A stretch of 64,000 nt of DNA from Emticicia sp. BO119. GTDB taxonomy: Bacteria > Bacteroidota > Bacteroidia > Cytophagales > Spirosomataceae. Numbering within the stretch: the stretch's first letter is position 1; the number at the start of each line of letters is the position of its first letter. Shown here piece by piece: positions 1 to 64,000 of this stretch. The notes under the pieces are model-generated. The model searched no databases. It worked only from the letters and a program-made list of their open reading frames with translations, and was not told where the DNA came from. A program made the translations under genes and the position numbers. The stretch lies in NCBI RefSeq assembly GCF_013912375.1, contig NZ_JACETV010000010.1, forward strand, positions 124,001 to 188,000, in the 5' to 3' direction.

Positions 1-474
1 TTTCTTCATATACTCTACATAACTTGCCATATTAAGTCGATTAAAGTACTGATTAAAATTCTTTGGATGATAAAAGAACTTCTTGTACTTCTGACCGATA
101 TACCATTGATAGCCAAACAAAGATGGGAAACCCTGTAATTCAATTAATTGCGGGCTTAATTCTCCTTTTTCGTCACGAGTGACGGCAAAATCAATAGCTA
201 AAAAATTCGGATGGCTATCTTCATTAGGTACTATCTGGTTAATCGGAATCGCCCTTTCAGTTTTAGATTTAAAATCATCTTTCAACAGTGTATCAATTAT
301 ATCGTTGCAAGCCTGTAGTAGCTTGATCTTGAGCAATTGAGGTACAAAAACCGGAGTTTCTGCTACACGAAAATCTAATTGAGATGGGAAATCCTTTTCA
401 ATTTCTGCTAATAGAGCCTTATATTTTTCTGGAGAAAAACTTTCGTTGAATTGATGACGGATTTCGGGTATCAT
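1..474 (-). CDS. Uncharacterised protein, 3' end cut by window edge; possibly ATP-grasp-like
   Basis: The reading frame is open from the ATG at 474 to the left edge, giving 158 residues with the C-terminus missing. I do not recognise the family. It has no signal peptide or membrane segment. The most distinctive stretch is a run of the type AIDFAVTRDEKGE..PQLIELQGFPSLFGYQ at about residues 93-123. This resembles the segment of atypical ATP-grasp enzymes in which a strand ends in an acidic Mg-binding residue (L-I-E-L-Q). That resemblance is my inference and is weak. It is the last visible gene of a minus-strand run with an amidotransferase, an amide ligase and an ATP-grasp gene, so a role in the same pathway is likely. 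The frame extends upstream to GTG 507 and TTG 528, but the ATG fits best. Confidence 0.6.
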   Translation of the reverse strand, partial: MIPEIRHQFNESFSPEKYKALLAEIEKDFPSQLDFRVAETPVFVPQLLKIKLLQACNDIIDTLLKDDFKSKTERAIPINQIVPNEDSHPNFLAIDFAVTRDEKGELSPQLIELQGFPSLFGYQWYIGQKYKKFFYHPKNFNQYFNRLNMASYVEYMKK

Positions 475-587
475 ATTATGAAAGGAATTTAATGTGATGA
501 ATACCACCAGCGTTAGAAGAAAATACAATAAAAAGATAATCTATCAAATAAATAAGGTTTGCAATTTCCCCAGACTCGATACTTATT

Positions 588-1397
588 TTATGCCAGTTCT
601 AAGATGCGCTCAGCAGCATTTCTTAAAAAAGTAGGGATAACCACAGATTCGGTCAGCATAATTTTATCAGGGTCGTCTAAACGTTCAATCATTTCCTCAT
701 ATTTTTCAGTACCATATTCCTTAATGACTGCCAACATCTTTTCTTCCTGCTTGAAATACCGCATCATACCTTCAGAGTCAGCTTCGGGATGAAATTGAGT
801 TCCAAAGACTTCATCAGAGAATCGGATAGCCATGATCGCACGCTCTAAAGGAACATAGGGTCTGACTTTCTCCAGACATAAAACTTTGGCTCCGAATCCA
901 GTGATTTTATTCCAGTTTGGTTGAATTAATTGATAGTCTCTTGAATCAACGGCATAGAAGATTTCAGGTAATTTTTCGAAGAAAGGCTCATTGTTACCCT
1001 CTTCTGTACGATGAATTGGCATTACTCCAAAAGAAGTGGATCTTCTTTTGCAAACATTCCCGAATCCTAAATGATGGCTGGCTATCTGGAAAGAATGGCA
1101 TATCAGGAAAAGGTACTTCTTAACCTCATTTAGTTGGTTATATTCAAAGATACTATCTACAAAATCATTAAATTGTTTCTCCCAAAGATTACCTTCCGGT
1201 AATGGATTGCCAGGGCCTCCGGTAGAAATAAAAATCTGATATTTATTAATATCAGGAATTTCGTTTTTTTGCCTTACATCAAAAATATCATAGCTGCCAA
1301 CTCCTTGTTCAGACAAAAACTGATTACATAACATCTTTATACAGCGCATACCTTCGTTTGGTCGGCCATCGTACATATCTAAAATTGCAATATTCAT
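588..1397 (-). CDS. Class I glutamine amidotransferase-like protein
   Basis: Cytoplasmic GATase1-fold protein of 269 residues. The catalytic triad is visible: Cys100 in LICHSFQ, and His203 and Glu205 in TQFHPEADS. The oxyanion-side glycine loop STGGPGNPL lies at about residues 58-66. In the family this domain hydrolyses glutamine or a gamma-glutamyl amide and passes ammonia to a partner synthetase. No synthetase domain is fused here, so it acts alone or with a neighbour. It lies between the unknown edge gene and a carboxylate-amine ligase, which suggests that it removes or supplies an amide or gamma-glutamyl group in that pathway. The frame also starts at GTG 1403, but ATG 1397 gives a cleaner start (MNIAILDMYDG). 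The TAAATTTG promoter and palindrome at 1447-1469 suggest that it can be transcribed separately. Confidence 0.85.
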   Translation of the reverse strand: MNIAILDMYDGRPNEGMRCIKMLCNQFLSEQGVGSYDIFDVRQKNEIPDINKYQIFISTGGPGNPLPEGNLWEKQFNDFVDSIFEYNQLNEVKKYLFLICHSFQIASHHLGFGNVCKRRSTSFGVMPIHRTEEGNNEPFFEKLPEIFYAVDSRDYQLIQPNWNKITGFGAKVLCLEKVRPYVPLERAIMAIRFSDEVFGTQFHPEADSEGMMRYFKQEEKMLAVIKEYGTEKYEEMIERLDDPDKIMLTESVVIPTFLRNAAERILELA

Positions 1398-1406
1398 AAA
1401 CACTCA

Positions 1407-1428
1407 GGCTTGCCTAAATCGGCAAGGC
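1407..1428 (-). promoter_or_regulatory. Hairpin in 5' leader of the amidotransferase gene
   Basis: CTTGCC (1409-1414) pairs with GGCAAG (1421-1426) around a 6-nt loop, with one mismatch and one more G-C pair outside. It ends about 10 nt upstream of the ATG at 1397, so in the mRNA it sits next to the translation start and could affect initiation. Function not known. Confidence 0.35.
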
Positions 1429-1446
1429 ATAAATTAGTAAAATTAA

Positions 1447-1469
1447 CACAAATTTAATGTAAATTTGTG
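1447..1469 (-). promoter_or_regulatory. 23-bp palindrome overlapping a -7 box
   Basis: CACAAATTTA (1447-1456), ATG spacer, TAAATTTGTG (1460-1469): a perfect 10-bp inverted repeat. Each arm contains the Bacteroidota -7 box TAnnTTTG, one in each direction (TAAATTTG on minus at 1456-1449, on plus at 1460-1467). The minus-strand copy is well placed to drive the amidotransferase gene. The symmetry could instead mark a dimeric regulator site. No clear -33 element is seen. Confidence 0.45.
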
Positions 1470-1500
1470 GATTCGGCTAAAAAACTACGAGTTAAACTAA

Positions 1501-1531
1501 TAATCCTGCAAGGACCAGACATGCAGGATTA
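1501..1531 (-). terminator. Hairpin downstream of the carboxylate-amine ligase
   Basis: TAATCCTGCA (1501-1510) and TGCAGGATTA (1522-1531) form a perfect 10-bp stem with an 11-nt loop. It lies 50 bp past the ligase stop codon. A T-run follows only after some distance on the minus strand, so it is a weak terminator or an mRNA-processing and stability hairpin. Confidence 0.5.
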
Positions 1532-1580
1532 GTTAAACCTAAAAGTATTTAACAAAAATATCTGGGTTTGTAGTTCATAT

Positions 1581-2678
1581 TTATAGCCCGATTTTAGTCT
1601 CTGAAACAATATAATCAACCACTGTTTTCAGGCTCTTGGTTTCTTCAAATACTTTCAACTGTCTGTCAGCACCACTACCCATTCTGAGTATTTCATGAAT
1701 ATATTCCACCTCTTTGCGGCTTCCTAATTCATCTAAAACATCATCAACAAACTCCATGAGTTCTTCCGCAAGGTAAGAATATGGCACCTCAACCTCTTTC
1801 CCAAAATCAATCAGATTACCATGAATACCATATCTTGCCGCTCGCCATTTATTTTCACTGATAAGCATTCTGTGGTAAGTACGGAAACTCAGATTCTGTT
1901 GATGTAATTTATGAATTTTTGCAATAATGGCTTGCATCAGAGCAGCCAGGCAAATGGTTTCATCAACCCTCATCGGAATATCGCATATTCTGAATTCGAC
2001 AGTTGGGTAGAAAGGATGAAGTCGGATATCCCACCAGATTTTTTTTCCGTTATCAATACAATTAGTTTTTACCAAAAGATTAATATAATTATCATACTCT
2101 GCTACACTTGAAAAATAATCAGGAATGCCTGTTCTCGGGAATTTGTCAAAGACTTTCGATCGATAAGATTTAAAGCCTGTATTTCGGCCACACCAAAAAG
2201 GAGAATTGGTAGAAAGTGCATAAATATGTGGCAGGAAATATCTTGCAGTATTTAATATTTGCATTCCCTCTTCCCGGTTTGGAATACCAACATGAACGTG
2301 TAAACCAAAAATTAGATTTGAACGGGCCACGTCACGCATATCATCAATCAATTTTTCATACCTTTCATTTGGCGTAATCAATTGTTTTTGCCAATCAGAA
2401 AATGGGTGAGTCCCGGCCGCTGCTATGTGAAGATTCTGTTTAGCAGCCAGGTCAAACAACATTCTACGCAAATAGGTTACTTCTTCTCTTGCTTGTTGAA
2501 TATTTTCACATACACTCGAAATCATCTCAACCACAGCCTGATGCATTTCCTGTTTAATTCTTTCTTGTAAAATTACCTGACCACCCTCAACTAATTTAGA
2601 CATATGAGAGCGAAGCTCACGCGTTTTTGGGTCAATTGTCTGAAATTCTTCCTCAATACCTAATGTAAATTGTGACAT
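1581..2678 (-). CDS. Carboxylate-amine ligase, GCS2 (YbdK) family
   Basis: Cytoplasmic ATP-dependent ligase of 365 residues, the usual length of the YbdK branch of the glutamate-cysteine ligase family 2. The N-terminal signature LGIEEEFQTIDP (residues 6-17) supplies the metal-binding acidic residues. Further family motifs are GLHVHVGIPNREEGM (about 124-138), EFRICDIPMRVDE (about 228-240) and the late ENKWRAARYGIHG (about 276-288). The family joins a carboxylate, typically glutamate, to an amine through an acyl-phosphate. YbdK-type members have only weak glutamate-cysteine ligase activity and their true substrates are usually unknown. Flanking hairpins separate it from both neighbours. It is 86 bp downstream of the ATP-grasp gene, which may supply or extend the same product. 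Confidence 0.9.
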   Translation of the reverse strand: MSQFTLGIEEEFQTIDPKTRELRSHMSKLVEGGQVILQERIKQEMHQAVVEMISSVCENIQQAREEVTYLRRMLFDLAAKQNLHIAAAGTHPFSDWQKQLITPNERYEKLIDDMRDVARSNLIFGLHVHVGIPNREEGMQILNTARYFLPHIYALSTNSPFWCGRNTGFKSYRSKVFDKFPRTGIPDYFSSVAEYDNYINLLVKTNCIDNGKKIWWDIRLHPFYPTVEFRICDIPMRVDETICLAALMQAIIAKIHKLHQQNLSFRTYHRMLISENKWRAARYGIHGNLIDFGKEVEVPYSYLAEELMEFVDDVLDELGSRKEVEYIHEILRMGSGADRQLKVFEETKSLKTVVDYIVSETKIGL

Positions 2679-2722
2679 AATTTTCTTAGTTCAGGGTGTT
2701 AACAGTGGAACAGTTTAGTATC

Positions 2723-2752
2723 GGTTGGCAATAAATAGGTGTATTGCCAACC
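2723..2752 (-). terminator. Hairpin between ATP-grasp and carboxylate-amine ligase genes
   Basis: GGTTGGCAAT (2723-2732) and ATTGCCAACC (2743-2752) form a perfect 10-bp stem with a 10-nt loop. It starts 12 bp past the ATP-grasp stop codon. There is no long T-run after it on the minus strand, so it may attenuate rather than end transcription. Confidence 0.5.
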
Positions 2753-2764
2753 TTAATCAATGAT

Positions 2765-3865
2765 TTATTTTTTTGTAGAAGCTTTTTTAGGTGCATCTTC
2801 CTTTTTAGTAGCAATAGCTTTCTTAACAGGTGCTGTTTTTGTTGTTGCCTCTGCCTTCTTGGCAGGAGCAGTTTTTTTATCTGATGCCGGAGCCTGAGGT
2901 ACATAAGGCGCAGTATTTCCTACAGCAGAACCTACAAATGTGCCCCATGTACAGTTATTCTGTCCATCCTTTTGCTCAATGGCTCTTTCAATTGCCATTT
3001 TTGCCGCATTTTCTACAATCCATTCAAAATTATGCTGACCTACAGAGTTTACATCTGCATCAGGAGCAGGGTTACAGAAATCAATTGCGTATGGAATTCC
3101 GTCTCGAATAGCAAATTCTACTGTATTGAAGTCATAGCCTAAAGCCTTATTTAATTTCAATACATAATCGGTAATGGTTGCCATAAGTTTTTTATGCTCT
3201 TCTCCTTGAGTTTTTGGTTGAGTAGCATATCTTAAATGATGCGGGTTGCGGGGTTCGTATGGCATTATATGTACATATTTACCGTTTAAACAATAACAAC
3301 GGTAATAATCTGTAAACTGAATTTCTTCCTGCAACAACATTACTAACTGCCCGGTTTCTTCATGCTTTTGCCATAGGTCATTTGGGTCATATACTTTGTA
3401 AACACTTTTCCAGCCACCACCGGCATGAGGCTTCATATATGCCGGGAAACCAATTTGCCCAAACATATATTCCCAATCCATCGGAAACTTCAGGTTTCTG
3501 AACGATTTCTCAGTCGTATCTGTAGGTCGCTCTTTTGAAGGTAATAAAACAGTTTTTGGTACAGGTACACCAAGTTTAACTGCCAGACAGTTGTTGAAGA
3601 ATTTTTCATCTGCACTCCACCAGAATGGATTATTAATTACTGCAGTACCACAAAGGGCCGCATTTTTAAGATAAGCTCTGTAGAATGGGACATCCTGAGA
3701 AATTCGATCAATAATTACTGCATAATCAGTTGCAACTCCTTGCTCTACTTTAGCAATAGACACCGGCTCTGCAATAATTCCGGCAGGAGCAGTTCTATTA
3801 ACTTCTTCAATAAATGCCCACGGAAAAGTATCTTCCATGCCAAAAAGAATTCCTATTTTTTTCAT
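2765..3865 (-). CDS. ATP-grasp ligase with Lys/Ala/Thr-rich C-terminal tail
   Basis: Cytoplasmic ATP-grasp protein of 366 residues. The N-terminus KKIGILFGMEDTFPWAF resembles the first Rossmann-like segment of D-Ala-D-Ala/RimK-type ligases. Later visible parts are FPAYMKPHAGGGW (about 138-150, the nucleotide-binding lysine and glycine loop), LLQEEIQFTDYYR (hinge strand), FNTVEFAIRDG and AIDFCNPAPDAD (about 265-277), where Glu/Asp/Asn should bind Mg. The family forms amide or peptide bonds through an acyl-phosphate. Residues from about 325 onward are a low-complexity tail with repeated KK, AP and TK units, unlike a folded domain and unusual for the family. ATG 3865 is preferred over TTG 3871. 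The substrate is unknown; the neighbours suggest an amino-acid or peptide conjugate. Confidence 0.85.
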   Translation of the reverse strand: MKKIGILFGMEDTFPWAFIEEVNRTAPAGIIAEPVSIAKVEQGVATDYAVIIDRISQDVPFYRAYLKNAALCGTAVINNPFWWSADEKFFNNCLAVKLGVPVPKTVLLPSKERPTDTTEKSFRNLKFPMDWEYMFGQIGFPAYMKPHAGGGWKSVYKVYDPNDLWQKHEETGQLVMLLQEEIQFTDYYRCYCLNGKYVHIMPYEPRNPHHLRYATQPKTQGEEHKKLMATITDYVLKLNKALGYDFNTVEFAIRDGIPYAIDFCNPAPDADVNSVGQHNFEWIVENAAKMAIERAIEQKDGQNNCTWGTFVGSAVGNTAPYVPQAPASDKKTAPAKKAEATTKTAPVKKAIATKKEDAPKKASTKK

Positions 3866-3959
3866 AAACAAGTCTTGATTAAATAATCTATATTTTTTTA
3901 ACTGAAATTATTACAACTCCTTTTATTATCAGACCTCGTCAAATCTGAATGGTCATAAC

Positions 3960-4679
3960 TTAAATTTGCCCGGCTATCATTTTACCTATATACTCCGGGA
4001 ACATCATACGCCATAAGGGCCAATCGTGTGAAGCCCATTTTTTCTCGTCATACCAGTGGTCAATTCCTCTTTCTGCCAAAATACGAGACATACTAATATT
4101 ATCATCTTTACAAATATCCCAATCAGATGTTCCTAAGACAATTTTCATATGATTATATTTCCACCCTTCCTGATTTTGCATATAATCTATCGGATTATTA
4201 AAATAAACATTGTCATCAAAATAACCTTTCATAAAGCTCTTTATATCAAAAGCACCACTCATGCTGAAACAATAGTCTACTACATCAGGGTATTTAAGTG
4301 CAAAATTGGTACAATGATAACCACCAAAGCTACACCCGGCTACAGCTACTCTATGCACACTACATTCTCTTTGAATTGCGGGGATAAGCTCTTCACGAAT
4401 AAATCGGGTATATAGATTGTAATTGAATATTTTAACATTCGGAGATAAGCCTTGTGCGTAAAAACTCTGAAAATCTATGCTATCTACATTGTATAGTTTT
4501 ACTTTCCCTTCGTTTACTAAATTAGCAATTGAATTATTGAGTCCGAAATCTCGGTTTTGAAGATAGTTCCCCATAGAAGTAGGAAACATAAGAACAGGAT
4601 ACCCCCAATGTCCGCTTACTAAAAGGTCTATATCTCTACCCAGAAAATGAGAAAAGAATTTAATGTGTTTTTCGTCCAT
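3960..4679 (-). CDS. Alpha/beta-hydrolase, esterase-D-like
   Basis: Protein of 239 residues with no signal peptide, so probably cytoplasmic. The nucleophile elbow is GCSFGGYH (Ser at about residue 121). The likely acid is Asp in GTSDWDIC (about 183-190) and the likely base is His in WASHDWPLW (about 217-225). The fold fits the putative-esterase family (PF00756-like), whose members cleave esters, thioesters or amides. It is the first gene of the minus-strand amide-ligase cluster, about 95 bp ahead of the ATP-grasp gene, so it may hydrolyse or transfer an acyl group from the cluster's product. The exported esterase starting at 4964 is of the same broad family but is divergently transcribed and carries a signal peptide. 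Confidence 0.85.
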   Translation of the reverse strand: MDEKHIKFFSHFLGRDIDLLVSGHWGYPVLMFPTSMGNYLQNRDFGLNNSIANLVNEGKVKLYNVDSIDFQSFYAQGLSPNVKIFNYNLYTRFIREELIPAIQRECSVHRVAVAGCSFGGYHCTNFALKYPDVVDYCFSMSGAFDIKSFMKGYFDDNVYFNNPIDYMQNQEGWKYNHMKIVLGTSDWDICKDDNISMSRILAERGIDHWYDEKKWASHDWPLWRMMFPEYIGKMIAGQI

Positions 4680-4885
4680 ACAGCTTAGAGTGTTAAAAAA
4701 GTCTTTGCTTTAAGAGCAGTTTATTTGATTGATGAAATATTTTTAATGCAAAAATCGTATATTATGTGTGAATGAAAAAATATTTTACCAAATAAAATTT
4801 TGAATAACAATTGTATGGTATTTTGTATTTGAAATAAAATTTTGTAAAAACTTTTTTATAAAAAATAAAATATTGTTTTGTGGGG

Positions 4886-4920
4886 TTTTGATGTTTTCGG
4901 GTGCTGAATTTGTATTTTTG
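4886..4920 (+). promoter_or_regulatory. Putative promoter for exported esterase
   Basis: A TATTTTTG box (4913-4920) matches the Bacteroidota -7 consensus TAnnTTTG. A TTTTG (4886-4890) lies 22 bp upstream as a possible -33 element. The start codon at 4964 is 43 bp downstream. The divergent gap 4680-4963 is otherwise very AT-rich, with no other feature seen. Confidence 0.4.
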
Positions 4921-4963
4921 TCAGAATAAAACATTTAACTGAAATATTAGTCGATTTTAACTA

Positions 4964-5857
4964 ATGAAACAAATGATTTGCAAAAATTTTGTTCCTTCAA
5001 CTTGGCTAATAGCTTTTTTATCAATCTTTTTACCAATTAAAACCTATTCACAAGTGCATCAGATTTCCGTTAGTAGAAACCTTAAAATTAATTCAGAATA
5101 CCTCAATAGGGAAGTTGCTTATGATATTATTTTACCCCCACAATTCAACGCCAAAAATGATTATAATAAAGTGCTTTTTATGAACGATGGTCAGGATTTG
5201 GAAGTACTCAATATGGAACAAATTCTTCAAAATCTTTATCAAAACAATGAGATCGATCCTTTTGTTTTAGTAGCAATTCATACCAATGAAAACAGAATTA
5301 AGGAATACGGTACTGCCGCTATGGCTGACTATAAAAACAGGGGGAACCTGGCCGGGAAATATAATAACTTTATAGTAAAGGAACTATTACCTCAAATCCG
5401 GATGGCCTATAATACCTCCATGCGAAAGCAGGATAATTTCTTCTGTGGTTTTTCATTAGGGGGGCTTTCTGCAATGGATATTGTCTGGAATAACCCTGAT
5501 ACCTTTGCTAAGGTAGGCGTTTTTAGCGGGTCTTTCTGGTGGAGGAAGAAAGCATATGAGGAGGGCTACGATGATGATAAAGATAGAATTATGCACGATA
5601 TAGTGAGAAATGACAGTTATCATAATGGACAAAAATTCTGGTTTGAATGTGGAACAAATGATGAAAAAGATGACAGAAATAAAAATGGAATAATCGATTC
5701 AATTGAAGATACTCTTGATCTCATTACGGAATTGGAAAACCTTGGATACAGAAAAAACGTTGATATAGTATATTATGAGATAAAAGAAGGTGAGCATAAC
5801 CAGAAGACATGGAGTGAAGCAATGCCGGTCTTTTTGAAATGGCTGATCGGAAAATAA
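4964..5857 (+). CDS. Exported alpha/beta-hydrolase (putative esterase)
   Basis: Protein of 297 residues. Residues 1-30 form a signal peptide (hydrophobic STWLIAFLSIFLPI, cleavage after TYSQ). The mature part is a PF00756-type esterase with nucleophile motif CGFSLGGLSAMD (Ser at about residue 167), an acidic loop rich in Asp (DEKDDRNKNG), and a C-terminal EGEHNQKTWSEAMP with the likely catalytic His. The family includes enterochelin-esterase-like and feruloyl/acetyl esterases. The substrate cannot be read from the sequence. It should act in the periplasm. The DUF5686 gene follows after 36 bp and may be co-transcribed. Confidence 0.85.
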   Translation: MKQMICKNFVPSTWLIAFLSIFLPIKTYSQVHQISVSRNLKINSEYLNREVAYDIILPPQFNAKNDYNKVLFMNDGQDLEVLNMEQILQNLYQNNEIDPFVLVAIHTNENRIKEYGTAAMADYKNRGNLAGKYNNFIVKELLPQIRMAYNTSMRKQDNFFCGFSLGGLSAMDIVWNNPDTFAKVGVFSGSFWWRKKAYEEGYDDDKDRIMHDIVRNDSYHNGQKFWFECGTNDEKDDRNKNGIIDSIEDTLDLITELENLGYRKNVDIVYYEIKEGEHNQKTWSEAMPVFLKWLIGK

Positions 5858-5893
5858 ATCCCATAGTTGGCTTAATTTACGTTTAAAATATTT

Positions 5894-8512
5894 ATGCATA
5901 AACAATCGCTCATTTATTTTTTCTTCTTTTTCTATACTGAAATACAGGCAGGAGGGATAAAAGGAATAATTACTGATACAAAAGGCGAACGCCTTCCTTT
6001 TACTTCCGTAATTGTAAAAGGTCTGAATTCTGGTACAATGGCTAATGCTGATGGTGAATACCTGATAAATCTCAAGCCGGGAAACTATGATATTAACTTT
6101 CAGTTTTTAGGATATAAAACCCTGACGCGGCATATAGTAATTGGGCAGGACTTTGTTGAAATGAATATAAAAATGGAAGAACAAACCATTACTCTGAAAG
6201 AGGTAAACATAAGTTCAAAGGAAGAAGACCCCGCTTACACTATCATGCGTAAAGCTATAGCTAAAAGTAAAATCCACCAGAAACAGGTAGTTAATTATCA
6301 GGCCAAGGCCTATGTCAAAAACTCAATTCTTCTCAACAAAATCCCATTAGTTTTAAGAAAAGATTTAAATAAGCAGAATATTAAGGAAGGAGTGCCGTTT
6401 TTGTCAGAATCTGTAATGGAGATAAGTTATACCGAGCCTAATGCTAAATACACCAAAATTTTTGGACAGAAAAGCACTTTTGATGGTATTTCAATTTCCG
6501 ATGGCTTTTACCTGTTTGATTTTTATGACCCTGGTAACAATCGTATATCTCCACTCTCGCCTTTAGCTTTTAAATATTATAAATTTGAATATGAAGGCTT
6601 TTTTGAAGACAGAGGATTAATAGTAAATAAGATTAAAATTATTCCGAAATCTTATGGCGATGGTGTCTGGCAAGGGACCATACATATTATTGACGATTTC
6701 TGGAATATCCATAGTATAGATGTTGAAACAATTGATAATGGACTTAATCTGAAATTGAGCCAGTATTATGGGCCAATTGAAAAAGTATGGCTACCGATTA
6801 ATCAACGCCTTGATTTCTCAGGAAAACTATTTGGCTTTGACTTTCTGATAAAGGCTCAGGTAAATGCAAATTACTCAGCCATAAAAACGAATCCTACTTT
6901 TGTTGAAGAAATTAAACTGATAGATGAAACTAAAGAGGGTAAAATTCAGGAACTTCTTACCCGAAAAACTTTAAAAAACTCAAAAACGGAAGAATTACTG
7001 AAAGACCAGAAAGAATTTTCCATAAAGAATCTTAAGAGAATAATGAAAGATTTTGAAAAGGAGGAAAGGGTTCGTGCCAAGGAAAAAAACGAAGATTTCG
7101 GAGTTATTAGTAATGAAATTATTGAAATTGATCCAAAGGCAAAAAATAGAGATTCTACCTATTGGAATTCAGTCAGAAATATTCCATTAACTGCCGAAGA
7201 AAAAGAAAGTTATGAGTTTGGTGATAGTATAAAAGTTGCTCAGGTGCTCAAAAGAGATAGTCTTAAAAGAGATTCTATCCGAAAGTCATGGCAGTACTTT
7301 ATCATGAATTATGATTTCAAACTTAAAAATGGCAGGTATTTACATTTTGAGCCACCATATATGCCTTTGGTTGGTCTAAACTATAATTCAGTAGAGGGTA
7401 TTGTGGCAGATTTGGGGTTAGGGTATAAAAACTATACATTTTTTAGCCCAAGAGTCAGGTTTAAATACAATGTTTATGGTAATATTCGATATGCTTTTGA
7501 GGAAAAAAAAGTGAGAGGGAAATTAGGCTTTGAATTTGAAAAAGGACCGTCAAAAATCACATTTGGTATTGGTAAATATATTGCTCAGTTTGATCCGAAT
7601 AGTTTTATATTTGAGTGGATGAATTCTGTTACTACACTTTTGAATGAACAGAACTTTCTGAAAATCTATGATAAAAAGTATATTAACCTCGCATATACCT
7701 ACGAACGGGACCCAAGATTGAGTTTAACAACTAATTTAGAGGTAGCCGAAAGATTTCCTTTAGAAAATTTAAGTAAAATTTATACAATTAAAGACTTTGA
7801 AAAAAATGGCTTTTCTATCAATAACCCGCCAAGTATTGAATTAGGAAGTGGAGCTTTTTCAAAACATACCGCATTTATATGGCAAGGCCAGGTAAAGTGG
7901 ACTCCCTCCTCAAAAATTGCCATTCGGAATGGTATTCGCAAAATTCTTATCGGCAAAGCCCCAGCCATAACGCTGACCTATAAAAAAGGGATGATTGATA
8001 CAGATTTTGATTACCTTAGCCTGAATATTAAACAGAATATTAGTCTTGGTCAACTTGGAAAATTAGATTATATGTTTGAAGTAGGAGACTTTCTGAATGA
8101 TAGAAAAGTTTATCTTATGGATATGAAACATATCAACAATAATTATCTGAATGCCTTGCAAACTGGCTTGTTTGCAAGGTATAGGTTGTTAGATACAAGA
8201 GTGCCTGTAGAAAAAGAAGAGAATATAAGCTATATTAATCAATATAAATTTAGTACAAGCGGACCTTACCTGCAAGGACATATTATTAATGAATTTAAGA
8301 AATTGCTATTTACTCAAGCTTCATTTGTCCGGATATGGGGATTAAAAGAAGATATTTTTGTGAATTATCTTAATTCACCCTCCTTGAAAAACTATGTTGA
8401 AATTGGCTATGGGATTGATGGAATTTTAAAAGCTCTCCGCATTGAGGCTGTAACAAGTTACGAAAATGGGAAATACCAAAGGTGGGGAGTTAAATTGGGT
8501 GTAACAATGTAA
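5894..8512 (+). CDS. DUF5686 outer-membrane protein with carboxypeptidase-regulatory-like N-domain
   Basis: Protein of 872 residues. A short signal peptide (about residues 1-20) is followed by a carboxypeptidase-regulatory-like beta-sandwich (about 21-105) with the typical ADGEYLINL and GYKTLTRHI motifs. The rest is the DUF5686 region. A middle section rich in Lys/Glu (about 350-460) leads into many alternating aromatic strands predicted to form a beta-barrel, ending in the short strand RWGVKLGVTM. The family is widespread in Bacteroidota and its role is unknown. A paralogue lies at 50623-53115. The L,D-transpeptidase follows after 12 bp, so an envelope role is plausible. Confidence 0.85.
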   Translation: MHKQSLIYFFFFFYTEIQAGGIKGIITDTKGERLPFTSVIVKGLNSGTMANADGEYLINLKPGNYDINFQFLGYKTLTRHIVIGQDFVEMNIKMEEQTITLKEVNISSKEEDPAYTIMRKAIAKSKIHQKQVVNYQAKAYVKNSILLNKIPLVLRKDLNKQNIKEGVPFLSESVMEISYTEPNAKYTKIFGQKSTFDGISISDGFYLFDFYDPGNNRISPLSPLAFKYYKFEYEGFFEDRGLIVNKIKIIPKSYGDGVWQGTIHIIDDFWNIHSIDVETIDNGLNLKLSQYYGPIEKVWLPINQRLDFSGKLFGFDFLIKAQVNANYSAIKTNPTFVEEIKLIDETKEGKIQELLTRKTLKNSKTEELLKDQKEFSIKNLKRIMKDFEKEERVRAKEKNEDFGVISNEIIEIDPKAKNRDSTYWNSVRNIPLTAEEKESYEFGDSIKVAQVLKRDSLKRDSIRKSWQYFIMNYDFKLKNGRYLHFEPPYMPLVGLNYNSVEGIVADLGLGYKNYTFFSPRVRFKYNVYGNIRYAFEEKKVRGKLGFEFEKGPSKITFGIGKYIAQFDPNSFIFEWMNSVTTLLNEQNFLKIYDKKYINLAYTYERDPRLSLTTNLEVAERFPLENLSKIYTIKDFEKNGFSINNPPSIELGSGAFSKHTAFIWQGQVKWTPSSKIAIRNGIRKILIGKAPAITLTYKKGMIDTDFDYLSLNIKQNISLGQLGKLDYMFEVGDFLNDRKVYLMDMKHINNNYLNALQTGLFARYRLLDTRVPVEKEENISYINQYKFSTSGPYLQGHIINEFKKLLFTQASFVRIWGLKEDIFVNYLNSPSLKNYVEIGYGIDGILKALRIEAVTSYENGKYQRWGVKLGVTM

Positions 8513-8524
8513 TAATTTCATTAT

Positions 8525-9262
8525 ATGAAAACGCTAATCGTAACTATTCTGAGTATGGCACTGATTTCTTCAGAACCGGATTTCTTTAAAAAACAATTAG
8601 AATTTTCAAGAGTTGCCAAAGCCTATGCTTTAAAAGGCAAGGAAATAGATAGATTATTAAAAATAAAAAATATTAATACTGAAAAGTATGATCTTTTTTT
8701 GCGTGCTTTTAAAACAGAAAAACAATTAGAAGTATGGGCAAAAAATAAAAACCAGGGCATTTTTACTTTAATCAAAACGTATAAATTTTGTAAGTCTTCA
8801 GGAGAGTTAGGGCCGAAAAGACGTGAAGGTGACAACCGGATTCCCGAGGGATTTTATCAGGTAAATAATTTTAATCCTCAAAGTACTTATCACCTTTCAT
8901 TCAAAATAAATTACCCCAATAAGTCTGATATGATTTTTGGGGATAAGAAACATCCTGGTAATGATATTTATATACATGGCAAATGTGTAACAATTGGCTG
9001 CATACCTTTAGGTGATAACAATATTGAAGAGTTATATTTATTGGCAGCAAAAGCCAGAAGTTCAGGCGGGGTAATTCATGTACATATTTTCCCGGCAAAC
9101 CTTAAAAAAGCGGCTTATGCAAAATTACAATCAGAGTATCATGGTAATCAGGAGTTATTGAAATTCTGGTCTGATCTTAAACCTGTCTTTGATGCATTTG
9201 AAGAAAACAAGTGCCTGCCTCAAATAGGACTTGATGATAAAGGAAGATACCGAATCATTTAG
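8525..9262 (+). CDS. YafK-type L,D-transpeptidase family protein
   Basis: Protein of 245 residues with an N-terminal hydrophobic segment (about 1-16), so secreted or membrane-anchored. The YkuD-fold signature is clear: a basic loop PKRREGDNRIPEGFYQ (about 97-112), then IHGKCVTIGC with His151 and the nucleophile Cys159. This family forms or cuts bonds between meso-diaminopimelate stems of peptidoglycan, or between peptidoglycan and attached proteins. The HGxCxTxGC spacing fits the YafK branch. It directly follows a DUF5686 outer-membrane protein and likely shares its transcript. Confidence 0.9.
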   Translation: MKTLIVTILSMALISSEPDFFKKQLEFSRVAKAYALKGKEIDRLLKIKNINTEKYDLFLRAFKTEKQLEVWAKNKNQGIFTLIKTYKFCKSSGELGPKRREGDNRIPEGFYQVNNFNPQSTYHLSFKINYPNKSDMIFGDKKHPGNDIYIHGKCVTIGCIPLGDNNIEELYLLAAKARSSGGVIHVHIFPANLKKAAYAKLQSEYHGNQELLKFWSDLKPVFDAFEENKCLPQIGLDDKGRYRII

Positions 9263-9373
9263 TATTCTCGACAGATTTTATATTTGCTAAACAAATTTCT
9301 CCTTCACAGCGTAATATCGTTTCAAAAAATATGTTAGAATTTAAAAGGATTATACTTTTCTATCGAAAAAAAG

Positions 9374-9381
9374 TATATTTG
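9374..9381 (+). promoter_or_regulatory. -7 promoter box for SASA esterase 1
   Basis: TATATTTG matches TAnnTTTG and lies 21 bp before the ATG at 9403. No convincing -33 element is seen. Confidence 0.45.
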
Positions 9382-9402
9382 TTTTAATAACTACATAACT
9401 CT

Positions 9403-11646
9403 ATGAAAACTATTAAAGTCTGCTTAAGTAGACAAAATTTGCTTTTGCTTCTTTTGTCTATGATATGTTCTATTCAAAGCTTTTCCCAGATTGAGTTCAG
9501 TAAATTCCCTGCTAACAATCAGATTTTGCAAAGAGATGAAAAAGATGAAGCAACAATAGCTGTTACGGGTGTGGTTAATAGCTCCCTAAAGGGCAAGGTA
9601 ACTTTAAAAATATGGCAAGAGGAAAAACTTTTTTTTGAAAGTGAAATTAACCTTAACGGTCAGACCCAGATTAGTTTCCTACCGAAAATTAAAGCGGGCC
9701 AATACAATTATCAGGTGAAAGCCTACTTCAATGATAACGAAATAAAGAAAGCAGATAGAGTAGTAGCTGGCGATATTTATGTATTTTACGGTCAATCTAA
9801 CGCTTTAGGATATAGCGGTATTAATGAATATCAACCTCTAAGAAATGTCTTTCTGCGTTATTTTGTGATGTATAATTTCGAAAATAAGGAAAGTGAGTGG
9901 TTAGTGCCGTTTGAAACATCTCAATGGCCGGGAACAGGGCTCTTTCCCCTGGAATTGGAAAGAATGCTTTATGAAAAGCATAAGTTTCCCATAGGCGTAA
10001 TTGTGGGAGCTGTAGGTGGGGCAGACATTGCTACTTTAAGTAACAGGAATGCTGCAAATCCGACTGACATCCGTACAGATTATGGGAAACTACTGACTCA
10101 GGTCATTGCAAGTGGTCAAAAGGACCAATTAAAATACTTGATTTTCAGACATGGTGAAAGCGACGCAGTATTTTATGGCTTTTCAGAGGCGTACCCTCAT
10201 CAGTTTACTAAACTTCTAAATTATCTGAAAACGGATATTCCGAATATTAGAAAAATCTATAATTTTCAGATTAATATTTTAAACACTCATAATACAAAGG
10301 CGGGTTTTTTAAGAGAGTTTCAGCGCAACTCAAAAAATGTTTCTTCTATTATTACTAATTTAAGTACAGTCGGCACTACTGGATATGACGGTCTTCATTA
10401 CAATACAAAAGGGTATCAGCAAAGTGCTTTTGAATTATCCAGAATTATTGGTAAAGAGATATATGGTTTAACTGAGAATATGGAGATTTATTCACCCGAC
10501 TTAAAAAAGGCTTATTGGGAGAACAACCAATTGGTATTAGAGTTTGATGAAAACATGAAAATGTCATATCCTCATGATACAACTATTAACAACCATCTCT
10601 GGCGTATGAAAGATTTTATTTATATTGATGGTAAAAGTGGATTAGTTACCTCAGGTAAAGGAGTAGGCAATAAAATTTATCTGAATACAACTGAAAAAGG
10701 TTCAACTATATCTTATTTGCCCACGTCTTATGGTAATCCGTCACCACTTTCGTTTTATGAAGGCACACATTTCACTAATTCATTAGGAATGCGTGCTTTC
10801 AGTTTTGATAATGTTACTATTAAGAATAATCCGATAGAAGTTTCCCCACACTTAGGGCCACTGACTATATATATAAATGCAGAACCTAAGTGCATAGGTT
10901 CACAGGCAGAAATATTTTACACTACTTATGAAGATGCTTCAGAAGTAACTTTTAGGGTTCAGCTGTCAGACCCCACAGGCACTTTTAATTTAGGTAGAAT
11001 TATTGGAGAAGGCAAAACTTCTCCAATCCTGATCGATTTTCCAGAGGATATTAAAACAGGCGAAAACTATAAAATAAGGCTCATTGCAGACAATAAAACA
11101 AATGAATTGACTACGAATAGTTTTGCTATACACGAAAAACCATCAGTAACAATTTCAGCAAAAACACCACAGATTAATGAAGGAGCAGAAGCAATTATTA
11201 ATCTTAAGTTTACGGGGTTACCGCCATTTGAATTTATCCTTTCAGATTCATCAACTCATCAGGCCACAAAAAATGAGTTGGATTTAGCAATAAAACCTTT
11301 AACAACAACTATTTATTCAGTGCTTGAAGTAAAAAACGAGTGTGGAATTGGAAGAACTATCGGAATAGCAAATATTGAAGTAAATAAGATTGTATTATTT
11401 AATGAACAAGGGAAAAATGACTTATTTGTCATTTTTCCCAATCCGGCATCAGAATATTTTGTTATCAGTACTAAGAATAAGATACTTACTGATTTTTGCT
11501 TGTTTGATGCCAGTGGAAAATTGCTTGATGAAGTAAGGTTCTATGAACAGCAAAAAATTTCCACTAAAAATTTAATCAAAGGAGTTTATTTTTATAGAAT
11601 GAAAAATGGGAAGACCATTAATTCTGGGAAAATAGTTGTTCAATAA
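9403..11646 (+). CDS. SASA-type carbohydrate esterase with type IX sorting domain
   Basis: Protein of 747 residues. A signal peptide (about 1-29, ending SFSQ) precedes a beta-sandwich segment (30-120) and an SGNH hydrolase domain of the sialate O-acetylesterase type (PF03629-like). The nucleophile is Ser132 in YGQSNALG; Asp329 and His332 lie in YDGLHY. The usual QGES block reads RHGESD (249-254). Two beta domains follow (about 350-680). The last about 75 residues form a T9SS type A sorting domain (VIFPNPASE...LIKGVYFYRM...GKIVVQ), so the enzyme should be sent to the cell surface or medium. Such enzymes deacetylate sugars or polysaccharides. A 661-residue paralogue lies directly downstream and a third is at 47567. 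Confidence 0.9.
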   Translation: MKTIKVCLSRQNLLLLLLSMICSIQSFSQIEFSKFPANNQILQRDEKDEATIAVTGVVNSSLKGKVTLKIWQEEKLFFESEINLNGQTQISFLPKIKAGQYNYQVKAYFNDNEIKKADRVVAGDIYVFYGQSNALGYSGINEYQPLRNVFLRYFVMYNFENKESEWLVPFETSQWPGTGLFPLELERMLYEKHKFPIGVIVGAVGGADIATLSNRNAANPTDIRTDYGKLLTQVIASGQKDQLKYLIFRHGESDAVFYGFSEAYPHQFTKLLNYLKTDIPNIRKIYNFQINILNTHNTKAGFLREFQRNSKNVSSIITNLSTVGTTGYDGLHYNTKGYQQSAFELSRIIGKEIYGLTENMEIYSPDLKKAYWENNQLVLEFDENMKMSYPHDTTINNHLWRMKDFIYIDGKSGLVTSGKGVGNKIYLNTTEKGSTISYLPTSYGNPSPLSFYEGTHFTNSLGMRAFSFDNVTIKNNPIEVSPHLGPLTIYINAEPKCIGSQAEIFYTTYEDASEVTFRVQLSDPTGTFNLGRIIGEGKTSPILIDFPEDIKTGENYKIRLIADNKTNELTTNSFAIHEKPSVTISAKTPQINEGAEAIINLKFTGLPPFEFILSDSSTHQATKNELDLAIKPLTTTIYSVLEVKNECGIGRTIGIANIEVNKIVLFNEQGKNDLFVIFPNPASEYFVISTKNKILTDFCLFDASGKLLDEVRFYEQQKISTKNLIKGVYFYRMKNGKTINSGKIVVQ

Positions 11647-11753
11647 ATCAAAACCTTTTTAAATATCCATAGTTAACCTAATGTCAGGCTATTTTTTAAT
11701 TTAATTTTGGCACGTTTTTTTCTGATTCAGAATTTATAACTAATTGAAATGAG

Positions 11754-13739
11754 TTGTTAGTATTTATCTTAAATCATTTTTATAAAAAGAAAAGTTTTTT
11801 AAAACTCACAGTGCCAATTGTATTTTTTTGGCAGTGTGCTTACTCGCAGATTTCTTATCAGAATTTCCCGCTTTCTAATCAGGTTTTGCAAAGAAATGAG
11901 CAAAATGAGGCAATAGTTAATGTAAAAGGTCTGATTACCGAAAGAAACCACTCTTCGATTACCTTACGAATCTTCAGAGATGAAAATACCTTTTATGAAA
12001 ACACTATCAATATTTCAGGGATTTCCCCATTTGAGTTTTCACCAAGAATTCCAGCTGGCAAATATAATTATTCAGTCAGATTATATCTTGACGGTAAAGA
12101 GGTGAAATCTGCTATAAGAGTAGCCGCTGGAGATGTATTTTTAATATATGGACAGTCCAATGCCTTGGGCTATGGGGGTATTAATGAATATCAACCAGCA
12201 AGAGACCCATTTTTGCGGTATTATGTAATGTATGACTTTAATAATGGTACTGGAGAGTGGCTTGTGCCTTTCGAAAGCGCACAATGGCCGGGAACAGGCC
12301 TGATTGCTTTGGAGTTGGAAAGGATATTAAGTCAGCAATATAATTATCCGATAGGAGTTGTGGTAGCTGCTGTCGGTGGAGCACCCATGAAAGGATTGAA
12401 TGACAGGAATGCACAGAATCCGGCAGATCCGAATAATAATTATGGAAAGATGATTATTCAGACTAAAGCAAGTGGTTTAAAAGATCAGATTAGATACCTC
12501 GTATTCAGGCATGGCGAAAGTGACGGCTATTATTTTGGAGATTCAGATGCCTATCCTGAGCAGTTTAAAATTTTGTATGATTATTTGAACACAGATTTTC
12601 CGAATCTTAGAAAAATTTACAATCTTCAGGCAAATATCTTGACACAGGCCAATAGTAGTGCTGGTTTCCTCCGAGATTTCCAGAGAAGAAGTAAGTATCT
12701 CTACCCTAAGATCAGTACTTTGAGTACGGTTGGTACTATAGGATATGATGGCCTTCATTATAATTTTAATGGTTATCAACAAACGGCATTTGAGCTGTCC
12801 AGAGTTATTGGTAGAGAAATCTACGGTAATTATGAATCAATTGAAGTCTATTCGCCAGATATTCAAAGAATATTTTGGGAAGGAAACAGATTAGTTTTAG
12901 AGTTTGATGCAGGTATGCAGATGATATATCCTCAAGACTCTATAACTAATTCTGCTATTCGAAGTATGAAGGATTTTATTTATGTGGACGGAAAAAATAA
13001 TGTAGTCCAATCAGGCGAGGCAATAGGTAATAAAATTTACCTGACTATAGCCAATACAAGTAATCCTGAATTTGTTTCATATCTGCCAGATTGGTTTGCA
13101 GATAATACCTTTCCATTTTACAATGGAGTACATATTAAGAATAGTAGGGGAATGCGGGCCTTCAGCTTTGATCATGTTCGGATAGGCGGGCAAGCTCCAG
13201 AAACACCTACTACCCCGGTTCCACCGGCAAATCCTGAACCACCGGTAGAACCACCAGTTACAAATAACCCTGAGTCCCCTGGTGCACCAACTACTTTAGA
13301 TTTAACAGTAAGCCCTCATGAAGAAATTATGGTGAAGTTGACCTGGAATGGTAATGCCCAAACCAAATACCACATACAAAGGAGTGTCAGTAATTCCAAT
13401 AATCTGACTGAGATCGGGACTATTAATGGCGATATATACTATGATACTCAAGTAGAGTTAAACAATAGGTATTATTACAGGGTTGTTGCTGAAACAGCAA
13501 ATGGAGAACAGTCAAATATTAAAGATGTTTTATTGAAATGTCTTGATAGTATTCTATTAAAAAACATTACACAACTGGCATATATAGGGGCAAATACTTC
13601 TATTACCGCGCTTATTTCTTTAAATAGCACAAAACAACTAACTTTGGAAGCAAATAAATTTATAGACCTGAACCCTGGCTTTGATGCTCCTCAAGGTAGT
13701 TTTTTTACAGCCCGGATTGGTGGGTGTAAAAATGATTAA
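11754..13739 (+). CDS. SASA-type carbohydrate esterase, second tandem copy (TTG start)
   Basis: Protein of 661 residues, closely similar to the upstream esterase over the catalytic part: Ser135 in YGQSNALG, RHGESD (252-257), Asp332 and His335 in YDGLHY. It differs at the C-terminus. After a Pro-rich linker (about 482-512) comes a fibronectin-III-like domain and a short end, IDLNPGFDA...TARIGGCKND, of the kind found at the ends of other exported Bacteroidota proteins; there is no standard T9SS type A domain. The only start that keeps the signal peptide (KKKSFLKL...CAYSQ) is TTG 11754, because a TGA lies just upstream in frame. ATG 11749 is in another frame and hits TAG after two codons. The N-terminus is therefore uncertain. 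Confidence 0.82.
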   Translation: MLVFILNHFYKKKSFLKLTVPIVFFWQCAYSQISYQNFPLSNQVLQRNEQNEAIVNVKGLITERNHSSITLRIFRDENTFYENTINISGISPFEFSPRIPAGKYNYSVRLYLDGKEVKSAIRVAAGDVFLIYGQSNALGYGGINEYQPARDPFLRYYVMYDFNNGTGEWLVPFESAQWPGTGLIALELERILSQQYNYPIGVVVAAVGGAPMKGLNDRNAQNPADPNNNYGKMIIQTKASGLKDQIRYLVFRHGESDGYYFGDSDAYPEQFKILYDYLNTDFPNLRKIYNLQANILTQANSSAGFLRDFQRRSKYLYPKISTLSTVGTIGYDGLHYNFNGYQQTAFELSRVIGREIYGNYESIEVYSPDIQRIFWEGNRLVLEFDAGMQMIYPQDSITNSAIRSMKDFIYVDGKNNVVQSGEAIGNKIYLTIANTSNPEFVSYLPDWFADNTFPFYNGVHIKNSRGMRAFSFDHVRIGGQAPETPTTPVPPANPEPPVEPPVTNNPESPGAPTTLDLTVSPHEEIMVKLTWNGNAQTKYHIQRSVSNSNNLTEIGTINGDIYYDTQVELNNRYYYRVVAETANGEQSNIKDVLLKCLDSILLKNITQLAYIGANTSITALISLNSTKQLTLEANKFIDLNPGFDAPQGSFFTARIGGCKND

Positions 13740-13769
13740 GGGTTTTAAAAACCATTGTAATAAAATTTC

Positions 13770-14465
13770 ATGCTTCTTTTTTTTCAACCGAATATTTCGC
13801 AGAATTATTTTCTTGATATCGAAGACTCCCGTCACTGTGTTAAAGTTTTAAGGAAAACTATTAAAGATATTATCTATATTGTAGATGGGACTGGGGGGCT
13901 ATATGAATGTGAAATCACCAATGCGAATGACAAAAAGTGTGAGTTTAAGGTTATTTCTGAGCAGAAAAATTATCAGCAAAGAAATAGTTATCTGCACATT
14001 GCAATAGCACCTACAAAAAATGCTGAACGACTTGAATGGTTTATTGAGAAATGTGTTGAAATAGGAATAGATGAAATTTCGTTAATATTGACAAAGCATT
14101 CAGAACGAAAGCATCAGAAGATTGATAGACTGGAAAAAATAGCTATTTCTGCAATGAAGCAGTCTCTGAAAGCCTATTTGCCAAAAATTAACAACTTGGT
14201 TCCCTTTAGCGAATTTCTGAAAACCGTAAATCAGGAACAAAAGTTTTTGGCGCATTTAACTGATGATTCTAAACCGTTAATACGCTTGCTGAAACCTCAG
14301 TCATCTTATTGTATATTGATTGGCCCTGAAGGTGATTTTTCGAATGAAGAAATTTTACTGGCCAGGCAAGAAAAATTTGAATGGATTACCTTAGGAAATG
14401 CAAGATTAAGAACAGAAACTGCGGGTATAGTTGCTTGCACAATAAGCAATAATTTGTTTACCTGA
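13770..14465 (+). CDS. rsmE: 16S rRNA (uracil-1498-N3)-methyltransferase
   Basis: Cytoplasmic SPOUT-class methyltransferase of 231 residues, the normal length for RsmE, which methylates U1498 of 16S rRNA using S-adenosylmethionine. The N-terminal PUA-like part carries DSRHCVKVLRK (about 19-29). The SAM-binding trefoil-knot end is LIGPEGDFSNEEI (about 187-199) followed by LGNARLRTETAGI (about 210-222). It starts 30 bp after the SASA esterase stop and is followed after 29 bp by the DUF4159 gene. Confidence 0.95.
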   Translation: MLLFFQPNISQNYFLDIEDSRHCVKVLRKTIKDIIYIVDGTGGLYECEITNANDKKCEFKVISEQKNYQQRNSYLHIAIAPTKNAERLEWFIEKCVEIGIDEISLILTKHSERKHQKIDRLEKIAISAMKQSLKAYLPKINNLVPFSEFLKTVNQEQKFLAHLTDDSKPLIRLLKPQSSYCILIGPEGDFSNEEILLARQEKFEWITLGNARLRTETAGIVACTISNNLFT

Positions 14466-14494
14466 ATGACCAATTAACCACCAAGATTGAATAG

Positions 14495-15169
14495 ATGAAA
14501 AAGATTATCAGCATTACTTGTTTAAGCCTTTGCTTGGTTTTTACACTGATTATTACTTCTTTGGCACAGCAACCGACTTTAAAAATAGCAAAACTACGTT
14601 ATGGAGGAGGAGGGGATTGGTACGCCAACAAGACCTCCCTGCCAAATCTTATTAAATTTTGTAATCAGAATCTTAAAATGAATTTATATCCTGAAGAAGA
14701 TATTGTGGAAGTTGGTAGCGGAGATATTTTTCAGTATCCTTTTATACATATGACCGGGCATGGGAATGTGGTTTTTACTGATGCAGAGGTACAGAACCTT
14801 CGTAAATATCTTATTTCCGGGGGATTTCTGCATATAGATGATAACTATGGGTTGAATAAATTTATCAGAAGAGAAATGAAAAAAGTTTTTCCTGAATTAG
14901 AGTTTATTGAACTTCCTTATAATCATCCGATATATCAGCAGAAATACAAATTTCCTAATGGCCTGCCTAAAGTGCATGAACATGATAATTTACCACCACA
15001 AGGGTTTGGTTTGATTTGGCAAGGTAGGTTAATTAGTTATTTCAGTTATGAATGTGATTTAGGTAATGGCTGGGAAGACCAGAGCGTCTATCATGATCCT
15101 GAGGAATTACGTCTGAAAGCGTTACAAATGGGTGCAAACTTAGTTCAATACGCTTTTACTAATTATTGA
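14495..15169 (+). CDS. DUF4159 domain protein, exported
   Basis: Protein of 224 residues. The signal peptide (about 1-24) has a hydrophobic core ISITCLSLCLVF and ends LAQQ. The remainder fits DUF4159: AKLRYGGGGDWYANKTSLPN near the start, FIHMTGHGNVVF (about 84-95), SGGFLHIDDNYG (about 108-119) and a C-terminal VYHDPEELRLKALQMG. The fold resembles class I glutamine amidotransferase-like domains, but no catalytic Cys is visible. Its biochemical role is unknown. It should be periplasmic. Confidence 0.88.
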   Translation: MKKIISITCLSLCLVFTLIITSLAQQPTLKIAKLRYGGGGDWYANKTSLPNLIKFCNQNLKMNLYPEEDIVEVGSGDIFQYPFIHMTGHGNVVFTDAEVQNLRKYLISGGFLHIDDNYGLNKFIRREMKKVFPELEFIELPYNHPIYQQKYKFPNGLPKVHEHDNLPPQGFGLIWQGRLISYFSYECDLGNGWEDQSVYHDPEELRLKALQMGANLVQYAFTNY

Positions 15170-15277
15170 TAAAAGCTGAATTGGATAATTCGTAGAAGCA
15201 GATTTGGATATTTTAAAGAAGTTTCTCGTTTCTTTTGCAACATGGTAACATTTTTATAAGTTTTGGCGTTTAGAACG

Positions 15278-15285
15278 TATATTTG
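15278..15285 (+). promoter_or_regulatory. -7 promoter box for desaturase gene
   Basis: TATATTTG (TAnnTTTG consensus) lies 29 bp before the ATG at 15315. No clear -33 partner is seen. Confidence 0.45.
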
Positions 15286-15314
15286 TATTTTAATCTAATT
15301 ACTAACAAAGAAAA

Positions 15315-16088
15315 ATGGTTGCCGCTTTATCGTTTTTTATAGGACACTGGTATTTATCGTTGTTTAGTCAGACATTTTTTCTGCACAGATATTCTGCGCA
15401 TAAAATGTTTACAATGAACAAATTCTGGGAGAAGTTCTTTTATTTCCTTACTTACATATCACAGGGTTCTTCTTATCTTAATCCCCGTTCTTATGCTATT
15501 TTGCACAGAATGCATCACGCCTATAGTGATACCGAAAGAGACCCTCATTCTCCACATCATACAGAAAATGTATTTACTATGATGTGGAAAACAAAAGAGA
15601 TTTACAATGCTTTGTTAAATTATAAGTACAAAATCGAAGAAAGATTTGAAAAAGACTTACCAGAATGGAAAATCATTGATAAAATTGGTGATACCTGGAT
15701 TTCAAGGATTACCTGGGGTGCAAGTTATGTGATCTTTTATATTGTTGGCTTTTTGTATTTTGATATTCACTGGGGTTTTTTCTTCTTATTGCCTGTTCAT
15801 TTTTTAATGGGGCCAATTCATGGAGCTATTGTGAACTGGAGTGGTCATAAGTATGGTTATCAGAATTTTGATAACAAAGACGAATCTAAAAATTCTTTGT
15901 TTTTTGATTTTCTGATGATGGGTGAATTATTTCAGAATAACCATCATAAGCATCCTATGTCAATTAATTTCGGAAAAAAATGGTACGAAATCGATCCGAC
16001 TTATCCTGTTATAAAGTTTCTCACTTGGACAAAGATTATTAAACCGAAAAAAGCTGCCAAAGGCTCTGTTCATACGCATAATCATTAA
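15315..16088 (+). CDS. Acyl-CoA/fatty-acid desaturase
   Basis: Integral membrane di-iron desaturase of 257 residues. The three histidine boxes are HRYSAHK (about 24-30), HRMHHAYSD (about 64-72) and NNHHKHP (about 212-218). Hydrophobic segments lie at about 1-20 and 135-175. The box pattern fits stearoyl-CoA delta-9-type desaturases, which insert a cis double bond and adjust membrane fluidity. It has its own promoter box and ends at a strong bidirectional terminator shared with gldC, so it is probably monocistronic. Confidence 0.92.
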   Translation: MVAALSFFIGHWYLSLFSQTFFLHRYSAHKMFTMNKFWEKFFYFLTYISQGSSYLNPRSYAILHRMHHAYSDTERDPHSPHHTENVFTMMWKTKEIYNALLNYKYKIEERFEKDLPEWKIIDKIGDTWISRITWGASYVIFYIVGFLYFDIHWGFFFLLPVHFLMGPIHGAIVNWSGHKYGYQNFDNKDESKNSLFFDFLMMGELFQNNHHKHPMSINFGKKWYEIDPTYPVIKFLTWTKIIKPKKAAKGSVHTHNH

Positions 16089-16091
16089 AAA

Positions 16092-16133
16092 AAAGAAGGG
16101 CATTCTTAACAAATCGTTAGAATGCCCTTCTTT
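16092..16133. terminator. Bidirectional terminator between desaturase and gldC
   Basis: Arms at 16092-16106 and 16119-16133 form a perfect 15-bp stem (core GAAGGGCATTCT) with a 12-nt loop, with A-runs and T-runs at the two ends. It can serve both convergent genes. Confidence 0.85.
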
Positions 16134-16152
16134 AATATTTCCTGCCAAATTT

Positions 16153-16497
16153 TTATTGAGGATTATTTTTCAATTCTTCGTCTAAATGCCTTTTCAGGCT
16201 TCTGCAAGTACTTTCTAAAATCTCAATCATTTTTTTGTCTCCTGTTGAGTCAGCTACCATTTGTGCTACATTTCCTACAATGTCTATTGCAAAATGCTTC
16301 ATTTCATCAGATGCCATATCTTTTGTCCAAAGGTTGATCCCTAATAAACCTTTATGATAATGATCCCAAACGCTAATTGAAATTGCTTTACTTTCGTTAA
16401 TTCCTTCATTTGGATTTTCTGTAGCATCCCAGAAAATTTTTTCGGGGATTCGTGTTTCGTCTAATTCGACAGTAAAATTAATTTCTGATTTCTTCAT
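16153..16497 (-). CDS. gldC: Gliding motility protein GldC
   Basis: Small protein of 114 residues with no signal peptide. It matches GldC in length and in sequence features: N-terminal SEINFTVELDE, WDATENP (about 24-30), SISVWDHYHKGLLGINLWTKDM (split by the central region, about 41-62) and MKHFAIDIVGNVAQMV (about 67-82). GldC occurs in gliding Bacteroidota and related strains. Its exact role is not settled, though it is linked to the gliding and type IX secretion apparatus. This fits the T9SS sorting domains found on secreted esterases in this window. Confidence 0.93.
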   Translation of the reverse strand: MKKSEINFTVELDETRIPEKIFWDATENPNEGINESKAISISVWDHYHKGLLGINLWTKDMASDEMKHFAIDIVGNVAQMVADSTGDKKMIEILESTCRSLKRHLDEELKNNPQ

Positions 16498-16746
16498 TCA
16501 AATTATATTAGATAATTAAAACGGATTTGTAATTCCTTTTTTTTAATAGCAAACAGCCTTTATAACTAAAGTGCAATAGTTAATTTATAGTTTTAGAATT
16601 ATTTTTTTTATCAGAAAGTTCATTAAGCCTTAAATTTCTGATTTAGTCTTTTCATTTTTTAAGATTAATTTGATGGAAATGTGATTTTTCGCAGAAAAAA
16701 TTTGATTTCATGTAAGTACAGGAGAGGAATATAAGACGATAATCAG

Positions 16747-16754
16747 TATATTTG
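16747..16754 (+). promoter_or_regulatory. -7 promoter box for rhamnoside operon
   Basis: TATATTTG (TAnnTTTG consensus) lies 26 bp before the ATG at 16781. It is the only good box found in the 283-bp gap 16498-16780, which otherwise shows nothing but AT-rich sequence. Confidence 0.4.
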
Positions 16755-16780
16755 GTTCGAGGAAATACCCAGCTTAAAGA

Positions 16781-18919
16781 ATGATTCTTCTACTAAGACT
16801 ACCTATATGTTGTATTTTAATGTTTTTCCCTTTCTTTATCTTTGCGCAGAAGATCGACCGTCAGGCGTTGGTAAACAGGCATAAAGTTATTGTAAAATCA
16901 TTAGATACCCTATCTTCTCTTACTGTGGGTAATGGTAGTTTTGCTTTTACAGTAGATGCTACCGGATTACAGACCTTTCCGGATTACTATGCCAACGGAA
17001 TACCACTTGGCACCCAGTCTGAATGGGGGTGGCACAGTTTCCCTAATAAAGAAAATTACAGGATTGAAGAAGGCTTTAAAGAGATAGAAAGCCACGGCAG
17101 AAAGATTATTTATACCCCTCAACTATCTGAGCCAGGTCGTAAGCAAGATGCAGTTAATTTTCTTCGTCAGAACCCACACAGGCTTCAATTAGGAAATATT
17201 GGTTTCGAACTCTACAAAAAAGATGGTACAAAAGGTCAGATAGAAGATATAGGTGAAGTAAATCAGACGCTTGATTTATGGACTGGTGAGATTTCAAGCC
17301 ATTTCATCTTTGACAGCCAACCAGTAGATATTAAGACGGTTTGTCATCAACAAAAAGATGTGATAGGAGTATCTGTTGAATCCCCATTGCTAAAAACAAA
17401 TCAATTGATGATAAGGATAAGAATTCCATATCCGACTAATAAGTTTTTAGATAGTGGAAATAATTGGGATAGCTCGGATAAACATACGTCTATTATTACA
17501 AAACAAGGAGAGAAGCGAATCATAGTTCAACATAAAATTGATGATTTTCAGTATTTTATTGGCCTTACTTCTAATCTGAACCTTCGGTCTCAGATCAGGC
17601 AAGCGCATTATTTTATTATTCAGCCTTTAACTCAATCCACAAGTTGGTCGTTTACTTGTGATTACTCGGAAAATAAAAATACTACTGCAACAATTAATTT
17701 TGCCTCTGTCGAAACAAATAGCCTGCAAGGCTGGAATAATTTCTGGGACTCAGGAGGGGCGATTGATTTTTCTGGCAGTACTGATGAACGGGCGAATGAA
17801 TTGGAAAGACGAATAATCTTATCTCAATATCTTACTAAGGTACAAGGAACTACCAAAGCACCCCCACAGGAAACAGGACTAACTTACAACAGTTGGTTTG
17901 GTAAACCACATCTCGAAATGCACTGGTGGCATGCGGTTCATTTTGCTTTATGGGGAAGAATAGATTTATTAGAAAAAAGCCTTGGCTGGTACAGAATTGC
18001 TTTACCAACAGCAAAGAAAATAGCTCAGAGGCAAGGGTTCAGGGGAGCAAGATGGCAAAAAATGACGGATTATAAAGGAGGAGAAACGGGGTCTTCAGTT
18101 GGGGCGTATCTAATCTGGCAACAGCCGCATATCATTACATTTGCAGAATTATGTTATAGGGAAAAGCCTACAAAGCAAACCCTTGAAAAATACAGAGAAC
18201 TGATTTTTGAGACGGCTGACTTTATGGCTTCTTATGCTTATTTTGATAAAATAAAAGGTAGATATATTTTAGGGAAAGGCCTGATACCAGCACAGGAACG
18301 ATTTAAACCAGAAAAAACCTTTAACCCTACTTATGAGCTGAATTATTGGTATTGGGCCCTAACCACTGCACAGGAATGGCGAAAAAGATTAGGTTTGAAG
18401 CCTGATAAACAATGGCAGGAGGTACTTGATAAATTATCGCCGCTACCCATAAAAGATAAGATTTATCTGGCTACAGAAAGTACTCAGGACTCTTTTACAA
18501 ATCCACTTTTTCTTACCGATCATCCTTCAGTTTTAGCAACCTTTGGGATGCTGCCAGAGACTCCCGTTCTTGACAGGAAAATTATGAAAAATACTTTTGA
18601 AAAAGTTTGGGAAGTATGGCATTGGGACGATACCTGGGGCTGGGATTTCCCGATGGTTGCTATGACAGCCACGCGTTTGGGAATGCCAAAGTATGCGCTT
18701 GACGGCTTGTTGATGAATGTCCGTACTAATACTTACTTAAATAACGGGCATAATTTTCAAGACAAACGATTAAGATTATATTTGCCGGGTAATGGTGGAC
18801 TATTAACCGCTGTGGCTTTGATGTGTGCAGGGTATGATAATTGTAATGAGTCAAATCCGGGTTTTCCGAAAGATGGAACATGGAATGTAAAATGGGAAGG
18901 ATTGAAAAAGTTTTTTTAG
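16781..18919 (+). CDS. Exported six-hairpin glycosidase-like protein
   Basis: Protein of 712 residues. The signal peptide (about 1-23) ends FAQK. An N-terminal beta-rich region (to about 320) precedes an all-helical part that looks like an (alpha/alpha)6 barrel. The conserved stretch GKPHLEMHWWHAVHFALWGR (374-393), then GFRGARWQKMTD (about 409-420) and DDTWGWDFPM (about 612-621), resembles glycoside hydrolase clan GH-L/GH95-type enzymes. I cannot assign a CAZy family or name the catalytic acids with confidence. It is the first gene of an operon with rhaM, rhaT and a GH105-type gene, so a rhamnose-containing glycan is the likely substrate. The rhaM gene starts 13 bp after the stop. Confidence 0.8.
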   Translation: MILLLRLPICCILMFFPFFIFAQKIDRQALVNRHKVIVKSLDTLSSLTVGNGSFAFTVDATGLQTFPDYYANGIPLGTQSEWGWHSFPNKENYRIEEGFKEIESHGRKIIYTPQLSEPGRKQDAVNFLRQNPHRLQLGNIGFELYKKDGTKGQIEDIGEVNQTLDLWTGEISSHFIFDSQPVDIKTVCHQQKDVIGVSVESPLLKTNQLMIRIRIPYPTNKFLDSGNNWDSSDKHTSIITKQGEKRIIVQHKIDDFQYFIGLTSNLNLRSQIRQAHYFIIQPLTQSTSWSFTCDYSENKNTTATINFASVETNSLQGWNNFWDSGGAIDFSGSTDERANELERRIILSQYLTKVQGTTKAPPQETGLTYNSWFGKPHLEMHWWHAVHFALWGRIDLLEKSLGWYRIALPTAKKIAQRQGFRGARWQKMTDYKGGETGSSVGAYLIWQQPHIITFAELCYREKPTKQTLEKYRELIFETADFMASYAYFDKIKGRYILGKGLIPAQERFKPEKTFNPTYELNYWYWALTTAQEWRKRLGLKPDKQWQEVLDKLSPLPIKDKIYLATESTQDSFTNPLFLTDHPSVLATFGMLPETPVLDRKIMKNTFEKVWEVWHWDDTWGWDFPMVAMTATRLGMPKYALDGLLMNVRTNTYLNNGHNFQDKRLRLYLPGNGGLLTAVALMCAGYDNCNESNPGFPKDGTWNVKWEGLKKFF

Positions 18920-18932
18920 ACTACAAAATAAT

Positions 18933-19250
18933 ATGTTAAAAAGAGTATCATTAAAAATGAAATTACATGCCGGCCAAACCGATGAATATAAACGCAGGCA
19001 TGACGAATTATGGCCTCAAATGAAGGAACTCCTAAAAAGTATAGGAGTAGAGGATTATGCCATTTTTCTGGATGAAGAAACTAATATTTTGTTTGCTTCA
19101 CTAAAAATTGAAAACCCGGAGCTCTTGGATACATTGCCTCAAACCGAAACCGTGAAACAATGGTGGGCATACATGGCCGATATTATGGATACCAATCCTG
19201 ATAATTCACCAGTTTCTGTGCCTTTAAAAGAAGTCTTTTACTTACCCTAA
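18933..19250 (+). CDS. rhaM: L-rhamnose mutarotase
   Basis: Cytoplasmic protein of 105 residues, the normal RhaM length. It interconverts alpha- and beta-L-rhamnopyranose. Recognisable parts are the N-terminal KRVSLKMKLHAGQTDEYKRR, which holds the substrate-binding Tyr and the conserved His in RRHDELWP (about 23-30), and the C-terminal KQWWAYMADIMDTNPDNSPV (about 76-95). It lies 13 bp after the glycosidase and 13 bp before rhaT, indicating one transcript. Confidence 0.95.
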   Translation: MLKRVSLKMKLHAGQTDEYKRRHDELWPQMKELLKSIGVEDYAIFLDEETNILFASLKIENPELLDTLPQTETVKQWWAYMADIMDTNPDNSPVSVPLKEVFYLP

Positions 19251-19263
19251 CTTATAATTATTT

Positions 19264-20304
19264 ATGAACGCAATTCTTGGTATTATTTTTCATTTTATCG
19301 GTGGTTTTGCTTCCGGTAGTTTTTACATTCCATTTAAAAATATCAAAAAATGGTCATGGGAAAGTGGCTGGATTATCGGAGGAGTAGCTTCATGGATAAT
19401 CGCTCCCTGGCTTTTTGGTTTTCTTACAGTTAAAGATTTAATACCAAGTATTCAGGCAGCCGATAGCCAGACAATTTTCTACACAATTCTGTTTGGAGTT
19501 TTATGGGGCTTCGGTGGTCTTACTTACGGCCTTACCATGCGCTATCTTGGAGTATCATTAGGCGTAGCTGTGGCTTTGGGCTTTTGCGCAGCCTTCGGTA
19601 CATTAATTCCACCAATTTATGAAGGTCGTTTCGGCGAGTTGGTAGCTACAGGTTCAGGACAAATTACTTTAGCAGGAGTATTGCTTTGTGTAATAGGAAT
19701 TTTTGTATGCGGCAGGGCTGGAATGATGAAAGAAAAAGAATTAGATGAAAGTAGTAAACAAGAAACGGTAAAGGAATTTGATTTAAAAAAAGGTTTACTG
19801 GTAGGTACTTTTTGTGGCATTATGAGTGCCTGTTTTGCTTTCGGGCTTGCGGTAGGAGCACCAATAGCTACCGCGGCAGAAACTAACGGTACAGACCCTC
19901 TATTTAAAAATAATGCTATTTTACCAGTCTTGTTAATTGGTGGATTTGCTACTAATTTTGTGTGGTGTATGATTCTCAACTTCAGAAATAAATCTTTCGG
20001 AGATTATGCAAATAGTAAAACCCCGCTGAAAACCAACTATCTGTGGGCCTTACTGGCTGGGGTAACATGGTATTTTCAGTTTTTTTTCTACGGAATGGGT
20101 CAATCTAAACTGGGTAAGTCTTTGGATTTTGCCTCCTGGACACTCCACATGGCATTTATTATTTTGGTAGGTACACTTTGGGGATTATTTTATAAAGAAT
20201 GGAAAGGTGTTAGTGGGTCAACGATACGTGTCTTATATATAGGGTTACTCCTGATCGTTCTTTCCTCCGCTTTTATTGGAATGGGTAGCTATTTCGTTCA
20301 CTAA
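19264..20304 (+). CDS. rhaT: L-rhamnose/proton symporter
   Basis: Inner-membrane transporter of 346 residues with about ten hydrophobic segments, consistent with the RhaT family of the drug/metabolite transporter superfamily. Typical features are the N-terminal GFASGSFYIPFKNIKKWSWE, VLWGFGGLTYGLTMRYLGVS (about 80-99), GTFCGIMSACFAFGL (about 181-195) and WYFQFFFYGMGQSKLG. It imports L-rhamnose with a proton. It is flanked closely by rhaM and the GH105-type gene, so the operon frees rhamnose outside the cytoplasm and takes it up. Confidence 0.95.
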   Translation: MNAILGIIFHFIGGFASGSFYIPFKNIKKWSWESGWIIGGVASWIIAPWLFGFLTVKDLIPSIQAADSQTIFYTILFGVLWGFGGLTYGLTMRYLGVSLGVAVALGFCAAFGTLIPPIYEGRFGELVATGSGQITLAGVLLCVIGIFVCGRAGMMKEKELDESSKQETVKEFDLKKGLLVGTFCGIMSACFAFGLAVGAPIATAAETNGTDPLFKNNAILPVLLIGGFATNFVWCMILNFRNKSFGDYANSKTPLKTNYLWALLAGVTWYFQFFFYGMGQSKLGKSLDFASWTLHMAFIILVGTLWGLFYKEWKGVSGSTIRVLYIGLLLIVLSSAFIGMGSYFVH

Positions 20305-20317
20305 ACTATTATTTATT

Positions 20318-21664
20318 ATGTCAAGATTATTTAAGCTGATTGCCTTAGTTTTGGTAATCTCAGGATACAGCTATGCACAAAAGCAAGCACCTGCCCAAAC
20401 CTTACATTCCGATGCTTTACACACAGCAAAACCTGATTATCCTACAACGTATGGCTCTACAAAGCCTGAGGATATTATAGTAGTATTGAACCGGGTCAGG
20501 AATTATTTGGATAAAGCAACACCCACCAGAGTTGTAGATAAAAATACCAATATCGAAATCTCAGATTATTCACAGATCAATACAAATTCGGTTATATTAA
20601 AAGGTGATTTTAGCCTGACAAGTTATGAATGGGGCGTAACTTATGAAGCTATGCTATTGGCCGGTGAAGTAACGGGTGACACCTCCTTTACTAATTACAC
20701 TATCCAAAGATTCAAGTTTCTTGCCGATGTTCTGCCTTATTTTAAAGAAATCTATAAAACAAATCCTCAAACCTCACTCAGGCAAATTATAACACCACAT
20801 GCATTGGATGACTGTGGGGCTATGTGTGCGGCCATGATTAGGGCAACAAAAAGTGGCCTTGTGAGAGCAGATTTAAGACCGATCATTGATAACTATATCA
20901 ACTATATTTTCACCAAAGAATTTCGATTGAAAGACGGGACTTTGGCAAGAAACAGACCATTACCAAATACCTTATGGCTTGATGATATGTTTATGGGAGT
21001 TCCTGCAATTGCGCAAATGGGTAGTTTGACGGGTAATAAGAAATATTATGATGATGCCGTAAGACAGGTTTTACAGTTTTCAACACGTATGTTCAATAAG
21101 AATTCAGGTATTTACATGCACGGTTGGGTTCAGGAAATGGAAAGCCATCCTGAGTTCCATTGGGCAAGAGCCAATGGTTGGGCAATTCTTGCAATGGTTG
21201 AATTGTTAGAAGTATTACCTGAAAATTACCCTGGCAGGATTGATGTACTCAAGCAGTTAAAAGCTCATGCCAGGGGTTTAGCTACTCAGCAATCTGGTAC
21301 AGGTTTCTGGCACCAGTTACTTGACCGTCATGATTCATATTTGGAAACTTCGGCTACAGCTATTTACACACACTGCATTGCAAAAGCCATTAACAGAGGA
21401 TGGTTAGACGCGACAACCTACGGTCCTATGGCTCTTTTAGGGTGGAATGCAGTCGCTACTAAAGTTACAGAAAAAGGACAGGTAGAGGGCGTATGTGTTG
21501 GTACAGGAATGGGTTTTGATCCGGCATTTTACTATTATAGACCTGTAAATGTCTATGCTGCTCATGGCTATGGACCAGTACTATTAGCGGGTTCTGAAAT
21601 GATAAAACTTCTGAGAAATAAAAAATTTGACTTGAATGATAGCGCGGTAATGTTCAGTAAATAG
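20318..21664 (+). CDS. Glycoside hydrolase GH88/GH105 (unsaturated rhamnogalacturonyl hydrolase)
   Basis: Protein of 448 residues from ATG 20318; a longer frame from 20276 would overlap rhaT and bury the signal peptide (LFKLIALVLVISGYSYAQ, residues 3-20). The (alpha/alpha)6 domain carries the GH105-type motifs DDCGAMCAAM (about 161-170), LWLDDMFMGVPAIAQMG (about 210-226), FHWARANGWAILAMVELLE (about 278-296) and GFWHQLLDRHDSYLETSATA (about 327-346). Such enzymes remove the 4,5-unsaturated galacturonyl residue from rhamnogalacturonan lyase products, exposing rhamnose. Last gene of the rhamnoside operon; a strong terminator follows. Confidence 0.92.
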   Translation: MSRLFKLIALVLVISGYSYAQKQAPAQTLHSDALHTAKPDYPTTYGSTKPEDIIVVLNRVRNYLDKATPTRVVDKNTNIEISDYSQINTNSVILKGDFSLTSYEWGVTYEAMLLAGEVTGDTSFTNYTIQRFKFLADVLPYFKEIYKTNPQTSLRQIITPHALDDCGAMCAAMIRATKSGLVRADLRPIIDNYINYIFTKEFRLKDGTLARNRPLPNTLWLDDMFMGVPAIAQMGSLTGNKKYYDDAVRQVLQFSTRMFNKNSGIYMHGWVQEMESHPEFHWARANGWAILAMVELLEVLPENYPGRIDVLKQLKAHARGLATQQSGTGFWHQLLDRHDSYLETSATAIYTHCIAKAINRGWLDATTYGPMALLGWNAVATKVTEKGQVEGVCVGTGMGFDPAFYYYRPVNVYAAHGYGPVLLAGSEMIKLLRNKKFDLNDSAVMFSK

Positions 21665-21689
21665 TCATAATTTTCTGTTATATGTATAA

Positions 21690-21752
21690 CTCAGGATTTC
21701 AGGCAAAAAATAATAAATTTAATTAGTATTATTTTTTGCATGAAATCCTGAG
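21690..21752. terminator. Long bidirectional terminator
   Basis: Arms 21690-21715 and 21727-21752 form a 26-bp stem with one mismatch (ends CTCAGGATTTCA / TGAAATCCTGAG) and an 11-nt AT loop. It separates the rhamnoside operon from the convergent DUF4197 gene. Confidence 0.85.
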
Positions 21753-21756
21753 CCAA

Positions 21757-22485
21757 TCAGATAGAACCAAATACCTTTTTCAACAAGTCTGTAGTTCTCG
21801 CCCACGGGTTTTCTCTGATTTTTGCTTCTTCGTTTTCTACTAAAATAAATAGTCCGTCAATTGCCTTTTCAGTAGCATATAATTTCAAATCCGGGTTTAC
21901 TTTTTGTACGAAAGGAAGCCTGTTATAAGTATTGGCAAGGTCAGAATAATATCTTGTTGCCTGGGTTTTTTGGAGCGCCTTTTCAACTACAGGCGAGAAA
22001 GCCGCAATTAATTGCTCTGAAGTAGTACGTTTCAGATACATAGTTGCGGCATTTTTCTCACCCCTCAGAATTGCCCAGGCGTCAGAAAAATTCATACTTA
22101 AAATTGCATTAATAAATATTGGCTTTGCCTCTTTTGCTGCTTCCTCTGCACCTCTGTTCAGTGCCATTACAAATTTATCAACTTCACCACCTAACCCCAC
22201 TTTTCTTAGAGCTGTCTCAACTTTCTGTACCTCTGGAGGAAATGGAATCTTAATCATTGGATTCAGAAAATAGCCGTTAAGCCTTGACGCACTATCAGCC
22301 CCTTTATTAATTCCTACTTGCAGGGCTTGTTTTAGGCCTGAAATCACCTCATCATTGGTCAATCCGCCATTTTGGGTAGCTTTTGAAATACCATCTAAAA
22401 CTTTTCCAAGATTAATTTTCTGTCCTGCACAACCTTGTATGCCTAAAATACTAAGAATCAACGAAAGAATAAGTAATCTTCTCAT
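21757..22485 (-). CDS. DUF4197 lipoprotein
   Basis: Protein of 242 residues. The lipobox LGIQGC puts a lipidated Cys at residue 19, so it should be a membrane lipoprotein. The body matches DUF4197: GLTNDEVISGLKQALQVGI (about 41-59), FLNPMIKIPFPPE (about 73-85), FINAILSMNFSDAWAIL (about 124-140) and ATRYYSDLANTYN, ending in ENPWARTTDLLKKVFG. The function of this alpha-helical family is unknown. It is transcribed alone, convergent with the rhamnoside operon. Confidence 0.9.
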   Translation of the reverse strand: MRRLLILSLILSILGIQGCAGQKINLGKVLDGISKATQNGGLTNDEVISGLKQALQVGINKGADSASRLNGYFLNPMIKIPFPPEVQKVETALRKVGLGGEVDKFVMALNRGAEEAAKEAKPIFINAILSMNFSDAWAILRGEKNAATMYLKRTTSEQLIAAFSPVVEKALQKTQATRYYSDLANTYNRLPFVQKVNPDLKLYATEKAIDGLFILVENEEAKIRENPWARTTDLLKKVFGSI

Positions 22486-22555
22486 TTTTGATTAATTTAA
22501 AATTGTTTTTTTAGAATTAATAATTGTCTTACTAACGAATGAACACCGAAAATTG

Positions 22556-22563
22556 TATTTTTG
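22556..22563 (+). promoter_or_regulatory. -7-like box upstream of cinA
   Basis: TATTTTTG matches TAnnTTTG. It lies 159 bp before the cinA ATG, so the leader would be long; the rest of 22486-22722 shows nothing recognisable. Confidence 0.25.
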
Positions 22564-22722
22564 TGCAAATTAAGAAATTGATCTGGTTAAATTTGGTCAT
22601 AAAAACGAACAATGCACAGATAAACTTACTTTCACAAAGATATCTCATTTTCATTAAGACCATTTAAACAAATCATGGTTTAAGTGACCCTTTAAAATCT
22701 AACAAAACCCAATGTCATTAAT

Positions 22723-23997
22723 ATGAGACCCATTTTAGCGGAAGTAGTAACAATTGGAGATGAAATTTTATATGGACAGATTACCGACACCAATACCCAA
22801 TGGATGAGTACCGAATTGGATAAGATCGGGATAAAGACAGTACGAAAGTCGTCGGTAGGGGATCAGGAAGATAAAATTTTGCAAATTCTTGATGAAGCTG
22901 AAAAAAGGGCTGATATTATACTATTGACAGGAGGATTAGGACCTACCAAAGACGATATTACAAAGAAAACCTTATGCAAATATTTCAACGATGAATTAAT
23001 CATTAATGAAGATGCTTTAGCTTTTATAACCGATTTTTTTTCGAGGAGAGGCCGCCCGATGACTGAATTGAATCGCCAGCAAGCAATGGTACCGGGTCGT
23101 TGCACTTATCTGGCAAATAAAACAGGCACAGCCCCGGGTATGTGGTTTGAAAAAAGTGACAATTCAGAGAAGGGTAAAATATTTGTATCGATGCCGGGTG
23201 TACCTCATGAAATGAAATACCTGATGGCGAATGAGGTAATTCCAAGGCTGAAGAAATACTTTGAAACTCCTGTAATCTATCATAAAATGATTCGTACTAT
23301 TGGTGTAGGGGAATCATTTTTAGCGGAGAAAATAGAAAAATGGGAAGATAACCTGCCATCACATATTAAACTGGCATACCTTCCAGGTTTCGGACAAGTG
23401 CGTTTAAGACTTACAGGAGTTGGGGAGAATGAAGAAGTTCTGAAACAAGAAGTGCAAAACGAAGTTGATAAAGTATTGCCTTTAATAGAATCATTTGTTT
23501 TTGGGTATGATGATCAGGATTTGGAGGCGGCATTAGGTAAACTGCTCAAAACCAAAGGCAAAACAGTTTCAGTAGCAGAAAGTTGTACAGGTGGGTTTAT
23601 TTCTCATTTGTTTACTAAAGTTTCTGGTAGTTCGGCTTATTTTACAGGAGGTGTTGTGAGCTATGACAATTCGGTCAAAATCAATGTTTTAGGTGTGAAA
23701 TCTGAAACGATTGAAACACATGGTGCTGTGAGTGAAGAAACTGTTACCCAAATGGCTGAAGGTGTAAGAGCATTAATGAAAACAGACTTTGCAGTTGCAA
23801 CCAGTGGCATTGCAGGGCCAGACGGAGGGACACCTGAAAAACCAGTAGGCACACTTTGGATAGCGTGTGCGATGGAGGGAATGACAATTGCCAGAAAGAT
23901 TCAGATGTCTAATCAAAGGGAAACTAACATAAATTATGGCAGTATAGTTGCCATGAATCTTTTGAGAAAAATGCTGAATGGTGATTACGAATCTTAA
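22723..23997 (+). CDS. cinA: CinA family protein (nicotinamide-nucleotide amidohydrolase)
   Basis: Cytoplasmic protein of 424 residues with both CinA domains. The N-terminal molybdopterin-binding-like domain (about 1-180) contains TIGDEILYGQITDTNTQWM and LTGGLGPTKDDITK. The C-terminal deamidase domain (about 265-420) contains VAESCTGGFISHLFTKV and TSGIAGPDGGTPEKPVGT. Full-length CinA proteins act in pyridine-nucleotide repair: the C-terminal part deamidates NMN to nicotinate mononucleotide, and the N-terminal part can hydrolyse ADP-ribose. It is followed after 31 bp by a dehydrogenase E2 gene. Confidence 0.95.
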   Translation: MRPILAEVVTIGDEILYGQITDTNTQWMSTELDKIGIKTVRKSSVGDQEDKILQILDEAEKRADIILLTGGLGPTKDDITKKTLCKYFNDELIINEDALAFITDFFSRRGRPMTELNRQQAMVPGRCTYLANKTGTAPGMWFEKSDNSEKGKIFVSMPGVPHEMKYLMANEVIPRLKKYFETPVIYHKMIRTIGVGESFLAEKIEKWEDNLPSHIKLAYLPGFGQVRLRLTGVGENEEVLKQEVQNEVDKVLPLIESFVFGYDDQDLEAALGKLLKTKGKTVSVAESCTGGFISHLFTKVSGSSAYFTGGVVSYDNSVKINVLGVKSETIETHGAVSEETVTQMAEGVRALMKTDFAVATSGIAGPDGGTPEKPVGTLWIACAMEGMTIARKIQMSNQRETNINYGSIVAMNLLRKMLNGDYES

Positions 23998-24028
23998 ATT
24001 GACATCAACAAAAATCTAAAAATAGACT

Positions 24029-25333
24029 ATGGCTCTTGTAGAAATGATAATGCCTAAAATGGGAGAGAGTATATTTGAATGCACTGTCTTGAACTGGCTG
24101 AAAAATGTAGGGGATAGAATAGAATCAGATGAAATGATTCTTGAAGTTGCCACAGATAAAATCGATACCGAAATAGGTTCGGCTTATGATGGTGTCCTCA
24201 AAGAAATATTGATAAAGAAGGGAGAGACAGCAATTATTGGTAAACCAATATGCTTAATTGAAACTGATTCTGATAGCATCGATAAACCCATAACAGAGAC
24301 TCAGATACCTGAAGAGACTGAATTGGATGTAGCCGTTAGTGAACTTGAAAAACAATCACAATTAACATCTCTGATGATTGAAAATGTGGAACCTAAAACA
24401 AATTCTTTGAGTGGCCGTTTTTATTCACCTTTGGTACAGAATATTGCAAGGGAGGAAAATATTTCGAGTGAAGAATTGGAGAGTATCAAAGGGTCAGGTT
24501 CAGAAAACCGTGTGACAAAAGATGATATTTTGGCTTATGTAAAATACAAAAAAGAAACACAAGTACAAGATTCTACCAGCTCAGCCACTTCCTTACCTCG
24601 GGTTAGTTCATCTTCGAATTCAACTGACCAGATTATTGAAATGGACAGAATGAGAAAAATGATCGCCGAGAGAATGGTAGAGTCTAAGCGGATTTCAGCT
24701 CATGTTACTTCATTTGTAGAAACAGATATGACTAATGTTTCATTATGGAGAGATAAAATAAAACATAAATTTCAGCAGGAAACTGGCGAAAACATTACTT
24801 TCACCCCGCTTTTAATTGAAGCTGTGGTAAAAGCAATCAAAGATTTTCCGTTAATTAATATCCAGATTGATGGAGATAAAATTATCCGGAAAGGGAAAAT
24901 CAATATTGGTATGGCCGTTGCATTACAATCTGGAAACCTGATTGTGCCTGTAGTTCACGAAGCTGACTCGTACAGTTTAATTGGTTTAACAAAAAAAGTA
25001 AATGAATTAGCAAGTCGGGCAAGAGGAAATAAATTAAAAGTTGATGATTTATCAGATGGAACCCTGACGGTTTCTAATATAGGGTCTTTTGGAAATATTG
25101 CCGGAACACCCATCATAATGCAACCGCAGGTATCTATCCTGGCTTTTGGCGTTATTCAGAAAAAAGTTTCAGTAATAGAAACACCTCATGGCGATACTAT
25201 TGGAATACGCCAGAAAATGATTATATCACATTCCTACGACCATCGGGTAGTCGATGGCTCTTTGGGCGGTCAGTTTGTGAAGCGGGTTTCTGATTATTTA
25301 GAAAACTTTGATTTAGACAGGAAATTGTTCTAA
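24029..25333 (+). CDS. 2-oxo-acid dehydrogenase E2 (dihydrolipoamide acyltransferase)
   Basis: Protein of 434 residues. A lipoyl domain (1-79) carries the lipoylated Lys44 in ATDKIDTE. An acidic linker follows, then a peripheral subunit-binding domain (about 133-171, YSPLVQNIAREE...VTKDDILAYV), then the catalytic acyltransferase domain (about 200-434) with SYDHRVVDG (His405, Asp409). It passes the acyl group from lipoamide to CoA in the pyruvate, 2-oxoglutarate or branched-chain complex. The DxxTEIGS style of the lipoyl loop is common in the branched-chain and mixed Bacteroidota enzymes, but the substrate is not certain. E1 and E3 genes are not adjacent. A perfect terminator follows. Confidence 0.92.
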   Translation: MALVEMIMPKMGESIFECTVLNWLKNVGDRIESDEMILEVATDKIDTEIGSAYDGVLKEILIKKGETAIIGKPICLIETDSDSIDKPITETQIPEETELDVAVSELEKQSQLTSLMIENVEPKTNSLSGRFYSPLVQNIAREENISSEELESIKGSGSENRVTKDDILAYVKYKKETQVQDSTSSATSLPRVSSSSNSTDQIIEMDRMRKMIAERMVESKRISAHVTSFVETDMTNVSLWRDKIKHKFQQETGENITFTPLLIEAVVKAIKDFPLINIQIDGDKIIRKGKINIGMAVALQSGNLIVPVVHEADSYSLIGLTKKVNELASRARGNKLKVDDLSDGTLTVSNIGSFGNIAGTPIIMQPQVSILAFGVIQKKVSVIETPHGDTIGIRQKMIISHSYDHRVVDGSLGGQFVKRVSDYLENFDLDRKLF

Positions 25334-25338
25334 TGTTT

Positions 25339-25377
25339 AAAACTGAAAAGGTCTGAATTTCAGACCTTTTCAGTTTT
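25339..25377. terminator. Intrinsic terminator after E2 gene
   Basis: Arms 25339-25356 and 25360-25377 form a perfect 18-bp stem (AAAACTGAAAAGGTCTGA) with a 3-nt loop, followed by a T-run. Confidence 0.9.
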
Positions 25378-25485
25378 TATGCCAGACTATTAAATAATTT
25401 TCAGGATTTTTGCAGTACTGTTAACCACGAGTTAATTAGATGAACGTGACCTTTATTAAACAGTAACTAAAATTATTCATTTATT

Positions 25486-25525
25486 AAGAAACGTTTCTTT
25501 TTTAACAAAACGTTTTGTTAAAAAA
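25486..25525. promoter_or_regulatory. Two adjacent CG-centred palindromes (LacI-like operators)
   Basis: AAGAAACGTTTCTT (25486-25499) is a perfect 14-bp palindrome. TTAACAAAACGTTTTGTTAA (25502-25521), extended by four T/A pairs on each side to 25498-25525, is a perfect 28-bp palindrome. Both share the AAACGTTT core with a central CG that is typical of LacI/PurR/CcpA-type sites. A third core lies at 25642-25649. The identity of the binding protein is inference. Confidence 0.45.
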
Positions 25526-25781
25526 AAATCATTAAAATCGTGTTTTTCATTGTCAGAGATTGACAGGTGTTTGTACAAAAAAAGGTATTTATGCATATTA
25601 GATTAAAATTTATAATAAAAACCGAAATTGAATATTGTTGAAAACGTTTAGTGAATAATTTGAAAAAGTTGCGTGAACATGGACAAAATGTTTTTTCTTA
25701 AACAAAATCTTTTTTGTCTGATCTTTCAGTAAATGTATAGGTAGCCTGATTTTAAAAGTTTAATTTAAACCTTGCTGAAAG

Positions 25782-25812
25782 AATAAATTTGGTGCTAAAG
25801 CACGAATTTATT
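25782..25812 (+). promoter_or_regulatory. Hairpin upstream of MBOAT gene
   Basis: AATAAATT (25782-25789) and GTGC (25792-25795) pair with GCAC (25800-25803) and AATTTATT (25805-25812) around a TAAA loop, followed by TT. It is terminator-like and lies 57 bp before the MBOAT start, so it may be an attenuator or the end of an upstream transcript. Confidence 0.4.
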
Positions 25813-25869
25813 TTAAAATATAATATTAAACCAAGACCTTTGAGTCTCGAACCTTGAACACTGTTTCTA

Positions 25870-27315
25870 ATGCTTTTTAATTCGCTCGAGTTCCTGATTT
25901 TCTTTCCTGTTGTCACGCTTCTTTATTTTGCTCTTCCGCATAAATACCGCTGGTTTCATTTACTAATTGCAAGCTGTATTTTTTATAGTTTTTTTATTCC
26001 TTACTATATTCTGATCCTTTTCTTTACGATTATCATAGACTACTTTGCGGGAATCTGGATTGAACATTCAAAAGGTAAACGAAGAAAGTGGGCACTTATC
26101 ATGAGCTTGGTGGCGAATATTGGAGTACTGGCTATATTTAAATATTATAATTTCTTTATTGAGAATTTTAATTCAGCTTTGTTCAAACTAATTCCTGACA
26201 AGCTTTTACCTTACTGGGATATTATCTTGCCTATCGGATTGTCTTTTCATACTTTCCAGGCAATGAGTTATACAATTGAAGTGTATAGAGGAAATCAAAA
26301 AGCAGAACGTCATTTTGGCATTTATGCCTTGTATGTCATGTTTTACCCCCAGTTGGTGGCCGGACCTATAGAACGCCCCCAGAATGTAATACATCAATTC
26401 TACGAAAAACACGATTTCGACTACAATAGAGTAGTTAGTGGACTGCGACTTATGCTATGGGGAATGTTTAAGAAAGTTGTTATTGCTGACCGATTATCCA
26501 AATTTGTTAATTTGATTTACAACAATCCAACTGAATATCAGGGCTTACCCTTAATTATAGCAACTATTTTCTTCACCTTTCAGATTTATTGTGACTTTTC
26601 TGGATATTCAGACATTGCAATAGGCTCAGCAAGGGTAATGGGCTTTAAACTCATGAAAAATTTCGACAGACCATATCTGTCAAAATCGGTAGGAGAGTTC
26701 TGGCGGCGTTGGCATATTTCACTATCAACCTGGTTCAGAGATTATTTGTATATACCATTAGGAGGAAATCGGGTTTCTAAACCCCGTCAATACTTCAATC
26801 GCTTCTTTGTTTTTATGGTTAGTGGTTTATGGCACGGGGCAAACTGGCATTATGTGATATGGGGGGCTTTGCATGGTTTTTATCTGATTATCGGGCAAGC
26901 CACTGAATCGTTTCAAAAGAAAATTACGGGGGTGAAAACCACATTGAATCATGCCACTATTCCTCAAAAATTAATTCATGGAGCAATTACATTTGTTTTA
27001 GTAGCTTTTGCCTGGATTTTCTTCCGTGCCAATACTAATGCTGATGCTATATATATAGCCAGGCATATTTTTAAAGGAAACTCCCATTCTTTAGACTATG
27101 TCATATACATGATTGGTAAAAATGATTTATATTTAATTATCATTTCAATCATTATCATGGAATCAGTTCAATGGTTGCAGAGAGGCAAAAACCTGTCGGC
27201 CTGGATTGATGCCAAACCACGTTGGCAAAGATGGGGAGCATATTATCTGATTTTAGGTATGATATTATGTTACGGTGTTTATAATAATTCACAATTTATT
27301 TATTTCCAATTTTAA
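25870..27315 (+). CDS. MBOAT-family O-acyltransferase (AlgI/DltB type)
   Basis: Polytopic inner-membrane protein of 481 residues with about ten hydrophobic segments. The MBOAT signature is complete: LVAGPIERPQNV (about 162-173), FWRRWHISLSTWFRDYLYIP (about 277-296), and VSGLWHGANWHYVIWGALHG (about 317-336) with the catalytic His. AlgI-type MBOAT proteins move acyl groups, usually acetyl, across the membrane for transfer to extracellular polysaccharide by a periplasmic SGNH partner. No such partner is adjacent, but a membrane-anchored SGNH-like protein lies at 49633-50622. The next gene begins 3 bp after the stop. Confidence 0.93.
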   Translation: MLFNSLEFLIFFPVVTLLYFALPHKYRWFHLLIASCIFYSFFIPYYILILFFTIIIDYFAGIWIEHSKGKRRKWALIMSLVANIGVLAIFKYYNFFIENFNSALFKLIPDKLLPYWDIILPIGLSFHTFQAMSYTIEVYRGNQKAERHFGIYALYVMFYPQLVAGPIERPQNVIHQFYEKHDFDYNRVVSGLRLMLWGMFKKVVIADRLSKFVNLIYNNPTEYQGLPLIIATIFFTFQIYCDFSGYSDIAIGSARVMGFKLMKNFDRPYLSKSVGEFWRRWHISLSTWFRDYLYIPLGGNRVSKPRQYFNRFFVFMVSGLWHGANWHYVIWGALHGFYLIIGQATESFQKKITGVKTTLNHATIPQKLIHGAITFVLVAFAWIFFRANTNADAIYIARHIFKGNSHSLDYVIYMIGKNDLYLIIISIIIMESVQWLQRGKNLSAWIDAKPRWQRWGAYYLILGMILCYGVYNNSQFIYFQF

Positions 27316-27318
27316 GAT

Positions 27319-27852
27319 ATGAAAAACGAAGGATATGATCCACAGGAAATAGCTGACCTGAAAGCTGAGTGCAAACAGGAAGGCCAGAACTATGTGATAG
27401 TTGAAGATGAAGACGGCATGAATGACTCCGGTGAATTCGCACATTTTCAGTTTATAGGAAAACATGATGGGCAAGAAGTAATCTACGATGCCGTAATGGG
27501 TACATTGCGCTTGAACCATAGCAGTTTGGTTTTTGAAGAGGCGGAGATTCGTATGAAAAAATCGTATCCTAACTATGTTGAGGTAGATAAGCGCAAACCT
27601 AATTATAAGGTAAATGAGGATATGGAACTGATGCTGGAAGAAATTATTGAGGAGTTAGAAGAGGAAGAGGCAATTCAGGTGGCAGAATTTGTAGAAATTG
27701 ATGAAGACTTTGAATATGGCATTGGTTTAGATATCGCCTTAAATGTGGAAGAGATTGATAACGAAGTAATTACCAGATTCGTAAACGAATTTAATGGAGG
27801 CACACTGAAACTCGACCCAACCTTGTATAGTTTTACAAGTGAAGAAGAATAG
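27319..27852 (+). CDS. Acidic uncharacterised protein linked to MoxR/VWA genes
   Basis: Cytoplasmic protein of 177 residues; family not recognised. It is strongly acidic, with Glu-rich runs at about 107-120 (EEIIEELEEEEA) and a C-terminal SEEE. The N-terminal half contains VIVEDEDGMNDSGEFAHF and alternating beta-strand patterns. It begins 3 bp after the MBOAT stop and ends 16 bp before the MoxR ATPase, so it belongs to the same transcript. A charged partner or adaptor for the ATPase/VWA pair is a reasonable guess, no more. Confidence 0.75.
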   Translation: MKNEGYDPQEIADLKAECKQEGQNYVIVEDEDGMNDSGEFAHFQFIGKHDGQEVIYDAVMGTLRLNHSSLVFEEAEIRMKKSYPNYVEVDKRKPNYKVNEDMELMLEEIIEELEEEEAIQVAEFVEIDEDFEYGIGLDIALNVEEIDNEVITRFVNEFNGGTLKLDPTLYSFTSEEE

Positions 27853-27868
27853 GAAATAAAAATCAATT

Positions 27869-28729
27869 ATGGCAAGTAATTCCGATAAAAACAATAGCTT
27901 TTCCGGCACATCTGATTATGTTGCTACACGCGAACTTCAAACAGCTGTAAACGCCTCAATTGCCCTGCAAAGACCACTATTAATAAAGGGAGAGCCAGGC
28001 ACAGGTAAAACACTTTTAGCCTATGAGGTGGCTAAAGCATTGGGTAAACAGTTGTTTACCTGGCATATAAAATCAACTACCACTGCTCAACAAGGCCTGT
28101 ATGAGTATGATGCTGTTTCTCGTTTGCGTGATTCTCAATTAGGTGACGATAGAGTAAATCAGGTAGAAAACTATGTGAAGAAAGGGAAAATATGGGAGGC
28201 ATTTGATACAGAAGAACAGAGTGTATTGTTGATTGATGAAATTGATAAAGCAGATATTGAGTTCCCAAACGATTTATTGCAGGAACTTGACCGAATGGAG
28301 TTTTATTGCTATGAATTAAAGCGAACCATAAAAGCCAGACATCGGCCTGTTATTATTATTACCTCCAATAACGAAAAAGAGTTGCCTGATGCCTTTTTGA
28401 GGCGTTGTTTCTTTCATTTTATCCGTTTCCCTGATAAAGAAACCATGCAGCAAATTGTTGATGTGCATTACAAAGATTTGGAGGAAACATTGCTGGCAAA
28501 TGCCTTGAAAACTTTCTTTGGTATCAGAGAAATCAAGAATCTGAAGAAAAGACCCTCAACCAGTGAATTGATTGACTGGCTTAAATTACTTTTGGTCGGA
28601 AAAGTTTCTGCTGACGATCTGAATGATTTAAGCAGACTGAATGAAGTGCCACCATTCTTAGGTGCTTTGCTTAAAAATGAATCAGATTATGATTTATATA
28701 AGGCCTTGAGGGAAAAAGGAATCAAATAA
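27869..28729 (+). CDS. MoxR-family AAA+ ATPase
   Basis: Cytoplasmic ATPase of 286 residues. Walker A is GEPGTGKT (41-48) and Walker B is VLLIDEID (119-126). Sensor-type residues follow in IIITSNNEKELPDAFLRRC (about 167-185) and arginine-finger candidates in LRRCFFHFIRFPD. The C-terminal lid is helical. MoxR ATPases act with VWA-domain partners in metal-centre insertion or protein-complex maturation. The CoxE-type VWA gene starts 21 bp downstream, matching this pairing. Confidence 0.93.
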   Translation: MASNSDKNNSFSGTSDYVATRELQTAVNASIALQRPLLIKGEPGTGKTLLAYEVAKALGKQLFTWHIKSTTTAQQGLYEYDAVSRLRDSQLGDDRVNQVENYVKKGKIWEAFDTEEQSVLLIDEIDKADIEFPNDLLQELDRMEFYCYELKRTIKARHRPVIIITSNNEKELPDAFLRRCFFHFIRFPDKETMQQIVDVHYKDLEETLLANALKTFFGIREIKNLKKRPSTSELIDWLKLLLVGKVSADDLNDLSRLNEVPPFLGALLKNESDYDLYKALREKGIK

Positions 28730-28750
28730 CAAAGTTAAACGCTTATAAAA

Positions 28751-29944
28751 TTGCTCTTAGATTTCTTCTATCATCTGAAAAGTAATAAACTGCCGGTTTC
28801 ATTGAGAGAGCATCTGACATTGTTGGAAGCGCTCGATAAGGAAGTGATTGCTTACAGTGTCGAAGATTTTTATTTTTTAAGCCGCGCCATCTTTGTCAAA
28901 CACGAACAAAACCTGGATTTATTTGATAAACTTTTCGGACAATTCTTCGGAGATTCTGAGAATATTCCGGTTGAAAAAATCTTAACAGAGATTGATGAAA
29001 ACTGGCTAAAGAGCCAATTGCTCAGAGAAATGTCGGAGGAAGAAAAGGATGCAATAAAAGCAATGGGCGGCTTGGAGGAGCTGCTAAGCAGATTCAGACA
29101 AATACTTGAAGAACAAAAAGAAAAGCATGAAGGAGGAAGCAAATGGATTGGTGTAGGTGGTACATCTCCTTTGGGTAACTCGGGCTATAACCCGGCTGGC
29201 ATTAGAATAGGAGGGAAAGGAGGCGGAAAAAGTGCCGTAAAAGTATGGGATAAAAGGGAGTTCAAAAACTATGATAATGACCTTGAACTCAATACAAGAA
29301 ATACGAAAATGGCTTTACGAAGACTTCGTATTCTGACAAGAGAAGGAGTAGAAGACGAATTGAATCTTGATGAAACTATACACAAAACAAGTGAGAATGC
29401 AGGACTATTAAATATCCAGATGCAGGCCTCTAAGCAAAACAGGGTAAAGGTATTATTGCTCTTGGATGTGGGAGGTTCAATGGACGAGTATATAGAAGAA
29501 TGTTCCACTTTGTTTTCTTCTGCTAAATACCAATTCAAGCATTTAGTTCATTATTACTTTCATAACTGTGTATATGAAACTTTGTGGAAAGATAATGGCC
29601 GTCGTTATGAAGACCGAGTATCTACTTGGGAAGTCCTCAATAAATATAATAAGGATTATAAAGTGATTTTCGTGGGTGATGCTTCCATGTCCCCTTGGGA
29701 ATTATCAGAGCCAAGAGGAAGTATAGAGCATTATAATGAAGAATCAGGTTTAACATGGCTGGCAAGATTCAAAGATATATTCCCGAATTTTGTATGGCTA
29801 AACCCGATTAACGATGGTTATTGGCAATACACGCATACTATTAAGCAAATCAGAGAATGGTCTGATGAGAGGATGTTTCCTTTAACAATCAATGGCATTG
29901 AAAAAGCTATGAAATGCCTGAAGAATCCTAAATTGAAATTTTAA
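28751..29944 (+). CDS. VWA domain protein, CoxE family (TTG start)
   Basis: Cytoplasmic protein of 397 residues. The helical N-terminal part (to about 120) starts MLLDFFYHLKSNKLPVSLRE, which matches the family start and supports the TTG codon; a stop lies 12 bp upstream in frame. A Gly-rich loop (about 134-160, GVGGTSPLGNSG and GGKGGGKS) leads to the VWA domain (about 230-397). The MIDAS motif is DVGGSM (239-244), a variant of DxSxS in which the first Ser is replaced by Gly. It is the partner of the MoxR ATPase upstream; the complex's client is unknown. Confidence 0.9.
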   Translation: MLLDFFYHLKSNKLPVSLREHLTLLEALDKEVIAYSVEDFYFLSRAIFVKHEQNLDLFDKLFGQFFGDSENIPVEKILTEIDENWLKSQLLREMSEEEKDAIKAMGGLEELLSRFRQILEEQKEKHEGGSKWIGVGGTSPLGNSGYNPAGIRIGGKGGGKSAVKVWDKREFKNYDNDLELNTRNTKMALRRLRILTREGVEDELNLDETIHKTSENAGLLNIQMQASKQNRVKVLLLLDVGGSMDEYIEECSTLFSSAKYQFKHLVHYYFHNCVYETLWKDNGRRYEDRVSTWEVLNKYNKDYKVIFVGDASMSPWELSEPRGSIEHYNEESGLTWLARFKDIFPNFVWLNPINDGYWQYTHTIKQIREWSDERMFPLTINGIEKAMKCLKNPKLKF

Positions 29945-30964
29945 TCAGATTCCCTTCAGAAACGCAATCGTATTTACACCATCGGCAAAATCATTCAGGC
30001 TTGGTGATTGTGCTTCCCCAAAGTTAAAACTGTTTTCAAAGATTCGGTCTTTTGACACAATACACTGAATCTTCTCTTGATGTTGGTCAATTAATTGCCT
30101 TAAATGAGATTCATCCTCATAATACTCAAAATGACAAACCGAAATAGCTGAAACCAAGGCAGTGTCTTCTTTCAGTAGTAAAAAACCGTTATCAAAATGC
30201 CGTGTTCTATTTACTAACAACACCGATTTATTATAATCGTAATTATTATTGTATTTATGGTGAATTCTGATGGTACTCCAATATTCGATAGCTTCGTAGA
30301 ATTTATCAAATGTATAACCTTTGGGAACAAACAATTTTGATACGTTTCTACAACCTAACCCAAAATACTGAAAAATATCATTCCCTAAGTTCGCTAATTC
30401 TGTTCTTGATTCTTCACCAGTAAGGATAGCTATTGAGGTTCTGTTTTTACGAATAATATGTGGAATTTTTGAGAAATAGTATTCAAAGTGCTTAGCTGTA
30501 TTATCGCTTCCGGTGGTAATCATTGCTTCTGCAAAATTGAGTTTATCAATAATTTGTATAAATTCTTTGATCTCAGGGCTAATTTCAAACATTTTTTGAA
30601 TGAGAAAATGCATCAGTACCGAATCACTTGAACTCAATTTAATCAGAGCAATATTTCCGCTTAAAACCACACAAAGCAAATCATGAAAACCCACAACAGG
30701 AATATTGCCAGCCATAACAACCCCTACTTTTTTAGGACTAATGTTTGTTTGAATATGGTTAGTAGCAACAAAATTTTCTAATAAGTCCTTATTTAGATAG
30801 TATTTGGCTATATTATTTAAAGCTAATTTAACGTTATCTTCTGTAAACCAGGCATTTTCGCTTCGAGCTGCATAGGACCATTGTGAGATTGTTTCAGCGT
30901 TATTTTCGTTAAGTATGAAGCCACCTAAATGCGAAAATGTGAGAATAAAGTCTTTTAATTGCAT
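29945..30964 (-). CDS. Acyl-CoA reductase, LuxC-like
   Basis: Protein of 339 residues of the aldehyde-dehydrogenase superfamily, resembling the LuxC acyl-CoA reductases. Visible elements are VGVVMAGNIPVVGFHDLL (about 81-98, nucleotide-binding), IKLSSSDSVLMHFLI (about 108-122), MITTGSDNTAKHFEYYF (about 147-163) and FQYFGLGCRNVSKLFVPKG (about 200-218), where the Cys in GLGCRN is the likely nucleophile. It would reduce an acyl-CoA to an aldehyde with NAD(P)H. ATG 30964 is preferred over 31000 because it aligns with the usual N-terminus (MQLKDFILTFSHLG). It is convergent and abutting with the VWA gene and divergent from a ferredoxin gene. Confidence 0.88.
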   Translation of the reverse strand: MQLKDFILTFSHLGGFILNENNAETISQWSYAARSENAWFTEDNVKLALNNIAKYYLNKDLLENFVATNHIQTNISPKKVGVVMAGNIPVVGFHDLLCVVLSGNIALIKLSSSDSVLMHFLIQKMFEISPEIKEFIQIIDKLNFAEAMITTGSDNTAKHFEYYFSKIPHIIRKNRTSIAILTGEESRTELANLGNDIFQYFGLGCRNVSKLFVPKGYTFDKFYEAIEYWSTIRIHHKYNNNYDYNKSVLLVNRTRHFDNGFLLLKEDTALVSAISVCHFEYYEDESHLRQLIDQHQEKIQCIVSKDRIFENSFNFGEAQSPSLNDFADGVNTIAFLKGI

Positions 30965-31034
30965 TATTTTTAGAAAAAGTGATTTGCTGTTTAAAATCAT
31001 GCAAAAATACGACTAAATTGAAACTTTGAAGGTG

Positions 31035-31042
31035 TATATTTG
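31035..31042 (+). promoter_or_regulatory. -7 promoter box, ferredoxin copy 1
   Basis: TATATTTG (TAnnTTTG consensus), 34 bp before the ATG at 31077. The same box occurs in copy 2. Confidence 0.5.
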
Positions 31043-31076
31043 TTGAATATTTGAAAATTACAAAAATAGAGAGAGT

Positions 31077-31427
31077 ATGGCAATAATGATTACAGACGAA
31101 TGTATCAATTGTGGTGCATGCGAACCTGAGTGTCCTAATACGGCAATTTATGAAGGTGGAGTAGAGTGGACATGGGGAGGAGGGACAAAATTGACTGAGG
31201 TTGAATTAGGAGATGGAACGGTAATTGGGGGTAAAGATCCTATGTCACCAGTATCGGACGAATTTTATTATATAGTTACTGATAAATGTACAGAATGTCA
31301 TGGTTTTCATGAAGAGCCACAATGTGCTGCAGTTTGTCCGGTAGACTGTTGTGTGCCAGACCCTGATAATGTTGAAGATGACGACACGCTTACCGCAAAA
31401 AAAGCATGGCTTCATGCTGAAGTTTGA
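31077..31427 (+). CDS. 4Fe-4S dicluster ferredoxin, copy 1
   Basis: Cytoplasmic electron carrier of 116 residues. Cluster I ligands are Cys9, 12 and 15 in CINCGAC plus Cys19. Cluster II ligands are Cys71, Cys74, Cys83 and Cys87 in CTECHG...CAAVCP, with more Cys at 91-92. Between the two sits an inserted loop (about 27-62, [18 protein letters not shown]). This long ferredoxin type is often next to LuxC-like acyl-CoA reductases in Bacteroidota, as here, which suggests linked redox chemistry. The protein is identical to that of copy 2 at 31649. Confidence 0.95.
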
Positions 31428-31466
31428 TTGTAGGTTTTGATAATCAATTAGCTCTCCATATTAGAA

Positions 31467-31496
31467 GCCTGCCGGATTTCTCGGCAGGCTTTTTTT
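31467..31496 (+). terminator. Terminator of ferredoxin copy 1
   Basis: GCCTGCCG (31467-31474) and CGGCAGGC (31482-31489) form an 8-bp GC-rich stem with a 7-nt loop, followed by seven T. Confidence 0.92.
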
Positions 31497-31607
31497 GATT
31501 AAATCTTCAGGTTTAACAACTTTGAGTATCAGGTCTTTTAATTACAGGTATTCTTAAAAGGAATGGTGCATAATTTAAAGTCATGTACTACTAAAACTTT
31601 GAAGGTG

Positions 31608-31615
31608 TATATTTG
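31608..31615 (+). promoter_or_regulatory. -7 promoter box, ferredoxin copy 2
   Basis: TATATTTG (TAnnTTTG consensus), 33 bp before the ATG at 31649. Confidence 0.5.
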
Positions 31616-31648
31616 TTGAATATTTGAAAACTACAAAATAGAGAGAAT

Positions 31649-31999
31649 ATGGCAATAATGATTACGGATGAATGTATCAATTGTGGTGCATGCGAACCAG
31701 AGTGTCCTAATACGGCAATTTATGAAGGTGGAGTAGAGTGGACATGGGGAGGAGGGACAAAATTGACTGAGGTTGAATTAGGAGATGGAACGGTAATTGG
31801 GGGTAAAGATCCTATGTCACCAGTATCGGACGAATTTTATTATATAGTTACTGATAAATGTACAGAATGCCATGGTTTTCATGAAGAGCCACAATGTGCT
31901 GCTGTTTGTCCGGTAGACTGTTGTGTGCCAGACCCTGATAATGTTGAAGATGACGACACGCTTACCGCAAAAAAAGCATGGCTTCATGCTGAAGTTTGA
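31649..31999 (+). CDS. 4Fe-4S dicluster ferredoxin, copy 2
   Basis: The protein is identical over all 116 residues to copy 1, with the same Cys ligands for two 4Fe-4S clusters. The DNA differs at a few codon third positions, for example GAC/GAT for Asp7, CCT/CCA for Pro17 and TGT/TGC for Cys74. Silent-only change implies that both copies are under selection, or that gene conversion has kept them alike. Its own promoter box and terminator make it an independent unit, so the likely effect is a higher ferredoxin dose. Confidence 0.95.
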
Positions 32000-32038
32000 T
32001 TGTAGGTTTTGATAATCAATTAGCTCTCCATATTAGAA

Positions 32039-32068
32039 GCCTGCCGGATTCTCGGCAGGCTTTTTTTT
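32039..32068 (+). terminator. Terminator of ferredoxin copy 2
   Basis: GCCTGCCG (32039-32046) and CGGCAGGC (32053-32060) form an 8-bp stem with a 6-nt loop, followed by eight T. The loop is one base shorter than in copy 1. Confidence 0.92.
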
Positions 32069-32341
32069 GATTAAATCTTACAATTGTACATATTTAAGAA
32101 ATAATTGCATTCCGGAATAATATACTGAATATATTAAAAAAATCAGTATAAAATTTGTTTTGTAAAATTATAGGATTATTTCAATAAATTATATTTTTTA
32201 ACATACAAAAATTATAAAAAAATATTTTTTTAAAGAAATTGTTATTTTTTTTGAATCTAAAATTTGGAATTAAAAGAATTTTACTAAACATTTGTAATGA
32301 AATTTAATTTCAAACAATCGCCACTTAAACCAAAGATTATT

Positions 32342-33466
32342 ATGAAAAAATTGATTTTTACAGTATTATCGTTGTTTTCAATAGCAGCGACCCAAGCACA
32401 AGAAAGTACAACAACCACAGAAGAGAAAAAGAACCCACTCACATTTTCAGGCTACGTTGATACTTACTTTTTTGGTAACTTAAACAATCCGGCATCAAGA
32501 TCAAATTTAGGCGTATCGGGTTTTGAACGTATATTCGACCAAAAGCCTGGCCAATTTCAGTTAGGTCTTGCTCAAACTAAATTGTCATACTCTACTGATA
32601 AAGTTGATGCCGTAATTGATTTAGTATTTGGAAACCATGCTGACTTAGGAAACTATGGTAACCCAATCAGCCCTGTGGCAGGAGCAACAAGTACTGCATT
32701 AGCTATTAAACAGGCTTATATTACTTGGAAGGCATCGGATAAGTTTTCATTAACAGCGGGTCAATTTGGTACTCATATCGGTTATGAAGTGATAGATGCT
32801 CCAGTAAACTTTAATTATTCACTTTCAAATCTGTTCGGTAATGGCCCTTTTTACCATACTGGCTTGAAGGCAACCGTAGCTCTTTCAGATAAAGCTTCAT
32901 TAACAGCTGGTCTTGTTAATGGAATAGATACAAAAGATGATAACAATGATAAATTAGGCGTGATGGCTCAGTTTTATGTATCTCCGGCCGAAGGTTGGAA
33001 CTTATATCTGAACTGGTTAGGAAGCGATGAAGGGGTAACAGAAAAATCATATTACTCAATTATTGATTTAACTACCTCATATCAAATTACAGAGAAATTC
33101 TTATTAGGTGTGAATGCAGCATATGGTACTCAAGATAAAAAATCATGGGGTGGGGCAGCATTATACGCTCAAGTTGCCTTTACAGATAAATTCGGCTTAG
33201 GAGTTCGTTACGAATACTTTGATAATACAAGTGGTATTCGTGGTTTGAAAAACCCAAGCAGACCGAATGAAGGTACTTCTGTAAACTCCTTTACCTTGAC
33301 GGGTAATGTCACAATTTCTGAAAATCTTTTGTTCAAACCTGAGTTCCGTCTTGATAGCTATGCCAAAGGTATCGGAACCGGTGGAGAGCAATTCCAGGAT
33401 AGCGATGGAAATTTTACCAAAAGTTCTCAATCTACATTAGGAGGTGCATTAATTTTCAAATTCTAA
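32342..33466 (+). CDS. Outer-membrane beta-barrel porin (BBP2/OmpL-like)
   Basis: Protein of 374 residues from ATG 32342. This start leaves a standard signal peptide (KKLIFTVLSLFSIAATQAQ); the earlier ATG at 32297 would add 15 residues before it. The mature part is alternating beta strands with aromatic girdles: LTFSGYVDTYFFGN near the N-terminus, FSLTAGQFGTHIGYEVID (about 136-153), NYSLSNLFGNGPFYHTGLKA, ending LGGALIFKF as an outer-membrane terminal strand. It fits the BBP2 porin family. It is 78 bp ahead of the ammonium transporter, so it may admit small nitrogen compounds through the outer membrane. The upstream gap 32080-32341 is very AT-rich with no clear promoter box. Confidence 0.88.
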   Translation: MKKLIFTVLSLFSIAATQAQESTTTTEEKKNPLTFSGYVDTYFFGNLNNPASRSNLGVSGFERIFDQKPGQFQLGLAQTKLSYSTDKVDAVIDLVFGNHADLGNYGNPISPVAGATSTALAIKQAYITWKASDKFSLTAGQFGTHIGYEVIDAPVNFNYSLSNLFGNGPFYHTGLKATVALSDKASLTAGLVNGIDTKDDNNDKLGVMAQFYVSPAEGWNLYLNWLGSDEGVTEKSYYSIIDLTTSYQITEKFLLGVNAAYGTQDKKSWGGAALYAQVAFTDKFGLGVRYEYFDNTSGIRGLKNPSRPNEGTSVNSFTLTGNVTISENLLFKPEFRLDSYAKGIGTGGEQFQDSDGNFTKSSQSTLGGALIFKF

Positions 33467-33544
33467 TAAACTAACTTCATCAATAAACCTAAACTAAACT
33501 TATACCTTAATTTTTTTGTACAACACTTAAACCCCAAACACATT

Positions 33545-34888
33545 ATGCGTAAAAATCCTCTTCCTCTGATTATTTTGCTTGCAATTGCAATCGCAGGAGT
33601 CTTTATGCCTGCTGTGCCATCAACAATCGTTACCGATGGTATAAATGGAGCAGATACAGCCTGGATGCTTGTAAGTACTGCCTTAGTTCTTATCATGACG
33701 CCCGGATTAGCTTATTTCTATGGCGGTATGGTGAATACTAAAAACGTTATTTCAACCATGTTGCAAAGCTTTATCGCTATGGGTGTAATCTCAATTCTTT
33801 GGGTTACAGTTGGTTTCAGCCTTGCATTTGGAGACACCATTGGTGGTTTTGTTGGTAATCCTTCAACTTTCTTTATGTTCAAAGGCGTGTTAGAAAGTAA
33901 ACCTTGGTCTTTAGCACCCACTATTCCTTTGGTTGTATTTGCCTTCTTCCAATTAAAATTTGCCGTTATTACCCCTGCACTTGTAACAGGGTCTTTGGCA
34001 GAACGTATCAACTTCAAATCATACGTATTGTTTATTATTCTGTTCAGTTTGTTTATTTATGCGCCGTTGGCTCATTGGACGTGGCATCCTGAAGGTTTCT
34101 TATTCAAATTAGGTGTACTTGATTTTGCAGGTGGTACTGTTGTTCATATGTCAGCAGGTTGGGCTGCTTTAGCAGGTGCAATTTATTTGAAACGCCGTCG
34201 TGCTCATGTTGAGGGGAGCTTTCTGCCACCAGCAAATATTCCTTACGTATTATTAGGTACCGGTTTACTTTGGTTCGGTTGGTTTGGTTTTAATGCCGGT
34301 TCGGCTTTAAGTGCTGGTACTTTAGCTGCATCTGCTTTTGCAACAACTAACACAGCTGCCGCAGCAGCAGGTTTAGCCTGGGTATTGTTCGACGCTGCAC
34401 GTGGTAAAAAAGTATCTGCCCTTGGGTTTTGTATTGGTGTAGTGGTAGGGTTAGTTGCTATCACACCTGCTGCAGGTTTTGTTACAATTCCTCATTCAAT
34501 TTTCATTGGTGCGATTGCTTCTATTATATCTAACTACCTTGCTCACCTAAAAACTAAAACAGCTTTAGATGATACACTTGATGTTTTCCCTTGTCATGGT
34601 GTTGGGGGTATGGTAGGTATGATTATGACAGGTATTTTTGCAAGTAAAGGTGTCAATTCAGCAGTTGCAGATGAAGGATTATTCTTTGGAGCGTCAAAAT
34701 TGTTTGTAAACCATATGATTGCCTTAGTTGTTGTTTCGGTATTTGCGTTTGCGATGTCATTTGTTCTATTGAAAATTACTGATTTAATTCTTCCATTACG
34801 TGTATCAGATTCAGATGAGAAATCTGGTCTTGATATAAGCCAACATGATGAGTCTTTAGTGGAGGCTGGTGTGGCAGAATTAGCATAA
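33545..34888 (+). CDS. amt: Ammonium transporter
   Basis: Inner-membrane ammonium channel of 447 residues with a signal-like first segment and about eleven hydrophobic helices. Family motifs are LIMTPGLAYFYGGMVNTKNV (about 50-69), FAFFQLKFAVITPALVTGSL (about 131-151), PLAHWTWHPEGFL (pore His and Trp region), FAGGTVVHMSAGWAALAGA (about 194-212), GTGLLWFGWFGFNAGSAL (about 236-253) and DVFPCHGVGGMVGMIMTG (about 347-364). It admits ammonium/ammonia for glutamine synthetase. No PII gene follows it, but two glutamine synthetases lie within 13 kb. Confidence 0.95.
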   Translation: MRKNPLPLIILLAIAIAGVFMPAVPSTIVTDGINGADTAWMLVSTALVLIMTPGLAYFYGGMVNTKNVISTMLQSFIAMGVISILWVTVGFSLAFGDTIGGFVGNPSTFFMFKGVLESKPWSLAPTIPLVVFAFFQLKFAVITPALVTGSLAERINFKSYVLFIILFSLFIYAPLAHWTWHPEGFLFKLGVLDFAGGTVVHMSAGWAALAGAIYLKRRRAHVEGSFLPPANIPYVLLGTGLLWFGWFGFNAGSALSAGTLAASAFATTNTAAAAAGLAWVLFDAARGKKVSALGFCIGVVVGLVAITPAAGFVTIPHSIFIGAIASIISNYLAHLKTKTALDDTLDVFPCHGVGGMVGMIMTGIFASKGVNSAVADEGLFFGASKLFVNHMIALVVVSVFAFAMSFVLLKITDLILPLRVSDSDEKSGLDISQHDESLVEAGVAELA

Positions 34889-34904
34889 TGATATTTTATT
34901 ATGT

Positions 34905-34953
34905 AACAAAATCACAATTGCGGGTTAAACCGTACTTTTATTGTGGTTTTGTT
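34905..34953. terminator. Inverted repeat after amt
   Basis: AACAAAATCACAAT (34905-34918) and ATTGTGGTTTTGTT (34940-34953) form a 14-bp stem with one mismatch and a 21-nt loop, 16 bp past the amt stop. Confidence 0.6.
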
Positions 34954-34967
34954 GTACTCCATAAGTC

Positions 34968-34996
34968 AAAATGCCCGCTACATTAGTGGGCATTTT
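34968..34996. terminator. Second hairpin after amt
   Basis: AAAATGCCC (34968-34976) and GGGCATTTT (34988-34996) form a perfect 9-bp stem with an 11-nt loop, with T-rich sequence after it. It is probably the main terminator between amt and the convergent lipoprotein gene. Confidence 0.7.
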
Positions 34997-35133
34997 CTTT
35001 ATTTTTAAACTTATCTTGTGATTATAATTCGGGTATTTAATTCTCGCATTAAGCAAAGTTGTTTGACTAAAGATAGTTACAAGCCTTTAATTTTGGCCAT
35101 GACTTGCCTTTATAAAAATTAGTAATGTTTTTT

Positions 35134-35547
35134 TTACTCTGCTCTAACATATTTACTCCTTGTTTTGCAAACTTCTAACACAAGGGTATCGGAATCTAAC
35201 CTTTGAATTAACCATTGAAAGCAATTAGTGCAACTCATTTGAGGGCAGGATTTAGTATCAGTAAATGTGATAATATTATTCGAAACACTAAATCTATTAC
35301 CAGCATAACAGCATTCTGCACCATCTTTACCGTCGGTTAAGAATCTTCCTTTAGCAGAAAATTCTATTGTTGGCAATGGTACAAGAGTATTAATAATAAT
35401 CCATGATCCCCAATTACCATCTGGGGTCTTATTTTGAATATAGTAGGTCGGGTTCCATTTGCCTATTAGTTTTTCGGGTATTATAATTTTTGCTTCACAG
35501 GCAAAAAAGAAAAGAACAATCACAATACCATTATACAACTTTCTCAT
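35134..35547 (-). CDS. Small lipocalin-like lipoprotein, uncharacterised
   Basis: Protein of 137 residues. A signal peptide with FFFAC puts a probable lipidated Cys at residue 17. The body has the outline of a small lipocalin-like beta-barrel: LIGKWNPTYY after the N-terminus, strand-rich middle (TIEFSAKGRFLTD), NIITFTDTK and a terminal LDSDTLVLEV. It also carries several Cys (CC at about 79-80, C-P-Q-M-S-C-T-N-C at about 101-109) that could form disulphides. I recognise no named family. Transcribed alone, convergent with amt. Confidence 0.75.
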   Translation of the reverse strand: MRKLYNGIVIVLFFFACEAKIIIPEKLIGKWNPTYYIQNKTPDGNWGSWIIINTLVPLPTIEFSAKGRFLTDGKDGAECCYAGNRFSVSNNIITFTDTKSCPQMSCTNCFQWLIQRLDSDTLVLEVCKTRSKYVRAE

Positions 35548-35691
35548 TATTTTGTTACATTTATTATTAAGATTAGCTTATCCAAAAAAACGTTGGAAAG
35601 TTGCAATAACTAAATGTTATTTTTAATGAGATAGCTTAGATATTTTACTGATACTAATCAGTTAATACATTTACAAGATAAAGTTTACACA

Positions 35692-37056
35692 CTATTCTCC
35701 AGCATTTCTCAAACCTACTCTTGGCAAAACAGGCAAGCTTTCGTTGCCATCTTCACTAACAGATTGAACAGCAAAAAAGAAATTATCTTTTGAGTAGGGG
35801 AGTGTTATTTTTAAATCTGATGTGAAAAATTTCTTTTGCCAATATGGCATGGCTGTCTCCCGCATTAACACATAGTACCCTTTTACTTTTCCGGTTTTTG
35901 AAGCTTTCCAACGCAAACTCGTTGAATTACCTAAGCCTCGCACATCGAGAATGACATCTTCAGGTATTGATGGAGATTTAGCAAGATTAGCAAGAGTGGC
36001 TAAGTTTAAAGCTGTATTTTTTCTTAAGTATTCAAAGTCCATATGTTTTGCATAATCTCCGAACTCAATACCTTTTTCAGTTCGAAGGTCTTGATGTTGA
36101 TGAAGGAAGTTTTCATTCATTTCAGAAATACGTACTGCTGCAAAACCTTTATTTACAAAAGGAGTATGGTCTCCTCCTCTTAAAAAACGATCATTCCTGT
36201 AAATCATTACTACCTCAAGATTATCTATGTAACGTTCTCCGGTTTCTTTTAAATAACGCGCTAATTGGCGGGCTTTACCATCATTCTCAAATCCATACTG
36301 TCTTATAGCACCAACTTTTTTATCCATTTCAAAAGCAGGTAAACCTTCGCTAAACACCCTAACTCGGGTATTATCAATAATATTAGTTTCATTACTGTGA
36401 TTTGAACCCATAATATCATTATTGAGAACGCCTTCTAAATTCCAGTTTTCTGTTACTGCTTTTTCAGCTAAATGATTAGCTCCTAACAACCCCTGTTCTT
36501 CTCCACTAACAGTTACAAAAATAATCGAAGCAGGGAATTTTGATTTTGACATTACTCTTGCCAATTCGATAACAGCAACAGTACCACTTCCGTCATCATT
36601 GGCTCCAGGAGCCTCAGACTCCCTATTCATTACATCAGTTACTCGGCTATCTATATGCCCGCTAACAAGAAATACTCGATTATCATTTGGATCCGAACCT
36701 TTTAGAATTGCCATTACATTTGCTATTTCAATAGGTTTATCCACTCTTTTTCCATCAGGTTGAAGAATCCATGTATCCAAATAAGTTGTCATTCGACCTT
36801 CAGTATGCTTTGCAAACTCCTGAAATTTACTCAAAGCCCAATTCCTTGCTGCCCCAATTCCACGTTTAACATCAGTTGTAGTTGAAAGTGTGCTTCTTGT
36901 TCCGAAGCTTACTAATTTATCAACATATGCCTTGAGTGTATCACTTGATACCTGATTAACTAATGATTCAATTTGAGGATCCCGGTTAATAATTTTCTGA
37001 CCTGAGAGGTTAATTGAAATGATGATGAAGCTGAATACGAAAATTCCTTTTTTCAT
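35692..37056 (-). CDS. M28-family zinc metallopeptidase, exported
   Basis: Protein of 454 residues with a signal peptide (about 1-19). The M28 aminopeptidase domain holds the metal ligands: SGHIDSR (His at about residue 132), PGANDDGSGT (Asp at about 154), SGEEQGLLGA (catalytic Glu and ligand Glu at about 189-190), NNDIMGSN (Asp at about 214), and a late His in GGDHTPFVNKG. The last about 90 residues (ILDVRGLGNSTSLRWK onward) form a fibronectin-III-like domain. It should trim peptides from the N-terminus outside the cytoplasm. A box on the minus strand at 37090-37083 could be its promoter. Confidence 0.9.
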   Translation of the reverse strand: MKKGIFVFSFIIISINLSGQKIINRDPQIESLVNQVSSDTLKAYVDKLVSFGTRSTLSTTTDVKRGIGAARNWALSKFQEFAKHTEGRMTTYLDTWILQPDGKRVDKPIEIANVMAILKGSDPNDNRVFLVSGHIDSRVTDVMNRESEAPGANDDGSGTVAVIELARVMSKSKFPASIIFVTVSGEEQGLLGANHLAEKAVTENWNLEGVLNNDIMGSNHSNETNIIDNTRVRVFSEGLPAFEMDKKVGAIRQYGFENDGKARQLARYLKETGERYIDNLEVVMIYRNDRFLRGGDHTPFVNKGFAAVRISEMNENFLHQHQDLRTEKGIEFGDYAKHMDFEYLRKNTALNLATLANLAKSPSIPEDVILDVRGLGNSTSLRWKASKTGKVKGYYVLMRETAMPYWQKKFFTSDLKITLPYSKDNFFFAVQSVSEDGNESLPVLPRVGLRNAGE

Positions 37057-37082
37057 GAATGAAGTTTAGATTAGAAGTTTAA

Positions 37083-37090
37083 CAAAAATA
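37083..37090 (-). promoter_or_regulatory. -7 promoter box for M28 peptidase
   Basis: Reads TATTTTTG on the minus strand, 26 bp before the ATG at 37056. Confidence 0.4.
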
Positions 37091-37298
37091 CAAAACAATT
37101 TTCAGATGCTTGGAGATACTACTAAAGATTTAGATCGAAATGATGATTTGGTAGTTTAATTTTAGAAAAATGAGTTGAATTTTTTCACGATGTCGGTTAG
37201 TAACCATTATATGTTATTGTGAAAATGGTTTTTATCTATTTCATTTGTAAAGCGGTCGGAAATAACCAGATTTTAGAAAATCTACTAATCAAACTAAC

Positions 37299-37932
37299 AT
37301 GACAAGAGTAGCCGTATATGAAGATAATACTCGCCTCAGCGATTTAGTAGTAATGATGCTTGAAAACTCCGATGGTTTTATAGTAGTAGGAGTTCATCAA
37401 AACTGCCTCAACGTGATAAGAGATATTAAAAATGAGCGGCCTGATCTAACTGTAATGGATATAGACATGCCAGAAGTCAATGGGTTAGATGGGGTTTTGC
37501 TAATTAAAAAAGCAAAAAATGATATTAAAGTATTAATGCATACAGTATTTGATGATGATAAACGTTTATTTGAATGTTTGAAGAGAGTGGCAGATAGATG
37601 GCTATATTTTGAAAAGAGATTCGGCTACGATGCTAATTCAGGCAATTAGAGATGTTCAGAATGGTGGAGCACCAATGTCGCCTGCAATTGCACGACAAGT
37701 TTTACAGGTATTTCATCAGAATGAGAGTTCGAAAAATTATCAGCTTTCTGAGCGTGAGAAAGAAATTCTCCAATTACTTTCATATGGCAATTCTTACAAA
37801 TTAATTGCAGCTGCGAATAAAATTTCAATTGAAACTGTTCGTCGTCATCTACAAAATATTTATCAAAAATTGCATGTTCAATCGGCTACTGAAGCCGTTT
37901 CAAAAGCAATACGTGAAAAATTAGTTAAATAA
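37299..37932 (+). pseudogene. NarL/LuxR-type response regulator, broken by 4-bp duplication
   Basis: Two overlapping frames make one regulator. The first (37299-37649) has the receiver domain, with acidic pair Glu8/Asp9 and phospho-acceptor Asp54 in VMDIDMP. The second (to 37932) has LKRDSATML, a linker and the LuxR-type HTH (LSEREKEILQLL...SIETVRRHL). They join where AGAT is tandemly duplicated (37592-37595, 37596-37599). Removing one copy restores the reading CLKRVADGYILKRDS, as in intact homologues. As it stands the first frame ends at 37649 without the conserved receiver Lys or the DNA-binding domain. It may be a pseudogene, a phase-variable state or a sequencing error. No histidine kinase is adjacent. 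Confidence 0.8.
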
Positions 37933-38063
37933 TTCTTTCACCCTGTAAAGTTTGGTGCCATTTAAAAGTATAATACGTTCACCCGAGTTCAATGATATTA
38001 TTATATTCAGAAATCTTATTGTTTATATTAAATTGAGTTATCTGTTTACATCAAATAAAACAA

Positions 38064-39392
38064 TCAAGAATGAAGCAACTCTTCACATACTTCCTCTACT
38101 TCGACTAACATCTCAGCATTAATATTCACTAAGTTTACGTTTTGGGTTTCATTAATAAGCAAAGGGTCATATTTAGCCACCACTCTCACGTAATTCTCGG
38201 TAAAGCCTTGCATTAAACCATTTTGAACGTCTTCTTCAAATAAAACAGAGAAGTTTTTGCCGATTTGCTGCCCATAGAAAAAGCGTCTCTTTTTATCAGA
38301 TAGTATATGCAGCATTTTTGAACGGTCAGCTCTTTTATTCGCTGGCACTACAGGCTTGATACCCAAGGCATAAGTATTCGGACGCTCAGAATAAGTAAAT
38401 ACATGTAAATAACTAATATCAAGGTCATTCAAAAATTGATAAGTTGTCATGAATTCCTCATCAGTCTCTCCCGGATGCCCAACAATCACATCAACCCCAA
38501 TACAACAATCGGGCATGAGTTCTTTTATTTTGGCAACTCTATCTGCATATAATTCTCTTTTGTATCTTCGGCGCATCAATCCTAATACTTTATTGGAACC
38601 CGATTGCAAAGGAATATGAAAATGGGGGACAAATCGTTTTGAGTTAGCTACAAATTCAATAATTTCATCGGCCAGAAGATTAGGCTCAATACTTGAGATT
38701 CTGAATCTTTCGATGCGTTCTACATTATCAAGTGCCTTGACCAATTCAAAGAAAGTCTCCTTTCGCTCATCGTTCTGCAAACCAAAATCACCGATGTTTA
38801 CACCCGTCAATACAATTTCTTTCACACCACTTTCGGCAATTTCATAAGCCGCTTTCACTACATTCTGAATAGTATCGGAACGGCTTTTACCACGAGCTAA
38901 TGGAATGGTACAATAAGAGCAAGGATAGTCACAACCATCCTGTACTTTAAGAAATGTACGGGTACGGTCATTCAAAGAATAAGAAGTATGATAATCAATC
39001 GCTTCCTCAATTTTGGAGTTATAAACTTTGGCGGTTGGGTCTTTAGGTTCTTTTACAAAATCACCAATAATATCTATTAATCTGAATTTTTCGGCTGCAC
39101 CCAAAACGGCATCAACCCCTTCAATCTCAGAAATTTCTTTGGGCTTTAACTGGGCATAGCAACCGATAATAGCTACATAGCCATCAGGGTTTATCTTATT
39201 CGCTTCCTTAACAATCTTTTTGCACTTCTTGTCTGCATTTTCTGTCACAGAACAAGTATTGATTATAAAAATATCAGGTTTTTGATTAAACTCCACTTTC
39301 TGGTACCCTCTTTCTTCAAACATGCGTCCGATAGTTGAGGTTTCTGAATAGTTTAGCTTACAACCTAATGTGTAAAACGCTACTTTTTTCAT
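38064..39392 (-). CDS. mtaB: tRNA t6A37 methylthiotransferase
   Basis: Radical-SAM enzyme of 442 residues that converts t6A to ms2t6A at position 37 of tRNA. The N-terminal MTTase domain has Cys ligands in TLGCKLNYSET, INTCSVTENADKK and IIGCYAQLKP. The radical-SAM domain has CDYPCSYC (about 148-155). A C-terminal TRAM-like part (about 370-442, FSVLFEEDVQNG) completes the family layout. ATG 39392 is preferred over TTG 39407. A TAAATTTG box lies 19 bp upstream. Confidence 0.95.
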   Translation of the reverse strand: MKKVAFYTLGCKLNYSETSTIGRMFEERGYQKVEFNQKPDIFIINTCSVTENADKKCKKIVKEANKINPDGYVAIIGCYAQLKPKEISEIEGVDAVLGAAEKFRLIDIIGDFVKEPKDPTAKVYNSKIEEAIDYHTSYSLNDRTRTFLKVQDGCDYPCSYCTIPLARGKSRSDTIQNVVKAAYEIAESGVKEIVLTGVNIGDFGLQNDERKETFFELVKALDNVERIERFRISSIEPNLLADEIIEFVANSKRFVPHFHIPLQSGSNKVLGLMRRRYKRELYADRVAKIKELMPDCCIGVDVIVGHPGETDEEFMTTYQFLNDLDISYLHVFTYSERPNTYALGIKPVVPANKRADRSKMLHILSDKKRRFFYGQQIGKNFSVLFEEDVQNGLMQGFTENYVRVVAKYDPLLINETQNVNLVNINAEMLVEVEEVCEELLHS

Positions 39393-39411
39393 AAAAACAA
39401 ATTTCAAGGTG

Positions 39412-39419
39412 CAAATTTA
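39412..39419 (-). promoter_or_regulatory. -7 promoter box for mtaB
   Basis: Reads TAAATTTG on the minus strand, 19 bp before the ATG at 39392. Confidence 0.45.
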
Positions 39420-39501
39420 ATGAAAATTAATAGATTTGCTCTTATTACATTGAAAACCAGCACTACTATTATTTCATCACCCCGAAAAACAATACCTTTT
39501 T

Positions 39502-39990
39502 ATGTTAAAAAGTTCAAGATTTGATTTTCTGAAAGTTAAAGAAACATCAATTCATAAATTTAATGAGATTCGGTTTACCTATAATGTTATGAAATACATT
39601 ACAGGTCATGCACTTACAACCGAAGAAGCGATTCAGAGATATTTGAGATATACTGACGACCCGATTTTTGGTAATTATTTTGTAATAGATAATACCAATC
39701 AAAAAGTTATTGGACTGGTAAAATTTGTTGAAGAACCAAAGGGGGTGATTGAAGTAGGTTATAGTGTGTTTGAAGAGTATTGGGGAAAGGGTTATGCAAC
39801 TGAAATGGCTGAAACAATGATAGACTATGCCTTGGCAAATCTGAACCCTGATAAAATTATTGGTTATGTAGACGCCAGAAATCCTGCATCAATGAAAGTT
39901 TTAAGAAAAATGGGACTGATTAAAGAGAGTCAGGAAATAGAGCGGAACGGGAATACGGTTTATTTGTTTACAAAAATGATTAAACAATAA
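39502..39990 (+). CDS. GNAT-family N-acetyltransferase, RimJ/RimL-like
   Basis: Cytoplasmic protein of 162 residues with the GNAT fold. The acetyl-CoA loop is YWGKGYATEMAETMIDYA (about 93-110), and the following DARNPASMKVLRKMGL (about 124-139) is the motif that positions CoA and the acceptor in RimJ/RimL-type enzymes. The acceptor is unknown: a ribosomal protein N-terminus, another amine or a small molecule. It is convergent with glnA, with a weak hairpin between them. Confidence 0.9.
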   Translation: MLKSSRFDFLKVKETSIHKFNEIRFTYNVMKYITGHALTTEEAIQRYLRYTDDPIFGNYFVIDNTNQKVIGLVKFVEEPKGVIEVGYSVFEEYWGKGYATEMAETMIDYALANLNPDKIIGYVDARNPASMKVLRKMGLIKESQEIERNGNTVYLFTKMIKQ

Positions 39991-40000
39991 AGAACAAAAA

Positions 40001-40021
40001 CCTCATAACAGTGTCATGAGG
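40001..40021. terminator. Short bidirectional hairpin between GNAT and glnA
   Basis: CCTCAT (40001-40006) and ATGAGG (40016-40021) form a 6-bp stem with a 9-nt loop, flanked by A-rich and T-rich ends. Confidence 0.5.
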
Positions 40022-40052
40022 CTTTGTAAACAAAATATTATTCGAAAAAATC

Positions 40053-41069
40053 TTAAACTTCTGCTGTTTTTACGGTCTTGATGATACGAGCGGCCACTTT
40101 GTATGGGTCTGCCGCAGAGTTAGGACGACGGTCTTCTAACCAGCCTTTCCAACCTTTCTGAACCGCTGCAATCGGGATACGGATTGATGCACCACGGTCA
40201 GAAATACCATAAGAGAATTTGTCAATTGATTGCGTTTCGTGCTTGCCAGTTAAACGTAAATGGTTATCAGCGCCATAAACTGCAATGTGTTCTTTCACGA
40301 ATGGAGCAAACGCTTGACAGATGATATCGTAAGTTTCTTTTTTACCGGCAGTTCTCAAAATTGTATTTGAGAAGTTAGCATGCATACCTGAACCATTCCA
40401 GTCTGTTGCACCCAATGGTTTACAATGCCAGTTAATAGCAACATTATATTTTTCACCTAATCTTTCTAAGAAATAACGTGCAATCCAGGTTTCGTCACCT
40501 GCTTGTTTTGCACCTTTAGCAAATACCTGGAATTCCCATTGACCAGCAGCAACCTCAGCATTGATCCCTTCAACGTTCAAGCCTGCCTGTAAACAGATTT
40601 CAAGGTGTTCTTCAATAATTTCACGACCAAATGCATTAGCAGCACCTACCGAACAATAATATTGCCCTTGTGGAGCCGGGTAACCGTTTGCAGGGAAACC
40701 AAGTGGTTTGTTAGTTTCAGGATTCCACAAGAAATATTCCTGCTCAAAACCAAACCAGAAATCATTGTCATCATCTTCGATTGTAGCACGGCCGTTAGAC
40801 TCGTGAGGAGTGCCATCAGAATTTAATACTTCACACATTACTAAATAGCCTGTACCTAATCGAGCAGGGTCAGGACAGATATATACAGGCTTTAACAAAC
40901 AATCAGATGAACCACCTGGAGCTTGCTCTGTAGATGAGCCATCAAATGACCACATATCACAATCTTCCAATTTACCACTGAAATTTTTTTCTATTTTGGT
41001 TTTGCTGCGAAGGCTTTGTGTTGGTTTGTAACCATCAAGCCAAATGTACTCTAATTTAGCTACTGCCAT
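40053..41069 (-). CDS. glnA: Type II glutamine synthetase (eukaryote-like)
   Basis: Cytoplasmic enzyme of 338 residues, the length of GSII rather than the bacterial GSI. It makes glutamine from glutamate, ammonia and ATP. The beta-grasp part (to about 80) has WSFDGSSTEQAPGGSSD (about 40-56). The catalytic part has WFGFEQEYFLW (metal Glu, about 105-115), INAEVAAGQWEFQV (about 169-182), NGSGMHANFS (about 223-232) and NHLRLTGKHET (about 266-276), followed by DRGASIRIP. Its own promoter box is at 41125-41118. Confidence 0.95.
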   Translation of the reverse strand: MAVAKLEYIWLDGYKPTQSLRSKTKIEKNFSGKLEDCDMWSFDGSSTEQAPGGSSDCLLKPVYICPDPARLGTGYLVMCEVLNSDGTPHESNGRATIEDDDNDFWFGFEQEYFLWNPETNKPLGFPANGYPAPQGQYYCSVGAANAFGREIIEEHLEICLQAGLNVEGINAEVAAGQWEFQVFAKGAKQAGDETWIARYFLERLGEKYNVAINWHCKPLGATDWNGSGMHANFSNTILRTAGKKETYDIICQAFAPFVKEHIAVYGADNHLRLTGKHETQSIDKFSYGISDRGASIRIPIAAVQKGWKGWLEDRRPNSAADPYKVAARIIKTVKTAEV

Positions 41070-41117
41070 TGTTGTAATTTTTTAATATGTTTCGGTTATT
41101 AATCAAAGAATATGTTA

Positions 41118-41125
41118 CAAATATA
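41118..41125 (-). promoter_or_regulatory. -7 promoter box for type II glutamine synthetase
   Basis: Reads TATATTTG on the minus strand, 48 bp before the ATG at 41069. Confidence 0.5.
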
Positions 41126-41466
41126 TACTCAAAAAACAATATAAGATTCTGTGAAGTCTAATTATTTTAGATTAAAATTGTATATTCTTTAAATAATACA
41201 ATTAATTATGGAAATATTAAGATTGCTTTCTGATTTGTAAATAAACTATATTCTTATTTTGACTTAAAAGTATAAAAAAATGAATCGTAGCTACTTTTTT
41301 GAAACCTCATTTTTTAGAAAAAATAAAAAATATCTATTATATAACGGAAAATTGTACTAATAATTGTGAAAATTGCATTTTTGTCGGATTTGATTTTTTT
41401 AAGAATTAATACTTCTTTCAGGAAGTATGATTTTAAGTAGAAATAACTAAATAAATTGCGCTATTT

Positions 41467-41628
41467 TTAATGATTATTCATGGCGCTGCTTCTTTGGTAG
41501 TGGCTATGATTACTGCCCTCAGCCAAAAAGGTTCCCACCATATTGGTAACCTTTTCTGGTTTCGTTTTAAAAGTTAATATCTTAAAAGTTTCATTGTTTT
41601 GCATCTGATAAATAGTACTTGAATGCAT
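41467..41628 (-). CDS. Possible 53-residue protein of unknown function
   Basis: ATG at 41628, stop TAA at 41467-41469. The product starts MHSSTIYQMQNNETFK and ends SSAMNNH. It has no recognised motif. It overlaps a longer minus-strand open frame (41591-41779, 62 codons) that lacks a start codon, and a 35-codon plus-strand frame (41470-41577). The hairpin at 41526-41555 lies inside it, which argues against steady translation. Coding status is doubtful. Confidence 0.2.
   Translation of the reverse strand: MHSSTIYQMQNNETFKILTFKTKPEKVTNMVGTFLAEGSNHSHYQRSSAMNNH
41526..41555. terminator. AAAAGGTT/AACCTTTT hairpin
   Basis: AAAAGGTT (41526-41533) pairs with AACCTTTT (41548-41555). An inner ACCA/TGGT stem (41537-41540, 41544-41547) is offset by a CCC bulge. 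It has the symmetrical A-stem-T form of a bidirectional terminator. On the minus strand it would end a transcript of about 250 nt started near 41774. Confidence 0.5.
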
Positions 41629-41780
41629 TTATACCTTCGCCGCCTTCACTGCGCTTGTGGTCTTTCTTTTTCTTCGGTCTTTCTAATAGTTTTAATGCTG
41701 AGGGCTGGTTATGAATGATTATTGAATACTGAGTTTCCGCAACCGGGCGTTTTATAAATTTCCAATTTTTGATTCTTATT

Positions 41781-41788
41781 CAAAGGTA
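41781..41788 (-). promoter_or_regulatory. Minus-strand -7-like box in the gap
   Basis: Reads TACCTTTG (TAnnTTTG) on the minus strand, pointing into the structured part of the gap. No -33 element is seen. Confidence 0.3.
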
Positions 41789-41884
41789 TTGCGGGAGATT
41801 TTTGGTGAAATCATACTAATGTATTATTCTTCAAGCGCTTTGATTAAGACTATTTAGACCCGTTCCAAATAATTCCTAATTAAA

Positions 41885-41916
41885 TTTGGATTTATTCTAA
41901 ATAAGCTATACTTTTG
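41885..41916 (+). promoter_or_regulatory. Complete Bacteroidota-type promoter
   Basis: TTTG (41885-41888), 20-bp spacer, TACTTTTG (41909-41916): both elements of the -33/-7 promoter with normal spacing, 25 bp before the ATG at 41942. This is the best-formed promoter seen in the window. Confidence 0.6.
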
Positions 41917-41941
41917 TGTCATCATTTTAAGTCAATTAGAA

Positions 41942-42307
41942 ATGGAGTGCCAACAAGTAATGGAATCTTCGCAAATAGAGTTATATAAAACTACTAAAGG
42001 ACAAGCTTATCAGTGTAATCTTTCAAACAGAATCTTTTTAGAATTCGGCGGTATTACTACCGCTTTCAAGGTTCATAACTTTATTAATTTCAAGAGACTA
42101 ATTGACGGCATAAACATCATTGATAAACTCTACGATTTATCAGACGAAGCAGACTTCGATATTATCAACGCTCCCAATTCCAATCAAACCTTTACTCTTC
42201 ATCTTTGTGAGCTTATTCATTTAAGAGAATTACTGTCAGGAGCCAGATTTGCCCTATACGTAAATTCTTTCCTGAACGAAGTTTTAGGCGAATATGAGGT
42301 TATTTAA
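41942..42307 (+). CDS. Uncharacterised 121-residue protein
   Basis: Cytoplasmic protein; family not recognised. It has a possible N-terminal strand region (YQCNLSNRIFLEFGGITTAF, about 24-43), a middle helix (FKRLIDGINIIDKLYDL) and a C-terminal ELIHLRELLSGARFALYV. Alternating strands followed by a helix recall small DUF proteins common in Bacteroidota that begin with a substrate-like 'L.F.' strand and end with a leucine-rich helix; I cannot name one. It has a well-formed promoter 25 bp upstream, and ferritin follows after 114 bp with its own promoter box. Confidence 0.75.
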   Translation: MECQQVMESSQIELYKTTKGQAYQCNLSNRIFLEFGGITTAFKVHNFINFKRLIDGINIIDKLYDLSDEADFDIINAPNSNQTFTLHLCELIHLRELLSGARFALYVNSFLNEVLGEYEVI

Positions 42308-42393
42308 TCCTAATTATATTTAGAATATCTCTAAATTTTGCTCCTTTAGGTCATATTTTGAACAATTTTACTACTTGGTTTGTAATAATGTTA

Positions 42394-42401
42394 TACATTT
42401 G
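42394..42401 (+). promoter_or_regulatory. -7 promoter box for ferritin
   Basis: TACATTTG matches TAnnTTTG and lies 20 bp before the ATG at 42422. A TTGGTTTG run at 42375-42382 may contribute, but the spacing is short. Confidence 0.45.
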
Positions 42402-42421
42402 AAAAAACATTATTATAGAAT

Positions 42422-42952
42422 ATGAAAGATTTAGTTAGACTTCGCACCTCCTTAAAAGAAGAGATAGAAACCGCATTAAACGGACAGATAAAAATGGAAG
42501 CGGAGGCTTCTGCCAAGTATTTATCGATGGGCTCATGGTGTGAGCGAAATGGTTATCTGAAAAGCGCCGCTTATTTATATAAACAGTCAAATGAAGAACG
42601 TGAGCATATGCTCAAAATCTTCCACTATGTGGCATCTGTGGGTGGCACGGCTATCAGCCCTGAAGTAGGAACACCACAGGTAGAGTGGGGGACTTTCCAA
42701 AGTATTTTCGAAGATGCACTACAAAGCGAAATTAATGTAACGCACGCCATTAACAAATTGGTTACTAAGGCTCGTAATGCAGAGGATTATGCTACAGAGA
42801 ACTTCTTACAATGGTTTGTAAAAGAACAAGTTGAAGAAGAAGCAAACGCTCGTCGGGCTATCGAATTATTTGATGTGATTGGAAAAGATGGTACCGGCCT
42901 ATTTGTTATCGATAAAGAAATCGGTAAAATTGGTAGTGGAGAAGCAGAATAA
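42422..42952 (+). CDS. Ferritin
   Basis: Cytoplasmic iron-storage protein of 176 residues. The four-helix ferroxidase ligands are visible: Glu in NGQIKMEAEASAKYL (about 20-34), ExxH in SNEEREHMLKIFHYV (about 57-71, Glu/His pair), a Glu in ALQSEINVTHAINKL (about 100-114) and FVKEQVEEEANARR (about 137-150). It oxidises Fe(II) and stores iron as ferric mineral in a 24-mer shell. It is transcribed alone, between its own promoter box and a very strong terminator. Confidence 0.95.
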   Translation: MKDLVRLRTSLKEEIETALNGQIKMEAEASAKYLSMGSWCERNGYLKSAAYLYKQSNEEREHMLKIFHYVASVGGTAISPEVGTPQVEWGTFQSIFEDALQSEINVTHAINKLVTKARNAEDYATENFLQWFVKEQVEEEANARRAIELFDVIGKDGTGLFVIDKEIGKIGSGEAE

Positions 42953-42976
42953 GATTTTTTAATTAGTTGAATAGAT

Positions 42977-43045
42977 ATGAGTCATCCCGGATTTTGATTA
43001 ATTGTTAATTAAGCAGGCAATTAATTAAAATCCGGGATGACTCAT
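42977..43045. terminator. 28-bp-stem bidirectional terminator after ferritin
   Basis: Arms 42977-43004 and 43018-43045 are complementary over 27 of 28 positions (core GAGTCATCCCGGATTTT) with a 13-nt spacer. It separates ferritin from the convergent 2Fe-2S gene. Confidence 0.9.
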
Positions 43046-43051
43046 TTTTAC

Positions 43052-43318
43052 TTATCGTTCTAAGATATACCTGTCAAAAAATTTTTCGGCTTTTCTCTCC
43101 GTTACCTCTCCATGCCAGATGTTTTCGGGTTGAAAACTTACTACTGGAGCGTGGTCACAATTATCAGAGCAATCCATTTTTATCAAAATTACCTCTCCTT
43201 TTAAATGGTTATCTTTGATTTTATCTTTAAAAACCCGACGAATTTCTTTGCTATACTTGCCACATTTACTTCCATCACAAACGAAAATAGTATGGTTGGG
43301 TATATCTATTTTGCTCAT
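43052..43318 (-). CDS. Thioredoxin-like [2Fe-2S] ferredoxin
   Basis: Cytoplasmic protein of 88 residues. The Cys pattern is CDGSKC (Cys14, Cys19) and MDCSDNCDHAPVV (about 48-60), as in thioredoxin-fold 2Fe-2S ferredoxins and the NuoE-like C-terminal domain. It carries electrons or senses iron; its partner is unknown. Its start is 2 bp after the LtaS-like stop codon, so the two are co-transcribed, although no functional link between them is known. Confidence 0.88.
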   Translation of the reverse strand: MSKIDIPNHTIFVCDGSKCGKYSKEIRRVFKDKIKDNHLKGEVILIKMDCSDNCDHAPVVSFQPENIWHGEVTERKAEKFFDRYILER

Positions 43319-43320
43319 AG

Positions 43321-45159
43321 CTATTTGTCTAAATAATCCTGAAAAGTTCTTTGCATTAATGCTTTACCTAAATCAATATCATGTGTGTTTAATGATCCGT
43401 TCAATTGAATCATCTTTTTACCAATATTATCAAAAATCAATTCTTGTTTGGGTTGAATAAACCCAAATCCATTATTAAACGAAAAGAAAGCCCATTGCTT
43501 TGTTTTAGGATCGAAAATATTTTTACTCCAATTATAAGCATAAGCATCCAGGCCAAGCTGTTTAAGTAGTGTAGCTGATATATCTATCTGCGAGGCTATT
43601 CCTTCCATTTCAAAACCGTGCTTAGCTAAGGCACCGCCAAGCCATAGCATTGGAATCTTAAAATCATCTACTTTTTTGTCAGTTTCTGGAATTCTATGCC
43701 CATGGTCAGCAACAATAATAATGAGCGTATTTGACCACCAGGGTTGTCTTTTGGCTGAATCAATAAAATTACCTAACGACTGATCAGCATAAAACATTGC
43801 ATTCATAAATTTTGACTCCTCATCATCACCTTCAAATGTATTCTTAGTAGGAATCTCAAATGGTTCATGACTACTCAAGGTTAATATTGTTGAAAAGAAA
43901 GGTTGATTAATTGTGGAGTGGTCATTTAGGTACTTCTTGAATACAATATCGTCATGAGCTCCCCATTTGGAATTCCAGTACTTAGAATCAAAATCCTGTT
44001 TACTAACAATTTTTTGAAAATCAGCTGAATATAGATATGATTTGATATTGGCAAATTCTACCTCTCCACCATAGTAAAAATCTGTTGAGTATGAATTGTT
44101 TTCAAAATCTTTACTTAAAACCGGCAATTTTGATGATTTGTTTGGTTCAGTAATAATTGAAGCCATAGGTTGTGCCGGATACCCACTTAGAATTGCAGGG
44201 ATACCTTTGTCAGTTCTATCTCCGCTGGCGAACATATTAGAGAAGTAGATACCTTCTTTTTTTAACTCATTGAATCGTGGCGTTACTTCAGTGCCTCCAA
44301 TTGTTCGACTGGTTACCTTCCTGGTAAAACTCTCCCAAATAATAATCAGTACATTTGGTTTTTTTATATCATTTCTGATAACACTATTTGTTGTGTTTGA
44401 GTTTTCATAAAGCTCTTTAATATTATTGCTTAATTCTTCTTTGGGTAAATAAGTATATGGATTGACTTTATCATAAGAACCGTTTACAAGAGAACTGAAA
44501 AAATTCCAGGTTGGATTGACAGCAGCAATATTGGCAAAATTATTTGTTGAAAAGTACACAGTGCTTTGATTCATAGGTGAGATACCAAGACTTCCTCTGA
44601 TCGGAACAAAAAGGGCAAGTGTACATACTATAGCTATCGGTATAAATGGAATATTATCGATATGATTCCAGTTATCAATGTTTTTGGTTATAATTCTATA
44701 AACAATCAGTGAAGCAACAACCAGCAAGATTAAAAAACTGATAAATAACTGAACCAATGGAGAAGAACTTACGGAGGCCCATGCTTCCCGAGGGGTTTTC
44801 AGATAACGAAGCGGTGTAGCATCTAAATGGTAACCCCAAGTATTGAAAACCTGTAAATCAATCACAATAATCAGGTTTGCAATCAGTACCATTAAAAATG
44901 TATAAGAAAAAATCCAGTTTTCAAGCCTGCTTTTTTTGATGAAGTTTGATAGAGAAACCAACAGGAACGGAATAACTGAGAGATAACCAGCCATTGAGAA
45001 GTCCATTCGTATTCCATTCCAGAAAATACCCCATATAGTCTGAAGCGTTAATAACTTCGTATCTTCAATATGATAACCTAAAAATATTACTCTGGCAACC
45101 AGAAAAAAAATTACCCAAAAACCATAATAAATAAGTAAAAATTGTAAGCGTTCTTTCAT
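43321..45159 (-). CDS. LtaS-like sulfatase-family membrane phosphotransferase
   Basis: Protein of 612 residues. Five N-terminal hydrophobic segments (about 5-25, 55-72, 85-103, 135-155, 170-187) precede an extracytoplasmic alkaline-phosphatase-like domain (about 265-560). LtaS-like active-site residues are present: Glu276 in IIWESF, Thr316 in SGDRTDKG, and Asp485/His486 in ADHGHRI. In Firmicutes such enzymes transfer glycerol-phosphate from phosphatidylglycerol; Gram-negative homologues modify periplasmic glycans or lipids with phospho-groups. The substrate here is unknown. The 2Fe-2S gene follows after 2 bp. Confidence 0.92.
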   Translation of the reverse strand: MKERLQFLLIYYGFWVIFFLVARVIFLGYHIEDTKLLTLQTIWGIFWNGIRMDFSMAGYLSVIPFLLVSLSNFIKKSRLENWIFSYTFLMVLIANLIIVIDLQVFNTWGYHLDATPLRYLKTPREAWASVSSSPLVQLFISFLILLVVASLIVYRIITKNIDNWNHIDNIPFIPIAIVCTLALFVPIRGSLGISPMNQSTVYFSTNNFANIAAVNPTWNFFSSLVNGSYDKVNPYTYLPKEELSNNIKELYENSNTTNSVIRNDIKKPNVLIIIWESFTRKVTSRTIGGTEVTPRFNELKKEGIYFSNMFASGDRTDKGIPAILSGYPAQPMASIITEPNKSSKLPVLSKDFENNSYSTDFYYGGEVEFANIKSYLYSADFQKIVSKQDFDSKYWNSKWGAHDDIVFKKYLNDHSTINQPFFSTILTLSSHEPFEIPTKNTFEGDDEESKFMNAMFYADQSLGNFIDSAKRQPWWSNTLIIIVADHGHRIPETDKKVDDFKIPMLWLGGALAKHGFEMEGIASQIDISATLLKQLGLDAYAYNWSKNIFDPKTKQWAFFSFNNGFGFIQPKQELIFDNIGKKMIQLNGSLNTHDIDLGKALMQRTFQDYLDK

Positions 45160-45352
45160 CGAATCTGTTTAGTAAAATAAGTTTCAGTTCAGGTTTATTT
45201 ATCGTATGCTTATTATTATAAATATTGTCAGTTTATAACAGCATAATGGCTAAAATTATACCTGTTAGAAGCATAAATGTTTTTTTTATCAATGTTCTTT
45301 CTCTATTTTTAACCCCAAATATAGGACATACCAACAAAACTACTAATAAAAA

Positions 45353-47545
45353 ATGGCAAGATTACGATTTAAGGCGGTTGATGAAGCGCAACGCCGTCAA
45401 ACTATCAAAGTAGACATACCTGCTGGTAAGGTAACAGAATATTATGGTGCCAACATTTTTAACGATGATGTAATGCGTGCCATGCTTTCGCCTGAGGCTT
45501 ATACTAAGGTAACAACAGCTATTAAGAGTGGCGAAAAAATAGATCGTGAGATTGCAGATGAGGTTGCTTCTGCTATGAAATCCTGGGCTGTCTCAAAAGG
45601 TGCAACTCACTATACCCATTGGTTTCAACCATTAACAGGGGGGTCGGCAGAAAAACACGATGCTTTTTTTGATATTAATATCGACGGAAAAGCTTTAGAG
45701 AAGTTTAAGGGAAGTTCATTAGTACAGCAGGAACCCGATGCCTCATCTTTCCCGAGTGGCGGTATAAGGGCGACATTTGAAGCAAGAGGATATACAGCCT
45801 GGGACCCTACATCACCTGCATTTATTATCTACAATGAGGCTGGTACAGGTACACTTTGTGTTCCGTCAATCTTTGTTTCATATACAGGAGAACTATTAGA
45901 TTCTAAGTCTCCATTGCTTAAATCCTTACACGCTTTAGATAAAGCTGCTACTGATGTGGCCACCATTTTCGACCGTCATGTTGAAAAAGTTTCGGCAACT
46001 TTGGGTGCAGAGCAAGAATATTTCCTTGTCGATAAAGCACTATTTAATGCTCGTCCAGATTTAATGATGTCGGGCCGTACTGTTTTCGGACACGCACCGG
46101 CTAAAGGGCAGCAATTGGAAGATCATTACTTTGGAAGTATAGCACCGCGTGTAAATGCTTTTATGGTTGATTTTGAATTTGAATGTTTAAAACTTGGAAT
46201 TCCGGTAAGAACCCGACATAATGAAGTTGCCCCTGCTCAATTTGAGGCTGCTCCAACTTTTGAAGAAGTAAACCTTGCCTGTGATCATAATATCCTTCTA
46301 ATGGATGTGATGCGTAAAGTATCTAAAAAGCACAATTTTGAGGTTCTTTTTCATGAAAAACCATTTGCAGGAATAAATGGTAGTGGTAAGCACAATAACT
46401 GGTCATTAGGAACTGATACTGGTGTAAACCTTTTAGGTCCAAGTACTAAACCTAAAGAAAGCTTACGTTTTGTAACCTTTCTGGTTAATGTTATTAAAGC
46501 TGTACACGATAACGCTGACTTACTAAGGGCAAGTATTGCTACCGCCGGAAATGAACATAGGTTAGGTGCCAATGAAGCACCACCTGCTATTGTTTCTATC
46601 TTCCTGGGATCTCAAATGATTAAGGTTCTGGAAGACATTGAGAACAAGGAAATAGTTTCGATTGAAAAAGGAGAAAACGCCTATATTAAATTAGGGCTGA
46701 ACAGGATTCCATCAATTCTATTAGATAATACTGATAGAAATCGGACATCTCCATTTGCCTTTACCGGGAATAAGTTTGAATACAGAGCTGTGGGTAGTTC
46801 GGCTAACTCAGCGCAGCCAATGATGGTTCTTAATACTATAGTTGCCAATCAACTGATAAAATTCAGAGAGGCTTATGATGCTGAAATGACAGATCATGAA
46901 GGAAAAAAAGAAGAGGTGATTGTGAAAATTCTGAAAACCTATATTAAAGATTCAAAAAAAATATTGTTTGAAGGAAATGGGTACTCTGAAGAATGGAAAG
47001 CTGAAGCGGTGAAAAGAGGCTTATCTAATGTAGCCAGTACCCCAGAAGCACTAAAGGCCTATTTAAGACCTGAATTTATAGAGATTTTTGAAAAATTAGG
47101 TGTATTGACCGAGAGAGAAATTCATGCACGTTATGAAATAGAGTTAGAAAATTATATTAAAAAAATTCAGATTGAGTCTCGTTTAATAGGCGATTTAGCC
47201 ATGAATCATGTGGTTTCTACTGCTATTAATTACCAAGCTAAACTGGTACAGACAGCCAAATCCTTAAAAGATATGGAGCTGCATCGCGAAGCAGAACCGG
47301 TTGTTAATATCATTAAAGAAATATCGGCACGGGTTTCTGAAATTTCAAAGAAAGTTGAGGAAATGACAGAAGCACGTAAAAATGCAAATGCAGTGGAAGA
47401 TTTAGAATCACGTGCAAAATTGTACGGTAATGATATCAAGAATTTCTTTGATGAAATCAGATACCCAGTTGACAAACTGGAACTATTGATTGATGATGAA
47501 GACTGGCCACTTGTTAAATATAGAGAATTGTTGTATATTCGTTAA
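45353..47545 (+). CDS. glnN: Type III glutamine synthetase
   Basis: Cytoplasmic enzyme of 730 residues, the typical GSIII length and much larger than GSI or GSII. The GSIII-specific N-terminal region has KGATHYTHWFQPLTGGSAEK (about 82-101) and FPSGGIRATFEARGYTAWDP (about 132-152). The catalytic part has SATLGAEQEYFLVD (metal Glu, about 218-231), RHNEVAPAQFEAAP (about 281-295), GINGSGKHNNWSLGT (about 338-353) and FEYRAVGSSANSAQPM. It forms glutamine from glutamate and ammonia. A SASA esterase follows after 21 bp. With amt and the type II enzyme it makes this stretch rich in nitrogen-assimilation genes. Confidence 0.95.
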   Translation: MARLRFKAVDEAQRRQTIKVDIPAGKVTEYYGANIFNDDVMRAMLSPEAYTKVTTAIKSGEKIDREIADEVASAMKSWAVSKGATHYTHWFQPLTGGSAEKHDAFFDINIDGKALEKFKGSSLVQQEPDASSFPSGGIRATFEARGYTAWDPTSPAFIIYNEAGTGTLCVPSIFVSYTGELLDSKSPLLKSLHALDKAATDVATIFDRHVEKVSATLGAEQEYFLVDKALFNARPDLMMSGRTVFGHAPAKGQQLEDHYFGSIAPRVNAFMVDFEFECLKLGIPVRTRHNEVAPAQFEAAPTFEEVNLACDHNILLMDVMRKVSKKHNFEVLFHEKPFAGINGSGKHNNWSLGTDTGVNLLGPSTKPKESLRFVTFLVNVIKAVHDNADLLRASIATAGNEHRLGANEAPPAIVSIFLGSQMIKVLEDIENKEIVSIEKGENAYIKLGLNRIPSILLDNTDRNRTSPFAFTGNKFEYRAVGSSANSAQPMMVLNTIVANQLIKFREAYDAEMTDHEGKKEEVIVKILKTYIKDSKKILFEGNGYSEEWKAEAVKRGLSNVASTPEALKAYLRPEFIEIFEKLGVLTEREIHARYEIELENYIKKIQIESRLIGDLAMNHVVSTAINYQAKLVQTAKSLKDMELHREAEPVVNIIKEISARVSEISKKVEEMTEARKNANAVEDLESRAKLYGNDIKNFFDEIRYPVDKLELLIDDEDWPLVKYRELLYIR

Positions 47546-47566
47546 ATATTTTGTCAGTCATATTGA

Positions 47567-49609
47567 ATGAATACAAAAACAATCTGCATACAAGTAAAAA
47601 GGTTTGTCCGGTTTGCAATAATTGGACAAACTTTTTTTATTTCTGGGATATTAATTTCTATTTTCTCATTTTCAGCCTATTCTCAGGCAGTAATTTATGA
47701 TGAATTCCCGATTACGGCCCAAATTTACCAGCGTGATGACCTGAATAGAGGAACAGTGACTATTAAAGGAAGACTGTACACGGAAGGATTTACGGATGTA
47801 GCTGTCATAGCCAAAAAGGATAAAAAAGACATTTATTATAAAAAACAAAAACTCATATTTCAACCGGGTGACTTACTGAATGCTCCTTTCCTGTTTCAGC
47901 CATTAATTACCTCTGGTTTAGTTGAATATGAATTTTATTTTTACGCTTTTAAAGGACCTGATTCTGTACTGGTAAGGGAGGCTACCCAGGTGCTATGCGG
48001 AGATAACATTATTATTTATGGACAGTCAAATGCAGAGGCAAATGACGGGAATGAACTGCTTAAATTTAAAGATGAATTTAAGTATGGACGTACTACTTTT
48101 GCAAATTTTCAGACCAATGACTATTCGTGGTTTCCGACAATGAAATGGAATTACTATATGTCGGGTTTGATTGGCCTGGAAATTCAGAAACAATTGATTG
48201 AAAAATATAAAGTACCGATTGGAGTTATTAATGGAGCTGTAGGGAACAAAAGCATTGATGAATTGATGATACGTAATGAAAAAAATCATGAGGATATCCA
48301 ATACTATTACGGTCAGATGCTTAAAAAAGCTAATAAAGTTGGTTTAAGTAAGACTGCAAAGATTTTTATTTGGCGACAGGGAGAAAGCGAAGCCTTTGAA
48401 GCAAACCGTGCTGAGGTTTACCCAGGTAAATTTGCACAATTACGAAAACAAATTCTTGAGGACTATCCTGGAGTTAAGAAAATCTATGTGTTTCAGAATA
48501 ATATTTACTGGACTGATAATAATAAAGCAGGAGATTTAAGAGATTTCCAAAGAAAAGTTAATCAGATATATCCAGACTGTGAAGGATTATCTACCATAGG
48601 AACACCGGGCTTTGATGGATTGCATTATACTTTTGAAGGGTACCAACAGAATGGACAGGAGTTGTCAAGGCTAATTGCCAAAGATTTTATGAATAGTACA
48701 GACACATCAGAAGTGCATACTCCTAATATAAAAAAAGCTTATTTCTCAGAGAACAGAGATTCATTGACTTTAGAATTTGATAAAAACCAGAAAATGCAAT
48801 ATCCAAATTATAGTGTTACCAAAAATGGTGGGGGAGTAGCATTTTTTAAAGACTATGTTTATCTTGATGGAGAAGGAGGTAAGGTTGTTGGTGGTTCGGC
48901 AACAGGCAATAAAATAAAATTAAAATTGTCAGAGCCAAGTAATGCAAGACAAGTAACCTATTGCCCCGATAATTTTACGCTTAATTCAGAGTCTTTGATG
49001 GGAATACCTTACCTTAAAAATTCCCGAGGATTGAGAGCCTTTACATTTAAGAATTTCCCGATAAGTTTGCATGTTAATACACCTAAACCTGTTTTAGATG
49101 TCAGTTTGAATTCTGGGCCGCATAATGGCTTTTCCTTATTCTGGAGTGGGCAAAATAACCTTGTTTACTCAGTTGAAAAGTCTGTCGGATCTCCTAATAA
49201 CTTTGTAAAAATCGCAACAATACTCTTGTCTCAAACTTCAGGAAGTTATTTAGACCTGAAAGTAAAAAAAGGGGTAGCGTATTATTACCGAGTTAGCATA
49301 GATGATGAAGTTTTTAGTAATAATGTGATGGCCACCTTACCTCTCAACCCTATTGGCTTTACTGAGACTGAAAATGACGTATTGATATTTCCGAACCCTG
49401 CTTCTAAAGGGTCTGATATAAATATTAATATTCGCGCCTCTGTTTCAGAGTTGAGATTGTCAAACAATCAAGGGAGCACTATCCTGAAAATCCCTGTAAT
49501 TGGTAGAAGTGTGGTATTTCCAACATCAAAACTTAACCCTGGTATTTATTTGATAGAGGGAATAACAACTGATAATCAGAAAATTACTAAAAAGCTTATT
49601 ATTGATTAA
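47567..49609 (+). CDS. SASA-type carbohydrate esterase with type IX sorting domain, third paralogue
   Basis: Protein of 680 residues with a long signal peptide (to about 40, ending SAYSQ). The SGNH domain has Ser154 in YGQSNAEA, WRQGESEA (269-276) and Asp350/His353 in FDGLHYTF. Unlike the pair at 9403 and 11754 it keeps the Gln of the QGES block. A fibronectin-III-like domain (about 505-590) precedes a T9SS type A sorting domain (IFPNPASKGSDI...LNPGIYLIEG, last 70 residues). It should be a surface or secreted deacetylase of carbohydrates. Only 23 bp before the next gene, so it probably shares a transcript with the SGNH-like protein. Confidence 0.88.
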   Translation: MNTKTICIQVKRFVRFAIIGQTFFISGILISIFSFSAYSQAVIYDEFPITAQIYQRDDLNRGTVTIKGRLYTEGFTDVAVIAKKDKKDIYYKKQKLIFQPGDLLNAPFLFQPLITSGLVEYEFYFYAFKGPDSVLVREATQVLCGDNIIIYGQSNAEANDGNELLKFKDEFKYGRTTFANFQTNDYSWFPTMKWNYYMSGLIGLEIQKQLIEKYKVPIGVINGAVGNKSIDELMIRNEKNHEDIQYYYGQMLKKANKVGLSKTAKIFIWRQGESEAFEANRAEVYPGKFAQLRKQILEDYPGVKKIYVFQNNIYWTDNNKAGDLRDFQRKVNQIYPDCEGLSTIGTPGFDGLHYTFEGYQQNGQELSRLIAKDFMNSTDTSEVHTPNIKKAYFSENRDSLTLEFDKNQKMQYPNYSVTKNGGGVAFFKDYVYLDGEGGKVVGGSATGNKIKLKLSEPSNARQVTYCPDNFTLNSESLMGIPYLKNSRGLRAFTFKNFPISLHVNTPKPVLDVSLNSGPHNGFSLFWSGQNNLVYSVEKSVGSPNNFVKIATILLSQTSGSYLDLKVKKGVAYYYRVSIDDEVFSNNVMATLPLNPIGFTETENDVLIFPNPASKGSDININIRASVSELRLSNNQGSTILKIPVIGRSVVFPTSKLNPGIYLIEGITTDNQKITKKLIID

Positions 49610-49632
49610 TCTGTGTTTTAATTTTTTTACCG

Positions 49633-50622
49633 ATGTTTTTAAAGTTTTTCAAAAAGATACTTATTTTTCTGTCACCAGTACTATTGTTGGGTATTGGCTA
49701 TTTTATTTTTGATCCATTCCAAATTTTACATGCATACGAATCATATCCTGATAATTATGCAAAAAGCCTGAACAGGGATCGCATTAGCACCCAGGTTTTT
49801 CTGAACAATAATACTAAATATAATTATAGGTCTTTTATCTTTGGCAGTTCTCGCTCAAGCGTTTTTTACACGAATGATTGGGGAAAGCATATTAATGATA
49901 AAACTCCGTATCATTTTGATGCTTCTTGTGAAACAGTATATGGTATTGCAACAAAATTAGAGTTTATTGAGAAGCAAGGTAATAAAATAGACAATGCTTT
50001 ATTAGTTTGGGACAGAAGTATTTTTGAATATGAACAAGATACTTCAGGTTGTGTATTTATACAAGATTATCGTGTTAGTAATTTACCTTGGTTAAAATAC
50101 CATACAATTTTCCTGAATTCTTATTTCTCGCAAGGTTTTTTCGCAGCTTTTTACGATTACATGATTTTTAAGAGTTTCCGTAATTATATGAAGACATTTC
50201 TTGAGTTCAGGAAAATTAATTATACACCTGTAGTAAATGATTTTATTTTTACGAGCTATATAAATGAAATTAAAAGCGATTCAGTCAGATATTATAACCA
50301 ACCTAATTTCTTTTACACCAGAAGTGCAGAACGACAAATTGTTGCCAAAGTTATTAAGCCTTATCAGAACCAATACTTGAAAAGAATAAAAGAGGTACTT
50401 GAAAGAAATCATACAAATTTTAAAATTGTTTTAGGCCCAACCTATGACCAGAAATATTTTAATGATGACGATTTGAAAACTTTGAAAGGTTTCTTTGGTG
50501 AAGAGCATATTTATGATTTCTCAGGCCAGAATGAATATACCAACGATAAGACAAATTATTATGAAATTTACCATTATAAACCAAATGTTGCCAGGGATAT
50601 TATGAAGAAAATCTATCAATAG
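49633..50622 (+). CDS. Membrane-anchored SGNH-like protein, uncharacterised
   Basis: Protein of 329 residues with a single N-terminal membrane segment (about 8-27), the rest probably periplasmic. A block FIFGSSRSS (about 68-76) looks like the nucleophile block of SGNH/AlgX/DltD-like hydrolases, and a C-terminal YEIYHYKPN (about 311-319) offers the His. I do not recognise a named family. Proteins like this often pair with MBOAT acyltransferases to acetylate polysaccharides; the MBOAT in this window is 22 kb away. It immediately follows a secreted carbohydrate esterase, which supports a glycan role. Confidence 0.7.
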   Translation: MFLKFFKKILIFLSPVLLLGIGYFIFDPFQILHAYESYPDNYAKSLNRDRISTQVFLNNNTKYNYRSFIFGSSRSSVFYTNDWGKHINDKTPYHFDASCETVYGIATKLEFIEKQGNKIDNALLVWDRSIFEYEQDTSGCVFIQDYRVSNLPWLKYHTIFLNSYFSQGFFAAFYDYMIFKSFRNYMKTFLEFRKINYTPVVNDFIFTSYINEIKSDSVRYYNQPNFFYTRSAERQIVAKVIKPYQNQYLKRIKEVLERNHTNFKIVLGPTYDQKYFNDDDLKTLKGFFGEEHIYDFSGQNEYTNDKTNYYEIYHYKPNVARDIMKKIYQ

Positions 50623-53115
50623 TTATAATGATATTTCTGCCGAAAATTTAACTCCAAATTTTTTAATATCCGGTTTATCTAAATAAGTCAAGCGATGCAT
50701 GGCTTCTATCCTCAAAAATTTAAGAATATTACTTACACCGTAGCCTAATTCAATATAAGGGGTTTTATCAAGACTTGAAAAGTTTCTGAAATTTGTTTCT
50801 GATCTCTGAGGGGTCATGTCATAATTTTTGTCAGTTAAAGTTCCCCATAAGAACTTGCCTGTTGTAAATGTACGCCATTTCCATTTTTTTACAAGTGGGA
50901 ATCGGTTAAAAAGTAATCCCTCAAAATCATGCGTGTATCTAAGTGAAAAATAACGGTCACTTACGAATTCAAAGTTATTCATCAGGTTAAATGAATTCCC
51001 AACTATAAAAATAGTTTCATTACCTAAATGGCTTTTTAATAGTGGATAAGGAACCGTTCCTAAAATAGCGCCTGCTTCTGCCCTATAATAAGTCTTGCCA
51101 AAATAACCTAAATTCAATGTATGACTATACTTAGCGGAGATATTATGGTAGGTAAAATCACTATTTAATAGATTTTTAGCCCCTAAAACGTATTTAACGG
51201 TAATAGTCGGAGATTTTACCGTACCAAAGCTTAAACGTTCATTATCATTAATAACTGCCAGTTCATCTCTTGCAAAAGTAACTTCAGACAAAAATTCTGA
51301 TGTATTGAATCTGGTAGTCATTGGGGAGTCATTGCCTAATTCAGGCCGAATTCTATATTCGAATGGATATAGAGGGTCAAAACTTCTGGTTCTAAAACCG
51401 AAAGAAGTAAAAATTCCTTTGGAAACTTCACGCTGAAATTGAATTTTATTCTCATTCTCATAAAAGGGGCGCATCAAGGTAAAGAAACGCATATATGCCG
51501 AGTAAACAGCTCCTAACCCTAAATCCTCCTTTCGTAGGCCTACTTGTTCAATATCTCTTGAAAACTTTAGATTTAAGGTAGTCCAGGGCTTTCTTGAGAA
51601 AATCTTCGTAATTTCACCCCCCATTTTCCAGGCTTCATCTTTTGTCCCATAGGCCAGATACCCCTCTAAAACCCATTTTCTGCTGAATTCATAATTAGTT
51701 CTTAATCCTAACCTTAGTCTTAGACCCTCAATATTATTATAGGCTCCTGAATATACTAATGGCCCTAACTCTATACCAGTAAACAAACGCGTATAACCAC
51801 TTGACAATATTTTAGCAATTTCAGTATAGGTTTTAATAGCCGGAATAGTCTTGATTGTATCAATCATGCTATAAGCTAATTGCTCTTTATCTGTAAAAGG
51901 TTCAGGTCTGACAGATTGCCAGTATTTCTTATTAGTCTCTCTATAATCAGGTAAAATTTCAATACCTCTATCATAGAATCTCACGTCTTTGGGCTTGTTT
52001 ACAATTATATCTTCATTATAATTGGTGAACTTCAATAGCATACCGGCAGATCCCTTTGTAATTTCTGAAACATCTACTACAATACGGTTCTTTACAGGCA
52101 TCCATATACTATCAACAGGTTCTAATTCTTGTTGAATCTTGATGCGTTCAACAAAGTTCAGGTTTGCATCTTTTGTAATAGTGGCGTCTATTTGTGCAAT
52201 CGCCCATGAACCCTTATTAATCCATATAGTTCCTGCAAACGCTAAGTCCTGCTTTCGCTTGGGTGTAAACTCAATTCGATAGCAGAAGTCTTCTCCGATA
52301 TAGCTACTGTCTGCTAAATAATAATCATAAATCAGCCGCCAGTCATCAGCAATTGGTGAAGCGAAATTCTTGTTCAGAACATCTACCTGATTCACGTAGA
52401 AATTATATTGCTGAAAAGTAGAACCAATTAATTGTGCTGTGAGGCTTCCGTCAGTAACACCAATCCCTTTAATATTTGTTTTTTCAATGATTTCTTTGGA
52501 TAAACGGGGGTCATTTCTGAAATAATAATGAGAAATAGATTCTGATATAAAAGTGGGTACTAAAACATTTCCTTCATCATCAGTTAACGTACCCATATCT
52601 TCTAAGGCTTTATTGACTTTTTCTGCAATTTTTCGTTTTCTTAGTTTTTCACTGATGTTATTGATGTCAACCTCAATTTTATTATAACTTATATAATCAA
52701 AACCACTGATTTTCTTATAATTATTTTCCGATTTTGCCGATACTGCTTTTCTGATGATGCCCCAGGCAGGATTTTCTCCCGCATGCACAGTTATTTCATG
52801 TAACATAATATCGGCAGGTCTTAGTTGAATATTAAGAGTTTGAGAAAGGGAGTCTCGTCTAATAAAAACTGTCTTTGGAGTATAACCCATACAGCTTATA
52901 AAAAGAGAGTCAGAAATAAGACCTGGTAGTTGAAAAACAAAATTGCCTTCGAAGTCGGTGTTTTTTCCTATTGTTGAGTTTTTAATACTGACAGAGGCAA
53001 AAGGAATAGGATCGTGTGTAACAAAATCAGTGACTTTTCCTTTTATTGTATAAGTATTTTGTGCGGAAACTAAAGTTGAGGATAAATATATAATTAAAAA
53101 ATATAGTTGCTTCAT
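50623..53115 (-). CDS. DUF5686 outer-membrane protein, second paralogue
   Basis: Protein of 830 residues from ATG 53115; the frame also starts at TTG 53130. Signal peptide about 1-18 (ending LVSAQ), then a carboxypeptidase-regulatory-like domain (about 20-105; DFEGNFVFQLPGL, CMGYTPKTVFI), a linking region with GENPAWGIIRKAV (about 112-124), and a DUF5686 barrel part ending FGVKFSAEISL. The domain order matches the protein at 5894, including the conserved PAW/PAY..I.RKA segment after the first domain. Function unknown. It is convergent with the SGNH-like gene, with no gap. Confidence 0.85.
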   Translation of the reverse strand: MKQLYFLIIYLSSTLVSAQNTYTIKGKVTDFVTHDPIPFASVSIKNSTIGKNTDFEGNFVFQLPGLISDSLFISCMGYTPKTVFIRRDSLSQTLNIQLRPADIMLHEITVHAGENPAWGIIRKAVSAKSENNYKKISGFDYISYNKIEVDINNISEKLRKRKIAEKVNKALEDMGTLTDDEGNVLVPTFISESISHYYFRNDPRLSKEIIEKTNIKGIGVTDGSLTAQLIGSTFQQYNFYVNQVDVLNKNFASPIADDWRLIYDYYLADSSYIGEDFCYRIEFTPKRKQDLAFAGTIWINKGSWAIAQIDATITKDANLNFVERIKIQQELEPVDSIWMPVKNRIVVDVSEITKGSAGMLLKFTNYNEDIIVNKPKDVRFYDRGIEILPDYRETNKKYWQSVRPEPFTDKEQLAYSMIDTIKTIPAIKTYTEIAKILSSGYTRLFTGIELGPLVYSGAYNNIEGLRLRLGLRTNYEFSRKWVLEGYLAYGTKDEAWKMGGEITKIFSRKPWTTLNLKFSRDIEQVGLRKEDLGLGAVYSAYMRFFTLMRPFYENENKIQFQREVSKGIFTSFGFRTRSFDPLYPFEYRIRPELGNDSPMTTRFNTSEFLSEVTFARDELAVINDNERLSFGTVKSPTITVKYVLGAKNLLNSDFTYHNISAKYSHTLNLGYFGKTYYRAEAGAILGTVPYPLLKSHLGNETIFIVGNSFNLMNNFEFVSDRYFSLRYTHDFEGLLFNRFPLVKKWKWRTFTTGKFLWGTLTDKNYDMTPQRSETNFRNFSSLDKTPYIELGYGVSNILKFLRIEAMHRLTYLDKPDIKKFGVKFSAEISL

Positions 53116-53312
53116 TTCACAATTTTTCAATACTCTAATCTAAATGATAAAACGAGTATCCCCAACGATTGGTTGCTTCATTTTATGAAATACGCATTAA
53201 TATGATAGATATTGTTTGAAAAATACAAAAAAGTCTCCGTATCGATATAAGGAACTAAGTAAAATGATTAATAGAAATTTGTAAATGATTGATCTGATTT
53301 GAATAAAAATTT

Positions 53313-53732
53313 CTACTTGTGATATTCATTGATAAAATCTCCCTTAGGCATAAATTCCAAATCTTCAACCGACTGATTAAAATAATAAACCCAAGCTTCA
53401 TACTCTTGCCCATCACTTTTAAGAATTACTGTCGCCTTCTTTCTGACATATTCAGAATGCGCCGGATCCATAGGGTTATATTCTTCATATTTATCTAATA
53501 GAGAGAACAATTTGTCTGGCTCTTTTAATCGGTATAATTCGCCCTTAACAAAATACTTTTCTCCACTTTGGCAAGGTATTATTCCGGGATAATAATCTAC
53601 CATGTACATTTTCCCTTCCATAATAGCCTTACCCATTGGTTCTGCAAACCTGTTTACCCAATCGTGCGATTCAATATTACCGTACTCACTTAAAAGAGTA
53701 CCGTAAACAAATAAATATTCGTTTTCAGTCAT
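53313..53732 (-). CDS. Gamma-glutamylcyclotransferase-like (AIG2-type) protein
   Basis: Cytoplasmic protein of 139 residues with the GGCT fold. Signature FVYGTLLSEYGN (about 8-19) binds substrate. The catalytic Glu is in LLDKYEEYNP (about 77-86). A late EAWVYYFNQ fits the family end. Members cleave gamma-glutamyl amides to 5-oxoproline, or form such cyclic products from gamma-glutamylamines. It ends a minus-strand run that begins with ispG. It may be relevant to the amide chemistry at 1-4679, but the two are far apart. Confidence 0.88.
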   Translation of the reverse strand: MTENEYLFVYGTLLSEYGNIESHDWVNRFAEPMGKAIMEGKMYMVDYYPGIIPCQSGEKYFVKGELYRLKEPDKLFSLLDKYEEYNPMDPAHSEYVRKKATVILKSDGQEYEAWVYYFNQSVEDLEFMPKGDFINEYHK

Positions 53733-53741
53733 TTCTTTGAT

Positions 53742-54296
53742 TTAACTTGATGCCTTTCTAATATTTCCATAGAAAAGCGTTTTTAATAATAAACAGGATT
53801 TATTATCTCCTAATTCAGCAGCTATTTTAAAACTTTTTTCCGCACTTTCAAAATCAGCTTTTCTAAATTCTAATTCTCCAATTAAACGTATTACCGTTGC
53901 ATTTTTATCTAAATACATTCTTGAAGAACGCTTAAGTTCGAAAAGTGATAGGGTATATTCCTCTAACTGATAATAGCACATACCTTTCCAATAAAAAGTC
54001 TCGGCTAAGGCGTTATCTAATCGTATTGATTTTTCAAAATCAGCTAATGCAGCATCCCAATTTTCAAAATAATAATGGCATTTACCTCTATATAAATAAG
54101 CAGTTGAAGACTTAGGAAATTCATGTACTTCTCCATCGAAGTATCGGAAAGCAGTAACATAATCAGCTGATTTAAATGCTTCTATTCCCTCTTTAAAAAT
54201 AATTTCATCATATTCCTGAGGAGAAATGTCATTTCCCAATCTGATTCTCAGAAATATATAAATCAAAAATGGTATGCCTATCAGCAATGCCTCCAT
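53742..54296 (-). CDS. TPR-repeat protein with N-terminal membrane segment
   Basis: Protein of 184 residues. A hydrophobic N-terminus (about 1-18, LLIGIPFLIYIFLRI) anchors it. Four helical repeat units of TPR type follow: AFKSADYVTAFRYFDG, AYLYRGKCHYYFENWDAAL, AETFYWKGMCYYQLEEYTLSL and GELEFRKADFESAEKSF. Such repeats bind partner proteins; no partner is indicated. It starts 7 bp after the MmcQ/YjbR gene and is followed after 9 bp by the GGCT-like gene. Confidence 0.88.
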   Translation of the reverse strand: MEALLIGIPFLIYIFLRIRLGNDISPQEYDEIIFKEGIEAFKSADYVTAFRYFDGEVHEFPKSSTAYLYRGKCHYYFENWDAALADFEKSIRLDNALAETFYWKGMCYYQLEEYTLSLFELKRSSRMYLDKNATVIRLIGELEFRKADFESAEKSFKIAAELGDNKSCLLLKTLFYGNIRKASS

Positions 54297-54303
54297 GATT
54301 TTA

Positions 54304-54657
54304 TTATTTATTAAGTTCTCCTTGAATTTTCTTTGGTAAATTATTTACTACAATATCATAAGACTCATTTATCCATTCCTTTATTAAATGGTCTTTTACC
54401 GAACCATCAATTAAGATAGTACTCCAGTGTCGCTTATTCATGTGATATGCACCTGTGACACAACTATATTCGGCTCTTAATTCTTCATTCTTTTCCGGCG
54501 TATTTTTCAAACTTATTTTAAATTGTTCTGAATTAAGACCTGTCAGCGCAAACATTTTTCCCATTACTTTATAGACCAAAGTATCAGGTCCAAAAGGTAA
54601 TTCTTCTGTAACACCATTTTTTATTAAACAAAAATCTCTGAACGATTCTATATTCAT
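54304..54657 (-). CDS. MmcQ/YjbR family protein
   Basis: Protein of 117 residues of normal length for the family. Key parts are FRDFCLIKNGVTEELPFGPD (about 6-25), YKVMGKMFAL (about 29-38), KNTPEKNEELRAEY and MNKRHWSTILIDGSV (about 73-87), ending in an IKEWINESYDIV helix. The fold resembles DNA-binding 'double-wing' proteins, but its target is unknown. It starts 4 bp after the small membrane-protein gene upstream. Confidence 0.92.
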   Translation of the reverse strand: MNIESFRDFCLIKNGVTEELPFGPDTLVYKVMGKMFALTGLNSEQFKISLKNTPEKNEELRAEYSCVTGAYHMNKRHWSTILIDGSVKDHLIKEWINESYDIVVNNLPKKIQGELNK

Positions 54658-54661
54658 AAAC

Positions 54662-54856
54662 TTATCTGGTTGCGCATCGGGTTACCATCACAATTATACA
54701 AGTCAAAAACATGATTATCGAAATCTTATTAATTCCATGCATCATTTTTAAATTGAAACTATGAGGATATTTGCCTTCGGTATCTTTACGAAATACTCTT
54801 ATAAAATACGCAAATACTGGTCCAACAGAAAGAAAGTGCTTTAATTTTTGGAACAT
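54662..54856 (-). CDS. Small membrane protein, DUF6728-like
   Basis: Protein of 64 residues from ATG 54856; an ATG further upstream would overlap the ispG end. The N-terminal part FQKLKHFLSVGPVFAYFIRVFRK leads into a conserved-looking NLKMMHGINKISI and one membrane helix IIMFLTCIIVMVTRC. Size and the MHGINKISI motif recall DUF6728 of Bacteroidota, from memory only. Function unknown. It lies between ispG and the MmcQ gene. Confidence 0.7.
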   Translation of the reverse strand: MFQKLKHFLSVGPVFAYFIRVFRKDTEGKYPHSFNLKMMHGINKISIIMFLTCIIVMVTRCATR

Positions 54857-54869
54857 CTTTTTATTTTTA

Positions 54870-56840
54870 TTAGGCGTTAATGAGATCATACTCTACTATT
54901 TCAGGCTCTGACCATCTGCCATCTTCTTTAATTAATTCTATCAACTCATTGACTGCATTATCAGCATGAACAGACTTCTTTACTACATTCTGCCCTCTAT
55001 ATAACGCAATTTTATCCTTACCAATACCTACATAACCATAATCCGCATCAGCCATTTCACCTGGTCCATTTACAATACAGCCCATAATACCGATTTTAAC
55101 ACCTTTCAGGTGATCTGTATATTTGCGTATCATGGCGGTTGTTTCCTGTAGGTCAAAAAGAGTTCTTCCGCAAGAAGGGCAACTGATATATTCAGTTTTA
55201 CTCATTCTGGTTCGTGCTGCCTGTAAAATTCCAAAAGAAGTACTGTTGGCAATAGATAAATTATCAAAAGATATTAAAATTCCATCTCCAAAACCATCTA
55301 CCAATAATCCACCGCAATCGGTTGCTGCATATAATTGACCTTTAACTTCTGATATATTTCTATAATCTCTTTTTAAAACTACTGGATTTTTAATTTCTGA
55401 ATCAATCAAATTAAAATACAGTTTTCTTAATTCGGGCATTGCCGCTTCATTATCTGTCTCCACAATTAGTACAACATTCGTATATCGTTTAAGAGTTTCA
55501 ATAAAGTCAGGACCTAAATTATTAATTTTGATTTTTACAAAATTGATAGATTTGTGAAGTGAATTCCGTAGACTTCCTTCAACAAAAGTTTCAGCACTAT
55601 ATAAAGGAATTTTATTGACTTTATCTTCTTGGATTTCCCAAATCTCAGCATCTAAAATTTCTTTCAGACCATTAGGCAACATAAATGGAATAGGCATTTT
55701 GCCGCTATAAATATAATCAGCACCAATATCATTCATGCGCCATTTATCGGGTAAGGGTAGATAAAAATGGCCTATTGGTTTTAAATCTTCGTGTTTTTCG
55801 ACGGAAATGTCCGAGAAATCTGCAATTACTCTTGGTACATTCAATGCTCCGAAATTTTCAACCTCAAATGTATCTCTACGATGATACTGATAAGGATTGA
55901 TAGGGATATTCGAAATTGGAGGAATAAAAGTTGTTTTTGTGTCTCGGTTAGTGTATCGGTCTACCAATGATTTAGCAACAGGTGCTTCAAATTCAGGGTC
56001 TTCTGTTAAACTTACCCGAACAGTATCACCCAGACCATCCTCTAAAAGCGTGCCTATACCCATAGATGATTTTATTCTACCATCTTCACCTTCACCGGCT
56101 TCTGTGACTCCCAAATGCAATGGATATGGTTTTAATTGCTCTGCTTCAAGTCTTTGGACTAATAAGCGGTAGGCCTGAACCATTACCTGTGGATTTGAAG
56201 ATTTCATTGAAATGACAATATTGAAATAATTCTCATCTTCACAAATCCTAAGAAATTCTAATGCTGATTCAACCATTCCCAAAGGAGTATCTCCGTATCT
56301 GCTTAGAATTCTGTCAGAAAGAGAACCATGGTTTGTTCCGATTCGCATAGCCGTACCATATTCTTTACATATTTTTATTAGTGGTAAAAATCTGTTTCTG
56401 ATTCTTTCTAATTCGGCTTTATAGTTTTCTTCTGAATAATCAATGATCTCAAATCGTTTTTTATCGGCATAATTGCCCGGATTAATTCGTACCTTTTCAA
56501 CTATTCTGGCTGCTAACTCTGCGGCATTTGGCGTAAAGTGTATATCTGCAACTAACGGAGTATTATAACCTCTGTAACGAAGTTCTTTCCTGATATTTTC
56601 CAGATTTTGTGCTTCTTTTACACTGGGGGCTGTGATTCTGATTATTTCACAACCACTTTCAATCATCCGGATAGTTTGTTCAACCGAACCAGCAGTATCC
56701 ATAGTATCGATAGTGGTCATAGATTGAACCCTGATCGGATAATCTGAACCAATCCAAACCTCCCCAACCTGCACCTGATTCGTTTTTCTTCGAGAGTATT
56801 CTGTTAAAGAATCACAGTATTTTTTTTCAGACTCTGACAT
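54870..56840 (-). CDS. ispG: 4-hydroxy-3-methylbut-2-enyl diphosphate synthase, long form
   Basis: Cytoplasmic 4Fe-4S enzyme of 656 residues, the seventh step of the MEP isoprenoid pathway (MEcPP to HMBPP). The TIM-barrel domain begins with TNQVQVGEVWIGSDYPIRV and VQSMTTIDTMD (about 33-43). The iron-sulfur domain at the C-terminus has SCPSCGRTLFD (about 556-566) and CIVNGPGEMADADYGYVG (about 599-616). The length exceeds the roughly 370-residue form of Escherichia coli because of a large insert domain, typical of Bacteroidota, Chlamydiae and plants. It heads a minus-strand run of five genes. Promoter box at 56871-56864. Confidence 0.95.
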   Translation of the reverse strand: MSESEKKYCDSLTEYSRRKTNQVQVGEVWIGSDYPIRVQSMTTIDTMDTAGSVEQTIRMIESGCEIIRITAPSVKEAQNLENIRKELRYRGYNTPLVADIHFTPNAAELAARIVEKVRINPGNYADKKRFEIIDYSEENYKAELERIRNRFLPLIKICKEYGTAMRIGTNHGSLSDRILSRYGDTPLGMVESALEFLRICEDENYFNIVISMKSSNPQVMVQAYRLLVQRLEAEQLKPYPLHLGVTEAGEGEDGRIKSSMGIGTLLEDGLGDTVRVSLTEDPEFEAPVAKSLVDRYTNRDTKTTFIPPISNIPINPYQYHRRDTFEVENFGALNVPRVIADFSDISVEKHEDLKPIGHFYLPLPDKWRMNDIGADYIYSGKMPIPFMLPNGLKEILDAEIWEIQEDKVNKIPLYSAETFVEGSLRNSLHKSINFVKIKINNLGPDFIETLKRYTNVVLIVETDNEAAMPELRKLYFNLIDSEIKNPVVLKRDYRNISEVKGQLYAATDCGGLLVDGFGDGILISFDNLSIANSTSFGILQAARTRMSKTEYISCPSCGRTLFDLQETTAMIRKYTDHLKGVKIGIMGCIVNGPGEMADADYGYVGIGKDKIALYRGQNVVKKSVHADNAVNELIELIKEDGRWSEPEIVEYDLINA

Positions 56841-56863
56841 TCAATTTTATTGTTTATTTCACG

Positions 56864-56871
56864 CAAATCTA
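56864..56871 (-). promoter_or_regulatory. -7 promoter box for ispG
   Basis: Reads TAGATTTG on the minus strand, 23 bp before the ATG at 56840. Confidence 0.45.
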
Positions 56872-57058
56872 AACATGAATATAACGTCTTTTATGAAAAA
56901 ATGGTTGAAAAATTTAATATAAATTCAATAAATGGTTTTATGGTTATTGGAAAATACAAAGTAAGTCTTTCAATTGTGATATTATTATGGGAAATGTCAA
57001 TTTTCCATGAAAATTAATTGTGAAGTAGTGGCAGGATAAAAAAATGCAAGAATATTGA

Positions 57059-57066
57059 TAATTTTG
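57059..57066 (+). promoter_or_regulatory. -7 promoter box for queE
   Basis: TAATTTTG matches TAnnTTTG and lies 15 bp before the ATG at 57082, giving a very short leader. Confidence 0.4.
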
Positions 57067-57081
57067 TAAAAAAATAGTAGA

Positions 57082-57693
57082 ATGGTTACAGATGAAGTAA
57101 AATTGCCCGTAATGGAATCTTTTTATACGCTTCAAGGAGAAGGCTTCCATGCAGGCAAGGCGGCATATTTTATACGTTTAGGTGGCTGCGATGTTGGTTG
57201 TGTTTGGTGTGACGTAAAAGAGTCATGGGATGCATCGTTACATACGGAATTTTCAATAGAAGAAATTGTTCATCAAGCTAATAAATATGCTGGTAGGATG
57301 GCAGTTATTACAGGTGGAGAGCCTTTAATGTATAATTTAAATGCGTTAACATTGGCTTTAAAACAAGCCGGATTTCAAACAAATATCGAAACATCAGGTG
57401 TCTATGCCATGTCTGGTGTGTGGGATTGGGTTTGTTTTTCACCTAAGAAATTTAAAGTACCTCACAAAAGTATTTACTCGATAGCAAACGAATTAAAAGT
57501 AATTGTATATAATAAATCTGACTTTGCTTTCGCTGAAAAGTATGCAAATGTTGTGAGAGAAGACTGCATTTTGCTTCTTCAGCCTGAATGGAGCAAGCAA
57601 AGCCAGATGTTGCCCGTGATAATTGACTATGTTAAAGAAAATCCAAAATGGAGAGTAAGTTTGCAAACTCATAAGTTTATGGATATTCCTTAG
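57082..57693 (+). CDS. queE: 7-carboxy-7-deazaguanine synthase
   Basis: Radical-SAM enzyme of 203 residues in the queuosine pathway; it converts 6-carboxytetrahydropterin to 7-carboxy-7-deazaguanine. The N-terminal ESFYTLQGEGFHAGKAAYFI (about 11-30) and GGCDVGCVWCD, with the 4Fe-4S Cys triad CxxxCxxC (about 36-43), are diagnostic, followed by VITGGEPLMYN (about 73-83), IETSGVYAM and SPKKFKVP. Other queuosine genes are not adjacent. It is convergent with the PEBP gene 17 bp downstream. Confidence 0.95.
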   Translation: MVTDEVKLPVMESFYTLQGEGFHAGKAAYFIRLGGCDVGCVWCDVKESWDASLHTEFSIEEIVHQANKYAGRMAVITGGEPLMYNLNALTLALKQAGFQTNIETSGVYAMSGVWDWVCFSPKKFKVPHKSIYSIANELKVIVYNKSDFAFAEKYANVVREDCILLLQPEWSKQSQMLPVIIDYVKENPKWRVSLQTHKFMDIP

Positions 57694-57710
57694 ATAGGTA
57701 ATCCTGTAAA

Positions 57711-58220
57711 TTATCTCTTGCCAAAAAAAGTAATCGATGCTTTAGCGATGGCATTTGCATTAAGGTTAAAGCCAATAACTGCGGGCATTGTGCTTTTATC
57801 CAGATCTAATTTTGTTTTAAGTGCAAACACCGTAATCAGATATTGATGAAGCTCACCAGGTGGCGGACATGGGCCACCATATCCAAAAGTTCCATAATCA
57901 TTAATACTTTGAGTACATTCTACCGGGGCAATGGTTTTGGTAATGTCTCCTGCTTCTGGTTTTAGCTCGGTTACCTCTGCAGGAATATTAAAAATTAACC
58001 AGTGCCACCAGCCACTTCCTGTAGGGGCATCTTTATCATAAATTGTTACAGCAAAACTTTCTGTCTCCTCAGGAGCATCGGTCCATGAGAGATGAGGTGA
58101 GGTGTTTTGTCCTGTACAACCAAAACTGTTAAAAAATTCTTTAGCGGTTGCCTGACCTTTAAGATTGTTACTCTTTAATGTGAAATTCTTTATTTTAATT
58201 GTTTCTATGCTTTTTTCCAT
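57711..58220 (-). CDS. YbhB/YbcL (PEBP) family protein
   Basis: Protein of 169 residues, no signal peptide. The phosphatidylethanolamine-binding-protein fold shows its anion-site motifs: FAVTIYDKDAPTGSGWWHWL (about 56-75), then YGTFGYGGPCPPPGELHQYL (about 108-127), which holds the Gly-Pro-Pro and His. The molecular role of bacterial members is not established. It is the last gene of a minus-strand run with the haloperoxidase-like protein and the FAD oxidoreductase, with an 18-bp gap. Confidence 0.93.
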   Translation of the reverse strand: MEKSIETIKIKNFTLKSNNLKGQATAKEFFNSFGCTGQNTSPHLSWTDAPEETESFAVTIYDKDAPTGSGWWHWLIFNIPAEVTELKPEAGDITKTIAPVECTQSINDYGTFGYGGPCPPPGELHQYLITVFALKTKLDLDKSTMPAVIGFNLNANAIAKASITFFGKR

Positions 58221-58238
58221 AGTTTAATGTGCGTTATT

Positions 58239-59357
58239 TTAAAATTCTAAAACTTTGCCATGAGTACTTCTAATGACAAAAGGCATTAAAACCGGTATTC
58301 TTTTCAAAAAATTAATTGCGAATTCTGAAGTTTTTTCTTTACCGAATAACCTTTGCAACTGCCTTCCTCGCCAAAGTTGATTCTTGAAATTAGTATTCCA
58401 GATTGTTATATATAACTTTTCTAATTCGGTTCTTGTTAGATTTCCAAGCAAAAAATCCTGTATCAGTTGTGCGGCAAAAAAGCCTGATCTAATAGCAATA
58501 GACATTCCATTGCCTGCAAGTGGAGTAATCAATCCGGCTGAATCACCAACCATAATGACATTTTCATGAACCTGGCTTTTTGAAACAAATACCACTTCAT
58601 TAATTACTTCCGGTTTTGTAAAAAGAAAATCAGCCTTTATGAAGATTTCTTTCAGAAAAGGATTTTTGTAGAGCACTTCCTCCTCCATTTGTTTGATATT
58701 ACTTTTATTTTTCAGATTAGCAGTGGCGGTCAGATAACAAAGACAATACTTGTTATTTTCAATGGCAGAAATTCCACAATATCCACCTTCAAAATTGTGT
58801 AAGGAGATTAAATCTTTAGGATAATCAATAGATATATGGTATTTGACTCCTAAATAGCTGGTTTGTTGTTTTGGTATGGGCCTTTTGATGATTTTATCTA
58901 CTTTAGCTCGCTTTCCATACGAGCCAATAAGTATTTTTGCATGAAAAGTTTTATTCGTATTAGTATCAACAAAAAATGCTTCATTGATGCGCTGGGTGTC
59001 TTCAACACTGGCATTGAGCTCAAAGCTCACGCCAAGGCCTAAGGCAATTTTGTAGAGTTCAAAATCCAGCGTAAAACGGCTGATGCCAAAGCCACCCATT
59101 TCTAATGGAGAATGCAAGCTTTTGCCCGTAATGGATGTCAGTTGAAACTTATCTATATTTGAAGCTCCCAATCTATTGAGGTCTAATCCTATATGTTCTA
59201 CATAAGATCTGACTTCGTTAGAAATATATTCGCCGCATACTTTATGGAAAGGATAAGTATGCTTTTCTATTACTATTACAGAAAACCCTTTTCTGGCTAA
59301 CTCAATAGCTACTGTTAAGCCGCCAAGTCCTCCTCCTATAATAATGGCATCATACAT
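58239..59357 (-). CDS. FAD-dependent oxidoreductase, geranylgeranyl-reductase-like
   Basis: Protein of 372 residues with an N-terminal FAD-binding Rossmann motif (IIIGGGLGGLTVAIELARKG, about 5-24). KVCGEYIS (about 39-46) and VGDSAGLITPLAGNGMSIAI (about 269-288) are the class motifs shared by geranylgeranyl reductases and flavin-dependent halogenases or monooxygenases. There is no clear halogenase GWxWxIP motif, so a reductase or monooxygenase is more likely. It lies between the haloperoxidase-like gene (18 bp upstream) and the PEBP gene (18 bp downstream). A promoter-like box is at 59398-59391, inside the end of the upstream gene. Confidence 0.85.
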   Translation of the reverse strand: MYDAIIIGGGLGGLTVAIELARKGFSVIVIEKHTYPFHKVCGEYISNEVRSYVEHIGLDLNRLGASNIDKFQLTSITGKSLHSPLEMGGFGISRFTLDFELYKIALGLGVSFELNASVEDTQRINEAFFVDTNTNKTFHAKILIGSYGKRAKVDKIIKRPIPKQQTSYLGVKYHISIDYPKDLISLHNFEGGYCGISAIENNKYCLCYLTATANLKNKSNIKQMEEEVLYKNPFLKEIFIKADFLFTKPEVINEVVFVSKSQVHENVIMVGDSAGLITPLAGNGMSIAIRSGFFAAQLIQDFLLGNLTRTELEKLYITIWNTNFKNQLWRGRQLQRLFGKEKTSEFAINFLKRIPVLMPFVIRSTHGKVLEF

Positions 59358-59375
59358 GGGAATCTAATTTAAAAC

Positions 59376-60887
59376 TCACTTTTTGTAGTGCAAATTTAAT
59401 GAATTTTTACCGACAATTTTCCCTACTTCCATACCTTGATCAATTCCATCCCTGAAATGAATTCCACCATAGACTCTTGAGATACTACACTCGTTTGCAG
59501 CAGCCCAGAATGAATCAAATTTTTTTGGAGGCCCTACAAAATACTTTGAGTAATCTATATAACTTAACGTATCACCCATTTTTTCTGTAAGAATTGTTGC
59601 CATTGCTGCAGATTGCGCTGAGTGACCAGAGGGAAATTCCGGGAATGGGGGTGTCAACAAAGCTGCTTCCCATTTACTGTCAATATATCTCTTAATGTAT
59701 GCGATCGGGCGGATAAAGTTTTGCTCATATTTTATCCGCCAGGTGGCTATAAATGTGTCATTCAATCCGATTGTAAGATTACTATATAATTCTGTGGCTT
59801 CGTCCAATCTTTTAGGATTTTGCTTAAGTACTTGTGTTAAAATCGAAACTGAGTGGCCAGGAGCCGAATATGTGAAGGAAGCGGCATCGTCCCAGAAATT
59901 GGCAATTTGTAGTTTTTCACTATTGGGTTTTACCTCTTTCGAAATGTTATACACTTCCATTGCCATTTTGTAGAATGGCGAGTTTGGATAAATAGAAAAT
60001 TCTACTTTAGGTTTAATATCAATACCACCTTGATTTTCTTTGAGAAAAGCCCTGTTCTTTCCCCAGTTCGGGTGCAAGGGCCCTGTATTTTCTAAGTCTG
60101 CTACTCTGTTGATTTCAAAGCAGGATGTACAAACCGGTAATTTATAATTCATATCATAAGTACGTAAAAAAGTATTATGACCGCCATCAGTCATGGAATA
60201 CCCATATATCCAGTCTGCAATTTTTTCTCCATACTTTCTTGATTTCTCAACTACTTCTTTTGTAAGTTTCTTTGCAAAGTAAATATTTATAGAATCATTG
60301 AGTGCATAAACTTTTTCCATCCAAATAAATGGTGATGAAATAAAAAGTTTATCAACCATTGCAAATAATGCGCTTGAAACAGCTACAGAGGCATTGAAAT
60401 CAGTAATATCAGCGAAAAGACTATCTGGTTTTTTCAAATCTTGTAATTGACCTGCCAAAGATAAGTTATCAGGATACGCAGGAAGCATCGCCTCATAAGC
60501 AGCTAAATTTATATAGGCCATATTTCGTGCCGAAACATTTGGGCTATATCCTTGCGTTTGTTCAATTAAATCAAAAATCAGCTCGTGCCACCTCACCACC
60601 AAATCAGATGAGTCATAATTGTATTTTCTTTCAGGCTCAATTTTAATAAATGTAGGATTACCTATTTGCTGTGTGGTTTCATTATTTACCTCCTCAATTA
60701 CAGTATCTTCTTGTGAATTTACAGATGGTTGAGTTACCTTTGCAGAAGATTTTGTTGTAGTTATTTTTTTGGGAGTAGTAGTAGGTTTACTTTTGGGTAC
60801 TGCTTTAACCGGAGTCTTTTGCTGAGCAAATACTCCAAATCCACAATAAAGAAAAATTACTATACAGCATAAAAAAGATTTCTTCAT
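59376..60887 (-). CDS. Exported vanadium-haloperoxidase/PAP2-family protein
   Basis: Protein of 503 residues. Signal peptide about 1-22, then a Lys/Thr/Pro-rich linker (about 23-55), then an all-helical domain. The complete vanadate or phosphate site of the PAP2/vanadium haloperoxidase fold is visible: KYEQNFIRP (K386-x6-R393-P), PSGHS (419-423, His422) and SRVYGGIHFRD (470-480, Arg471, His477). The domain begins with VVRWHELIFDLIEQTQGYSP, as in the bacterial haloperoxidase-like branch. It could halogenate or act as a phosphatase; the sequence does not tell these apart. It is the first gene of a three-gene run. Confidence 0.88.
   Translation of the reverse strand: MKKSFLCCIVIFLYCGFGVFAQQKTPVKAVPKSKPTTTPKKITTTKSSAKVTQPSVNSQEDTVIEEVNNETTQQIGNPTFIKIEPERKYNYDSSDLVVRWHELIFDLIEQTQGYSPNVSARNMAYINLAAYEAMLPAYPDNLSLAGQLQDLKKPDSLFADITDFNASVAVSSALFAMVDKLFISSPFIWMEKVYALNDSINIYFAKKLTKEVVEKSRKYGEKIADWIYGYSMTDGGHNTFLRTYDMNYKLPVCTSCFEINRVADLENTGPLHPNWGKNRAFLKENQGGIDIKPKVEFSIYPNSPFYKMAMEVYNISKEVKPNSEKLQIANFWDDAASFTYSAPGHSVSILTQVLKQNPKRLDEATELYSNLTIGLNDTFIATWRIKYEQNFIRPIAYIKRYIDSKWEAALLTPPFPEFPSGHSAQSAAMATILTEKMGDTLSYIDYSKYFVGPPKKFDSFWAAANECSISRVYGGIHFRDGIDQGMEVGKIVGKNSLNLHYKK
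59391..59398 (-). promoter_or_regulatory. -7-like box before FAD oxidoreductase
   Basis: Reads TAAATTTG on the minus strand, 33 bp before the ATG at 59357. It overlaps the end of the haloperoxidase-like gene and may allow separate expression of the downstream pair. Confidence 0.35.
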
Positions 60888-60998
60888 AGTTGAGAGATTA
60901 ATTTAATAAAAAGTCGAATATTTGAGCCGGGGTTCTATCCCAAACAAAAATCAGATTTAGAAAAGGATTTTGCAACATTTATATTGATAAATTACACA

Positions 60999-63872
60999 AT
61001 GCCCGACAAAAAACTATTTCTTCTTGATGCCATGGCGCTTATTTACAGAGCGCATTTTGCATTCCTCAAAGCTCCTCGGATCACCTCAAAAGGGTTAAAT
61101 ACAAGTTGTGTTTTCGGATTTGCCAACGCTTTATTAGAGGTGATTCAAAAAGAAAAACCGACCCATTTAGGCGTGGCATTTGACCTCCCTGGAGGTACTT
61201 TCAGGAATAATATGTTCCCTGAATATAAAGCCAATCGTCAGGAACAACCCGAAGATATTACAATTGCGATCCCTTATGTAAAAAAATTGGTTGAAGCAAT
61301 GGATATTCCATGTCTAAGTCTGCAAGGTTATGAAGCGGACGATGTTATTGGAACATTGGCAAAAAAAGCGGCTCTTGAAGGATTTGAGGTTTATATGATG
61401 ACACCTGATAAAGATTACGGGCAATTGGTGGAGGAACATATTTATTTATATAAGCCTGCCATTGGTGGCAAAGATGTTGAAGTAATGGGTATAAATGAAG
61501 TTTGTAGCAGATGGGGGATTAAAAGAGTAGATCAAGTGGTTGATATTCTGGGTTTAATGGGTGATGCTGTAGATAATATTCCTGGAATACAAGGAGTAGG
61601 AGAGAAAACAGCAGCTAAATTGATTGCAGAATATGATACAGTTGAAAACCTATTAGCGAATAGTGAAAAACTAACAGGCAAATTAGGGGACTCAGTGAGG
61701 AATAATAAAGAAATTGCCTTGTTGTCAAAAGAGTTGGCAAAAATAGAATTGAATGTGCCGATAGATTTTGATGGAGACAAATTAAAAATAATGCCTCCTC
61801 ATGTAGATATATTATCATCGTTATTAGATGAACTGGAGTTCAGAACATTAAGAAAAAGACTGCTTCCTGATGAAACACCTACTACGATACAACCAACATC
61901 CGTAATCAAATCAGTAACGGCAGGAGAGAAAAAATCAGCGATTGGTGCAAAATCGGGGCAGCAAATCTCTATGTTTGAAGCTGATACTTCGACCAATATA
62001 GTCTTTACTGATAATTCAGAAGATGATGTTTTGAGTGGTTATAATTCTACTTCTAAAGATACAATTGATACAGTCGTTCATGAATATCATCTGATAGATA
62101 CGCCAGAATTAAGAAAGAGTCTGATCTACTATTTATCTCAACAAGATGAATTCTGCTTTGATACTGAAACCACTTCAGTCGATGCAGTAGATGCCGAAAT
62201 TGTGGGTATGTCATTCGCTTATCGAAAAGGTGAAGCTTATTATATACCTTTCCCGGAAAATCAACAAGAGGCGTATCAGATTGTACAGGAGTTTAAAGAG
62301 GTTTTTGAAAATGAAGAAATTACAAAAATTGGCCAGAACATTAAATATGACCTGATGATTCTTCAAAACTATAATGTTGATGTCAAAGGTAAAATGTATG
62401 ATACTATGCTGGCGCACTATATTATTGAGCCAGAGCAAAGACATGGTATGGATTACATGGCAAACGTCTATCTGAATTATGATCCGGTTTCTATTGAAAC
62501 TCTGATAGGTAAAAAAGGTAAAAGTCAACTTACCATGCGTGAAGCCGATTTGGAGAAAGTAAAGGAATATGCTGCAGAAGATGCTGATATTACTTTACAA
62601 TTAAAGAATGTGCTTCAACCGAGATTGAGTACCAGTGTTCAACAAGAAAAATTATTGGCCGATGTCGAAATGCCATTAGTATGTGTTCTTGCTGATATGG
62701 AAATGTCCGGGGTGCGTGTCAGTGTTGATACTCTTCATGAGATGTCAAAAGTACTGGATACGGATATTCAGGAAATACAACGAAGTATTTACAGTCTGGC
62801 AGGTGGAGAATTTAATGTTTCTTCTCCTAAACAATTAGGCGAAATTCTTTTTGAAAGGCTGCGTCTGGATAAAAATGCAAAAAAAACCAAGACCGGGCAA
62901 TATGCCACCGGAGAAGATGTTTTATCAAAATTGGAGAGTGAACACGAAATAGTAAGAAAAATTTTAGATTTCAGGGAGTTAATAAAACTTAAAAGTACAT
63001 ATGTAGATGCCTTACCTGCCTTGATTTCAAAAAAGACAGGTAGAATACATACTTCGTATAATCAAGCGGTTGCAGCTACCGGTCGCTTAAGCTCCACAAA
63101 CCCAAACTTGCAAAATATTCCGATTCGTACGGTTCGAGGTCGAGAAATCCGTAAGGCATTTATTCCTCGTGACGAGAATTTTGCGATACTTTCAGCTGAC
63201 TATTCTCAAATAGAATTGCGGATTATGGCAGCTTTTAGCGAAGATGATAGTATGCTTAATGCATTTAATAAAGGAATTGATATTCATGCAACCACTGCTT
63301 CAAAAGTATTTAAAGTATCTTTAGATCAGGTTACCTCTGATATGCGAAGAAAAGCAAAGATGGTTAACTTTGGTATTATTTATGGTATTTCTGCTTTTGG
63401 CCTGGCACAACGTCTAAGCATTCCGCGAGGGGAGGCAAAGGAAATCATTGATTCTTATTGGGCCGAATTTCCTAAAATCAAAATTTTTATGGATTCGGCA
63501 ATCAACAAAGCCAGAGAAACCAAATATGTAGAGACTATCCTGGGCAGAAGAAGATACTTAAGAGATATAAATTCTCAAAATCTTGTGGATAGAGGTTTTG
63601 CAGAAAGAAATGCCATTAATGCCCCTATTCAAGGGTCTGCTGCAGATATGATAAAAGTGGCCATGATTAACATACACGACTTTTTGAAGAAAGAAAAATT
63701 GAAGTCGAAAATGATTTTGCAGGTACATGATGAATTGGTCTTTGATGCACACCAAAGCGAAATTGAATTCCTTAAGCAAAAGGTTGACGAACTAATGTGT
63801 ACAGCAATACCGTTACCTGTTAAGATGGAAACAGGAATGGGAGTTGGTAAAAATTGGTTAGAAGCACATTAA
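60999..63872 (+). CDS. polA: DNA polymerase I
   Basis: Cytoplasmic polymerase of 957 residues from ATG 60999 (TTG 60984 is also open). The 5'-3' exonuclease domain (about 1-290) has LFLLDAMALIYRAHFAF, LQGYEADDVIGTLA and DAVDNIPGIQGVGEKTAAKL. The 3'-5' exonuclease domain (about 375-555) keeps the DxE motif (FDTETTSVD), KIGQNIKYDLMIL and the late YAAEDADITLQL. The polymerase domain (about 560-957) has ATGRLSSTNPNLQNIPIR, LSADYSQIELRIMA (motif A), RRKAKMVNFGIIYGIS (motif B) and QVHDELVFDA (motif C). It fills gaps in repair and Okazaki processing. Both exonuclease activities look intact. Confidence 0.96.
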   Translation: MPDKKLFLLDAMALIYRAHFAFLKAPRITSKGLNTSCVFGFANALLEVIQKEKPTHLGVAFDLPGGTFRNNMFPEYKANRQEQPEDITIAIPYVKKLVEAMDIPCLSLQGYEADDVIGTLAKKAALEGFEVYMMTPDKDYGQLVEEHIYLYKPAIGGKDVEVMGINEVCSRWGIKRVDQVVDILGLMGDAVDNIPGIQGVGEKTAAKLIAEYDTVENLLANSEKLTGKLGDSVRNNKEIALLSKELAKIELNVPIDFDGDKLKIMPPHVDILSSLLDELEFRTLRKRLLPDETPTTIQPTSVIKSVTAGEKKSAIGAKSGQQISMFEADTSTNIVFTDNSEDDVLSGYNSTSKDTIDTVVHEYHLIDTPELRKSLIYYLSQQDEFCFDTETTSVDAVDAEIVGMSFAYRKGEAYYIPFPENQQEAYQIVQEFKEVFENEEITKIGQNIKYDLMILQNYNVDVKGKMYDTMLAHYIIEPEQRHGMDYMANVYLNYDPVSIETLIGKKGKSQLTMREADLEKVKEYAAEDADITLQLKNVLQPRLSTSVQQEKLLADVEMPLVCVLADMEMSGVRVSVDTLHEMSKVLDTDIQEIQRSIYSLAGGEFNVSSPKQLGEILFERLRLDKNAKKTKTGQYATGEDVLSKLESEHEIVRKILDFRELIKLKSTYVDALPALISKKTGRIHTSYNQAVAATGRLSSTNPNLQNIPIRTVRGREIRKAFIPRDENFAILSADYSQIELRIMAAFSEDDSMLNAFNKGIDIHATTASKVFKVSLDQVTSDMRRKAKMVNFGIIYGISAFGLAQRLSIPRGEAKEIIDSYWAEFPKIKIFMDSAINKARETKYVETILGRRRYLRDINSQNLVDRGFAERNAINAPIQGSAADMIKVAMINIHDFLKKEKLKSKMILQVHDELVFDAHQSEIEFLKQKVDELMCTAIPLPVKMETGMGVGKNWLEAH

Positions 63873-63951
63873 CTATTATGCTGCTGATTTAACCGTTTTT
63901 TCTATTACTTGTTGTCAAATAGATTTAAAGACATGGAAGACAGATAAATAT

Positions 63952-64000
63952 ATGAAAGTTGGAATTGTTATTTTAGCTGCTGGTGAGTCTTCCCGAATGG
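63952..64000 (+). CDS. MobA-like nucleotidyltransferase, 5' end only
   Basis: ATG at 63952 opens a frame that reaches the window edge: MKVGIVILAAGESSRM. The VILAAGxSSRM motif is the nucleotide-binding start of MobA/CTP:molybdopterin-type cytidylyl- and guanylyltransferases. Only 16 residues are visible, so the exact enzyme cannot be named. Confidence 0.75.
   Translation, partial: MKVGIVILAAGESSRM

Follow-up and report, generated by a model that had tools for sequence, protein, structure and literature searches.

A recurrent Bacteroidota operon of predicted amide ligases, hydrolases and esterases

Genes and features of the locus

The locus lies at the first end of the window, the 64,000-nucleotide stretch of Emticicia sp. 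BO119 DNA analysed here, and comprises five open reading frames on the minus strand, at the coordinates where an earlier note, made from the sequence alone, had placed a five-gene amide-ligase cluster (Table 1). While these five frames are real, the fifth gene, U, is cut by the window edge, and a divergent sixth gene, EST2, belongs to the set as well. Because the edge cuts U, only its first 158 codons lie inside the window; its frame (L002:9278-10528) extends 723 bases further, stop codon counted, and is intact beyond the edge, ruling out U as a lone truncated gene. The U start was placed by alignment at the ATG at window position 474, which gives 398 aa, while GAT probably starts at the ATG at 1397 (with a GTG at 1403 as the alternative) and AGR probably at the ATG at 3865. 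A strong hairpin (-18 kcal/mol, z -4.1) with a trailing T-run lies 3' of U and is absent from the output of a simple terminator scan; Rfam gave no match at gathering score across L002 9000-16000, and a promoter scan, which returned 40 sites vs 31.6 (sd 4.4) in shuffles, was left unused.

Table 1 Features of the operon and its divergent neighbour (window positions unless a contig is given).
Feature	Position	Strand	Description
U, N-terminal 158 codons	1..474	-	ATP-grasp-type amide ligase by predicted fold, 398 aa
U, whole gene	C2:123278-124474		C-terminal rest outside the window
GAT	588..1397	-	Class-I glutamine-amidotransferase-like protein, Cys-His-Glu triad; probably a product hydrolase (putative)
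GCS2	1581..2678	-	GCS2/YbdK family carboxylate-amine ligase (PRK13515)
AGR	2765..3865	-	RimK/LysX-like ATP-grasp ligase
EST	3960..4679	-	PF00756 esterase (alpha/beta-hydrolase); by eye, lacks a signal peptide
Intergenic region, divergent	4680..4963	.	Common to EST and EST2
EST2	4964..5857	+	PF00756 esterase; signal peptide by eye; divergent, kept beside the operon

Ligases, hydrolases and esterases

Both amide ligases named in the earlier note are present, and U makes a third by fold. GCS2 scored above the cut-offs of PF04107 (6e-64, 216.5 bits; cut-off 21), PRK13515 (559 bits; cut-off 371) and TIGR02050. AGR stayed below the curated scores of the R2K families, with a weak match to R2K_2 (2e-4, 21.7 bits; cut-off 26.2) and 15.4 bits to R2K_3 (cut-off 26.3), and below that of the RimK family TIGR00768 (5e-7, 29.5 bits; cut-off 143.4); R2K_2 matches were found in 8 of 32 AGR members at E values up to 0.01. 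In the structural model, residues 1-297 of AGR form a RimK/LysX-like ATP-grasp domain that among solved folds comes nearest to RimK and LysX/ArgX, followed by a Lys/Ala-rich C-terminal tail (about residues 308-366) modelled with low confidence. In the R2K clade, the loop that follows the strand-2 Lys carries a second Lys/Arg, and the linker Lys preceding the RAGNYA domain is lost (PMC4431377). AGR has this second Lys/Arg feature, with K145 invariant and K or R at position 153 in 20/20 aligned rows, and, judged from sequence only by the motif rule of PMC4431377, an apparent D-x-x-N in the usual place of E-x-N. Seven AGR-like proteins with 33-43% identity (G154, G231, G302, G423, G492, G504 and G522) were judged to be paralogues, and their genomes gave no match to U, to its counterpart c40, to GAT or to GCS2. 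The tree kept 50 rows, without the six paralogues that had fetched neighbourhoods and without any AGR row from the 80 named loci described below.

Modelled at full length, U shows the fold common to solved glutathione synthetase, GspS and YgiC members of the ATP-grasp superfamily, and is by this prediction a protein of the YgiC/glutathionylspermidine synthetase/eukaryotic-type glutathione synthetase fold. Residues D95, E112 and K298 are invariant in 12/12 rows of a low-identity sequence alignment that includes YgiC, Gss and c40, and we take their equivalents in Gss to be the catalytic Asp and Glu and the ATP-binding Lys. The E-x-N motif, presumably the Mg-binding motif of the glutathione synthetase/GspS/YgiC superfamily, is found in c40, YgiC and Gss, whereas U carries E112-x-Q114; U is therefore filed by fold only and kept out of the YgiC and GspS families, and its chemistry may differ from that of YgiC, Gss and c40. 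U (P0001) had no match to Pfam GSP_synth, L096 reached 11.5 bits (cut-off 29.3), and 11 of 28 U members matched weakly (best E 0.0024); for the 398-aa family as such, no Pfam or NCBIfam match was found. The profile comparison of U with c40 gave E 5.8e-4 but a probability of only 29% across 190 columns, and the case for their kinship therefore draws also on the residue alignment and on the weak Pfam matches. Profile comparison detected no kinship between U and AGR, though both are ATP-grasp proteins by fold.

The active-site motifs listed in the earlier note hold, as seen in the protein that it called a glutamine amidotransferase: GAT matched PF00117 (2e-7, 31.3 bits; cut-off 22.8), and Cys102, His205 and Glu207 of its Cys-His-Glu triad are invariant in 20/20 aligned homologues. 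However, an M29 metallopeptidase occupies the place of GAT in some loci, and we therefore infer that GAT more likely acts as a hydrolase than as an amidotransferase supplying ammonia. GAT has no fused synthase domain, and no further gene family recurs near the operon as an ammonia-taking partner, although the ligases AGR, U and GCS2 could themselves be that partner. The hydrolase is not universal, because 18 of the 51 genomes with both AGR and U in a selected set of 80 (see below) had neither GAT nor a close M29; close M29 genes were found in the fetched loci of G126 and G027, the order sample lying outside the M29 search. The hydrolase in this slot could also have a regulatory role, or act on an unrelated amide.

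Each of the two esterases is restricted to some of the loci. EST matched PF00756 at 9e-11, and one (L070) of the 18 EST loci counted has a distant esterase in the other orientation. EST2 matched enterochelin esterase at 1.5e-13, but with 50.5 bits against a cut-off of 222, as well as the IroE-like hydrolase 3gff (3e-7) and, weakly and far below cut-off, S-formylglutathione hydrolase (0.0034).

Conservation and co-occurrence

The shared pathway proposed in the earlier note called for all five genes to be conserved elsewhere, and the full gene order was recovered in 40 of 80 named loci, from 11 named genera and MAGs, so that it is not confined to the source genome. These loci are the best 80 of 591 matches in genome contigs, with titles that all name Bacteroidota groups, and 27 of them had only GAT-U or U within the sequence stretch covered. 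The operon genes also co-occur when they are not adjacent (genome counts without phylogenetic correction), which, together with the gene order, supports placing the ligases in one pathway. Among 395 sampled Bacteroidota genomes, U was detected in 115 and AGR in 134 (~30%), mostly in one copy; the U match in G403 is weak (4e-5), probably spurious, and included both in the 115 and in a count of 56. Neighbourhoods were fetched for 60 of the 152 U-positive genomes of the two samples, the window's own genome not counted. Across 61 U neighbourhoods of six ORFs on either side, the four partner families occurred in 30, 27, 26 and 17 loci, against 8 for the family ranked next. A chance neighbourhood was ruled out by the recurrent gene order, the co-occurrence and these partner counts. 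A mobile origin was likewise rejected: neither AGR nor U matched any of 72,556 plasmid records, and a search of 50,697 phage records with AGR gave no match; GCS2 matches were found in 69 plasmid records, all at <60% identity.

The selected set of 80 genomes was a non-random draw from the 127 phylum-sample genomes that carried AGR or U and had not scored positive in the order sample before, and contained all 24 with AGR only, all 5 with U only, and 51 of the 98 with both, spread over families. GCS2 was missing in 4 of these 51 and in 8 of the 16 genomes with c40. In the order sample, 10 of the 50 genomes bearing U lacked it, all from family f4 (10/10 of its U-bearing genomes). With entire lineages retaining the system in the absence of GCS2, gamma-glutamylation cannot be obligatory, which qualifies the gamma-glutamyl form of the conjugate suggested at the outset.

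Candidate pathway, alternatives and known systems

We consider it probable (roughly 0.6) that the operon encodes one carrier-free pathway assembling and turning over a small peptide-amine conjugate. As the earlier note had claimed, neither an NRPS nor a carrier protein was found, here in the nine flanking genes annotated at the window's locus. We infer the order of reactions, the substrates and the role of the esterases: GCS2, where present, would make a gamma-glutamyl or similar amide, AGR would add an amino acid to an amine, and U would join the peptide carboxylate to a further amine (a polyamine, an amino acid or other), while GAT or its substitutes would cleave an amide bond in either the product or an intermediate, and EST inside the cell and EST2 outside may remove ester or thioester substituents. 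The presence of the system in ~30% of sampled genomes, the few exceptions to co-occurrence and the slot-by-slot swaps are the hallmark of a genuine pathway leading to a definite product. More tentatively, this product may be an undescribed and widespread Bacteroidota peptide-amine metabolite, perhaps a gamma-glutamyl-peptidyl-polyamine, built by three amide ligases representing two folds, with interchangeable modules: U or c40 would serve as the final ligase, and turnover would fall to GAT, to M29 or, in some lineages, to an amidohydrolase. A literature search, judged by title and the start of the abstract and with subscription literature mostly outside its range, recognised no paper about the operon. 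The 398-aa U family, which has no Pfam or NCBIfam match, gains a function class, and a search for the product can be undertaken directly in the cultured genera Dyadobacter, Spirosoma, Hymenobacter and Chitinophaga.

Protein or peptide tagging, in which a RimK-like AGR would tag a protein with glutamate or a short peptide, U would cap the tag with an amine, and GAT or M29 would take it off again, seems unlikely. The fold relatives of U act on small peptides and amines, and no candidate target protein of at least 80 aa recurs beside the operon. Tagging would fit with RimK and LysX/ArgX as the nearest solved folds of AGR, and the hydrolase swap is compatible with tag removal. The R2K clade, to which part of the AGR members gave R2K_2 matches, is also proposed in PMC4431377 to modify proteins; against tagging, that same paper states that linked distinct ligases often make peptide metabolites (PMC4431377, citing Iyer et al. 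2009). A low-molecular-weight thiol of the glutathione or trypanothione kind has slightly poorer odds than tagging; here GCS2 would yield gamma-Glu-Cys, AGR and U would complete the molecule, and EST would be an S-acyl- or S-formyl-thiol hydrolase. GCS2, an ATP-grasp ligase and a GspS/GSH-synthetase fold do form the parts list of glutathionylspermidine synthesis, and the weak S-formylglutathione hydrolase match of EST2 points the same way. However, the source genome should already have a thiol, because it encodes BshC, the last bacillithiol enzyme; GCS2 is dispensable; and the best fold matches of AGR are RimK and LysX, although the absence of GshB from the match list does not itself exclude GshB. 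Least probable, and very unlikely, is a secreted metabolite, an NRPS-independent siderophore or an antibiotic-like compound, that EST and EST2 would open in the manner of enterochelin esterase. In its favour, EST2, which looks secreted, matches enterochelin esterase and 3gff. Against it, the system is found, mostly in one copy, in ~30% of sampled phylum genomes; the nine flanking genes annotated at the window's locus include neither a siderophore receptor nor an exporter; and no other family recurs beside the operon nearly as often as the operon's own members.

The conjugate pathway that we favour shares parts with several known systems. U has only 9-16% identity to the peptide-spermidine ligases YgiC and YjfC and to Gss, YgiC and Gss carry E-x-N where U has E-x-Q, and no U score exceeds the Pfam GSP_synth cut-off. 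Gss is a synthetase-amidase, whereas the hydrolase here is separate and of another fold, and, unlike all three, U shares one operon with GCS2 and a RimK-like ligase. AGR differs from RimK, LysX and ArgX in its score far below the TIGR00768 cut-off and in the apparent D-x-x-N for E-x-N. GCS2, above all three family cut-offs, falls within the YbdK/GCS2 family, although the name of PRK13515 gives no substrate; YbdK has weak gamma-glutamyl-cysteine ligase activity. The PuuA-PuuD gamma-glutamyl amine cycle combines a glutamine-synthetase-fold ligase with a class-I GATase-like hydrolase, the same pairing as here, where ATP-grasp ligases and esterases are added and none of the nine flanking genes annotated at the window's locus is for amine oxidation. 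Iyer et al. 2009 (Mol Biosyst 5:1636) reportedly predicted operons that link ATP-grasp with COOH-NH2 (glutamine-synthetase-fold/GCS2) ligases, and the genes described here likewise place ATP-grasp and COOH-NH2 ligases in one conserved operon.

Composition of the operon and its flanks

In the 6.57 Mb genome of Emticicia sp. BO119, where the window lies at C2:124001-188000, ORF calls bore out the earlier description of five minus-strand genes, although that gene set omitted EST2, a divergent, secreted-looking esterase beside the operon. Pfam and NCBIfam assigned four of the five to families, namely EST (a PF00756 alpha/beta-hydrolase), AGR (a RimK/LysX-like ATP-grasp ligase), GCS2 (a YbdK-family carboxylate-amine ligase), and GAT (a class-I glutamine-amidotransferase-like protein). 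The fifth, U, a predicted amide ligase of the YgiC/GspS/glutathione-synthetase fold, went unmatched in both databases, with searches reaching E 10 for Pfam and E 1 for NCBIfam. It is interrupted by the window edge, with the remainder carried by the genome sequence beyond, and alignment placed its start at an ATG, giving a 398-aa protein followed by a hairpin and T-run. The C-terminal tail of AGR varies in length among several aligned relatives and is absent from others.

Features of the operon region and of loci with a substituted, or possibly substituted, hydrolase (window coordinates unless a locus or genome is named)
Feature	Position or locus	Strand	Remark
Five operon ORFs	1-4679	-	EST, AGR, GCS2, GAT, U
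Start of U	474	-	ATG
AGR tail	2765-2945	-	Lys/Ala/Thr/Pro-rich, ~60 residues; histone-H1-like composition by eye
EST2	4964-5857	+
DUF5686 protein	5894-8512	+	carboxypeptidase-regulatory-like domain; downstream of EST2
YkuD L,D-transpeptidase	8525-9262	+	downstream of EST2
SASA-type carbohydrate esterase (PF03629)	9403-11646	+	secreted; terminal type IX secretion sorting domain (PF18962)
SASA-type carbohydrate esterase (PF03629)	11754-13739	+	secreted; similar to its neighbour
Apiosidase-like glycoside hydrolase (PF13204)	L002:7768-9135	-	left of window, beyond hairpin behind U
M29 for GAT, by locus	G126, G438, G237, G408, G388		137-aa ORF intervenes in G408
M29 for GAT, by coordinates	G201, G392
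PF07969 amidohydrolase	L102, L103, L105, L107-L110	same as U	upstream of U; PF07969 in three scanned

Gene order and co-occurrence

Matches to U were found in 50/148 genomes of the order sample and 115/395 of the phylum sample. Across 61 neighbourhoods (the window's own and 60 fetched from 152 other U-positive genomes), the stretch around U contained GCS2 in 30, AGR in 27, GAT in 27, and EST in 18, one of the last being a distant esterase. When 883 ORFs were clustered all-against-all, the five operon families ranked top, the next family occurring in 10 loci; in a count restricted to six ORFs from U, the next family was in 8 loci. Called genes ran EST-AGR-GCS2-GAT-U strictly consecutively in 12 of the 61. 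A scan of named genomes confirmed 591 matches, of which the top 80 were retained, some on contigs that end early. The full order (EST> AGR> GCS2> GAT> U>) was present in 34 of these loci with divergent EST2 (EST2<) and in 6 without it; 19 had GAT>U alone, 8 U alone, and 13 intermediate arrangements. The 40 full-order bearers belonged to Larkinella, Spirosoma, Arsenicibacter, Hymenobacter, Lacihabitans, Arundinibacter, Dyadobacter, Arcicella, Telluribacter, Chitinophaga, Mucilaginibacter, and MAGs. One locus (L192) holds two convergent blocks, AGR-GCS2 and GAT-U, a layout suggesting that the system can be divided into two transcription units.

Within the order sample, U was detected in 50 genomes, AGR in 49, GCS2 in 40, and GAT in 51; neither AGR nor GCS2 occurred without U, GAT did so in 3 genomes, and U lacked AGR in 1 and GAT in 2. 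The phylum sample gave AGR in 134 genomes, U in 115, and both in 110. The Fisher values for co-occurrence, 1e-38 and 1.5e-66, ignore phylogeny and are descriptive only. These counts in both samples therefore indicate that the genes travel together even when non-adjacent.

Among 80 genomes chosen from the phylum sample, 24 carried AGR without U. In 16 of these, AGR adjoined c40, a circularly permuted ATP-grasp (Pfam, four members), which by coordinates lay between AGR and GAT in 15; c40 had no match in the 56 U-positive genomes of the 80. The seven c40 bearers included in the AGR tree formed one side of one branch (support 100/99). In four such loci (L215, L216, L221, L223), a further PF00756-type esterase, c87, follows GAT (one member scanned). 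The remaining eight genomes with AGR but no U comprised a fragmented assembly (G515) and seven genomes with a paralogue (G302, G423, G492, G504, G522, G231, G154; six fetched as L224-L229). These paralogues are AGR-like ATP-grasp proteins of an uncharacterised group (33-43% identity), without the other operon genes.

The GAT slot

In seven genomes an M29 peptidase occupied the place of GAT between GCS2 and U; M29 also lay near U in G027 and elsewhere in G346. Of the 80 chosen genomes, 43 had GAT, 7 a close M29 (57-68% identity), and none both, and GAT-bearing genomes of some families had only distant M29 (25-30%). On the 50-row AGR tree, the M29 label required 5 changes, at least 4 of them forced by well supported branches. 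The swap for an unrelated peptidase suggests that GAT is more likely an amide hydrolase than a source of ammonia. The seven genomes tested from families f44 and f47 lacked both GAT and close M29, and an amidohydrolase directly preceded U in 7/8 U loci fetched from these families, overlapping it in four; this is possibly a third substitute. Neither GAT nor close M29 was present in 18/51 genomes with AGR and U, which counts against a universal turnover enzyme.

Proposed mechanism and known systems

Most likely, the operon's products would assemble a small peptide-amine conjugate stepwise and carrier-free, and the same conjugate would then be hydrolysed. A simple gamma-glutamyl product is disfavoured by the absence of GCS2 from all 10 U-bearing f4 genomes, 8/16 c40 genomes, and 4/51 genomes with AGR and U, and the BshC encoded in this genome counts against a glutathione substitute. 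The proposed assembly and hydrolysis resemble the working of the glutathionylspermidine synthetase/amidase pair, extended here by the RimK-like and GCS2 ligases. However, because U falls short of that family's scores and lacks its E-x-N motif, we do not file the operon there; operons of linked ligases are a kind already described, according to PMC4431377.
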